Origin: Polytrichum commune
Lineage: Eukaryota; Streptophyta; Polytrichopsida; Polytrichales; Polytrichaceae
Direction: 5' to 3'
NCBI GenBank assembly: GCA_950295325.1
Contig: OX485807.1
Coordinates: forward strand, 37,848,440 to 37,912,439
Length of the DNA stretch: 64,000 nt
Below the pieces are notes generated by a model. That model had not been told where the DNA came from. It saw nothing but the letters and a program-made list of their open reading frames with translations, and did no database searches. The position numbers and the translations under genes are program-made. The first letter of the stretch is position 1; the number at the start of each line of letters is the position of its first letter. Positions 1 through 64,000 of the stretch are shown one piece after another.

Positions 1-1150
1 ATACACAAAATAGATATGCACTCAAGAACAACATGAATTTCTTTTATTGTGGAATCATTGACCAATGATGTATGATTTTTCATACCATGGTAGTTTAGAA
101 ACAATGCAAACTCAACTTCATGGAATTTGTAACAAACTACATTATTTTGAACTTAAAGTCAGTGACATAGTATTGTGTGGGCCTATTTTGTTTTGAATTT
201 GATTGATGCCATGAATAAAAAAAGACCCTATCTTTGGATGCATGTAGTTTTTAATTTTCAAGGAGTGTCAACCCTGGGGCTCCCTTAACGCAATCGTGAA
301 TGCATAGGTAGGCCCCATACTGTGTGGTGTCATGCCTAGGTAGACGTAGGCATACTAAGTGGTAGCGTTTTTTAAATGGGTAAATATGATGCACACAACT
401 TTTCTGATTGTATTTAAACTTGTCCATGTTAATGTTGCATTGTGGGTTGGCACCACCACTAGTCCCATCTCATTGTAGTTTACTACATAATACTACAGAA
501 ATGAACTACAGTAGTGAATGATGCACCTTTCTAGTGACTTGACCACATGATCCTTGTAGTGATTAAATGCTTGTCCAACAAAATACGGTCAATTAATTTT
601 AATGTGCAATAGTGTTGTGACTCCTGGTACGCTTCCAATAAGTTTGATATACTAAGTTTAATAATTGATTTGATTATCTAAAATCTACCTCGTAGTGGCA
701 AAGAACTTGTGGCAATGACCCCATGATCATTGTAGATAGTGCCAGCATCTGAAAGGCAAGTTTTAAGAGCAACATACATGCTCTTGCAAGATTACTAGAA
801 TGCATCTCACTTTGAAACCTCAAACATTTAGGGTTAGCAAACTATTGAAATTTGAAAAGAGCTAAAACTGAATTCGGGATTTAGCAATGAGAGACATTTA
901 AGAACTTCCAGTGGTGGCTTGTTGAACTACGTACATGTCATTGAAAATACCCGTGAACACCCTTGATCCAAGTTACTTGTTGAAGAAGAAAGTAGTTATT
1001 GAGCAATTAAGTTGTGTCATCAGAAATTTTTCCTGTGTCACTAGAAAATTTGTACACTACCACAACGGTAGACTTGAAGCAGATCTCATTCAGCGATGCA
1101 GGTTGAGTGCCTAGAACTCATATGCTGGTAGTGTCTGTTGAAATCATTAT
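1..1150. other. AT-rich stretch without a gene
   Basis: I see no coding signal here. There is no open frame of useful length, no splice-consistent exon and no recognisable RNA gene. The sequence is AT-rich and mostly unique within the window. Confidence 0.5.
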
Positions 1151-1770
1151 GAAGGCCTGAAGATGCAAGCTAAAATGTGAGGGTGTCATCAATTTTGGCC
1201 AAAACTTTGGGTGAATCACAACACATCAACAGAGTGCAGCAAAAATAGTCACGTCTTTGAGGGTAACGCGAAATTCTCTAGTAACACCTGCACAACCACA
1301 TTTTTCCAGTTCTGAATGTCTTAAATTTCCTCATTCATAATCTAGATCATCGGTTAGGGTTCGGGAACTCCCACCCACACCAGCCATCATTTCGTTTTAG
1401 TAACGAAGGTTTTAATCGTCTCTATAAGAGGCTCGTCGGGAATAACAGATAGTAGCTGCCATGTTCAAATCACCGTGAAGACATGAAGATGCAACTTACT
1501 GTGATGGTGTTATCAATGTTGGCCAATAGCTCTGTTGGATTACTTGACACATTGGTGACATTGATTTGAGAGAGTCTCAAAATCTGAGGTATGTGAAACT
1601 CTCTAGTAACACATGCGCAACCACATTTTTTCCTTGAAATGAATGTCCCGAATCACTCAATCGCGTCCTCGATCATCGATTAAGGCTTGGGAACCCCCAC
1701 TCTGGTTTAAGGGTTTTGCAAAACAATGGTTTGAATTGTCTCTGGAGGCTGGCCGGGACTGACACATGTT
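1150..1770. repeat. two-unit degenerate tandem repeat (~327 bp)
   Basis: A block beginning near 1156 (tgaagatgca) recurs near 1483. The shared landmarks appear in the same order: a gtgttatcaa...ttggcc block, ctctagtaacac, gcacaaccacattttt, gatcatcg, gggaac.cccac and a closing ggctggcc/ggctcgtc GGGA segment. The copies are clearly diverged, so this is an old duplication. No protein family is evident. Confidence 0.6.
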
Positions 1771-2039
1771 AATTCGTTTGGCCTTTGACATATTCAATTA
1801 TCGCTTTGGTACTTGTCCTTGGACCCTATACGCTGGTAGTGACACATAATCAGAGATTGTACCTAATCGTCGAGGAATGGCTGGAAAAAATCACAACCTG
1901 TCGAACAGCACGTTACCACTGACCATTTGGTTCCAACAATCAAGACAAGCCACACTCTAATTGCAAGTACAATGGAGATTTTTGTTGCTAAATTTACATT
2001 TTCATGAGGAGAAACATGCCTAACTTAGTAGACGGTGAC

Positions 2040-2870
2040 GACAGTAAAACCAACCAAAACTTGTGTGTTCAGTCGCTAGAAAGCAAGTATATTCAAACTG
2101 TGGTTCCTGCGTGGACAGCAGTCGGAAGAGAAATGCTCATTGTTTCAACGATGAACACAACGTGCATTCTAATCGAATGAAATTGCAGGGAAGATATCTC
2201 GCAAAATCTCTTATTCGCATGAGGACAAGCATGACTTGTATACGATGACAACAGTATAACCAGAACTCAGGTGCTCCCTTTCCAAGACAGGATATAAACG
2301 CAAACTGTAATTTTCGCCTGGTTGGCAGTCGGAAGAGAATTATTTGAATGACTTAACAATCAACACAACATGCCTTCCAATTGAAATTACAGGGGAAATT
2401 TTCTTGCCAATTCCAAATTTCCATGTGAAGAAACGTGACTAGTAAATAATTGACAACCGTAAAACCAGAAACTGAGGTGTTCCGTTGCCAGAAAGATTAT
2501 AAACTCAAGTTATAATGATCGCCTGGACGCAATCGGAAGGGGAACTCAGCAGGAGAAGATTAGTAGCAACATATGTTGATGTGCACAAAATCCTTCGTGA
2601 TATGACTTGTAGCAAGATTTTCCACTACATCGGCAACCTGTTGAGTGACAGGTCGCATTGACATTCTAAGACAATTTGTTTCAACAGTGAAAACAAGCTA
2701 CACTCTGATTGCAGGTGCAGGGGAGTTTTTCTTGCTAGGAGAAAATCATGACAACGACTGGATAACCTGAACTCGGCTGTTCTGTTGCCAGAAAGGATAT
2801 AAACTCAACTCTAATGTTCACCTGAATCGCAGGAAGGGTAATTCAGCAGGTTACACATGTTGATGCGCAC
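2040..2870. repeat. four-unit degenerate tandem array (~207 bp)
   Basis: A gtaaaaccagaactgaggtg-like start followed by ttgccagaaaggatataaac recurs at about 2045, 2250, 2459 and 2762. Spacings are near 205, 209 and 303 bp. Each unit also carries a cagtcggaagagaa-type segment and a caattgaaattacagggga-type segment. The short open frame at 2063-2248 lies inside one unit and looks fortuitous. Confidence 0.6.
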
Positions 2871-3607
2871 AAATTCCCTTTTGTACTATGTAGTGTAGCA
2901 AGATTTGTTTCCACTACATCGGATATCAGGAAGCTGCAATGGACGTCCTAGACCTAATGGCCTCACATCAGCTGCAAGATTGTGCATCCATGGGATATTT
3001 TAATTACAAAAAAGAAAAGAAAAGAAAAGAAGTCTAAATATCAATGGCAACCCGTGCTTTTGCGCACATGACAGACATGTAGGTAGAAGTACTCATACTG
3101 CGAAGATGTACAAAATTTGTGTTGAGACATTAAAACATCTGCAAAGTCACGGAAGGCCAATGTGATTTTGAACCTCTGTAAGTATTGTCTCCTCTCCAGC
3201 TCCCCGTGCGGTTGAGGTTGGTCCCCTTAAATGCAGAGTTGAAAATTGAGGAACCCTTGCATCCCTTTTGACGATGACGCCCATAATTGAATTGAATCAA
3301 GGATCCTACTGACGAAACCCTACATTCTCCAACCTATCCTAATGAAGAGCACATACTCCTGAGCTTTTTTTCTTCCTTCTTTCTTTCATTTTTTGGCTGT
3401 CTACGTAGATGTATACATTTGTGACTAGACAAAGTGGACTTACTATCTGGAAAAATGGAGCTCTCCGACGTACATTCGGGCACCACATATTCACCGGTTG
3501 CAAGGCTGGTCGAAGGGGGCAAGATCTGATGAGAGCATACACCGGGAAAAGTTTCACCAAGACACATTTCAGGGCTACTTTCATTGGCGCAAGCGGAAGC
3601 AAGGTAG

Positions 3608-4486
3608 TCAGCGGAAGATGATAACTTGAAAGGACCATGGCTTCTGTTTTGCAAGCACAAATTCCTTCATGCGATGCTTTGCTTTGTGTTGCTGGTTGAA
3701 CCGACCGGCCAAGGTGGAACCCCTACGGTGGTAGAAATCGTGACAGCCTTCGCAAAGATCGTAGCCACAGGTCTCCGGACAGTCGAGGCATTGGTATCTC
3801 TTCCCAAGGATGGGCATCATCCCGCACCCGTCGCAGCCAACGCCCTGGTGGATAGGGCCCGTGAGGATGTTGGAATTCTCGCTGGGGTTATACGCTTTCC
3901 ACGTTGCAATTGTTCGGTTCTTCACCTCCTCGGACCTGGTCTTGTACTCCTTCGGAAACTCCCTCTCGATGTACTGGTCGAGCTCAAGATGCACCTGCGG
4001 GGCAGTTCCAGGGTGTAAGGTATGACATATCCTGCAATTCTTGGACCCCGCAATTACGCACGTCTGGCACATGAGGTGGCCGCAATTCATCGCCACCGGC
4101 TTGTGCAATAATTTCTTGCAAACCTTGCAGTCCAGCACAGACTTCACACTCGGCTTTTTTCCTACCGAGGCAGGGCCGTCTGGAATGTGCGGAGAGAAGT
4201 TGTTCTGTTCACGCTCTTCGGCGAGAACCTCTTTAGCTCGATTCTTGTACTCCGCAGGTGCCACGACTTGCTGGAGGTGGTGGAGCTGCTCGCAAATGCG
4301 GGGGAGATGTACGTAGGATTTTGTGCATACAGGGCAGTGGGAGACTGTGTTCATATTCATCGACCGGTTGACGCACCAGAAACAGAACATGTGTCCGCAT
4401 CCTTGCACTACTGGCTTGTAACAAAGCTCCAAGCACACCGGGCAGTTGAATTGCTTGCTTGAGTTCGACATCCTGGCGACTACCAC
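3608..4486 (-). CDS. PRT1: PRT1-like N-degron E3 ubiquitin ligase (two RINGs plus ZZ finger)
   Basis: This predicts a 292-residue single-exon protein. RING 1 has C15, C18, C30, H32, C35, C38, C51 and C54. RING 2 has C120, C123, C135, H137, C140, C143, C151 and C154. A ZZ zinc finger follows, with pairs C218/C221, C233/C236 and C245/C248 and histidines around 267-271. The order RING-RING-ZZ, and the GRFNQQH stretch after the ZZ finger, match plant PRT1. That family recognises bulky aromatic N-termini in the plant N-degron pathway and ubiquitinates the substrate. Arabidopsis PRT1 is about 410 residues. This protein is shorter, mainly between RING 1 and RING 2 and at the C-terminus, where a basic KQKPWSFQ tail replaces the acidic tail. 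Met6 is an alternative start. A downstream exon reached from the SFQ codons cannot be excluded, because a GT follows directly. No partner gene is adjacent. Confidence 0.88.
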
Positions 4487-4926
4487 GGTTCACAGATAAA
4501 ATGACTGAGAAGAGCCTCTGAGCAATTACGGGAGCAATTACAGAGTCCTCAAATTGTGAGAAACTGTTTCTACCAAGATAGCGATTGCGCGACGGTCTGC
4601 AAGGCTCAGTAACCTCTTCACATTAGCGCTGCCATGTCGCACAATTGGTTCGATGATCCCTTGCACGACACACGAACCTTTTGGGATAACTGTGCTCTCG
4701 GATAGGCTTTGGCACTACATTTCGGTTATGCCACCACAAGTAGAGCTTCCAGAGTACCGGCAGCCTCTTCAATTGCCCTTCACCTGCCACCTGATTCGAA
4801 TTCCTTCTTCAAAAATATACGTGCAACACCGGGCCTGCAATTCCGTCAACACAGCAACAACCGCAAACGTAAGAGCCAAAATAATCACACAAACTCCACA
4901 CTCTCATGATGGCAGAAGATAGAGCC

Positions 4927-5340
4927 TCGGCACAATCGAACCTCCTGTGACACATCTTCGAAACTCCAATTGGCCGAAAAGCGAAATTGACATCAAGCAA
5001 ATTCAACATCAGAGCAGCTCAAAACTCCACAAAATTTCACAAACTCCACACACTCCAAGCAGAAGGATAGAACTTTCGGTACATCAACTCCGAAGATTTC
5101 ACAGGAGGTCCAATTGGCAAGGAAAAAAAGAAGAAAAAAGTAACATCAATCAACCTTTAGCATCAGAGCAGCTTAAAACAAAACAAATCAAGTCTACAAA
5201 AACCTTCGAGAACAAGAAATTCGGCACAATCAAACCTCCTGTGACATCTTTAATGCTCCAATTAACAGGAAAAGAAGAAGAAGAAGAAGTGACATCAATC
5301 GAATTCAACTTAACAATTGAGGAGCTCCAAATAACAATTA
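4927..5340. repeat. three-unit tandem repeat upstream of PRT1-like gene (~147 bp)
   Basis: Units start at about 4927, 5079 and 5221. Units 1 and 3 open with tcggcacaatc.aacctcct and lie 294 bp apart; unit 2 is more diverged. Each unit holds a ctccaattggc-like segment, an A/G-rich kink and a gacatcaa...aattcaac-like or tcaatcaacc segment. The array sits about 440-850 bp upstream of the PRT1-like start codon. The 190-codon open frame at 4947-5519 is a by-product of this low-complexity array. Confidence 0.6.
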
Positions 5341-5516
5341 GAACATTAAAGAATCTGGTGCATCATCTGGTCCTGCACTATACCATTCTCGACCACTACC
5401 ATTGCCTGCACCGTATGAGTCACGTTCAGCATTTGGGCTCCCTAAACAACCAATCTGTTACGCAAAGATGTGAAGAAATTCCAACACAATATACACACCA
5501 AAATGCTTCCGGCTGC

Positions 5517-5670
5517 TGAATCTTCTTCTTCTTCTCCTTCTTCTTCTCCTCCTCGGCGGAGACCTGGGCTTCAGTTAGTACCGATGAATTTGACCCCACA
5601 GTCCCTGCTTGGACTTGGCGTTGCCAAGTCTGCGTCGTAAGCTAAGCTCCGGGACGGAGCTCTCTAGTTG
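5517..5670. repeat. TTC/TCC microsatellite followed by two short hairpins
   Basis: A (TTC)n/(TCC)n tract runs to about 5556. Two compact stem-loops follow: gacttggc-gtt-gccaagtc near 5612-5631, and agctccg-gga-cggagct near 5646-5662. The segment is more GC-rich than its surroundings. I cannot assign a function. Confidence 0.45.
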
Positions 5671-5913
5671 TAACTTGGAAGGGCATCGAATGATGAACTT
5701 TCTAGAAAAGCCTTGCCATGCCATGTGCCATATGCTTGTTGCCATTTACTTATACAGTTGCCTACCTTAAGATAGGAGCTACTTCCACCGCAATTTGGTG
5801 ATATGGAAGTCGACGTCATGGAAAACGAAAGGTAACCGAATTGCCCACCCGGCTCCTATTCCCTAATCCAATGGCACATAAGTTGTTGGGATTCGATCAT
5901 GACATCTGTCATG

Positions 5914-7330
5914 TTAAGGGGTTTGGTAAAAACATGTTGCTTGTTGGGTTTATGGCTCATCCATCCCAACTTGATCACACTAGACTGATTTTGGGTCTAT
6001 GATGTTGATATTGGGGTCAAATAAACTAGTAAGAAAAGGGGTGGGGGGATTCAGTTGTGAGGGGTATTAGGTAGGACAATTGTAAGAATTATAGTGATGA
6101 CAAATTCAAAATGATAGTGAAATGTCATCGGGTACTTTTTCCAATGGCGTGGAAGGCAAGTTGGGTTTGTGGGTAGCCATCTTAAGGGGTTTGATGAAAA
6201 CGTGTCGTTTGTTGGGTTTGCGGTTGATTCATCCCAACTTATCGCACTAGACTGATTTCGAGTCTATGATGTTGATATTGGGGTCAAAAAAGGGGGATAT
6301 TCGGTTGTGAGGGGTAACATGTAGGACATTTGTAAGAACTGTAGTGATGACAACTTCAAGATGATAGTGAAATGTCATCAGGTACTTTTTCCAATGGTGT
6401 GGAAGGCAAGTTGGGTTTGTGGGCGGCCATCTTAAGGGGTTTGGTGAAAACCTAGCGGTTGTGGATTTGTAGATGATCCATCCCAACTTGATCTTGGTAG
6501 ATTGATTTTGGGGTCAAATGAACTAGTTGAAAGGGAGAAACTAAGTTGTGATATCAGGTAGGAGATTCGTAAGAATTGTAATGATGACGATGGAAGATAG
6601 CGAAGTGTCGTTGGGTACTTATTCCACTGGCATAGAAGGCAAGTTGGGATATGCCGCAACTGTGTTAATTATGGGGTATGGAAGCAACTTGCCACTTGTT
6701 GGTTGTGGTTGATTCATCTCAACTTGACCTTGTTAGACTAATTTTAGGTCTATGATGATGATTTCGGGGTCAAATTGACTATTAAAAAGAGGAAAGTAAG
6801 TTGTGAGGGGAATTAGGTTATAGATAGGAGATTCTTATGAATTGTAAAGATGACAAATGGGAGATAATGAGATGCCACCAAGTATGTTTCCCGATGACAT
6901 GGAAAGCAAGTTGGGATTTGTGGCGGCCATGTTAAGAGGTCTAGTAAAAACTTGCCGCTTGTGGGGTTGCAGTTGATTCATCCCAACTTCATCTCACTAG
7001 ACAAATTTTAGGTGTACGATGTTGATTTCTTGGGGTCAAATCAACTTAGAACAAGAAGAATTTCAAGTTGTAAAGGGTTCCCAACATTTTCACCTTACAC
7101 TTTGACAAGGACGGTCTCCCTCCTTCATATGTACCATGTACGATTCTTGCATGAAAGATAAGTTATGATGAAGATAAGATTGCAAAATGCCATACATTCC
7201 CGACATGAAGGGTTTGGGATTCGTGGGGGGTATGGTAGAGAGTCCCAATAAAAGCATGTCCCCTTTAGGTGTGTGGTTGATTCATCCCACATTATCAAAT
7301 TAGGCTAATTTAAGGTTTGTGATGTTGCTT
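5914..7330. repeat. tandem array with GTTGATTCATCCCAA core, six units of about 230-300 bp
   Basis: A ttaaggggtttggt.aaaac opening recurs near 5914, 6182, 6431, 6664, 6932 and 7230. In most units it is followed by (g)ttgattcatcccaac, a ttagactaattt...ggtctatgatgttgat segment and ggggtcaaat. Several units carry a gatagtgaaatgtcatc...ttccaatgg segment near their end. The core recurs elsewhere in the window (24.5-25.2 kb and 33.1-34.8 kb). Open frames inside are short, inconsistent between units and not conserved, so the array is probably non-coding. Confidence 0.7.
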
Positions 7331-9042
7331 ATGGGGTTATGTTTATTTGATAGGTTTACAACCATGTTGGGAATGCAAAGGCTGCACCCAACCAAGCCTT
7401 CTCAAATGCCATTGACTGCACACTACGTCATGGGCTATATGTTTTCTTTGGATATTTTCATACAAATCAAACACAATAATTTGTTTTGTCCAAACTCCTG
7501 AGAAGCTACACTAGAAGAGAATGTTCATTATAAAATTCTGTTGCGACTTGGGCATTGCGACTCATGGATCTGACCTATTTACATATTTATGGACTTTCAG
7601 TTAATCTAAAATTATGCACAAATGTGTGATAATAAACAAAAACATAATACAAACACACAACTATATGGCCATAAATGCATGATAAAAACCGATAGAAGCC
7701 ATATATGAATCACAACAACAAAGTTGTGAGAAGAAGTCACAATATTGAGGGGATTCATGGGATTATATCTACCACTGGTGTTGTGCAAAATTGGCCAAAA
7801 TGTATGGGATTACCTAAATACTAGTTATGATGGAATAATGCATAAGCAAATCATTATGGTTGTCAACCAAAGGGTTTCGGTTGCTTGTTGTTCAAAAATT
7901 GCAACCAAAAACCCTCGGTTCACAACCGGAATGAAATATTTAAGCATTTTTTTCTCCATGAGTTGCAATGTTTAGTTGTAATGGACAAGTTTTCTTCTAG
8001 TGAAAAGAGAGTAGATGGTGCACAAAATTATCTTCCCCACCCGATGATTGCCGTAACAAACTTGTGTTGGGTTGGCATTTTCAACAAACTCATTTCACAC
8101 TGAGCTTCACCATTGCATAGCAATGTGAATCATGGACATTTTAATTACAACACTTGTGGCTCTACTTGATTATCATAGGAAAATGGATTCAACTGTGCTA
8201 TTAGCTAGTGGGTGATGAGAAGGAGGCATAACACCCTATGTCGCATCATGGTTAACCGTGATCAACATACGGCTAACAAGCTCACATTCATGCTGGTACC
8301 TGGGTACATGCATTACTCTTTATTTTTATTTTATTGGGTGATGAGAGCCATGCATTGAAATAAAACAATGAAAGGACTGAAGGTAAGATTTGGTTATCGA
8401 TAATATACGAGGTAACATTTATGAACATTATGTTGATGCTAAGAGAGTCAAGTTCCCACGAGAAGTTACCCTTGCATTTGATTGGGTGAGCCCAAAGGTC
8501 TAATCCTTTATGCAACTAAATCACGTACAATGAACTCTTCTCATATAATGAACTCCTCTCATATAATATATGGTTTTTGTTGGATTGACATACTAGGTGA
8601 TCCCTTAAAAAATGGACATCAACTTGGTCATTCGTGTGGACTTATCAACCAAAGAATGGCAGTACAGAAGTTAAAAGAGAACTAAGGCAGGCAAAGTGTG
8701 ACACCTTCAACTTTGTCAAAGCCAACATTATTATATCTTATGTTATGTAATATTAATTGTATGTTATGAAATTGGAATGATATGCATCATGTTATCACAC
8801 TTGTTCTTCTGTGATGTAGTTAACAATACACATATGTTGCACAAGTTGAGATTTGTTTTGATAAGCACAAGTCTTTCACCTATATGATAAGTTTCTGCAC
8901 TTATTTTTTGCAAGGATATGTAAGATTTATGCCTTTTGTTGCCATGCTTTTCCCCATCACTTTGGCATTGCATAGACTTTTTAATAAATATTATTTTTAA
9001 TTAAAAGGAATATTTACAACGACATGGGCATATAAGTAATGA
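7331..9042. other. gene-less AT-rich interval
   Basis: Only open frames of 60-76 codons occur, with no recognisable domain or splice partner. I see no RNA gene and no well-bounded transposon here. Confidence 0.45.
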
Positions 9043-9184
9043 TCGGGTGCAGAAAAAAGCCATTTTAGAGAATTAAGTATTTGTATGGAGCTTTTAATTC
9101 GTGCCTTGGAGGTAAATAGCCCTTAAACAAATACCCCTCTGCCGCACGTGGTGCACAAAAATCTTATAGAGTGACCTACCCGAG
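9043..9184. mobile_element. truncated copy of the CGGGTAG-type hAT-like MITE
   Basis: The right side carries gccgcacgtggtgcacaaaa...gagtgacctacccgag. This is the terminal pattern of the elements at 13,578-14,128 and 19,751-20,034, including the ggtaaatagccc segment. The left end is unclear (a weak tcgggtgcag near 9043), and I found no target-site duplication, so the copy is probably truncated. Confidence 0.35.
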
Positions 9185-9189
9185 CATGA

Positions 9190-10880
9190 CATGACCCAGT
9201 GAACACTTAAATGGATCGACTATAGATGCCTTGACCTTAGATGCCTCATCTTTTCATAAAGCAATAGTAACAGTATGACGACTTCCATAGGAAGCAAAGC
9301 ACAGATGAGGAGACTCTATTTTGGCTTCAATTGGTATACATTATATGATGTATATAAGTAGAGTATATGTGCAATTATGATGAGGGTCCGTTGGAAGGAT
9401 GAGAAGTAGTGTTTCTATCCATTCTAGAGAGAAGAGAAATCGTGAGAGCATTAAGTTAACATTTGAGTAAGGGCTCTATTTTATTTTCCTCATAAATTTC
9501 TCATGGATAATAATTGAACACCTTACGCAAACGAATAGACTAGGACACATGCTCCAATTATTGAATCAATCGCATCCCCTTTAATTACTACATGTGTTAG
9601 ACATCGATTGTTGATGCATCTACGGCGTAGGCAAGTCATGATTTAAGAGCAACTTGAATTCGCTTTGGATTTCTCTTGTGGTGTGTTGAAAGTGTAATTG
9701 ATAGAGTAATTTCTTAAAAGTGATTCAATGTCCTTCTAAGGACAACAACTCGGATTTTCAAAATTGTGCGTGAACTAACTCGTGGGTGTTTGTTTGTCGG
9801 ATAGCAATTTTAACCAAGTGTTGACTAATTGTAATTGATTGTCGTGTAAGTAACACCATGAACGAATTCTTCACAACCAAATAACAAATGTTCTTTCATC
9901 GTTAAAGGAATTTTGATACTAATCCATCGCAAAGGAATGATTATAAGATTACTGCCCTCCAAAATTTTTAACCCTAAACTCCTCAATTTCCTATACAAAT
10001 TTTTTAAGCCAGTGAATAAGAGCATCGATTGTTTCATCTGGTTAGCAAGTGCAAGTGCAAATGACAAAGATTGTTATTCAAAGTTTAGAATCAAAGTTGA
10101 GATGCAAAAGCTAAAAGAGGTCAAAGTGAAGATTCTTACTTCTCTATTGCACTCACATTCGCCTCCCCACTATGTCAAATTTCAAACTTAGGATTATAAA
10201 CATAACATTTTATGAGCACATAAAACTCCGATCTCATCATAACTAATGTTTTTTTTGGTGTTCAGTTGTAAGTACACGCCTTGCACCACTCAAATATAGG
10301 TGTCCAATTAGGAAGAGTGACCATGTAAGGCCCACATATCTTGCAATGTAAGGCCCACATACCTTATATGAGGTATGCATGCTTCAATCAAACACTACTT
10401 GTATGTAGACTAGTAGAGTGGTACCATAGGCTGATAGCAGGTAGGACGGTATTTTATTTTATTTTAAATGATGGCTATTTTTTGGAGAAATTATTGGGTT
10501 AGATGGCCTAAATTAGAAGAAAACAAATCATCAAAATTTCTAAATATTATGAAATTTGCTATGCTAGAACAACCCAATCCAAAGTAAACAACTCAAATAC
10601 ACTAACAACATAGTTTTCATGCTCATTCACCGTGGCATTCACATGGAGTCAAACCTCATATTCACCTAGTAATGAACCTCAAAGTCAAATTTAAGAATGC
10701 AAAAAGCTTGAGAGCATGAGGAGTCACAGTGTTCACAACCCTACTTAGCACACTAAGATGGCTTAACCTAAACCATAAAAGATTAACATTGTGTACTTAG
10801 CTGCCATGAATGAATGAACGAAAATTAAGTTCTAGTACTTGGATTTGTATGTAGGATATCCTAGGTGCCTATATATAGCA
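9190..10880. other. gene-less AT-rich interval
   Basis: No convincing coding region. Overlapping 80-92 codon frames near 9.8-10.2 kb on both strands show no family resemblance. A catgtaaggcccacatatctt segment near 10,323 is repeated locally (near 10,348) and again near 28,912, so part of this is dispersed repeat. Confidence 0.4.
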
Positions 10881-10884
10881 AATA

Positions 10885-10886
<2 letters not shown>

Positions 10887-10919
<33 letters not shown>
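10887..10919. repeat. (AC)16 microsatellite
   Basis: Uninterrupted AC dinucleotides directly after a short atatata run. Confidence 0.95.
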
Positions 10920-10920
<1 letters not shown>

Positions 10921-12956
10921 TTGCCTACTTTCTCATAGATGTTTTTACAGATCACCTAAGCCCTATCTTCAGAATCAATTGATTATTGGGCATTTGGTGC
11001 AACTTGCTATCAACCTACAGTATATGACAATGCTTGTAGTTATGAACTGACATTAAAAGTTAAACACACACATGTTACGGTGAGATTGGACCATGTGTTC
11101 AAAGTATACACACTTGCCATTCTAATCATAGAAATTAACCCAACTTGAATGAGTCTATGTGATCGAAAAAAGAACCTTCATTTCGACCTCTTGTAACTTT
11201 TGAAATTGGAACCAACAGTCTTCACAATTCACAATTGCTAATTCGGTGAGACAATTTATGGTCCCATACAATGGCCACGAGTGTATGTGGAGTTTGAAGC
11301 GTCCGTTGTAGGCCCACATACCTTAACCCGAGGGGAGGCCGATCCTAAGAACAAAAGAAAGAGAATTACACAAATGGAGCAATCAAAGATGCCATTGATT
11401 GCAGAGTGAGACGTCCTAAGATATAAGGGTGTGTGTTATATGTTATTACTCCCTTTTTAACTTCGGCCATGTGAGCAAGGGGCGGGCATCTTCTTAAAGT
11501 GGTCGCCTCATTGTCATTGGGAGAGAGTTATCACTTTAAGCCTTTCAACATAACATCATATGTACATTTCTATGAAACGTAACATTTTTTTCATTAAAAA
11601 ATTATTATGAAAGTCCCATTAGACACCCCGGCATGTGTTAGGTTTTTTGGGCACCGTTTCATTCCACCAAACATAACTAGGAAGAAGACAATATATAGAG
11701 GTAGACATCCTTGGTGAAGACTTTTCCTCAACTCTTTATTGCCCGGTTTGTATTCTTATGAATTCGGATGTTTCGTACCACCTTTGATGTCGAGGGCATT
11801 TGAGTCCATTATTGTCAACATTTGTTTTTTTATCAACCACTTGCATTTTGAAGCCGACTTCATAATGAAGGTGTGGGAACAAAAATATCATCATTTCAAC
11901 AAATTTGAGAAGATCCAACGGTCGCAAAGTTGAATCTATTAAGTTGGGGGAGTCGATGAAAACCTTTTTTCTAAATTTAGGATGGATGTGGCCCTTGGAC
12001 TGAAACACATGCACGTATACAAAATTGGAAAACATACATGTGAGAACTTGAATGTTTAAGCTTGGAGTTCATATGTCTCATCTAGAGGTGGTCAAAGTTC
12101 GTTGACCGGATGATGGGTGTCTCGCATATTGAACTCGAACGCCATCTTTGGAGCTTGTTTGCTCTGGGGTGTTGCCCGAATTGCTAAAGATAGCTTAATC
12201 TTGCAATGGGCAACACTCATGGGCAAGAAAACTTGGCTCCTTGCGCAAGTCTTAGTGACATTCTTTGAGGCTCAAATTCACATCGAAGCATCTTTCCCCT
12301 TCATCTCAGATCGAAATCTAATGGGACTCGATGTGCCTCAATCATTTTTTGAAGTATATAAGAATCATCATGCCAAGCAAGAAGTCGGATGATGGTGTGA
12401 GGTGGCAGTCTAGAACACTTTCCCGGCAAGAGATGACCCCTTGGGTCACCGGGGGCAATAACGGGTATATACTCACCTTGTCCCCTATGAACAAAAGAGC
12501 TTTGGACTACATTGTGGGCATTTTTTGTCTCGCCTTGACTACTTTTCTTGATAGAGGTCGGCCCTAGCTATCATACATGGTTCTTTGAAGTCTATGGATT
12601 GAAGCATTATAAATTTTCATCTAAAGAGAAGACTCGGAACCATTCCGAATAAAGAATATATTTTTTCATATTCATTATATATTACGAAGTGAATTATTGT
12701 TGTTCATTCATTAGATAGCATAGCTAATAAGTACCATTGCCTCCTATGGAGAGGTGTATATCATCACGTTTTGACACATGCTATCCAATCTTCCCTCAAA
12801 GGCAAGCTTCTAAGTCCCACATGGTTAATGAGATGTTTAGTTTGTTTAGAAAACCCCATTGCAGTTGGGTCCATTATAGTTGGTAATGATACTAGCATGA
12901 TTGGAGGGACCCAACTTGGACCACTTTGGCCTCAAATACCAATCCCTTAAACCACT

Positions 12957-12991
<35 letters not shown>

Positions 12992-13577
12992 TTGAGAGCA
13001 TGTCCAACAATCACAATATAAAAATCTCTTAACAATCATCTTTGGTCATCCAATTTTTGAGGTTGGGAAGAGCTTTAGGAAAAAGCCTCTCTCTTAGTGG
13101 TCGGTGGCAAACAAGGATTTGGATAGCATTCGAGCTTCGTGTGTGGGATGAATATCATGCACTTACATGGTTCTAATGCATTATAATGAAAGTTGTTATT
13201 ATGATGTGGGTTAAAGTAAACGATGACTTGACGTGACTTGGAGATGAACAACTCCACAAATTATCATATCTTTTGGTTAAAGGTCCAAGAGATTCTAGAT
13301 CCACTAACAATTGTGGATAGATAGAGGATAAAAATAAGAAGCAATTTAAGGCTCATCAAGTGACTAGAAATGGATCTTGCACTAGAAAATGGCTACTTTT
13401 GAAAGATAAGCATGGGCTCCCATGTATGTTGCTCGCCAACTAGATTTTGGTTGAAACATGATGAGGTAGGGTTCGTACGAGCTAACCAACCACTGTTATC
13501 TTTGGTGTTTAGTGGGCGCATGGAAGTCTGGTGGCCCATGGTCACGGTCCTCCACATTGTAGTAGGCAACCTGAATG
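10920..13577. other. gene-less interval with short unrecognised frames and a TA microsatellite
   Basis: Frames at 11,736-12,035 (minus, 99 codons), 12,117-12,392 (plus, 91 codons) and 12,331-12,567 (plus, 78 codons) have no recognisable domain. They could be eroded transposon coding sequence, but nothing identifies a family. A (TA)n run lies at about 12,961-12,989. Confidence 0.4.
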
Positions 13578-14128
13578 CACGGGTAGATCACTCTAAGGCA
13601 TTTTTGTGCACCACGTGCGACTGGGTTTTTTTTGTTTTGTGGCTATTTACCTTCAAGGGTTGAATTAAAGCCTCCCTATAATTACTTGAATTTAAAAAAT
13701 GGCCCATTTGTTTGCACCCTTCCATTACTTATATTGTCCAAGTCACTGCAATTTTTTGTACTCTATATTCCTTTTAAGTAATAAACGAGCGTGGGGAAGA
13801 CGACCCCAACGACGGCGCGTTCCCTTTTCATCCATTTTTGGACAGACGGAAATCCCAATTATCATCCATCCCCGTGAGTCCCAAACCCATTTACATACCA
13901 TACTAAACATACCTTCTAGGATCCTTATCTTCAGCCCCTATATTAATTTTACAAAAAAATAATGGCCCACGTTTTATGTCCATCTAACTTACTTATAATG
14001 GGATTGTCTACATTTAATGGCCCCTTCATTATTTGGAATTTCTTTATAATTTTTATTTCAAATGATTTTAATCCTCTCTATATTATGCCGCACGTCGTTT
14101 TTAAAATGCACTAAGTGATCTACCCGTG
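13578..14128. mobile_element. non-autonomous hAT-like element, 551 bp
   Basis: The left end CACGGGTAGATCACT is the inverse of the right end AGTGATCTACCCGTG. Similarity continues inward to a CACGTGCG/CGCACG block. The unit is flanked on both sides by the exact 8-bp duplication CCTGAATG (13,570-13,577 and 14,129-14,136). An 8-bp duplication with short C-starting inverted ends is typical of hAT transposons. No transposase is encoded. A related copy lies at 19,751-20,034. Confidence 0.8.
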
Positions 14129-14367
14129 CCTGAATGTGGTTGATTGGTTGTTTTGATATCTTCATGAGAACACATTCAACCCATCATTATCTAGACTCTA
14201 GTGGGTCAGCGACGGGGATGGAAACACACCCTAATAAGTCATGTGTAGTGTGCATAGGACTAGAGATCTACAAGTTGTAGGCACATGGGTGTTATCATGT
14301 GTTCTTCTATGATTGCTCGAGGAGAGCTCATTCCCATAGCTCCAAATATTAAATGTACATGATACCT

Positions 14368-14490
14368 ATTGAAGTTATCCGTAAAGCCCTTCAAAGAGGG
14401 ACAAAATCGTGGGTTTGTTCCTTTTTTGAGAAATATTTCTATTAAGAGCTCGTGAGCTTGTTGTGTATTGGAACCTATTTTAAAAGTTGG
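14368..14490. repeat. dispersed repeat segment, second copy near 52,040-52,160
   Basis: The order gttatccgtaaag, agaggga, gtgggtttg.tcctt, tttgagaa, ctattaagagct and ggaacctatttt.aaagttggg is shared with 52,040-52,160 in the same orientation. The copies are clearly diverged. The parent element is not identifiable from these fragments. Confidence 0.55.
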
Positions 14491-15075
14491 GCATGGGGAG
14501 GTCATTGTCAAAAATTTATTAAACCACGTGAAAAAAGATATAGGGTACTTTTAATTCAATAGAGCATTTTTTTTACAAATATTGGAATTACTATAGTTTG
14601 GAATAAATTGACCCATAAAATATTATATCTAAAGTAGGATAGGTGAAAAGTATAGGTGGTAGTTATTTTTTATTAATAAAGTAGGGCATGTAATATTTGG
14701 ATGAACAAAAAACTCATGTGAGGTGTGGGAACACGCGAACACCAAAATATCCGGATTGGCGGTTTTAAGTGCCTAATCCGGGTTTTGTCTGGATGACCCT
14801 AGTATCGTCCAGGGATTCTGTGAAGTGTAGGAGGTCTAGAACTCTCCGTACCTGCTTATTTCCTCTTTCTTAGCCAAATTTCCGGAAACCATAGTTTCTG
14901 GACTCTTGGTCTTTGTGGACACTCTTAGCCTTTTTCCGGAGTGTGCCTTTCCGGATGATATTTCTAGGTTCTAATTATAATTCTTACTCACCCCTCTACG
15001 CCTACCTTCTAGAATAGGTGGTTTCTTCCAGTGAAGACATCCTTGATAAGATTAGAATCCGGAAACTCCCTCACA

Positions 15076-15650
15076 ACCAATCCGGATTGATCAGGTCCGT
15101 CTTGGCAGGTCACGCAGAGAGATCCGGATTGTATCTTGGGACCACAGTGACCAAAAGAGTCTGGATTCCGACTCGACGGGATGAATTGGTGACCCGTACC
15201 ACTTTCCGGATTGTCCCGTCCACCGGTGATGAGACCCCTTCAGAAGATCAGATCAGTCCGGAACCCTTCCGGACCTTTGCCTAATCCTCCCCACGGCTGT
15301 CTCACCGGGACGTTACCTAGACATCCGGAACAATGAGGATCTCTTCCTACTACACTCCGGAGGTGGCCTCCAACCCGGAATCCTTACTGATCCGGACCTT
15401 CCCTTCTCCGTTCGACGGATCTGTCCGGCTACCTCTACCTTGGATTCTGCTCAATCTGAGCTAACTGGGCGATCCGTACCACCAATCCGGATAGGTCCGT
15501 CTAAGGACGGTGGGACCTCTTCAGAAGATCAGATTGGCGTAAGTCCGGATCCCTTCCGGATCTCACCCAATCTTCCCAGCGGCTGTCCCACCTAGACGTT
15601 ACCCAACCTACCGGATTAGTGAGGTTTCCCTCCCACTACACTCAGAGAGG
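15076..15650. repeat. tandem duplication inside the 4.1-kb element (~281-bp offset)
   Basis: The order accaatccgga, ggtccgtct, cttcagaagatcagat, agtccgga.cccttccgga, cccagcggctgtc and acgttaccta recurs at an offset of about 281 bp (for example near 15,232 and 15,513). It lies downstream of the ORFs in their reading direction and appears non-coding. Confidence 0.6.
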
Positions 15651-16096
15651 ATCTACAAGGCGATAACCGGATCTGATCCGGGTCTCCTCTCTCATGTCCT
15701 ATCCGGAACTCCTATCCCTCATGCTCTCTCTCTCTCTTCCACTAACGATCTCCGGATCATTCACACAAACATCAATAAAGAGAAGTCAAGGAGTGAGAAG
15801 CAAAGACATTTATTCAGAATCGGAGTAATCGCAATACAACAATTGAGAAGGAACCCTTCTCAAGCTCCTTATTCAGCCTTAAGTAGAGGCTCAAAATCCC
15901 TAAACTGAGGGCGGTGGCCTAAGCGGCCGCCGCTTAAGAAAAACCCTAACCACACCCAGTCTCCCGGATTTCCCGGATCCAGATCCGGGTTTTCCGCTGA
16001 CACTTCCAAGGAAATTTTTTATTACTCGTCTTCAAAAACTCCTAAGTCCTACCTGCCTACCTCTATTCTGCCTAACTAATCTAGCTACTCTCCTAA

Positions 16097-16654
16097 CTAA
16101 GAAGACCGGTGCTTCTTCGGAGCCGATCCCTCCTTTGAGTGACTCCCTAACCCGCTGACGGCGGATGAGCCCCCTGCCGGCGATGCCTTTTGCAGCCGCG
16201 TGAGCATCCTCCTCATGTTCGGAGACGGAGCAACCTCGTCCTCCGAATCCGCTGCCCTCTCAGTCCGTGGGGTAGCGGTCCCTGGTGTTCCGGAGACTGT
16301 CCCTGGGGTTCCGGAAGCTGTCCCCATCCGGATGCTTCGGACTGGAGAAGGATCGCTTCCGGTGCCCTGCTCCGGGTTCCGTCCGCCCGAGATCGAAGCC
16401 GTCCGCGGATCCCTGTTGGAGGCCGCCCTTGAGGGTGGCGGAGGAAAGGGACTCACCATTTGGCAGTCCCGCGGAGACGATGGCGAGGCGTGGGACATAG
16501 GGGCCTTGCCCCTACTCGGAGTTGCCTCCCGATTGGAAATCTGGTGCCGGATCGGCGTCCTAGCCCTATCCGGAGTCCGGGACCTATCCGAGTTCCGCGG
16601 AACAGGGGACTGGCCCCTTCCGGATCGGACCGACCCGGTGCTCTTCCGCCTCAC
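16097..16654 (-). CDS. frame-shifted C-terminal tail of the gag-like protein (185 codons)
   Basis: This low-complexity frame is rich in Ser, Arg, Pro and Thr, with many SRTPD/RTP-type and GTPGT repeats. It has no recognisable domain. It overlaps the last 71 bp of the 539-codon frame in a different phase, and its only start is a GTG, so it is unlikely to be translated independently. Its composition continues the basic, Pro/Ser/Gly-rich tail of that protein. I infer that the two were one protein of roughly 700 residues separated by a one-nucleotide shift, or are joined by frameshifting or splicing. A CAGGTGAGG sequence sits exactly at the overlap. Similar tails bind nucleic acid in gag-type proteins, but that role is only inferred. 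Confidence 0.5.
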   Translation of the reverse strand: MRRKSTGSVRSGRGQSPVPRNSDRSRTPDRARTPIRHQISNREATPSRGKAPMSHASPSSPRDCQMVSPFPPPPSRAASNRDPRTASISGGRNPEQGTGSDPSPVRSIRMGTASGTPGTVSGTPGTATPRTERAADSEDEVAPSPNMRRMLTRLQKASPAGGSSAVSGLGSHSKEGSAPKKHRSS

Positions 16655-18203
16655 CTGGGGAGAACGGACCCTTTCCGGAGCCCCTCCCGGAACTACCAGG
16701 CCGAGAGCCGCCTCCCTGTTGGCTGGGTCCTGCAGAGGACGGCGGATTCTGAACCAGGGCTACTTCACCAACCACCTCGTAGAGGGTTCTGGTTGGTGAC
16801 CCTGGCGGACCCGGATAGAGCACCCTCCGGGGTGTTCCGCTTGGCGGGACCACCCTCTGGATTTCCGCCAGGAGATCCTTCATCGTCCGTGAATACTTCA
16901 CGAGGATGGGGAGGGTCTGCCTGGCGGAAGCGGGATCTCCAGATTCCATCATCCGGTCGTAGAGATGTGCCTTGTTGACGATCTCCGCCGGATGACCCAC
17001 CAGCTCCCGGATTCGGTTGAAGAACACTGCCTGCTCCGCATGGTACTTCCGGATCTCCTCGCTCTTCTGACTCAGCTCCTGAGTTATGGCCGCTACCTGT
17101 GCGGTGAGGTGGGCATTCTCCGTCTTGGCCTGCTCCAGCTCCTTCCGGTCCGCCCTCTTTGCCAATTCCCGGAGAATGTTTCCGGGTCCGCAGTCGTCCA
17201 GAGCATGGTTTGCCCCCCTGACGATGTGCTCCAGTCGGTAATACTGGGTCTTGAGGTCCTCCATCCCCTCCTGGAACCATTTGAACGGATTCTCCGGAAA
17301 GTCCCAAGCGGATAGATCCACATTTCGCCATGGGGTCTCCCGGCTGGGTCCGGCTTCCGGATGTTGGTGAGGGGGAGGAGGAGAGAGTGGCCTCGAGACG
17401 GTTGGCGGCGGGCTTCCGGGTGACGAAGGAGGTGCTTCCGGAAGAATAAGGTCGCTGGAGGTCTCCGTCTCGACGTCTCCGGCTTCCGGAAGCAGCTTGT
17501 AGGTGACCTCGTCCGCCGCTATCGTGAGCAGGTCCTCCTCCTCGGCCGTGATGCAGTCGAAATGCTGGTAGAGATGCAAAATGAAGGGGGAGAGGAAGGA
17601 GGGTTTCCGGCCAATATGGGGGAGGGCCCGCCCCACTATTTCCTGGATAATCAGCCCCCAGTTCACAGGCCGGACTCCGGACATGGCACCGAACAGCGTG
17701 TTAGCCATGGTAAGGCTAATCCGCTTCGGCTTGTCCGGGTTAAGGATAGGTAGGAGGAATTCCAACACCCTCCTCTCTCTCAGGTTCCGGCAGTTCCCGG
17801 GGTGGAAGCCGTCCTTCGGGTCCGCGTCTCCTCTAAATTTTCTGGCGAACAAGCCATCGCGGCGGCCGGCCCATCCCTCTGTAATCCCCCGAGGAAACCC
17901 GTAGACCCTGTTCCAAATGTCCGGAGTCCAGTGTTCCGGATCTCTCCTCTTTGTCCCTAGCCACTGGTTTCCTCTCTCAAACTTAAACTCTCGGAGGGTA
18001 TCTTCGGCTCGGAGGTTCCAGGGTTTGGCTAGCAACCCCGCGCAGCCCATAACCCGGAGATCCTCCGCGAGCTCCTGTAGCTCCCTATCCTCCCTCGGAA
18101 TTGCAGGGATGAGGGCTTTGAGCGGAACCGGGATAGGTTCCCTCTGATCCTTTTCCCGTGCTTCCGGCATTTTTCCTCTTCTCTCAGTTTCCGGCTCGAC
18201 CAC
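16584..18203 (-). CDS. transposon-associated gag-like protein (539 codons)
   Basis: The product has four parts. Residues about 40-240 form a folded domain with several Trp motifs (WTPDIWNRVYGFPRG near 92-106) and a hydrophobic ISLTMANTLFGAMSGVRPVNW stretch read in two halves near 162-182. A Pro/Ser-rich linker spans about 253-290. A predicted coiled coil covers about 345-400. The rest is a Pro/Gly/Arg-rich tail. This layout resembles gag-like proteins of plant retroelements and the putative plant transposon proteins found next to them, but I cannot name a family. There is no zinc knuckle, protease or reverse transcriptase. Codon use is GC-rich, unlike the surroundings. It lies wholly inside the 4.1-kb unit. 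The 539-codon frame ends abruptly after a CAGGTGAGG site, and an overlapping frame continues the tail. Confidence 0.65.
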   Translation of the reverse strand: MVEPETERRGKMPEAREKDQREPIPVPLKALIPAIPREDRELQELAEDLRVMGCAGLLAKPWNLRAEDTLREFKFERGNQWLGTKRRDPEHWTPDIWNRVYGFPRGITEGWAGRRDGLFARKFRGDADPKDGFHPGNCRNLRERRVLEFLLPILNPDKPKRISLTMANTLFGAMSGVRPVNWGLIIQEIVGRALPHIGRKPSFLSPFILHLYQHFDCITAEEEDLLTIAADEVTYKLLPEAGDVETETSSDLILPEAPPSSPGSPPPTVSRPLSPPPPHQHPEAGPSRETPWRNVDLSAWDFPENPFKWFQEGMEDLKTQYYRLEHIVRGANHALDDCGPGNILRELAKRADRKELEQAKTENAHLTAQVAAITQELSQKSEEIRKYHAEQAVFFNRIRELVGHPAEIVNKAHLYDRMMESGDPASARQTLPILVKYSRTMKDLLAEIQRVVPPSGTPRRVLYPGPPGSPTRTLYEVVGEVALVQNPPSSAGPSQQGGGSRPGSSGRGSGKGPFSPGEAEEHRVGPIRKGPVPCSAELG

Positions 18204-18247
18204 GGAAACTCCCTCTCTTCCGGATTCCTTCCCTTCCGTCTAATTGC

Positions 18248-18330
18248 CACAGAGTCCCGGCAAGCCCACTGCCGGTGACTGAAAAGTGCAGAGTCCCAAC
18301 AATCCCACTGCTGGCGGCTCAAAAGAATTA
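18248..18330. repeat. two-copy ~42-bp tandem repeat in the leader of the gag-like ORF
   Basis: cagagtccc.gcaagcccactgc and cagagtcccaacaatcccactgc follow one another, each ending ggcggctcaaaag-like or ggtgactgaaaag. They lie just upstream of the 539-codon frame on its strand, where a leader or promoter of the element would be expected. Confidence 0.55.
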
Positions 18331-18931
18331 ACACCTCACCACTCGTTCTCTCAACAGGTTGCCTTTTTCAGAAAAAAGTGGGAGGGAGAAGGAAGGTACC
18401 CTTAAATATCCTTCCTCCCTCTTCCTTCCCCTGTTACCGTTTGGTTTAACGGAAAACGGTTACCAACCGTTTTCCGGCGGGTCTAACCAACGGTTTTACT
18501 AACATTTTTACCAACGGCTTTCTTTTCCCCCAACCGTCATAAGGCCCGTTATAACCGCCACTTCCGGGCCGTTGGGTAATCTTGGCGTGTCCGTTACTTG
18601 GTCTGGACCAATGGTTTGGACCATGATTACATGGTCCGCCCATCCTATTTGACGGACCGGTCATAGTACTTATTTAGAGTCGTTTTATCGCACAAGGCGG
18701 GGTTAGAATACTCTATTTCCTAGTACAATTAATTTTAACCTAAAAGACCCTATTACTTTCAGATAAGCACGAAAAAATACGGAAATGGAACCCGTATTTC
18801 CGTATTTCCGTCTTTCCGTCGAATTTGGACTCCCACATGAGGTTCAATGAATGCATGTAAATTGGATGAGAAATGACCTCAATTGACTAAAACTCATCCA
18901 ATTTAGAAGTTGACATTGGGTATCATGGTTT

Positions 18932-19323
18932 AGGGCCACTTCGCACACAACCCAAGAGCCGTGACCATGAAATTGTGAGAGCCCAAAAAAAGTGTCCAAA
19001 GGCTGTCCCAAGACACTTCTAAAATCATGTAGTATGGTCACGTGCCCTCAATTGTAGTGACTAGGCCCTCAACCAAATGCTATTGCAAGGAACTTCCATT
19101 CATGCGGGGTCCCCACATATGACAATATATGATAAATCAACAGTTGTGAGATTTGAGAGTGCCATGGTCTCCAGTTTTGTGTTAGGCCTACCTCCAAGAG
19201 GTGGTTTTTGAAAGTAATCCAAGTGACCATGAAACATGTTCCATTAAATACCATGTAGACTTTACATTAATCTTGCATTCACTTACTCCATTGGTTCCTC
19301 AAGCGTAGTGTAAAGCATCCTCC
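18932..19323. mobile_element. copy of the AGGGCCACTTCACAC MITE family
   Basis: The left end is AGGGCCACTTCGCACAC. The interior shows the family pattern: cctcaa.tgtagtg, gccatggtctcc.gttttgtgttaggcc and a foldback around cacctccaagaggtgg. The right end, gtgtaaagcatcctcct, is degraded. No clear target duplication. It starts about 90 bp from the end of the 4.1-kb element. Confidence 0.55.
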
Positions 19324-19419
19324 TTAGAATAGTATGTTTCTCTTTGCAAGAAAATAATCTCCCGCTATTACTCCTCTTAAACATATGCAAACTCTCATAT
19401 TTTATCGATTATAGGTGCC

Positions 19420-19560
19420 TCAACCTTAGAAGGACAAGCTAGAAAGCCAATTAATAATAGCATGCCACCACTCTATGTGTATGATAATTCAAGCATCAAT
19501 AAAACTTGGGTGACTTTAGGTTAATTCTCATAAACTCAGGGTTTGGGTTTAATCCCATTG
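19420..19560. repeat. dispersed repeat matching the flanks of the MITE at 52,396
   Basis: The order ggacaagctagaaagc, gtgtatgataattcaagcat, aaaacttgggtgac, attctcataaactca and ggtttgg is shared with 52,290-52,395 joined to 52,958-52,980. In this copy the two sides are joined without the 562-bp insertion, so it approximates an empty site for that transposon. Confidence 0.65.
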
Positions 19561-19750
19561 TTTCAGCTATTGCACTTTGCGAACCACTCTATCATAACAC
19601 TCTTTTGCAATACGTTTCGAGGTCTGTGCAATGAGCATGCGCCTTTGCTCCCAAACTAGAAAAGCAAATTTGGAGAATAATAATTTCACAGTGTTTGTTG
19701 AAGGCGCTCACTTTGCGGGCTAGTTTACACCATGGACCATGAAGTCAGAC

Positions 19751-20034
19751 CTCGGGGGGTCACTGGCAAAAATCGTAGAACAACGTGCGATAAAAAATAA
19801 GGTCTAATATATTCATTGTAGATAAATTTTGTAAAAAACTTACATATAATATAGGGGGTTTTAAAATAGTGAAAAAGGATTACATGTAAATACCATCACA
19901 TGTAAAATACCATCACACCTTTATTTTGAAAAATACCATACCTTATAATCTATTCTGCTAGGTAAATAGCCCCCCAATAAATAGGTCCCGAACGCACGTG
20001 TATGCAAAATATAAGAGGGAGTGAACCCCCCAAG
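19751..20034. mobile_element. non-autonomous hAT-like element, 284 bp
   Basis: The left end CTCGGGGGGTCACT pairs with the right end AGTGAACCCCCCAAG. The flanks agtcagac (19,743-19,750) and agttagac (20,035-20,042) match at 7 of 8 positions, as expected of an aged 8-bp hAT duplication. Interior landmarks ggtaaatagcccc and cgcacgtgtatgcaaaa are shared with the elements at 13,578 and 9,043. Confidence 0.65.
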
Positions 20035-20042
20035 AGTTAGAC

Positions 20043-21229
20043 CATGAAAGATGGCCCTTTTCCATGGTCTGGTTTCTTTAAGAAAATCAGTTTACAAAGC
20101 CTTTGGGCCCCTCACTAGGTGTCAACTAAATGTGGACCAAGAGCAATGACTATGCACCAAAAAGTGAATGTGCTATTTTTTTTATATGTGCCCAAAAAGG
20201 GCAGTTTTGGAAAAAAAATAATAAATAAAATCAAGTTGGACCATCCTCTTGTCCTCTCTTGTCTTCATCTTCTCTTCCCCCCAAAAAAATTCATTAAATT
20301 ATTATTTTTTAATAAGAAAACATCATTTCTCTATCATGAGCCCCTACCTATTTCTACTAGAGCACATCTTTTGCATCTCCCACCGCAAAACCCGTTGGAC
20401 CATGTCAGTGGATAATGTAAGCCTTAGATTATGTCTTTTGGGGACCTCGACCTCCATGGTCACTCTGCCATTTTTACCTTGGTGTAAACTGAAGTGGTCC
20501 CGGGACGAGTTCAACAGCCAATCACAAATTTTACAGGGCCTTGAGACGACTTCATTGTCCATGGTGTTAACAACCCCTGAGCATTTGCAGCAGTAATAAG
20601 TGAGTAGATGAACAAGCAGAAACACATTCTTCAGGAAATACAAAGATGTAACTTAAGTTCGTCCAAATCTACCAACTAATTGATGGAAGACTTTGCTTGT
20701 GTTGTGGATAAGCAGGAATTTGTACTTGGACATCATCATCTGTGCCATTTGCACAGTTTCCCATCTCTCTCTCTCTCTCTCACACAAAGTAAAGTAATCT
20801 AAGTTCATTGTTGTCACTGCAGGCCAACTCAACCTCGGCCTCCTAATCTTCTTCATATCTTAGCACTAAAAAAAAAGCATTCATCTTTCTTGAATCTTGC
20901 GCTTACGGCAGGAACAGTTTTGGGAATTACGTCGTCGTGAATTTATAAGCCGGTTCGAATTCGTGAAACTTCTTGCAATGTCTGATCGACACTGGCTTCT
21001 TCATTTTTTTAATCAAGAGCGGACATTCTGCGAAGTCTTGGGATTGCGTGTTGATTAAGAGATAAGCAGGCTCAAATTTACGGAAGTGTTGCATCGTGGA
21101 TTTATAAGCGGGTTCAAATTTCAGAGGGAGATGTGGAATGCATCATCGAAACTGTCAACTGTTTTATCCAAATCTAATGAGATGTAATTTTATTCAGCAG
21201 GTTCAAACAGCGTGTAAGTTTTGTGACTT

Positions 21230-21230
<1 letters not shown>
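20043..21230. other. gene-less interval with a degenerate local repeat
   Basis: Frames near 20.1-20.6 kb (up to 115 codons, on both strands) show no family features. At 20,925-21,125 a cgtggatttataagcgggttc segment is present twice in diverged form, with a related gataagcaggctcaaattt at 21,061. Nothing identifies a gene. Confidence 0.4.
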
Positions 21231-21600
<370 letters not shown>

Positions 21601-21609
21601 AACCATGAG

Positions 21610-23350
21610 GCAAATGATTTCGATTCACTAATTAAGTGTTTCATATGGACCGACAAGAAGTGGGTGCAGAGAGAAAAAAGTATCCGAATAACAAATGGCT
21701 ACCTTGATTTAACTATCAGCTTAGATTTATAGACTGAGATCAGTTCATGAGAAGTTGACGAACATCAACTCGGACACTCGCCTGATCTAATCAGCGGTGC
21801 ATGCGTTCCTCTCGAAAGCAGTTGCTGCAGTTTTTTTAGTTGCATCAATTCTTGGCGAGCGAAACATGATCATCATCACGACTTTGAATCGCTCGAAGGC
21901 CTTGATAAGAATTAAAATCCCGGGCCATGCATCCGAGTCGTTGATTGACCGAGTCCGGAGTTGGAGAGATAAGTGCAGATGGAATCCGCATGAAACGGAC
22001 CAACCCCAGGAAACACAAACTCATTCAAACGATGTCCGAGCTACAAATTCGTATGCGATTGTGTTACTCCTCCAACTACCGCTGGACCACAAGAATTTTT
22101 AATCTTCCAAATTGACATGGCCGTGCATGATCCGCTATGACTGATGAATCGAGGGCCGTGGAAGTTTGCGTTGTTTTTGAAGGCGCATTTTATTGTTCCA
22201 TTCATATGGACTAGTAACGACGGCACCACCCTATCAATACGTTCGATTCGGATCTGGTGGGACTCGTTCTATTGAAAAGCAAAAAAAAATCATCAAATTA
22301 TATTATCATAAAATATGAGATTCTGTCAACTCTGCAAATTATTGATCCAGTGCGTATCATATCATGTTCGAGGGGAGGTCAATGTGAGTGCAAATTACAA
22401 AAGCATCAATGATCGAATGTAGGGTTTCTAGGAGTCGTTGGAGGTCCAACTTAAACAATTGTTACTTCTGATGTCGGTGCCCAACAGTGTGGCGAAGAAG
22501 GTGAAGACTAATATTGGGGTTTCAAAACAAGGTTTAAAGAATATTCTCATAACATTGTTTTTGTGATATCCTCTAAATTGAAAGAGTACCAGTATAATAT
22601 GTCATTATACTTCTACACACAAATGGTTGGTGAACCTCCATATGCAGCACGAACCACCAGGATCTTTATCTGGTTAATAAAATTAAGGTCTATGATTTTT
22701 CTTTGACTGATGAACCTAAAGCATTCATCTCAGGGTGTGCAAAATATCTCACTCTTTGTAAATAAAATATCGTAATTGATATACTAAATTCATGTTGATT
22801 TTCTAGACATTCCATGGTGAATTGTAACAGTGTGACTCGCACAATGATGTTATATTGTAGTTTGTGTTAAATTATAATCATAATGATATCCAAATGCATG
22901 CATTAGAGTTACATAAAATTATCTCAAACGCCTCAAAATGAATTAGGGATAGTGATTAAAATAACATTCTGATGAAATAATGCTACCAAACTCATTAAAT
23001 TCATACTTTGAACTTTCATGAACATTTTGAGTCACGAAACCCCACATGAATGCCCGTAAATAAAGATGAGTGTGGTTCTTGTAACTAGTGTGCCATGTCA
23101 CCCTAAATATCCAAACGGGTGACAAAATAATCCTTGTTGAGGGTGATAAGAGCAAGAAAGAAGTAAGTGATGAGACTAATACAAGTTGGCCCCTTGAATT
23201 AGGGTTGGCACCCATGGCACTACACTACGGTATAATGCCAAGTGGGAAATGTCCCCGAGTGCCATCCCACATGGCACTCTTGTTGTGTCAAAAATCTTGG
23301 CCCAAGAAGAAAGGCCGGTAGTACTAAGGGTGCATTTCCGTTGAGAAACA
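21610..23350. other. gene-less interval
   Basis: Frames of up to 101 codons (21,797-22,102) have no recognisable domain or partner exon. The base composition is mixed and I see no transposon ends. Confidence 0.4.
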
Positions 23351-23459
23351 GAATCGAAGTGCCGACGTCACCAAGAATCTATGGCACAACTTTTGATTGT
23401 CCTCACTAGCAATTTTAGATAGACTTCCCATCCCTTATACCTTGTAATGTGGGTCTTTT

Positions 23460-23700
23460 CATAGTAGAAAGCCATAGCATTACTAAGCGGCCAGAATACG
23501 ATGGCCTCCTTCCAAAGAAAGTGGTTACAATTGAAAAACTCTGACTTCATACCTAGTACTTGTCGAAAACTCCACAATACACAGCCTAAGTGCTCCTTCA
23601 TAAACGGCTAATCCTCCAACATGAAAGGAGAATAACTCTTGCCTGATACCCATCCCCGCGGAACACATCCAAAAGAGTTGAGTAATGTTATGGCACGAGG
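23460..23700. repeat. diverged repeat pair member (second copy 25,185-25,380)
   Basis: Shared ordered motifs with 25,185-25,380: ctt.ccaaagaa, aaaactctgac/aaaactttgcc, acttgt.gaa, cacaatacacaac, agtgctcc, gaataactcttgcc/gaattatgctcac, ccatcccc.cggaac and gagttg.gtaatgttat. Both copies have the same orientation. Confidence 0.5.
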
Positions 23701-24274
23701 TTTATTCAAGAACCTCTTAAAAATACACTACGATGAAGATTCTCATACACTAAAAGATTTTCCTTTGAGAGCCTAAATATGCATTCTAACATGCACCCTT
23801 CCCCCCGGGGCTCCTTATTATTTGAGTATCATACGGGCTCTCTAACTCCAATAAAACTCATTTATTCTCCTCTCAAATTTCACCACCTGTCATTTTTATA
23901 TTGGTTGAGACCTGTCAGTTAATTCTCACATTGGAAACTATATTCCGACACTAACAAAGATGAAATGGAACAACATGTACGATAGTTAGTGTTGGTGTTA
24001 GGTTCAACTACCTTACCTACTTTAAAAAAGGTGGTACCAAGGTGACATCAATGTTCCGTTTTTCACTACCACGGAATCTGACCCTTAAGCATATTATTGG
24101 GAGCATGTTATAGCTTTGGGATGTCTTCTCTTGAGGATTCTAAGAGCGGCTTTGGGTGTAAGGCAACTACATAGCTAGCCCAAATAATGACTTGCAAACA
24201 AAAAGCGTAATGATACTAATGAGTCATGGCGTTATGGATTTCCTGGTGATATCATAACTGAAGTTGGCGACTTA

Positions 24275-24397
24275 GGGTTAGTTTCCATGTAGGTTGCTTC
24301 GCCCACTAGATTCTAGTAGAAACGTAGATTCCACCTGGTGGCATCTACATTTCCACTAGAATCTAGTGGGCGAAGCAACCTACATGGAAACTAATCC
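24275..24397. mobile_element. Tourist-type (PIF/Harbinger) foldback MITE, 123 bp
   Basis: Starts GGGTTAGTTTCCATGTAGG and ends CCTACATGGAAACTAATCC. It is flanked by the 3-bp duplication TTA on each side (24,272-24,274 and 24,398-24,400). The arms pair over about 55 bp with four mismatches, and the short loop contains the palindrome CCACCTGGTGG. TTA duplications and GGG-starting ends are diagnostic of Tourist MITEs. The near-perfect arms suggest recent activity. Confidence 0.85.
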
Positions 24398-24469
24398 TTA
24401 GTGTGTAATGTGGAACCTTTTTTTAACCACCCACAAAAAAATTACCGAAATTGATCCCAACATGATCAA

Positions 24470-25170
24470 AATTATGGCACCCTATAGATTTTCGATGGGG
24501 TCCCAATCGGGAATAGGTGGTTGTACCTACAATAATTTAGAATATCCCCCTTCCATCCATGGTGAACCCGGAAATCTATGACACTCCAAGAAATCATGAT
24601 GTTGGGACGTTGCCTTTAATATACGGCCAACTCTCTCTCTCTCTCTCTCTCAGTAATTAGGAATCATTGCTTACAAGTGTACCTCTCATTCATCTAACAC
24701 AAAAACTTGACCCTGTATAGGTTTGTTGACAATTCATTTCAAATGACCTCAAGTATATGAATTTGGGGTCTTTAAAACTAATTCCAATGTCAAACCAACT
24801 CAAAAAAGGTAACATCCAGGTTGCATACTATTTCAAGACTTTTATGTTGGATGAATGAGCATAACATTATGAATGGGCATGGTGTACCCGAAATCTACGA
24901 CAATTCAAGATATCTTGATGTTGGGACGCCGCCTTATATGGCTAACCTCTCTCTCTCTCTCTCGTGCAAAGAGAGGGAATGATCATATACAAACGTACCT
25001 CTCATCCATCCAACATAAGAACTTGACCCCCTATAAGTTTGTTGCCGATTCATCTCAAGTTCAATAATTTGGGGTCTTTAAAGGTGACTCCAGTGTCAAA
25101 TCAACCTTAAAAAAGTGAAATCCAAGTTGCATACTACTTCAAAGTTTTTATGTTGGATGAATGAGCATAA
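24470..25170. repeat. two-unit repeat of the TTGATTCATCCCAA-core family
   Basis: Two units about 300 bp apart share aatctacgacactccaagaaatc.tgatgttgggacg, a (CT)n run (near 24,632 and 24,950), tacctctcat.catc.aaca, gaacttgacccc.tatag, gtttgttg.c.attcatctcaa, tttggggtctttaaa and agtgtcaaatcaac. The core matches the array at 5,914-7,330. Confidence 0.6.
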
Positions 25171-25184
25171 CTTTATCAAGTGCG

Positions 25185-25380
25185 TAGCTACACAATGGTC
25201 TCTTTCCCAAGAATGAGGTTACGCTTCAAAACTTTGCCATTACTGCTACTTGTGGAAGAGCTCACAATACACAACATGAGTGCTCCCTGTAAACAGTTAA
25301 CCCCGAAATCAATGAAGAATTATGCTCACGTGACACCTAATCCCACGGAACGCAACCAAAGAATTGGGTAATGTTATTAG
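25185..25380. repeat. diverged repeat pair member (first copy 23,460-23,700)
   Basis: Aligns in the same orientation to 23,460-23,700 through caatacacaac.tgagtgctcc and cccacggaacgca.ccaaagaattgggtaatgttat. The short plus-strand frame here is not conserved between copies. Confidence 0.5.
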
Positions 25381-25984
25381 AGATACGCTCATATACACAA
25401 ACGAACGATAATTCCCATTCTCTCTCTCTCTCTCTCTAGACTTTGTCCAACATCGTAGAACCGCTTACCCTTGCTTACACACAACTTGTGGCACCTTGAG
25501 AGACTAGTGCCAGCTTTGCTTTGCGAATGGTTCCCATGGTCGACCCTTGGGCCCAGTTCCCAAGCCACCCTGCCTGCCTGCCTGCCCAGCCACACATTCT
25601 CCCCCTTCACTTTGAGTGATGAGCAATGGCCTCATGGCCTAGCTCTCTAGCTTTAGCTTCGATAATAGCACCCCCTTGTTCGTACATAGAAGTTGCATAC
25701 CACATACACACGTAACTAACCCAAATTTATCATCCAATATTTATCATCCAACGTATATCATCCAAATTTTATCGTCCGAAAAGCCTCTCTATAGCTTATC
25801 TTGCGGGGATCTTACGCAGTTCGGCAACTAGGCAGCCGTTGGTATATGCGTTGGGAAAAGGAAATTTGATTAAGGTGGAGGGTGCTAAAAACCGCCTACT
25901 CTTGAAAGGCCAAATCGTCTCAAGCAATTCGATTCAATTCAATTCAATTCAATTTAGAAGCTTATAAACGAAGAGTGGAGTTTC

Positions 25985-26440
25985 TTATGATAGATTTGAC
26001 TGTTTAGATGGAAGCTTTTTGAAGTAAGAACTGTTGACACACATTTTCAACCGTTTGCGTGTTCAGAATGAATCGGAGGGTTATGATGTAAATGTGTATC
26101 TTGGTATTGTTGGGTAGAGGTGACTGCTTGGACAAGAAACGGCCGTCTTGGCTTCTAGGGGGGGGGGGGGGGTTCACCCCTCAAGGCCGAAGAAAAATCT
26201 TCCGAAAACTGCCTTGAAAAGTTCAATCTCAACCAGTAGCCTATTAGAGAAATATGTGCATCTTATGGTGGACTTGATTGTACAGATGGTATCTTTGTGG
26301 TGTTAGGATTGCTCACACAATTTTTCAGTCGTCCATGTGTCCAAAATTAGAAGATTATGACGTAGACGTGTACGTTGGTATGGTCGGGCAAAGATGATTG
26401 CCCGAACGAAGAAAAAACTCTTCTCAATCTGTTGGGATGA
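25985..26440. repeat. two-unit tandem repeat (~265 bp)
   Basis: Shared landmarks in both units: cttatgatagatttgactgtttagatgg / cttatggtggacttgattgtacagatgg read in pieces, then tcacacaatttttca, gtgttca.aa, gattatgatgta.a.gtgta and tggtat.gt.ggg.a.agatgattgc. A 15-bp G run (26,158-26,172) lies between the units. Confidence 0.5.
26158..26172. repeat. poly(G)15 tract
   Basis: Fifteen consecutive G on the plus strand between two tandem units. Such runs are prone to assembly error. Confidence 0.9.
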
Positions 26441-27666
26441 AGCGTTCATCATATACATTGTTATGGTATTCAAAAAGTTTAGAGTGTTTTTGTTAGAAAC
26501 TTGAAGGGGGTTCTAGTGCACCAAAGCAATTCTTGTTTTAGTTGCACATGCGATAATAATAAGGGTTCAAAAACTCTTTTGGTAGATGACCCAAACCAAC
26601 ATGGGGCATTGATTTTAAGATGATGGACATTCATCAAATGAGTTTGTCCTTATTTTGCAAGATTTTAGGGTGTTAGTATTGGGTGGGGTGTTGGGTTTAG
26701 CACTATTTGCCTAAGAGTGATACCATATAAGTATGTGGGATTTATTTAACAACTCTCAATTGTGAGGTCTGCATCAACTGTCTCAGGGCCAACAAATTTT
26801 AAGAGACGAAACCAAGGTCGTTCTAGGAACAATAGTCCAATCTCATTGTAACACTTATCTTTTTAAGTGTCCAATGTTCCTAGCTAGAAGCCATGGCATA
26901 TTGGTGTCTCCAATATAAGGCATAGAATGAAACGGACCACGTAACTTATACAAAAGAAGTTTATTGCGGCAAGGATTGCACCGACCACAGTGGAATTAGA
27001 GGAATGGTGACCATACCAACATTCCTGCCAAGCTAAGGAGGTGCTAGGGAGTCAATTGTGAAATTAAAATTAGGTGGCTTCTCAACAGTGGATGTTGATA
27101 GGTTATCTAACAAATTAACACTTGTTAAATAACTCATGAAATCTAATACAAGGGTGAAATCATGGTAAAATGCATAAGATTTAACATGCACTCTAAATTT
27201 GAATTTTGTGATTTTTTTGAAGTCATAAAAAGACATGTCATTGTTTAAATGTTTACATATTTTTTAATAATATTCTCTAAGAGTCGTGAGCATATCCCTA
27301 AAGATGCTAGAAGTAGCTGAAATTGAAGAAAAATAATTTAAGAATTGTTTTTTGCTTCACAACAAGAAATTTTGTACAAATTGGATAAAATTAAAATTAA
27401 ATTCATTCATTCTGCCAAAAACAAATCTAGCACTAAATTCATCATTGACTTAAGGAATATTGAAATAAATTCAAGTTAAAAAAAATTCATGGGCATAAAG
27501 TTTGCATTTGGAATTAAACATTGCCATTTGTTTGTGGACATATTCTTAGTGATTATTTTTCAAGATATCATTTTTATAAGTTTTTTATTTGAGAACTTGT
27601 AACAACAAGGAAGAGCTTTAGAAAAGGAGAGAGGAAAAAAAATCACAATTAAAAGCACATTAAAGT

Positions 27667-28384
27667 CCCCGGGGGTGGACTCTTCATTGGAAACCTAAAT
27701 GACGTGTGTGGGTCACTATGAAATTAAACCCCCTTATAAACAAGAAGTTGTATAGAGAAAAACAAATGTATATGTACTAATGGGAGGTTGGAAAATGGAT
27801 CCATGAATTTATTTTGAGTTTTATAACTTAATGTAATAAATGCCACCACTACATATACAAAATATACTATAAATCATGACTTGGTTATTCTTTTATTACA
27901 TGTAAAATGCATGTTCACTTTCTAATGAGAAAGTTGTTGAGCATTTATTCATTCATAGTATGGAACTTAATGGTTGTATCAAACAAACAAAGACGAGAGC
28001 ATAATAACTTAGCCACAATTTGGAGAGCAAAACTCAAGGGAGGCCCACGAGGTCTCCAAGAGCCTCCAACTTGTCCTAGAACCCAAATGCAAACCCTAAC
28101 AATAATGGACAAGGGGATCATTGAGAACATTTACCATATATACAATGGATGAATGTGGATCGGATGAAACTAACACACTTATTGTCAGAAAAAACTCTAA
28201 ACGTTAGGGGCCCTTTTTGTACATTGACCTTTACCTCAAAAAAATAATAACCTTTTTACATGTACACACTACAAAAAAGTAATTCCTCTCCCTTATGTAT
28301 AGTATGTATGTTAGTGCCTCAAATAATACCCCTTCTTACACTCACGTTAGTTCATACATGGTATGAAGAGTCCACCCCCAGAGG
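27667..28384. mobile_element. 718-bp inverted-repeat element with 6-bp flanking duplication
   Basis: The left end CCCCGGGGGTGGACTCTTCA is mirrored by the right end TGAAGAGTCCACCCCCAGAGG, read as 20 and 21 bases. TAAAGT flanks both sides (27,661-27,666 and 28,385-28,390). The interior is AT-rich with no transposase; the small frames at 27,907-28,152 are not recognisable. The superfamily is uncertain. Confidence 0.6.
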
Positions 28385-28938
28385 TAAAGTGAACATTTAG
28401 GAGACATTTTGATACGATTTTATATAGCCTTTGCCCAAGACATTTGTGACTTACTGTGACCACTATATTGCGGTCCAATATAGCACCCACCGTAGGCCTA
28501 CGAAACTCCCCGAAACTCAAGTGCTACCCTTGCGTGGATTGGAGACAAGAGTGGGATGGATTATCTTCACCTTGGTGACCATTGTTTAACTTCTTGGTTG
28601 ATGGCCCTATTGGGGGCACTTCCAAATCCACAAACACTTCTAATTGTTAAATCAACTTAAGAATTGTCTCATCCAGTTAGCAATTATAAACTGACAAACA
28701 TTCTTGTTCCACATTGTAGATTCAAAGTTGACATGAAAAGCTTTTGAGAGATCACAATGAAGATTCTCTTTTTTCTTTGATTGATCACATAGACCCTCTC
28801 AATTGTGTGGAATATTGATAGAAGAATGGTGTATGCTGTTTGATCAATGTTGTTACAAGCATGGCCGTGTCCCACTCGTTTACAACTTAGGTGCTTGATC
28901 AAGAAGAGTGGTCATGTAAGGCCCACATATCTTAACTA

Positions 28939-29298
28939 CCGTAACACCATAGCAGGTTCGCCACTTGCCGTACGAATATTTAATTTTTTTGAAAAAATAA
29001 GGTTTGCGTTCCAAAAATAGATTTTTTTGAAATTCGTCTTCTCATTTATTGGATTAAAAATCATTCGTGTTTAGGGTGGGAAAGATGTGCAGAAATTTCA
29101 TCCTAATTGCGTTTTTCATCCATTTATGGCGGCCCAACTTGTTTAAACTTAAGTCATTACCTTACTCTTGATTTTCTGTCTTTTCGTTTTTATCACAGTA
29201 TAATTTGAGAGTTATTTGTTTCTCTTTGCCTGTAATTTCTGTTTTTTTACGTTTTTTTTTGGGAATTATTTATGAACGAACCTGCTATGGTGTTACGG
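28939..29298. mobile_element. 360-bp MITE with long perfect inverted ends and TA duplication
   Basis: The left end CCGTAACACCATAGCAGG, continuing TTCG, is perfectly mirrored at the right end (cgaacctgctatggtgttac then gg). TA flanks each side, at 28,937-28,938 and 29,299-29,300. A TA duplication points to a Tc1/mariner (Stowaway-like) origin. It sits inside a dispersed repeat (gtcatgtaaggcccacatatctt) also seen near 10,323. Confidence 0.75.
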
Positions 29299-29300
29299 TA

Positions 29301-31187
29301 CTTGGTTGAAAGGTGTCATTTCTAAGCATTGAATACTTGATTATCTTATTCCTTATATAGAGGCTATCAATCAACCATGAGATTGACATGATACCCTTGC
29401 ACGCATTAAAATGGCCACCCATGCACACTAGCACGTGCTACGTGGAGCATCTAAATGTCGGCTAAGTAACATAATGAGACCGCATTTTCAAGATATTGCT
29501 TTTGTCAATGAGAATTTTAGACCTCAAATTGATACAAGGTATGTGGGCTTTATGTGGTCACTCTTCCTTAATCGGATGGATTTAATTGGGTGGTATTGTT
29601 TCCCCCCTTTAAAATGACACATTTGGTCGCGCAAGAAAGTGTCGAATTATCCAAATGTCATGTTATGCATAATATGACGTTTTGGTCCCAAATTTTGTAG
29701 TATTGAGGTGTTTCAAGAAAATGGCCTATTTCAATGTGAAATGTCATTTTGTATACACAATGGAGATACATAAGTATGAAAGGACATTTGTATTAGAGAA
29801 ATATGCTCACAACTTCGCACAATATGTATATAGTGTCATGATGATGTCTTCACCATTATATCCACAATACAAAAGTAAGAATATATTGTCTTCTGATGAT
29901 GTTGATATTGAAAATTGACATCTTGTTCAATTTATCCATAAAAGATTGCCTGTCCATCACATCTACAACTAAAAACTCCGAAACATGCTTAGACGGTCCC
30001 TCTGAATTTGGCGCCCACGAACTTTTCCTTCCACTAGTGTCTTGTATGGTTGGGCACAGTAAAATGAACCAGTCTCATCCATATTGTAAATATCTTCTGT
30101 CACCATAACCAATGCAGAGGAGTTCAATGCTTACCAAATTGTGTGCAAGCTGTCTTGTGTGAAGACATGGTCATCAACACCAGAATTGTTGAAATATAAC
30201 TAAAATGAAAAGCACCCGCCACTCAATACTACTATCACCTCCAAAGCCAAGAAATTGTAGAGTGGCATGGGTAAATCTAGGTGTATAAGTCGCAAGTTTG
30301 AGCACAATTCTCAAATCAAGAAGAGAAATCAACAACTGCATAATTATAGTCGCAAGTCCAATATCACTAAACCCTTCAACCTCCATCCAAACCAAAGACT
30401 CAAACGTGTGATGTATGTTTTGAAACCGAGGTTTTAATCAATTCACTTGCATTGACTAGAGTTAGCCCACTGATGAATTCACCATATACTCCCCAATCCC
30501 AAGGCAAATCCTAGTGTGGGTCCCAACATCTTCACCCATAAATTACCTCTATTATATGACAAATCTGGTCTAAGAAACGTCATATTACGAGCGTCATCAA
30601 CATATTATCGGGGAAAATTAACACAAGAGAGTTTGATCGACAAAGAATGAGTCATATAATCGAGGTGTCATGTTATTGGGGTTAGTTTGTATATGCATTA
30701 CCAACAATTTATAAGTCATAGGCAATTGTCATGCGTCAGTTGAAGAAATACGTAAATCTACAATTATGGTAGATTTATAGGATTTTTTAAGAAGCATGAT
30801 AATTTTTCAATGACAAAGACTCATGTGCTAGTAGTGGAGATGGACATTAAAAAAAAATGTGTTGTGATGAGAATGGACTATCTATGTGCCTAAAAAGTAG
30901 ATATCATTGGAGGCTCAAAAGCGAACATGATGGGGAGTGCGTATATCACATGTGGTCATTCTAAGAGTAAGGGTGTTTTCACGTCGGACAAGCTTGTAAA
31001 GTTTGCATCTCATCGAAAATTTGAAATGACAATCTCCATGATTTGCATTTGTTGGTTGCATTGAGACAATTCCCAAGCCAAGCCAATCCAATGGTCAAAA
31101 ATGCTTGTGCAGTTGGAAGTGCCTACAATATTGACATACACATACTATATCTTCGTCTATATCATTTAAAACATATTGATGCATTAG
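29301..31187. other. gene-less interval
   Basis: Short frames at 29,435-30,395 on both strands have no recognisable domain. I see no RNA gene or transposon ends. Confidence 0.4.
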
Positions 31188-31561
31188 CTACACTACATAT
31201 GATATTTAGTGTCACCAATTCTAATTGTCTTGCTCAATACTAATTGTAAACCACGGTGTAGTGTCACCAACACTAAATGTTAACCCAACATTATTTGTCA
31301 TTCCTTGTAAATTTTTCGGGGATTATAGATTTACAATGTTGCAATTATTGTCACTAACCAAGTGATTTGTCATCCAAATTTCAATCATCCATGACAATAT
31401 TTCATCACAAGCTGGTGACAAGAGTAGGGTTTTGGCCATTGGATGAACTCGTCCATCATCCATGACAATATTTGTTCACTTATTCCAAAAAAGTGTCATC
31501 TTAAAAGTTACCATAGTGACAAAAAAATACCATACGACACTAAATATCATATTTAGTGTAG
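31188..31561. mobile_element. 374-bp MITE with CTACACTAAATAT ends
   Basis: The left end CTACACTACATATGATATTT, continuing AGTGTC, is mirrored at the right end with one mismatch over about 26 bp. The TIR core CACTAAATAT is itself near-palindromic and is repeated inside. TTA lies on both sides (31,184-31,186 and 31,562-31,564) if one extra left base is allowed. Related copies are at 33,559 and 49,241. Confidence 0.65.
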
Positions 31562-31959
31562 TTACACCTAATACATGATTTAGTGTGACGTTAAAAATCG
31601 GCGTGCCATGATAATTAGAGTGGTCTTCATGACTAGTCATGTAGCACTAAGTGTCAAATGCATTGATTGTCCTTTCTCCCCACCCTTGGGATAGTGTTGT
31701 TATTTGAAAAACAATTCATGAACCAATGATGTTAAGTTGTACGTGAAGTTGGAGTCGATGAGAACATTTAAGCCTTGTAACATTGATGTGTTTGTCACAG
31801 TTGTAGTACTTTGGGGATGAACATCAAAGCCAGTCAACATATTATTACTTCATTTTGTATCCAATCATATTTTATTTATCCCATGTTAGAGATTGACGAG
31901 TGTATCATGGAGAAGTTGTTCCATTAGGTAGATATGCTTGATTCGGTTACTATTTTTGA

Positions 31960-32190
31960 TAGGGCACTTATATTTGAGTAGTAGTATGGATGAGTGTGCC
32001 TTTAAGAATGAATGCCAAATTGATATGTTTTAAAAAAGAGATTGAACTGCGTGCTCAAAATATAATAACCGTTCTAGGTTTAATAGTCAACATATTTGGA
32101 GGGACCGACATGACCCTATAATGAGCACGAGAATCATCAATTTGACAATGAATAAGAACTTCATATGAACTCTAGAAATGATGGGGAAAG
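31960..32190. repeat. dispersed repeat, GTGCTCAAAATAT family
   Basis: The ordered motifs tatatttgagtagtag, aagaatgaatgcca, gtgctcaaaatat, gtcaacatatttggagggacc and ctataatgagcacgagaatc align with 21,230-21,600 and 45,880-46,050. Confidence 0.55.
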
Positions 32191-33129
32191 TGGCTACATG
32201 CTCGATCTGGATTCGTCGATCATCTTGTACTAAGTGCGTGGTTCATGTCTTGGGAGAAGTGGGCTAGTCGGGGAAAAGGTAACCATATAAGACTTACCTA
32301 CCTTAACTAATTCTATGAAGTAGTAAGTATAACCAAAATATTGCCTATCACTCCAAAGAATGTGAGCAACATTATAGTTAACTTGCCATTGAAATTGGCT
32401 GGTGGTCGACTATCCCAATCCCTAGAGATAACATATTATGCCACTTTTGCTCTTACCATGTCATTAAAAACGAGGCGCACTTAGTGTTGGAATGTTCCCT
32501 CTACACATCCATTAGAGTACTAAGTTTTCTTCACTATTTGAAAACATAGTAGTAGGGATTCTCAATTTTTTACTTTCAAGTGGAACATCAAACTGATACT
32601 AGCCTCTTATCTCATGGAGGCTACTACACTCCATTACTCTAGAAAATTGGCATGTTTGACATCATCATAACATTACTTGGCTCCTTAATTTGCGTTCCTT
32701 GGGACCAAGTTTCAGGCGAGCATAATTATCCTAAAATTTCGGGATTCCCCATTTACAAGGAGCACTCAAATTGTGTACTATAGAGTTCTTGAATTTTTTT
32801 TTAAAAAAAAATAGCCGCAATCTCTTTCTTTAGAAAAAAAAACCCATCATCTAGCTGCTTAGTAATATTATGATCTTGATGTACTTTTAATCCCATAAGC
32901 CTTTTGACTTCCCAAACCTCCAAATCAATTTCATTTCATTTCACTCGACCTACCACTTTGGCACTTTTCACGCCGACCTTTTCATGTAGGTTTTCGTATG
33001 GCAAAGCCATATCGACAAGAATTATATATTCTCCGCATGATTGCATGATATTAGAAAGCAAAAAGACCAAAAAACACATGAAAAGTGTGGAGCATTCCGA
33101 AGTTTATAAAGGCCGCAATTGAGCAGGCT

Positions 33130-34830
33130 TGGGATGTGTGGGGGCCATATAAGAGGCCGTGTAAAAGCCTGCCCCCTCTAGGAGGTTAAAAAATTGGGGT
33201 TGATTCATCCCCAAATTAACATGTTCTTAGACTACTTCATAAAATTTTAATTATAATTCGTGGTCAAATAAAACTTTAAAAGTCAAAGTTCGGGCTACAT
33301 CCGTATAGGAGAGGATGCCTTGTATGCGATCCTTTTTGCAAAGTTGTATCTAAAACAATTATTTTCACGATGATTGCATCCTATGAGAAAGCAAAAGACC
33401 AAAAACACACAAAAGTGTGAAACGCTCCAAATGTTATACATACACGTCCGAGATGATCCTAAACTACCGGGTGATAATGGAGAGGTATCTATTTCCAAAT
33501 GGAGTGGTTAGTGGTTTCATTCCCGCTGTGAAATTTTCTCTCTACTTGACAGAAAGAACTACACTAAATATGATATTTAGTGTTAGATACACTAAATACG
33601 AACACTACACTAAATATCACTAACCCTATGAAAGTAAGTAACATTAAATGTAAACTCAAACACTAAATATCATCTATGGTAATATGTGAAAGTTACATGC
33701 ACGAATTTAGTGTTTAGTAGGAAAGAGGTGGCAACAAGGAAGGCGGCGGCGGCGCATTTATGTCTAACACTAATTATCAAAGAATTGAAAATTAGTGTTG
33801 AGCAGAGTAGGGTGGTAAAACACTAAATCTAATCAAACACTAAATATCATATTTTGTGTAGCTAGGTAGGTAGGAAGCCAAGAGTCCACCGACTACAAGG
33901 TAGGCAGTAAACCCCACCCTGCACAAAAAGGACTCTTGAGCAAGGTAGGGCCAATGGGCTCAAATTCACGTCGGATTGCCCGACGTTGATTATTTATTTT
34001 GTTATACATATTCAATGATGTCATAGTTGAACATGCTTGAAATTTGTGGCGGTCATATAAGGAGGTGCAGTAAGAAGCTTGCCCCCCCTTTTATTGTGGT
34101 TGATTCATCCCAAATTGAGCACATTAGACTATTTCACAGTTATTGATGCTAATTCCGGGGTCAAATCGATTTGGTTTTTGAATCCAAGTTGTAATGGTGT
34201 AGGGAAGTATGTCTTGTAGGTTTTCCTTACAAACATTGTATCGACAACAATTGTTTCCATCATGATTGTATGGTTAGCTTTCACAAGGGAGCGAAAGGCC
34301 AAAGACATCTATAGAAGCCGCGTGAACGTTTCAAAAATTTATACAAACATGGTGATGCAAGACTTGAACATCGTGCACGGGGTTTGTGATAGCTATGTTG
34401 GGGAATTGGTTTAAATAATACACGACCCCCCAGGTTTGCGGTTGATTCATCCCAATTTTATTACATTAGGTAATGCAAGGTGTTTGGTGTTAATTCCAGA
34501 GTCGAATCAACTTGACAAATAAAATTATGAGCTATAATAATGTTGTATCTTTCGATTCCAAACTTGTGTCAACAATGATTAAATCTTCTTGTGGTTGAAT
34601 GTTTGCATACTATGAGAAAACAAAAGACCAAAACCACATGAAAAGTGCAAAACGTTCCAAAATACAGACTATAGTGATCCTTCTAGACAAGAGCAAGCTT
34701 GAGCTTCATGGCGCATGTGTGTGGGAGTCTAGTCAAGATATGACCCCTACATGTTTGTGGTTAATGCATTCCAATTTCATCTTACTAGGATTCTCTAATG
34801 CTAACTTCAAGGAAGCGGACTCATAAGGAA
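33130..34830. repeat. repeat block, TTGATTCATCCCAA-core family, about four units
   Basis: Units near 33,130, 34,040, 34,390 and 34,700 share gggccatataaga.g, a gcctgcccccc segment, ggttgattcatcccaa, ttagactatttca, gttaattc.ggggtcaaatca and tatgagaaagcaaaagaccaaaa.cacat. The core matches the array at 5,914-7,330. A CTACAC-ended MITE lies between the first two units. Confidence 0.6.
33559..33861. mobile_element. 303-bp MITE with CTACACTAAATAT ends
   Basis: The left end CTACACTAAATATGATATTT and the right end AAATATCATATTTTGTGTAG are inverted repeats. CACTAAATAT recurs several times in both subterminal regions, a pattern known from CACTA (EnSpm) transposons. I found no convincing target duplication. 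Confidence 0.6.
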
Positions 34831-37130
34831 TTTCTGGAAACAATCTAGGCTATGACCTTGTTATCTCCAACCACTTATCTCCTTAGAGGAGGGGAGATCA
34901 TATGGTCAGCATATGTTGCTATGAACCCATGATACAATAACCATGCGAGGTATAATTGAAATTCAACAAAGCAATAGGGTGTCCCTCGTTAATGATGTTA
35001 TGTAGGCACTCATGCATTGCCATGTATAGTTGTGCTTATCCACAATCTATGGGTACCTTATGTGTTGTAGAATGATTTATTTTCAAATTCTCAAGAGGGT
35101 AGTGTTGGCTATAATCATGGAGTGATGAAGCCGCATGTGGATGAGAAAGACAATCCGGCCTATAATGATCTTTGTAGCTTCAATCACAACCTACTAACCT
35201 CATGCGTAAAAAAGAAAAATGTGGGACCACATGTCATTTATATATTGTTCATTAAAGTGTAAGATTGACACTTCCACGAACCTATGTTACAGCATCCAGT
35301 GACTTCTTCATGTCCAAGTGTGCTACACGAAAAAGTTGCCGTGAGTGCATGCAGGTCATCCTATGCCTCCAATCAAATTCTATGTTTTGAAAGAACCATA
35401 CAACACATAGTTTTTGCCAACTACATCTTGAATAACCAAGACCAATATAAGAAGAACAGGCTCACATCACGTTGACGCCCAAACGCTGACGTTTCTTTTC
35501 TTTTTAGATGTTCATTATAGGTGCACCTACTTTAGAGCCTAGTAGTTCATGGGAATCCCTCTATGATTCATTGAAGGTTTTAATCCTTGACAAAATCAAA
35601 CTTTCAAACTCCAAAACCTGAAGATCAAGCCAATAGAAGAATGGGTGTGGGAATGGATTGCACACCACATACACTGACCTAGTACACGAATGGTACCATT
35701 GTGAACTTTACACTAGAGGCCAAGTGAGAATACATGTTGGGACCAAACACCTTCTTTATTGATGAAACTCCGACTTTCCAATCAGCCTTATGGGTGTGTG
35801 TCGGTCCGACTTGAAGACGTATGAAGTACTGAGGCCTTAAAGTGTCACTTTTAGAGTGTTCTGCAAATTTCCGATCGTTAGAAAATGTCAAATGATTGTA
35901 GAAATATAACATAGATTAGTGAACGCAAGTCGGATTGAAGCAACTAAATTGCAGCACAAACGAAGCTCGTATGAGTCTAGGGCGAGATCAAGAAATTCAT
36001 TTTTCGATTTGAGTTGTTCAATGTGGAGTGGGGGGGTCTATTCATGCATGCATGCTTCCTTGTACTCCAGCCACTCACGTAGCTTCAAGTTGCTTGAAGG
36101 CAAGCAGTGAACATGCTAGCTGACTTCATGTTAGAGAACACAAAGTAGGTGCCACTATTGGACATGTGTCATTATAAGGTCTTGGTATCTTAGGTTTTTA
36201 ATGGTTGCTTTTCCAATCAGCCCACTTCTCCTAAGATACTAAGCGTGCGATTAGTACGAGATAATTAGAAAATTTGAATTTGGGTCATTCTTGCATAGTT
36301 GGCTCAACATGTTCATGTTGTTTTTTTATACAGCCGTTTGTTCTGAAAATTTGTAATGGTGATTGCATAAACATTCATGAACCCTCATTGTTCCAGAGGT
36401 CCAAATTGTATAGAAGACTAGAAGTTGGCTCATTATGTCCCGGCTTGTTGCATATGTGTATATGAACTAATGTCTTGAGCCATCCTTGCACCCTTTATTC
36501 AACTCACTGCCATGAAACCCTTGCCATTTGCCCACTATCACAGGTGAAGCATGCCAACTTTCATGCACCCTCACCATTCCAAAGTTCCAAACATTAATAG
36601 TAGATACATGTACTTATGTTGATGTTGTAAAGCAATATTCAACTAAAACTCATTTTTTGGGGGAAGAAACTAGACTAAATGACAATACACATGTTTGCAT
36701 CACGAGTTCAATTTCTTCGTTTGTCTACAGACATATTTGCCTTTACAAATTGTTGCATGCTTGACTCTTGATTATGGGCACATCACTTGCCACAATAGCA
36801 ACAATGCACGTAGAATTGCCTTAGAAAGGGGGAGGGGGGGGGTTGTTGTTTAATAGCACCCTAGTAATAACTATGCAAGGCTTCCTTGAAATTAGAGAGG
36901 TAGCAGGTGTTATTCAATAACTTTTCTTAATTAGACCCCTATATTTGATTGGTTTGGTTCATTGGGTTCAATGGGGATCAAAAAACAAACACCATAAAGA
37001 CACATGTTTAAAAAAAATTGGATTACATCTTCAAAACTACTCTGCACTCAATAATGAACACAATAGGGAGGAACTATCTATCTAATTAAGAAATCTACAA
37101 ACATGCACTTCCAATAACCATACTAAATTA
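34831..37130. other. gene-less interval
   Basis: Several frames of 60-78 codons with no domain. A fragment near 36,930-37,080 resembles the GTGCTCAAAATAT dispersed family. Otherwise I see nothing I can name. Confidence 0.4.
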
Positions 37131-38495
37131 GGGATGTTCAATTTTCAATCCAGTTTTTGCTGAGCTTCATCATGGATTTGCTAATGCAACACAAGTTCTG
37201 TCGTATACATCTAATCAGTAGAAGTTGGAGAACATGACAAACAAACCAAATAATACCCAGACACCTTAACAATGTATTGGAGTGTTGAGGAAGGAAGAGA
37301 AGGCAAGATACAACAAACAGTAGAAAAGGTCCTTGTGACTTATATCGGCAGCATGTGTTTGCTTGCTCGCTTTTTGTGATATTTTCAGGTATAGTATAGC
37401 ATAAAGTGCACATCCAGCTATCTCATGCACCAAGCACAGCATAAGAGGCAATAACGTGCCAACAAATTTGCAGTTTCCATGCTGCAATAACCTTTGGCAC
37501 TGTTCCAAATGATTCCACTTTTGGAATGAAACTCTTGTCTCTCGCTCCCAATTTAAGTTAGAACCAATGCACTGCATGTAGGGGTCAGAATTGCCGGTGA
37601 CAATTCACATTCTGCACTGTGATCAAAATTGATGCTGGACAACCAATAAGATGGAATACAAAATTCACCGAATGGGGGAAAGGTAATTTCAAAGTGCAAG
37701 TCTAGATTGTAAAGCAGGGGAAACAACCCCTCTCAACGTGACAAAGGTCTGCTGGGAAATATAACCATTTTTGTTGTCAGAAGGACCAATGTAGTGTCAG
37801 AGGTTTAACTTCACAATTTGTAGAATGAGTCATCAAGAGTCCTTCACATGAGTACGCACTCTCTATCTTGGAGTCATTCAACTTTGACAAAGTATAAAGA
37901 ATCAAGAAGAGATGACTCCAATTTTGCCATCAGCATGAATTATGGTGTTGATTCATCTTCAAGTTAGTCTAATTCTATAGGTAATTCCAAAACAATCGCA
38001 CGAATTAGAGGGACCTTTAAAGAATACTGCCAAGTATACATACACATTGGTTACTGGCCTACAACCCTACTGTTACAACCTTATCTTTATGTAAGTTCAC
38101 ACAACATATTGCATGTCCTAAGATATCAAAACCATCAGAAATATGAATTTACCAAATAACCAAATTCGTCCGCGAGATAACCAAATTGCCTGGCACTCAA
38201 TTTGGCACGGGATAATATTAAAGTGACTACAATCATCCTTTTGTGTGGCTTCCAATACAATGGCTAACTGGAGCTGTGACAATCAGATGCAAAATGTTGT
38301 CAATCACAAAAAATACTAGAAGTGAAATTTTTAGCCCTCTTAGTTGCTCAAGTTGTGCACAGGGCCAGTCAGAACCTTAATATGATCTCTTAATGCATGT
38401 CGAGGAGGCAACGTTTGTGCAAAAGCAAGGTTTAGGGTTTAGGGTTTGGAGTTTCAGGTTTAGGAAGACATGATGTTTGATTTTAAATGATGCCA
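37131..38495. other. interval downstream of the beta-glucosidase gene
   Basis: This is the 3' side of the minus-strand GH1 gene and must hold its 3' untranslated region. Two overlapping minus frames (37,138-37,577, up to 103 codons) are unrecognised and probably chance. A gttgattcatcttcaagttag fragment near 37,950 belongs to the tandem core family. Confidence 0.4.
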
Positions 38496-46669
<8,174 letters not shown>

Positions 46670-46895
46670 TTTGGAAACATTGCAAGAACTGCTCCGGCAC
46701 TTGGGAGGGTAGGCAATTGACAGCGTCCAAAACCTTCAATCTTTCAGTGCAAAATTCAACCCAATTAGAGACAGAGACAGTTCCAGACAACTTCAATCAT
46801 CATAAGAGCTATCCTTTAATGTAACAGGTCTTCTGATCGGGAGTTGGTTGTTTTGCATACAACACCTTCCATGTTTGGTAAGTTTTGGGTGCATG

Positions 46896-47049
46896 ATTGG
46901 TGGTAGTGTGGAGGTTAGAACAAAGAACATTCTATATAGAATCATTGGAGGTCAAATTCATTTGGCATGGCAAAAGGTGCTAAAATGAGTTTGACCCTCA
47001 ATGAACCAAAATAGGTTGCTCTTGGTTCAAATTCAAACACTACCTCCAA
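46896..47049. mobile_element. 154-bp MITE with 13-bp inverted ends and GCATG duplication
   Basis: Begins attggtggtagtgt and ends acactacctccaa, matching at 12 of 13 bases as inverted ends. GCATG flanks both sides (46,891-46,895 and 47,050-47,054). The paralogous copy in GH1 intron 10 reads ggtgcatgcacc without the insertion, so the boundaries are defined by a natural empty site. The superfamily is uncertain. Confidence 0.8.
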
Positions 47050-47261
47050 GCATGCACCACAAGTAGAAAGAAATTGTTTATTTTGTATTCAAAACAATCA
47101 ATGGAAGGTCATAAGGGGATCAACACGCGACAAGACTCCCATTGAATTGAAGGATAACTCTAATGTGTGCATCAGGGTAACATGATTTAGTCAAGAGACT
47201 TTGACATCTCAATCAAACCATCTTATGCCCCAGAACACAAAACCCTCAAGCCAAACCTGAC

Positions 47262-48860
47262 GTGAATGAACCATTGCAAAGGAAAATCCTTCAGTGGAGA
47301 ACTTCAACCCAATGTGTGTCTAAGGGAAACATGATTTAGACCAAGAGCCTTTGACATCTCAATCAAACCATCTTCATCTTCCCAATATGTATTTTTTGTG
47401 TGCCACTGCCTTCCAGGAACCACACCAAAAACCACAGTACACAGAACAAACAACCCAAGCCCCTTAAAAAAAATTATCTCCCTCTCCCCTGTACTGTTGG
47501 ATCATCAAAAACCTCTTCTTCTCCCCCCAATCAAGTAGCAATAAATTTTTACTCACCAGAAGTCTGATGTGTGTTCCTGCAAACCTAACATGAGACATCT
47601 CACTCATAATATCTTTTCAACAAAAATCTTACAAGTGACTTTGACGCAACACTCAAACCATCTTGATTTCCCCAACATATTGTGTGTGCCATTGCCCTCA
47701 AGCGACCAGACCAAACATCCCAGAACACAGAACCCACAACTAAAGCGCCTCAAAAACAACTCCCTCTCCCCTGTCCTGTGAGATTATCAAAACCATCTGC
47801 TCTCCAAATCAGAAACCACCAAATTTTTACTCACAAGAAGCCTGTAATGTGTTCTATAACAACCTTAACGTGAATGAACCGTTGTAGAGGAAACCATCCT
47901 CCAAAACCTTTCAATCTTACAGTGGAAAACTTCAACCCACGTGCGCATCAGGGGAATGATTTGAGCAAATGCTGATCTCTACTCTCTTGCTCAAACCGTC
48001 TTCATCTTCCCAACATTTTGTGGGTGCCGTTTGCCCTCAAGCAACCACACAAAAAATCTCCAGAGCGCAAAATCCATAACCCAAGCCCCTTAATTGTTTT
48101 CATCTCCCTCTCCCCTGTACTCTGAGATCGTCAAAAACCTCTTCTCTACAAACCAAAGAGCATCAAATTTTTTACTCACCAGAACTCTTTGATGTGTCTT
48201 CCTGCTAACCTAACATGAGACAGCTCAGCCCAAACATATTTTCAACAAAAATCTTACAAAAGACTTTGACATCTCACTCAAACCATCTTCATCTTCCCAT
48301 CATTTTCGGTGTGCCATTTGCCCTCAAGCAAATCACACCCATAATCTCCAGAATGCAAAACCCACAACTCAAGCCCTCAAAAAAAAATTATCTCTCTCTC
48401 CCCTATACTGTGAGATCCTCAAAAACCTCTACTCTCCAAATCACAAACCACCAATTTTCTACTAACAAGAAGTTTCTGATGTGCTTTCCTTCAACCTTAA
48501 CGTAAATGAACCAACTCCCAAAAGCTTTCAATCTTTCAGTGGAAAAGTTCAAGCCATTATGTGTATCAGGGTTAACATGATTTGGGCAAATGCCGATCCC
48601 TAGTCTCTCACTCAAACAATGTTCATCTTCCCAACATTTTAAGAGTGTCATTTACCTCAAGAAACCGCACCAAAAAATCTTACAACAACAAACCCACAAC
48701 GCAAACCCCCTTCTAAAACAAAACTACTCCCTCTCGCCTGTACTGTGGGAACATCAAAAACCTCTTCTCTCCATATCAAAAAGCATCAGATTCTTCACTC
48801 ACCAGAAGTGTGTGATGTGTCTTCCTGTAGCAACCCTAACATGAACGAGCATTGCCGAGG
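47262..48860. repeat. higher-order tandem array upstream of the GH1 gene
   Basis: A ctccctctcccctgtactgt / atcatcaaaaacctcttctc block recurs near 47,478, 47,761, 48,102, 48,390 and 48,725. Spacings alternate at about 283, 341, 288 and 335 bp. Two unit types alternate: one with aacctaacatgagaca...ttttcaacaaaaatcttaca, the other with cttaacgtgaatgaacc...ttcaatctttcagtggaaaa. The higher-order period is therefore about 620-630 bp. It lies some 600-2,200 bp upstream of the GH1 start codon. Open frames inside are short and not conserved. Confidence 0.75.
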
Positions 48861-49240
48861 AAAGCATCCTCCAAGCTGATGAAGAATGAATGCAGCATTT
48901 TAAATCAAGCCATGACTCCAGGCCAAGAGAGCTGCAACCATGGATCACAAAACGTCCTCATCTTTCTGTAGTAGCAGAATTTGGAGATTCGATGGCATTT
49001 TGCATCAGAGAACTGAATGCTTGCCAAACTAATTTCAATGTATGTACAAAAATTTGATATGAGTTTTTGATCATTGCGAGCGAATGTGCATCGAACTCGG
49101 AGCTAGACATTGAGATTCCCTCCCTCACAACAGCGCCAGCAGCCCAGTCCTTCCACTGGGAATAATGTGGATGAAATGTGTGTGATGATGTGTGGATGAT
49201 GATATGTCATCCATCTCTTGGAGTATGTACAAAGACAAAG

Positions 49241-49600
49241 ACTACACTAGATATTGTATTTGGTGTCATATGGTATTTGATGTCACAGTATTATTATTAT
49301 TTTAGTGACACTTCTTATGTGTAAGTTTACAAATATTTTCATCCCAACTTACTTTTATTTCATCTAAATGCCGATGATTGAAACAAGGTTTGGTATATAA
49401 TCATGGATGATTGAAATTTGGATGAAAAATCACTTAGTGATTGTTTTTACAACATTGTAAATTTATAATGCCCAAACTTTTTTAACAAGGAATGATGAAT
49501 AATGTTAGATCTACATATAGTGTTGGTGATAATACACGGGTGGGTAATAATTAGTGTTGAGCAAGGCAAATAGAATTTTTGACACTAAATACAGTATAGT
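49241..49600. mobile_element. 360-bp MITE with CTACACTA ends, diverged copy
   Basis: The left end actacactagatattgtatt, continuing tggtgtc, is mirrored by gacactaaatacagtatagt with a short deletion. The interior shares atcatggatgattgaaatttggatga.aaatcactt in inverse orientation with 31,188-31,561, so they are one family. Confidence 0.55.
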
Positions 49601-49739
49601 ACCAGTATACATAATCAAACAACTCTTGAAATAGTTGATTGAATTTTTATACATGTCTCATGTAGCAACGTTTATTAATTTTAGAGGCTAATGCATTGCT
49701 ACAAATGAGTATATGAAATGTTCTAAGGTAGAAAGCGAG

Positions 49740-51240
49740 ATATGCATGTGATATTCATCTTAATATATAACCTCTACACAATTAATATTACGAAATACAA
49801 GATTAAAAATATTTTTGAAAAAAAATCAAAACATGCACACTCACCTTATACAAATAGAGATGCATGGACAAGCGACCTTGCTCCTTAAACAATAATTCTT
49901 CTAAATTTACAATATTGAGTGGCCTTGCATCTTTGCAAGACAAACATTATAAGTCATCTATGGCCTTTGTTTCATAACTTCAAAGTGTATTCACCTTCAC
50001 TCAAGTTCCCTGTTTGGATTTCTAAATATGCACATGTGATATTTATCTTGATATCAAACCTCTACACAATACATCGAACTCTAAAAACATGTCCATATAT
50101 AATAGGTGCACTCACCTTATATACAAATAGAGTTGTAGGCATGAGTAGCCATACATCTCCGAAAAGACAACCATTATAAGTCATCTATAACTTTCACTTC
50201 AAGAATTCCGAATGTATTCACCTCGATTCATGTCCCCCATTTGGCTTTGTTAAAATGCACATTGATATTTATCTTGATATCAAATCTCTACTAATGCACC
50301 TGGTAGGTTCAAATCCATGGAAGGTCCATAATAAGTGTACTTGCCATATACACATAGAGATACAAGGATTACATCTCCAAAGACCATTATAGGTCATCTA
50401 TAACCTTTGCTCCAAGAATTCCGAAATGTATACACCTTCACTCATGTTCCTCGTTTGGATTTGCTAATATGCAGATGTGATATTTATTTTGATGTCAAAT
50501 CTATACATAATACATTGAAATATAGAGAAACGTCGTTGATAGGTGCACCCAGTTCTACAAATACATACGCAAGGACTAGTAGCTTACATCTCCAAAAGAC
50601 AACCATCATAAACATAGTTTTTGTGAGAAAGTTATATTCACATGTGACTCTTTTTTTTCAAGGCTGACTTGTTTTCTAGTCTTGTGGAGTGCACTTCAAC
50701 TTTGAAAAAATTTGCATTTTGAAACTAATTTTTGTACGAGCACCTATGGTGCAAGTTCATACAGTAAAGAAGAAGTAGTTTTATATATATCGTGAATGTT
50801 ATGTTTTGATTGCTATCAAGAGCATTTGAAGTAGCAATGAAGAACATAACATTCATGATATTAAAAGACTTCTTCTCTTGTTATCACTTGCACATGCTAC
50901 TAGCATTTTGTGAATACGTTCAAATGTAGTTGGCAAAAGTTGCCTCCAAAGACCAATTCAAGTTGGCCTTCCTTGTATTCGAGAAAACATCATTTGTGAC
51001 ATTTTTGTGTGCCACGTGACGTTTTCACAAATACCATGTTTATTAGTAATCTATAACCTTTGCTTCAAAAACTCTAAATGTATTCACATTGACTCATGTT
51101 CCCCATTTGGATTTGCTAATATGCACAAATTACAAATTTTATCTTTATTTCAATCCTCTACATAGTACTTTGAAATCTAAAACCATGCCCATAACCGATA
51201 GCGCATCCAAGAGCATAAGGACTATAGAATCGCATCAAAT
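49740..51240. repeat. tandem array, five units of about 215-290 bp with one insertion
   Basis: The pattern atgcacatgtgatatttatc, ttgatatcaaacctctacac, aatacattgaa, ggtgcactcaccttatacaa, ctccaaaagacaaccattat, aagtcatctataacctttgc, ttcaccttcactcatgttcc and ccgtttggattt recurs. Units start near 49,748, 50,036, 50,262, 50,476 and 51,133. The last interval is enlarged by an approximately 400-bp insertion that contains a foldback. Confidence 0.65.
50750..50892. repeat. imperfect foldback of about 143 bp inside the tandem array
   Basis: The left side gtgcaagttc...agaagaagt..tttta.atat..tgaatgttatgtt...attgcta is mirrored by tagcaat...aacataacattca, then tataaaaga.ttcttctc and acttgcac. It could be an eroded MITE or a transcribed hairpin. 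No target duplication was found. Confidence 0.5.
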
Positions 51241-52395
51241 ATTCTCATCCAAGGAGGAACAACAAAATCCATAAATTCCTAGAATTTGTTCTTGAGCTTA
51301 TCAATTATGTCCATAAGTCGGCTCGAGTAAATGGATGACAATCTCTTTTTATTGGTAATCTAGTCCAATATTGATCACTCATCCAAGACCATAAGAGTTA
51401 TCATAACTTGTCACACGTTTTCATCCATGGACGAGTTCACGAGTTGATTGATAATGTCCGATAACTAGCTTGAGTAGGTGCATGACACTCTCACTCCGTT
51501 GGTTATCTATTCCTTAAAAGGTATAGTCACCTTATACATGTAAGTAGAGATGTAGGGGCAAGTGGCCATGCTCTCCAACATAAAGATCCATGTCAAATTT
51601 CCCTTTGTAATTTGAGGCACCCTTGCTTTGAGTAATGCAATCTACATATTTCAAAGTGGACTACATTTTTTGGGCAAGGTATTATGTTCCTCCAAACAAT
51701 CAGAGCCGTTGAAGTCCATCTCTAGGCCTTTGCGCTCAATAATGTGTTAAGGGGAGTGCATTGTGAGGAACACATACACCTATGCTATGCCTACAACATC
51801 TCAAGGTACCCGTATTCCCCACAATGCACTCATGAATGCATTACCTATAAATCATTGGTTGAAAAACATAATGTCCCACCCAAAATTGTATTGCAATGTG
51901 AACTACATGGAGTACATTACAAAAATAGAGCTATCTCATATTACAAAGGGAAAATCAACATGGGTCTTTACTTCCCCATAACACACTTCCTCCTTATGCA
52001 TTACCTATTGCTAAAAGCCCATCAAAAGTTGATTAATTAGTAGAGTTATCCGTAAAGTTCCTATAAGAGGGAAGAAATTGTGGGTTTGATCCTTCTTTGA
52101 GAAGACCTTCTATTAAGAGCTTGTTAGTTAGTCGTACATGGGAACCTATTTTGAAAGTTGGGTGAAGCTTTTGGGACCTCCTCTCCCCAACGCTCAAACT
52201 TTGAGAGAATTTTAGGATCTAAAATAAGGTATGCGCATGGGACAGGTTGGTCTAAATTTTGGATCGGCTTATGCAAGGCTAGCTTGGCCCACACATCCTA
52301 ATAGGACAAGCTAGAAAGCTAGTCTTTTCAAAGCCCGACACCACTATTTGTGTATGATAATTCAAGCATTAAGAAAACTTGGGTGACTATTCTCA
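51241..52395. other. gene-less interval with dispersed repeat fragments
   Basis: Frames at 51,744-52,040 (up to 98 codons) are unrecognised. The segment 52,040-52,160 matches 14,368-14,490, and 52,290-52,395 matches 19,420-19,510. This looks like layered old repeats rather than a gene. Confidence 0.45.
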
Positions 52396-52957
52396 GGGGC
52401 GCTTCACACTATGGCCGAAGGTCGGCATGCCATCGATCTCCACCAATCAAATTGCAAGAAACCAAGAGTTCGGCCTCTCAACCCTTCACACTAAGGCCAA
52501 AGTCCAAAGGCCATCGCAATTTAAAATGCTTACTTTTTTACGAAGGCGACAAACTCTTGAAGGAAGTTTGGGTCGGACGGGAATGGAAACCCAAACTATG
52601 GTCGAGAGGCTGTTAATTTTTTATATTAAAAAATCAATCATTGACAAGATCTTGGCTGTTAGATTGGAGGGGTTGTTTTGGACAAGGAATGAAGTGGGAT
52701 GCTCCTTTAATTTGGGTTTGGACTTTGGGCTTGGCCATTGGAGGCTTCACATTAAGGCCATCCAAGTTGAGAGGCCATGGGAGTTCATGGCCAAAGGTTT
52801 GGACTTTGGAGGATTCACACTATGCCCGGCTGAAGGCTCCAATTACTATATTTTATTGGCAATCTATTTTCAGCCCATGTCTTTGGACTCTCAACAAAGT
52901 TTGGCCACTCAATCCCACGGCCTCTCGACTTCAACGGCCATAGTGTGAAGCGGCCCT
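52396..52957. mobile_element. 562-bp hAT-like MITE with exact 8-bp duplication
   Basis: The left end GGGGCGCTTCACACTATGGC and the right end GCCATAGTGTGAAGCGGCCC (then T) are inverted repeats. TATTCTCA flanks both sides exactly (52,388-52,395 and 52,958-52,965). A related site without the insertion exists near 19,510-19,550. An 8-bp duplication is the hAT signature. The 189-codon and 100-codon open frames inside contain no transposase motif and are taken as fortuitous. Confidence 0.8.
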
Positions 52958-52989
52958 TATTCTCATAAACTCAAGGTTTGGAAGAACTA

Positions 52990-53562
52990 AGGGCCACTTC
53001 ACACATGAGCCAAGACCTTGTGATGGTAAGGACCCTTGACTCTCATCCAAAGGCCGTACCATGGGTGTTGGGAAAGCCATTTTATGTAGTCTTGGGCCCT
53101 CAAGCATAGTGTGAAGTGAGAATGAACCATGTTTGCGGGACCATTGCATATTTTGTTGGCGGAAAAAGAGGGGAGGATTTGGTTTAATATAACATGTCTC
53201 AAACTCTATCAATTTAAGAGAATAACTTGGTGGTGTTTGTTTCACCTGGAATCTGTTCTGGAATCCGCCATGCAATTTGTCTTGAAATCTGTCCTCCTAG
53301 AAAAATATATTAAAAAAGTCATGGTCTCCCGGAACTTGCGTCAGGCCCACCTCTTGCAAATCCTAGTAGACCATGCACCCTTATCCACAACCTGCCATGT
53401 AGGATTCCATGTAGACTTTTCATCCACAAACTTTTCTTTAGGCCTTTAGGCCTTCACCTCCTAGTGTGAAGTGAACTTGGACAGTCCCCGCCTTTTCGAC
53501 CAATGAGAGCTCTTACATTGCCATGGTCAGGGGCCTTCAACCTTGTGTGTGAAGTGGCCCTA
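52990..53562. mobile_element. 573-bp MITE of the AGGGCCACTTCACAC family
   Basis: The left end AGGGCCACTTCACACATGAG and the right end gtgtgtgaagtggccct are inverted repeats. The interior landmarks cccttgactctcatccaaagg, gggccctcaagcatagtgtgaagtg and catggtctccc match other copies. It begins 32 bp after the previous element and ends about 460 bp upstream of the DWF1 copy A start codon. No clear duplication. Confidence 0.65.
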
Positions 53563-53606
53563 AACCCATGGTTTCATCTCCTTTACTTTACAAATAACTC
53601 TAGTAC

Positions 53607-53770
53607 CTACACATAACATTATTCAGAAACATAACAATGCTATGAGGGATTGACAATATTACATGGAATATTCTCCACATCGAGACTGAATGTGAAAAAC
53701 ACAGGGAATATTCCCTGGAATACTGTCAGTCCTTCAGAACACTGTTATGGATCTGAATAATGTTATGTAG
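53607..53770. mobile_element. 164-bp foldback MITE upstream of DWF1 copy A
   Basis: The left end CTACACATAACATTATTCAG and the right end CTGAATAATGTTATGTAG are inverted repeats apart from a two-base gap, and pairing continues into cataaca. A ggaatattcc palindrome lies inside. No clear target duplication. It ends about 250 bp before the start codon of copy A; nothing equivalent is visible upstream of copy B. Confidence 0.65.
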
Positions 53771-54019
53771 GCGACTGTTTGAATTTGGGAAGAACAATAG
53801 GCTCCACACAAGGCCAAAGATAGCCCACAGCGCCTGCTCCTACAAACTCTCGCTCTCTCCCTCTTCGCTGTCGCGGAGCAAGCACTCCGACCTCAAAGCC
53901 CGATGCTACTCTCGCCATTCCGTTTAGTTTCTCATCACCTGCGCAGGGTGGCACGGGGTGACGGAGAGCTTCGGATGGTGTGAGGAGGCGGGGCAATCTT
54001 CCTCCTGCGAGTTGGCAGC
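53771..54019 (+). promoter_or_regulatory. probable promoter-proximal region and 5' leader of DWF1 copy A
   Basis: This interval lies between the last MITE and the start codon. It is GC-rich, with a ctctcgctctctccctcttcg pyrimidine tract. Only the last ~90 bp (from about 53,928) resembles the region upstream of copy B, with small indels and substitutions. I cannot place a TATA box or transcription start. Confidence 0.35.
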
Positions 54020-57000
54020 ATGTCGGACCTCGAGAAGCCGTTGCGGCCCAAGAAGCCCAAGACGTGGGTGGACTGGGCAGTGCAGTTCCGATGGATCCTC
54101 GTCATCTTCGTGGTGCTTCCCGTGTCCAAGGCCTTCGACTGGTGGGCGTACTTCGGCGACATCTGGTCGGCCTCCAAGTCGGAGAAGAGGAGGCAGAAGG
54201 AGCACGACGAGAATGTGGAGAAGGTGATCAAGAGGTTGAAGTCCAGAGACCCCGCCAAAGATGGCCTCGTCTGCACTGCTCGTAAGCCGTGGATCGCCGT
54301 GGGCATGCGCAATGTGGACTACAAGCGAGCTCGCCATTTCGAAGTGGACCTCTCTCCTTTCCGTCAGGTGCGTGGTTTTGGCCCGCTCTCCCCTGTTTGA
54401 TGTGTCTTTGGTATTGACGAAGCGGTCTATTTCATCCTCAACCCCGGGAATGCGGTGTTTGTCTTCTTCGAATGTGGATTGACAGCTGTTTCATTGCAAC
54501 CCCGCCTGCCCCTCTCTGTACCTGTGATTGACTGAGGCGGATCTTTTTAGACCGACTCTGTTTCATGCAAAAAGTCCTGGAGCGACGCATCTTAACAGCA
54601 TCCCCGACATAAGGAATCTCTGATGTGGTAGCATGCATTCGCGAGTTCTTCTTGCAGGTTGATGCCAACTTAGTCAATGAGGAACTCATGTGAGCATCAA
54701 TCTGAGCAGTAGTGAATTCCATTGTCGAGTTTTTACACATTGCGGGTATGGCAAAGCAGAGTCATTAGTCACACATTCGAAGGATCACTCGTGAAGGTAG
54801 TTTTCTCAGGTTCTTGCATTCACATTTTGACAACCTCTGTTTTAAGATTGCAGTAGAAGTCGTTCGCTGCATTGCAACATTTATATGATTCCAGCAGCTT
54901 GTTATCGAGCAATCAAGCGCATCCATGACCTGCATTGTAAATCTTTGAACTTTACATCCATCGACATGCTGTTTGGCAAGATGATTCTGCAGTCTAATGC
55001 CAGCTACAAACTTTTGCTCCATCAGATCAGGCGCGCTTCTTTCAACAAAATTTTCCCTCCAGCATGCATACCCTTCCTTCAAGGGCATTGTTCTTCCACA
55101 GCTATTTGTAGAAATAGCTCTCTTAGCATACAAAATGGAGTAACATCAGTCTCGCTTTCAACGTCTTAAACTGATGCGTGCCTTCGTCCTGTAATTTGAC
55201 TTTCCCTATCCCATATCTGCTGATACATAAAGGTGCACGTGTGAAGCTTTGGTTGTCTATCCTGCAACCTTTAGCGGATTCCTTCACCTTCCCAAAATCC
55301 GATAGTCTTCTACGTGAAACGTGGATTGGTGTGCTTTCAAACTTTGAGCGGCCATTTGTGATATGTCCAATGGGGATGTCGTGTAGTCGTACCGATTCGG
55401 TTTCCTGCGATGTGGTAGGTGTTGGAGATCGACGAGGACAACATGATTGCCCGATGTGAGCCACTGGTGAATATGGGCCAGATCACGAGGATGACGGTGC
55501 CCAGGGGTCTGTCCCTGGCAGTGGTCGCCGAGTTGGACGACCTGACTGTGGGAGGCCTCATCAACGGATACGGGATCGAGGGGAGCTCTCACATCTTCGG
55601 CCTCTTCTCGGATACCGTGGTGGCGTACGAGATCATTCTTGCCGATGGGCGCCTGGTGCGCGCGACTGCTCACAACGAGTACTCGGATTTGTTTCATGCA
55701 ATCCCCTGGTCGCAAGGCACATTGGGTCTGCTCGTGGCAGCTGAAATCAAGTTGATCAGGGTGAAACCATACATGAGGTTGACGTACAAGCCCGCAAGGG
55801 GAACTCTCCAAGACTTGGCGAAGGCTTACAACGACTCATACATGGCTGCCGATGGTGATCAAGACAATCCCGAGAAGGTGCCAGACTTTGTGGAGGCCAT
55901 GGTGTACAGCGATTCGGAAGCCGTGTGCATGACAGGACGATACGCATCAAGGGAAGAGGCCAAGCAAAGAGGCAACAAGATCAACGAGGTAACGACGTGT
56001 GCCCCTCAGCGTGCACGGATTTTTTGAGAGTAATTTAGCGGAGCTTGGACTTGGGAATCTGGTCACGACTCCCTGTGAACCAGGACGCCCGAATTTGCAA
56101 TTTGGGTTTTGTGCACGAATCTGAGATCACGTTCCTACATACACAGGCATAGTTGGTGAATTGCATACCGTGGAGTTACTGTAGTTGTCGAGGTGCGAAT
56201 TTTGACGCCGTTGTGTTGCAGGTCGGGTGGTGGTTCAAGCCTTGGTTTTACCAGCATGCGGAGACGGCGTTGAAGAGAGGGGAGTTCGTGGAATACATCC
56301 CAACAAGAGAGTACTACCACAGACACACGCGGTGCCTGTACTGGGAGGGCAAGCTGATCCTTCCCTTCGGCGATCAATTCTGGTTCCGGTACCTGTTCGG
56401 CTGGATGATGCCACCAAAGGTTTCGTTTTTGAAGGCCACTCAGGTGTGTGGTGAACGAGAGTGGTGGTTTGTGTTCAACTGGGATGCATGCGTCTTCGTT
56501 ACATTGTTGCATTGGTTCTTTTGTTTACATTTATTTGGAAGTCACACGAGAGTTTACAAGTCGAAGAAGTTGAGCTAAGTGGAAGGATGGGATTGCAGGG
56601 CGATGCCATCCGCAACTACTACCACGAGCGTCACATCATCCAAGACATGCTGGTGCCTTCTTACAAGGTGGGAGACGCCCTGGAGTTCAGCGAGCGTGAA
56701 TTCGAGGTACGTGTGTTGGAGGAGGCGCGGTGAATTTCTGTAATTTGTGATTGTGGGCAATTATTTGGCTGTGATCCGACGCCGATGAGGTGAAGGAAGC
56801 GATGCGGTCTGAGATGTGTGGGTTTGGTGGTCGTCGCAGGTGTACCCCATCTGGCTGTGCCCACACAGGCTGTACAAGGCTCCGATCAAAACCATGATCA
56901 CTCCCGAGCCCGGATTCGAGCACGCAAAGCGTGTGGGAGACACCTCATACGCGCAGATGTACACCGACGTGGGTGTGTACTACACACCCCGCCCGGTGTT

Positions 57001-57292
57001 CAGGGGAGAGGAGTACGACGGAGCGGCAGCAGTGAAGAAGATGGAGGCATGGATGATCGAGAACCATTGCTTCCAGCCCCAATACGCAGTATCGGAGCTG
57101 AACGAGCGAGACTTCTGGAGGATGTTCGATGCATCGCTGTACCAGAGGTGCCGGGACAAGTACAGAGCAGTGGGAACGTTCATGAGCGTGTACTACAAGT
57201 CGAAGAAGGGCAGGAAGACGGAGAAGGAAGTCGCGGAAGAGGAGGCAAAGGTGTCTGAGAGCAGCTACGCAGATGTGGAGAACGCCGAGTGA
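54020..57292 (+). CDS. DWF1: Delta24-sterol reductase (DWARF1/DIMINUTO), copy A, 5 exons, 566 residues
   Basis: Exons: 54,020-54,367; 55,419-55,988; 56,222-56,443; 56,599-56,706; 56,840-57,292. All four introns are GT-AG and phase 0, giving 566 residues (Arabidopsis DWF1 has 561). Plant DWF1 is an FAD-dependent membrane oxidoreductase that converts 24-methylenecholesterol to campesterol, feeding membrane sterols and, in vascular plants, brassinosteroids. The protein has a hydrophobic N-terminal anchor at about 22-38. The FAD-binding core starts in exon 2 (about 117-245), with VNMGQITRMTVP, DDLTVGGLINGYGIEGSSH and AIPWSQGTLGLLVAAE. Conserved stretches follow: GWWFKPWFYQHA, YIPTREYYHRHTRCLYW, VYPIWLCPHRLYK and GTFMSVYYKSKKGRKTEKE. 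Nothing is missing, so it should be functional. It is convergent with copy B, about 3.4 kb away stop to stop. Exon GC content is far higher than the surroundings. Confidence 0.96.
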
Positions 57293-57668
57293 GTGGCCGA
57301 GCAGCCACTGAAATCGTGAGATGGGTGATGTCGTGCAGGAGAGAACGAATGTTAGGGCAGAAGGCACGTGAGCGTGCAATTGTTTTGGCGCCTGCAATTG
57401 GGTCAGGGATAGTTTGGTGTAGACAGGGAAATGTAGTCGGAGTTCTGAAAATGTAGTGGAAACTAAGAGAAGGAAGAGTAGGTGGGTTGTGGTAGTGAGG
57501 AGGTTTTTAAGCATTGCTTGCCAGTGTATTTTTTGATGCATCTTTTGTCCACCATTGAGCGACTTTAAAGAGTCAAATCGCTTGACCAGAATTTGGGAAA
57601 CAACAGTGAGCTCTTGGCATGAAATCATTTCCAATTACTGCCTCCAGTGATTCTGAATTTTATAATTG
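55204..57668. repeat. left arm of a 2,465-bp inverted repeat (DWF1 copy A)
   Basis: From ccctatccc in intron 1 to ttttataattg past the stop, every position mirrors 60,295-62,759 with the constant coordinate sum 117,963. All reading frames shared by the arms translate identically, exons and introns alike, so no indel exists and substitutions are absent or extremely rare. Similarity stops abruptly at both ends. Confidence 0.93.
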
Positions 57669-57774
57669 AGCATGTAGGTTCCTTGTATGTGTTGCATCTG
57701 CACGCCCTTCCATCCTGCTATAAAATCACTCCAGAAGTAAAGGCCCTACCTCGTGAGTGCGACATTCGATAATA

Positions 57775-58017
57775 CAACGACCTCGATATAATGACACAAA
57801 TTTTGTAGACCAAATTTATGAGTTAAAAGTCGGCCTCTGCAATACGACTTTTACACTCCTAGGGCTCCAAAATGTCATACTCTAGACAATGAACGTACAT
57901 ATGGCGGGCTCAACACATGTATAAATACGCTGTTAATATTAGACTTGTCTAACTCTCACATGTGACACCTTGATAATCTGAAATTCTCAAACGTGTCATA
58001 TTAAAGAGGTAGGATTG
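57775..58017. mobile_element. 243-bp TA-flanked MITE in the DWF1 spacer
   Basis: The left end caacgacctcgatataatga, continuing cac, pairs imperfectly with the right end gtgtcatattaaagaggtag, continuing gattg. TA flanks both sides (57,773-57,774 and 58,018-58,019). TA duplications and a cgacctcgatata-type end suggest a Tc1/mariner or pogo-derived MITE. Confidence 0.5.
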
Positions 58018-59259
58018 TAATACAAAGGTGAGCACGAGCTTCATGGAACACTTAGATGTGTTGCAATGTGAGCGTTACAGAGGAGCGTCTGTTGGAGGTC
58101 AGCACTAGAGCTGAAGAGATTGTAGACTATATTACTGCAATTGAGGGAGTCCAGGTTGTTCAACTAATTCTCATTTACAGTGCTTATATGGCAGTTTTCT
58201 TATGTCAGGATGTCCATTTAATGAGGAGAAGTAGTAGATTTGAAGATGACTCTGGGTTGGGGTGCAACAATAAAAATGTTTATCTAAGCTACAGCAGGTT
58301 TCTTTGATTTGTTGTATCTGGTTCTTAAGAATCTAAATCCTTGAACAGAGATCTCTGCCAAGTTCCAACTGACGTCTTTCAGGTTTTTGTATATTGTGGC
58401 CTAGTATTGAATGACATCTCCAGTGAACTTCTGGTCTTTTGATTTCAAGGAGTATTCAGATTCATATTTAAAGTGGTTATTTGTACATACCAATGTTCGA
58501 ATGGTGAATGCATTGTATCAAGAATGAGCATCAATAATGGTATGCAAGAATCTACACCTGAGCATCAAAATTGTAATACCAATCAAATATTGATAGTTGA
58601 CGAGTATTTCAAGGTGAAAGAATCTTTGTAAACCCGAGCTATTAATTGGCCAACTTAATCCTAACCTTATTGAAACTAAGACGGTTCTAACTTGGTACAA
58701 ATGTTTTTGCATGGTCTATATACCCGAATGATATCAATAAAAGTCCAAGACTTATATGTACAACTTGGATTCGTTTAAAACCCATATTCTTGGCTTGGTA
58801 CAGAGTTCGGGAAGTTTTTGAAGCCTTAGTGGCTAATTGCCGGTAGTTGCTACGAAGGGTCGGATTTTTTCCAATTTACGTCGGCAAGAGCCTGTCTTTT
58901 GTAAAATCAATCAGCCAATTGCCCATATTTTCATATTTTCATTGGCCAATATCCGATTAAATGGAATTCATATCGGTACTAATTGTTTAAAAAATGTATG
59001 AAAAGTTATTAGAAATCATTTCTTAGTACAAAATCTTGAATAAGTGAAAAGAAAGGCATGTTCAAAACTTTAAATTTGAAGAGTTAATATCATTGGCAAC
59101 GGTTGAACCTAGCAATGCCTTCACCGCTTGAAGGTCAAGGGTCCCCCAATTCTTCATAGAAGCAATTGGATTTGGTCATGGAAAGGTTGCATAAATCAAA
59201 AAGTTTAAGGTTTAGGGTACTTCCTCAAGTGCATCATCAGATGCCCCAGACAAATAGTG

Positions 59260-59634
59260 CTATGGATTGCTATACAAATAGCGAAACTTAGCAACATCCT
59301 TCCAAAGATCCAAAGCACTTGTTAGAATGTCATCAAAATCATTGTTTGGGCCTTCTATAGCAACACGCATCATACTTTCTAAGTTAGATGTAGACATTCG
59401 ATAACGAAGTTTTTGTTTAATAGTATTTTGAACAGAAAACGCCCTTTTACATGTTGCAATACTCACACATTGGCACTTAACAATCTCAACAAGAATCAGA
59501 AGGTTAGAATACTTCACTTTCAAAGATGGAGACCAAGAAATTGATGTCCATACATCTGCAAAAGTAAGATCCATCCACTCTGTACTTCCTTGTATCTTGA
59601 AAGCACAAAACGCTTGCTTGCACAATGTTGCCAA
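59260..59634 (-). pseudogene. hAT transposase C-terminal fragment
   Basis: A 124-codon frame ends in a stretch typical of the hAT C-terminal dimerisation region. It shows a YSNLLILVEIVKCQ-like helix, a CKRAFSVQNTIKQKLRYRM motif (the family's A.cERgFS..n.IK...R..m), then LESMMRVAIEGP and a closing LDLWKD. Hydrophobic and Arg/Lys positions fit the ZNF862/KIAA1586-like plant hAT branch. The catalytic core and zinc finger are absent, so this is a relic that cannot act alone. It lies in the spacer between the two inverted DWF1 genes, on the same strand as copy B. I saw no clear transposon ends around it. A ggctaattgccgg motif occurs at both 58,831 and about 59,720, but this is too short to define the element. 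Confidence 0.75.
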
Positions 59635-60294
59635 TATTTGAATACTTCTTCAGGCTGAAATCCAGTAATTCACAAGAAGAATCGGCTACATTTCCGGGAC
59701 ATTTTCTGGTCCATCGGCTAATTGCCGGAGGATTGAAATTACAATCGGATTCCCATCTGATGGTTGGAAATTTGGACCGGCCATGAGGGGAAATCCATCT
59801 ACAAATAATGAACTAGCCGTCGGTTTTCCCCAACCATTGGCTTGGTAACCCCATTGCTGAATTTATCTTAGGAGCGTGAAAACATATTACTTCTTCACCC
59901 ACAGGATTCCCAACAATTAGATTCATGTTTAAGTTTGATGCAAACTTAATTGCTGTTGAAGGTTTCCCAAAGCGTTCCTGAGTAATTGCAACAAATTAGG
60001 TTTATGTTTGACTCAAGTCCTTTCCATAAGCAAGTGCTGCTAGCAGATGAGAAAGGAGTACAAGGGGAGATGTATATTGAGGTGAGCGCGCGTATAAACA
60101 ATTAAGGACCACACTTTCAAATATGAAATCAGTTCATTGCTGTGACGCGAATTCGCCGCCTTTAGGTAATCAAATCTCCACTTATATTTGGACTGAAGAG
60201 GATATCGAGATTATAGTGCTGACATCGATTGGTAGTTCATTGGCTAACATGACATAATTTTCATCCGTTCGCAACTTGAAGCATGGATAGGTAG

Positions 60295-62759
60295 CAATTA
60301 TAAAATTCAGAATCACTGGAGGCAGTAATTGGAAATGATTTCATGCCAAGAGCTCACTGTTGTTTCCCAAATTCTGGTCAAGCGATTTGACTCTTTAAAG
60401 TCGCTCAATGGTGGACAAAAGATGCATCAAAAAATACACTGGCAAGCAATGCTTAAAAACCTCCTCACTACCACAACCCACCTACTCTTCCTTCTCTTAG
60501 TTTCCACTACATTTTCAGAACTCCGACTACATTTCCCTGTCTACACCAAACTATCCCTGACCCAATTGCAGGCGCCAAAACAATTGCACGCTCACGTGCC
60601 TTCTGCCCTAACATTCGTTCTCTCCTGCACGACATCACCCATCTCACGATTTCAGTGGCTGCTCGGCCACTCACTCGGCGTTCTCCACATCTGCGTAGCT
60701 GCTCTCAGACACCTTTGCCTCCTCTTCCGCGACTTCCTTCTCCGTCTTCCTGCCCTTCTTCGACTTGTAGTACACGCTCATGAACGTTCCCACTGCTCTG
60801 TACTTGTCCCGGCACCTCTGGTACAGCGATGCATCGAACATCCTCCAGAAGTCTCGCTCGTTCAGCTCCGATACTGCGTATTGGGGCTGGAAGCAATGGT
60901 TCTCGATCATCCATGCCTCCATCTTCTTCACTGCTGCCGCTCCGTCGTACTCCTCTCCCCTGAACACCGGGCGGGGTGTGTAGTACACACCCACGTCGGT
61001 GTACATCTGCGCGTATGAGGTGTCTCCCACACGCTTTGCGTGCTCGAATCCGGGCTCGGGAGTGATCATGGTTTTGATCGGAGCCTTGTACAGCCTGTGT
61101 GGGCACAGCCAGATGGGGTACACCTGCGACGACCACCAAACCCACACATCTCAGACCGCATCGCTTCCTTCACCTCATCGGCGTCGGATCACAGCCAAAT
61201 AATTGCCCACAATCACAAATTACAGAAATTCACCGCGCCTCCTCCAACACACGTACCTCGAATTCACGCTCGCTGAACTCCAGGGCGTCTCCCACCTTGT
61301 AAGAAGGCACCAGCATGTCTTGGATGATGTGACGCTCGTGGTAGTAGTTGCGGATGGCATCGCCCTGCAATCCCATCCTTCCACTTAGCTCAACTTCTTC
61401 GACTTGTAAACTCTCGTGTGACTTCCAAATAAATGTAAACAAAAGAACCAATGCAACAATGTAACGAAGACGCATGCATCCCAGTTGAACACAAACCACC
61501 ACTCTCGTTCACCACACACCTGAGTGGCCTTCAAAAACGAAACCTTTGGTGGCATCATCCAGCCGAACAGGTACCGGAACCAGAATTGATCGCCGAAGGG
61601 AAGGATCAGCTTGCCCTCCCAGTACAGGCACCGCGTGTGTCTGTGGTAGTACTCTCTTGTTGGGATGTATTCCACGAACTCCCCTCTCTTCAACGCCGTC
61701 TCCGCATGCTGGTAAAACCAAGGCTTGAACCACCACCCGACCTGCAACACAACGGCGTCAAAATTCGCACCTCGACAACTACAGTAACTCCACGGTATGC
61801 AATTCACCAACTATGCCTGTGTATGTAGGAACGTGATCTCAGATTCGTGCACAAAACCCAAATTGCAAATTCGGGCGTCCTGGTTCACAGGGAGTCGTGA
61901 CCAGATTCCCAAGTCCAAGCTCCGCTAAATTACTCTCAAAAAATCCGTGCACGCTGAGGGGCACACGTCGTTACCTCGTTGATCTTGTTGCCTCTTTGCT
62001 TGGCCTCTTCCCTTGATGCGTATCGTCCTGTCATGCACACGGCTTCCGAATCGCTGTACACCATGGCCTCCACAAAGTCTGGCACCTTCTCGGGATTGTC
62101 TTGATCACCATCGGCAGCCATGTATGAGTCGTTGTAAGCCTTCGCCAAGTCTTGGAGAGTTCCCCTTGCGGGCTTGTACGTCAACCTCATGTATGGTTTC
62201 ACCCTGATCAACTTGATTTCAGCTGCCACGAGCAGACCCAATGTGCCTTGCGACCAGGGGATTGCATGAAACAAATCCGAGTACTCGTTGTGAGCAGTCG
62301 CGCGCACCAGGCGCCCATCGGCAAGAATGATCTCGTACGCCACCACGGTATCCGAGAAGAGGCCGAAGATGTGAGAGCTCCCCTCGATCCCGTATCCGTT
62401 GATGAGGCCTCCCACAGTCAGGTCGTCCAACTCGGCGACCACTGCCAGGGACAGACCCCTGGGCACCGTCATCCTCGTGATCTGGCCCATATTCACCAGT
62501 GGCTCACATCGGGCAATCATGTTGTCCTCGTCGATCTCCAACACCTACCACATCGCAGGAAACCGAATCGGTACGACTACACGACATCCCCATTGGACAT
62601 ATCACAAATGGCCGCTCAAAGTTTGAAAGCACACCAATCCACGTTTCACGTAGAAGACTATCGGATTTTGGGAAGGTGAAGGAATCCGCTAAAGGTTGCA
62701 GGATAGACAACCAAAGCTTCACACGTGCACCTTTATGTATCAGCAGATATGGGATAGGG
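60295..62759. repeat. right arm of a 2,465-bp inverted repeat (DWF1 copy B)
   Basis: Reverse-complement counterpart of 55,204-57,668. The spacer between arms is 57,669-60,294 (2,626 bp). At the outer edge, copy A continues with gacttt and copy B with gctttg before the shared ccctatccc, then the introns are unrelated for several hundred bases. Confidence 0.93.
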
Positions 62760-63674
62760 CAAAGCAATACGCTTATTGCTGAAGCGGCAACATACAGTTA
62801 TTTACGTCACCGCTTCACGACACGACACTGAGGTACGTATTGAAACGTTCATGCATCCACATAAAGAGTAGAATACATCTCCAGCATCAGTGGTTCGTTA
62901 CGAGCAGAAAAGAACTACTTTGCAGAAAGTACATGTGTGGAGGTTCATGCGAATGAAGAAGCCCATAAACCCTGACGAGTTCTCCTTCCTCTGACATGCC
63001 CGAGTAAGTGAACTTCAATACAGTGTTGCCTCGCAATTGTCCTCAGGCAGAACGTAAGCACGCTACCACATCGGAAGCTCCATTTGTGGAGGGTGCTGTT
63101 AAAGTGAGTTGCTCCAGGACTTTTTGCATGAAACAGAGTCGGTCTAAAAAGATCCGCCTCAGTCAATCACAGGTACAGAGAGGGGCAGGCGGGGTTGCAT
63201 TGAAGCAGCTGTCAATCCACATTCGAAGAAGACAAACACCGCATTCCCGGGGTTGAGGATGAAATAGACCGCTTCGTCAATACCAAAGACACATCAAACA
63301 GGGGAGAGCGGGCCAAAACCACGCACCTGACGGAAAGGAGAGAGGTCCACTTCGAAATGGCGAGCTCGCTTGTAGTCCACATTGCGCATGCCCACGGCGA
63401 TCCACGGCTTACGAGCAGTGCAGACGAGGCCATCTTTGGCGGGGTCTCTGGACTTCAACCTCTTGATCACCTTCTCCACATTCTCGTCGTGCTCCTTCTG
63501 CCTCCTCTTCTCCGACTTGGAGGCCGACCAGATGTCGCCGAAGTACGCCCACCAGTCGAAGGCCTTGGACACGGGAAGCACCACGAAGATGACGAGGATC
63601 CATCGGAACTGCACTGCCCAGTCCACCCACGTCTTGGGCTTCTTGGGCCGCAGCGGCTTCTCGAGGTCCGACAT
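60671..63674 (-). CDS. DWF1: Delta24-sterol reductase (DWARF1/DIMINUTO), copy B, 5 exons, 566 residues
   Basis: Exons in reading order: 63,674-63,327; 62,544-61,975; 61,741-61,520; 61,364-61,257; 61,123-60,671. Splice sites and phases equal those of copy A, and the encoded protein appears identical over all 566 residues. Exon 1 shows one apparent silent difference (ccg-ctg in B, ccg-ttg in A, near codon 9). Intron 1 is 782 bp instead of 1,051 bp. Its first part is alignable but diverged (to about 63,060), its middle is unrelated to copy A, and its last part is identical. Introns 2-4 and the sequence past the stop are identical. The enzyme role is as for copy A. The upstream region differs from copy A beyond about 100 bp, so the two genes may be expressed differently while making the same enzyme. 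Both copies look intact. Confidence 0.96.
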
Positions 63675-64000
63675 GCTGCCAACTCGCAGGAGGAAGATTG
63701 CCCCGCCTCCTCACACCATCCGAAGCTCTCCGTCACCCCGTCCCACCTTGCGCAGGTGACGTGATGTGGTGAGAAACAACGAGACGCCGGAGGTGCGAGC
63801 GCACCATAAGCACCTTCAATCCCCTCTCCCTGCCTGACACAACAGAGGAGAGCGGGAGAAAGGCTTCCAGTAAAGCCATCGCGATGTGTGCGGAGCCTCC
63901 GCGATGGGCAGCGAACCCCGGGGGAGAGTGTACGGCGCGGGTTTCCCCGCCCGGCCCGTCCGTCCTTCGCCCAAGAATCTCGGCTCTTGGCGAAATAGAA
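63675..64000 (-). promoter_or_regulatory. probable promoter and 5' leader of DWF1 copy B
   Basis: The interval is GC-rich. The first ~100 bp is alignable to the copy A leader (ggtgg.acggggtgacgg, tcacctgcgca) with a 10-bp indel, and the rest is unrelated to copy A. No TATA box is evident. The window ends here, so the full promoter is not visible. Confidence 0.35.

Follow-up and report, generated by a model that had tools for sequence, protein, structure and literature searches.

Two DWF1-type genes arranged tail to tail

Towards its right end, the window (the whole stretch of 64,000 nucleotides analysed here) carries two intact genes in tail-to-tail orientation, each with five exons and with GT-AG boundaries at all four introns. 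A sequence-only reading had proposed two intact DWF1-type genes with matching exons, intact splice sites and a shared 566-residue product, and our check of exons and translations confirmed this in full. The sole codon difference between the copies is synonymous (codon 8, TTG/CTG), and intron 1 measures 1,051 bp on the left and 782 bp on the right. The features, with the basis on which each was placed, are:

53930-54641, + strand: left outer arm, spanning 5'UTR, exon 1 and the beginning of intron 1; paired with 63053-63764; repeat search and alignment
54020-54367, + strand: left copy, exon 1 (116 codons); splice and translation check
54642-55195, + strand: central part of left intron 1 (554 bp), with weak similarity at best to 62768-63052; global and local alignment
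55204-57668, + strand: left inner arm, with the last part of intron 1, exons 2-5 with introns 2-4, and 3' flank; exact comparison
55419-55988, 56222-56443, 56599-56706, 56840-57292, + strand: left copy, exons 2-5 (stop included); splice and translation check
57669-60294, no strand: spacer between the arms, 2,626 bp; no inverted homology between its halves
58801-59839, no strand: hAT-type element in the spacer, 1,039 bp; target-site duplication and ends
59260-59649, - strand: remnant frame, hAT C-terminal dimerisation region (PF05699); E 1e-4
60295-62759, - strand: right inner arm, identical to 55204-57668; exact comparison
60671-61123 (stop included), 61257-61364, 61520-61741, 61975-62544, - strand: right copy, exons 5-2; splice and translation check
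62768-63052, - strand: central part of right intron 1 (285 bp), counterpart of 54642-55195; alignment
63053-63764, - strand: right outer arm, spanning 5'UTR, exon 1 and the beginning of intron 1; repeat search and alignment
63327-63674, - strand: right copy, exon 1; splice and translation check

A Pfam profile search placed a PCMH-type FAD-binding domain in the product (PF01565, FAD_binding_4; E 5.8e-14, residues 109-198). Its relatives in the PDB are FAD oxidoreductases, with DprE1 as the best match (E 4.5e-9, residues 107-229), and none of the 25 PDB matches was a DWF1 or DHCR24 chain. Against an Arabidopsis DWF1 reference, 420 of 564 positions were identical (74%), a lead that would establish full-length likeness to plant DWF1 as far as the reference sequence used is correct. 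Judging from domain and alignment, the genes probably encode DWF1-type enzymes, that is, predicted 24-methylenesterol C-24 reductases.

The inner parts of the two copies occupy separate places in the assembly, at C5:37903635-37906107(+) and 37908734-37911201(-), where C5 is the contig of the window, and a nucleotide-level search across the 408-Mb assembly reported no third near-identical copy. A third family member does lie on C2, another large contig; it is 47-59% identical per exon and has its introns at other places. The pair is therefore not the only candidate reductase gene, and the earlier description of an essential-pathway gene is not supported in the form given, sole responsibility of the pair for the step being unproven.

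As to the surroundings, we compared 74 kb on the left (20 kb plus the window up to 53935) with 49 kb on the right (from 63701, reaching 39 kb beyond the window). Among the first 40 BLAST matches listed there was no extended inverted homology, the flanks sharing scattered repeats only, and a larger inverted segmental duplication was rejected on that basis. A further 32 stretches of this contig, together about 320 kb, yielded three inverted repeats, at most 582 bp long and 97.4% identical; the best of these has relatives in other sampled stretches, as expected of a transposon. The window gave no Rfam match to a structured RNA, and Pfam families were found in none of its five other ORFs examined, nor in two of the five proteins of another profile search.

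A perfect inner repeat within a mosaic

The two inner arms are identical over 2,465 bp, with 0 mismatches and 0 indels in an exact alignment, and 1,110 of these unchanged sites are non-coding. The constant coordinate sum of 117,963 claimed for these inner arms, introns and 3' flank included, holds throughout them. BLAST and the repeat search stretch the pair to 55196-57668 and 60295-62767, the eight added bases containing three mismatches (ungapped). In 20,000 random redistributions of the 26 mismatches across the 3,185 aligned sites, the clean runs reached 1,330 bp at most, so a run of 2,465 bp is not due to chance.

The outer arms follow a different coordinate sum (117,694), because intron 1 is longer in the left copy. 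Their main part, 53953-54583, is 99.5% identical to its partner (three differences in 631 bp), and it is bordered by short zones that are clearly homologous and far more diverged: 16 mismatches in 58 bp on the intron-1 side (54584-54641; 42/58 identical) and 4 in 23 bp upstream (53930-53952), each matched by none of 100,000 shuffles. Globally aligned, the middles of the two first introns show weak similarity in the same order (z 3.5, equalled by 1 of 300 shuffles); their local alignment score, equalled by 12 of 100 shuffles, was not significant. No homology was found between the upstream flanks (255 of 300 shuffles as good in one test, 4 of 100 in a local one) or between the 3' flanks beyond the arms, and identity stops abruptly at the arm ends. 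What had been described as a near-perfect inverted repeat is thus exact in its inner arms, and as a whole it is a mosaic, with a diverged 58-bp zone, a replaced middle of intron 1, and flanks that are diverged or unrelated.

The spacer halves show no inverted homology to each other (31 of 100 shuffles as good, or 38 of 300 with the hAT element removed). That element is bounded by a perfect 8-bp target-site duplication, GCTTGGTA, at 58793-58800 and 59840-59847; duplications of 8 bp are typical of hAT transposons. Its ends are short, imperfectly inverted and begin with CA (CAGAGTTCGGG / CAATGGTTGGG). The remnant frame matches PF05699 barely above threshold (22.4 bits against a cut-off of 21.4), and a related copy without the inner ~380 bp lies on C5 at about 28.5 Mb (sampled stretch L020). 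The target-site duplication, the ends and the dimerisation region together make the element very probably a hAT transposon.

Origin of the pair

Rather than a fresh duplication, we favour an old inverted one, followed by non-allelic gene conversion that homogenised the transcribed parts, and put the probability of this reading at roughly 70%. The DWF1-type pair would have arisen by inverted duplication long enough ago for the upstream flanks, the 3' flanks and intron 1 to diverge, after which conversion between the facing copies would have overwritten the transcribed parts at least twice. The outer tract (about 631 bp, from the 5'UTR to early intron 1) would since have gained three differences, and the inner tract (2,465 bp, from late intron 1 to the 3' flank) would be too young for any; the inner tract was thus probably converted last. 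Alternatively, a single exchange may have spared an unpairable middle of intron 1. In either case, two copies with unlike upstream sequences, both presumably expressed, would yield the same protein.

The main evidence is that the arms are far more alike than the homologous DNA adjoining them: the non-coding inner tract shows 0/1,110 differences, compared with 16/58 in the intron-1 zone, which is a short one (Fisher P 1.5e-22). The diverged zone and the replaced middle of intron 1 are also the reason why later homogenisation is preferred to a simple inverted duplication. The inner and outer tracts differ as well (0/2,465 vs 3/631; Fisher P 0.008), an age difference that hangs on three changes in tracts with different coding shares. 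Copying via mRNA is ruled out, since the identical tract includes introns 2-4. The converted introns (G+C 0.486) are only slightly richer in G+C than the unconverted parts of intron 1 (0.426 and 0.459), and there is therefore no strong mark of GC-biased conversion. The age of the duplication is argued mainly from the 58 and 23 aligned bases, together with the weak global similarity of the intron-1 middles. The missing flank homology would also be expected from a recent, cleanly bounded duplication.

Such a recent event is the best of the other accounts, and we consider it unlikely. It would be a single inverted duplication, some 3.7 kb in size, with the middle of intron 1 then replaced in one copy, either by insertion plus deletion or by a template switch during the duplication itself. 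It fits the abrupt edges, the unrelated flanks and the lone perfect run, and the hAT element in the spacer is evidence of past transposon activity here; insertion alone, however, leaves unexplained the 16/58 mismatches lying beside 3/631, as well as the 4/23 upstream.

Somewhat less probable is an artefact of assembly or polishing, in which one gene is shown twice or the inner 2,465 bp of two diverged copies were collapsed to one consensus. Exactly such perfect identity would result from a reused repeat node, and polishing can erase the last few differences between near-identical copies. Yet the assembly comprises 408 Mb in just 64 contigs, with C5 reaching 52.9 Mb, which suggests that long reads were used, and the 330 kb sampled contain no N. 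Moreover, the copies differ in their upstream flanks, in the middle of intron 1 and at three sites of the outer tract, and the 2.6-kb spacer between them is unique, a pattern unlike that of a fold-back chimera or a plain haplotype copy.

Silencing and possible meaning

Consequences for silencing had also been proposed, and the locus does have inverted, near-identical transcribed arms of the PAI type. If it acted as a natural silencing repeat like PAI4-PAI1, read-through transcription would yield hairpin RNA, siRNA and methylation of DWF1. The tail-to-tail orientation and long perfect arms provide the right anatomy, and PAI4-PAI1 and VIM4-VIM2 in Arabidopsis Cvi are described as showing that such pairs can silence (PMC13213937). 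Against this, the arms are not depleted in CpG (observed/expected, o/e, 0.88) or CWG (1.08), for which the left flank has 0.43 and 0.37; their values are close to those of another gene-like ORF, at 3608-4489 (0.81 and 1.13). The base-composition test is weak, because the converted 3' flank has a lower CpG o/e (0.61) and a gag-like ORF at 16584-18239, presumably from a transposon, is likewise undepleted (CpG 0.78, CWG 0.94); as such it gives a weak argument against lasting methylation of the arms. In addition, small RNAs at VIM4-VIM2 are reported to have accompanied loss of a 2.7-2.8 kb intergenic stretch (PMC13213937), and here the 2,626-bp spacer is kept. We regard silencing by this pair as improbable.

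A more speculative reading, to which we would give small odds, is that the locus forms a stable unit with two promoters and one protein, in which regulation would have diverged, selection and repeated conversion would hold the enzyme identical, and the hAT element, by enlarging a spacer of about 1.6 kb to 2.6 kb, would help to prevent hairpin RNA. If real, the pair would open up the question of how two identical genes that face each other can both stay active in a plant and escape silencing, and of whether this depends on the length of the spacer, as VIM4-VIM2 suggests (PMC13213937). Under homogenisation by conversion, the locus would be a compact natural case in a gene for hormone and membrane sterols, with tract ends readable to the base and a diverged intron 1 as built-in control, and phylogenies built from the pair would give the date of the latest conversion event rather than that of the duplication.

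Comparison with known systems

No inverted DWF1 pair was described in the titles and abstract openings listed by our literature searches. DWF1, or DIMINUTO, is the plant FAD-dependent sterol C-24 reductase (PMC6018864), and the product of the pair shares its FAD-binding domain; the difference is that here one locus gives two identical products, with a further family member elsewhere.

Like PAI4-PAI1 and VIM4-VIM2, the pair consists of adjoining inverted paralogs with long near-identical stretches that include introns; in VIM4-VIM2 the first exon and first intron are reported to be 100% identical (PMC13213937). Its tail-to-tail orientation is that of PAI4-PAI1, whereas VIM4-VIM2 is head to head (PMC13213937). 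Both Arabidopsis pairs are reported to make small RNAs (PMC13213937), whereas the DWF1 pair keeps its 2.6-kb spacer and shows no base-composition mark of methylation.

The palindromes of sex chromosomes have far larger arms, with conversion rates known from comparison of human and chimpanzee (PMC3403216); the DWF1 arms span 2.5 kb, and C5 is not known to be a sex chromosome. In human palindromes the arms differ by 0.021%, an identity that arm-to-arm gene conversion maintains (PMC3403216). The DWF1 pair shares with them inverted duplicates, intact genes and arms far more alike than their age would suggest (PMC3403216), and our results suggest an unusually clear case of this known process, in which one copy has recently overwritten the other.

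Two facing genes with exact inverted inner arms

At the right end of the window (G000:C5:37848440-37912439, in an assembly of 407,808,757 bases and 64 contigs, with contig C5 spanning 52.9 Mb) lie two five-exon genes, facing each other tail to tail, that have their exons, GT-AG borders and 566-residue product in common. Their coding sequences differ once, synonymously, at codon 8. Because the product carries PF01565 (Pfam domain search) and matches a provisional Arabidopsis DWF1 reference at 420 of 564 positions, DWF1 is a good name for it, its enzyme activity being predicted.

53930-57668, plus strand: left copy
60295-63764, minus strand: right copy
55204-57668 and 60295-62759: inner arms, coordinate sum 117,963
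53930-54641 and 63053-63764: outer arms, coordinate sum 117,694

The inner arms are the longest exact inverted run (2,465 bp): each takes in 215 bp at the end of intron 1, then everything from exon 2 to exon 5 with introns 2-4, and finally ~370 bp past the stop codon. The two sums differ because intron 1 measures 1,051 bp in the left copy and 782 bp in the right. The sequence-only reading had proposed indel-free 2,465-bp arms with sum 117,963, five matching exons, intact splice sites and one 566-residue product; the exact-run comparison returned the same arm length and sum, the gene models of both copies agree, and exact alignment counted 0/2,465 substitutions. All its numbers that we checked were correct, and the mosaic below is an addition to it.

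A mosaic of identity and divergence

Mismatches between left and right copies (coordinates are those of the left copy)
53930-53952, edge upstream of 5'UTR: 4/23
5'UTR: 0/67
Exon 1: 1/348
Early intron 1: 2/216
54584-54641, next part of intron 1: 16/58
55196-55203, far edge beside inner arm: 3/8
55204-57668, inner arm: 0/2,465
100 bases past inner arm, 3' side of 57668: 80/100

The 58-bp and 23-bp zones are homologous between copies (42/58 and 19/23 identical; 0/100,000 shuffles as good for each). The intron 1 middles (554 and 285 bp) show weak global similarity (z 3.5, 1/300 shuffles as good) and no significant similarity in local alignment (12/100). For the upstream flanks, 4/100 shuffles were as good locally and 255/300 globally; the 3' flanks gave no significant similarity (31/100, or 38/300 with the transposon removed). 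Difference thus jumps from ~0.5% to ~28% inside one intron. A random-scatter control, which treats all sites alike and ignores rate variation between coding and other sites, reached a longest clean run of 1,330 bp in 20,000 permutations, never the observed 2,465 bp; non-coding sites alone, a comparison free of that fault, gave 0/1,110 in the inner arm versus 16/58 in the intron 1 zone (P = 1.5e-22).

Origin of the pair

Given this mosaic, the best reading, with a probability of roughly 0.7, is that gene conversion followed an inverted duplication of some age: a DWF1-type gene would have been duplicated in inverted orientation long ago, with later conversion between the facing copies. A fold-back, haplotype or polishing error seems improbable; polishing could have erased a few differences between copies, but the 52.9-Mb length of C5, the 0 N in 330 kb sampled, and the unlike flanks and intron 1 middles speak against fold-back or haplotype error. 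A single recent inverted duplication does not predict the jump inside intron 1, which old duplication plus later conversion does.

Under conversion after old duplication, the 1,110 non-coding sites allow a difference of at most 0.0027 (upper 95% bound), which would place the last exchange less than ~0.2 million generations ago, at an assumed mutation rate of ~7e-9 per site per generation that may differ from this plant's. The outer tract (3/631 differences versus 0/2,465 in the inner, P = 0.008) seems older, on three changes only.

Copy number and rarity

A DNA search of the assembly with the inner arm, scoring best candidates only, found two places, both in the window. A protein search gave 15 matches: the pair's 10 exons, four forming one gene on another contig (G000:C2:11096316-11100083, minus strand; its exons 47-59% identical to the pair's), and one at C2:11059676 (33% identity, two stops). 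The C2 gene lacks the intron after residue 116 and, to judge from its introns, which lie at other positions than the pair's, is a paralog of long standing and perhaps has the same function as the pair.

Among 32 other ~10-kb stretches (26 from C5 and six from the window, one overlapping the left arm; 0.08% of the genome, one contig), three held inverted repeats that reached 150 bp and 85% identity, measuring 509 bp (97.4% identical), 410 bp (89.8%) and 582 bp (86.8%). The 509-bp repeat, like a transposon, has relatives elsewhere among the sampled stretches. The DWF1 pair stands out from these three repeats in length and identity. Another locus on C5, L005, carries at 3725-4894 (window ~86,790-87,960, outside the window and 23 kb from the pair) inverted arms of ~505 bp, 97% identical and 160 bp apart; since related sequences occur at the loci L009, L019 and L022, it is probably a transposon.

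Spacer, base composition and neighbouring features

The 2,626-bp spacer contains, between the two genes, a 1,039-bp hAT-type element (58801-59839), bounded on both sides by a perfect 8-bp target-site duplication, GCTTGGTA, and encoding in its inner part a hAT dimerisation remnant (domain search); without it, ~1.58 kb remain. A relative at another locus on C5, L020, lacks ~380 inner bases and is flanked by GCGAGGAA and GTGAGGAA, 7/8 alike with ends judged by eye.

CpG and CWG relative to expectation
Arms: CpG 0.88, CWG 1.08
50000-53900, left flank: CpG 0.43, CWG 0.37
Spacer: CpG 0.62, CWG 0.87
Converted 3' flank: CpG 0.61
3608-4489, minus strand, RING-type open frame: CpG 0.81, CWG 1.13
16584-18239, minus strand, presumed transposon open frame: CpG 0.78, CWG 0.94

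The arms show no depletion, which speaks against lasting methylation; as a test for silencing methylation of the arms this footprint is weak, because the converted 3' flank falls to 0.61 and the presumed transposon frame shows no depletion. The strong CWG and CpG shortage left of the pair is the pattern expected of CHG- and CG-methylated repeats. Elsewhere in the window, 16097-18239 (minus strand) holds two open frames (551 and 220 aa), 60% G+C and retroelement gag-type in look by eye, with no Pfam match; the 293-aa frame at 3608-4489 combines two RING fingers with a ZZ finger (domain search) and presumably resembles the E3 ligase PRT1; and 21427-21535 is a perfect dinucleotide run, (TA)54.5.

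Comparison with known systems

The VIM4-VIM2 pair of Arabidopsis Cvi is reported to make small RNAs where 2.7-2.8 kb of the DNA between the genes is missing (PMC13213937), whereas the DWF1 pair has kept its 2.6-kb spacer; by analogy, an inverted pair so spaced need not be silenced. Inverted gene pairs held alike by conversion are already known (PMC3403216), and the DWF1 pair is a further case, clean and testable.
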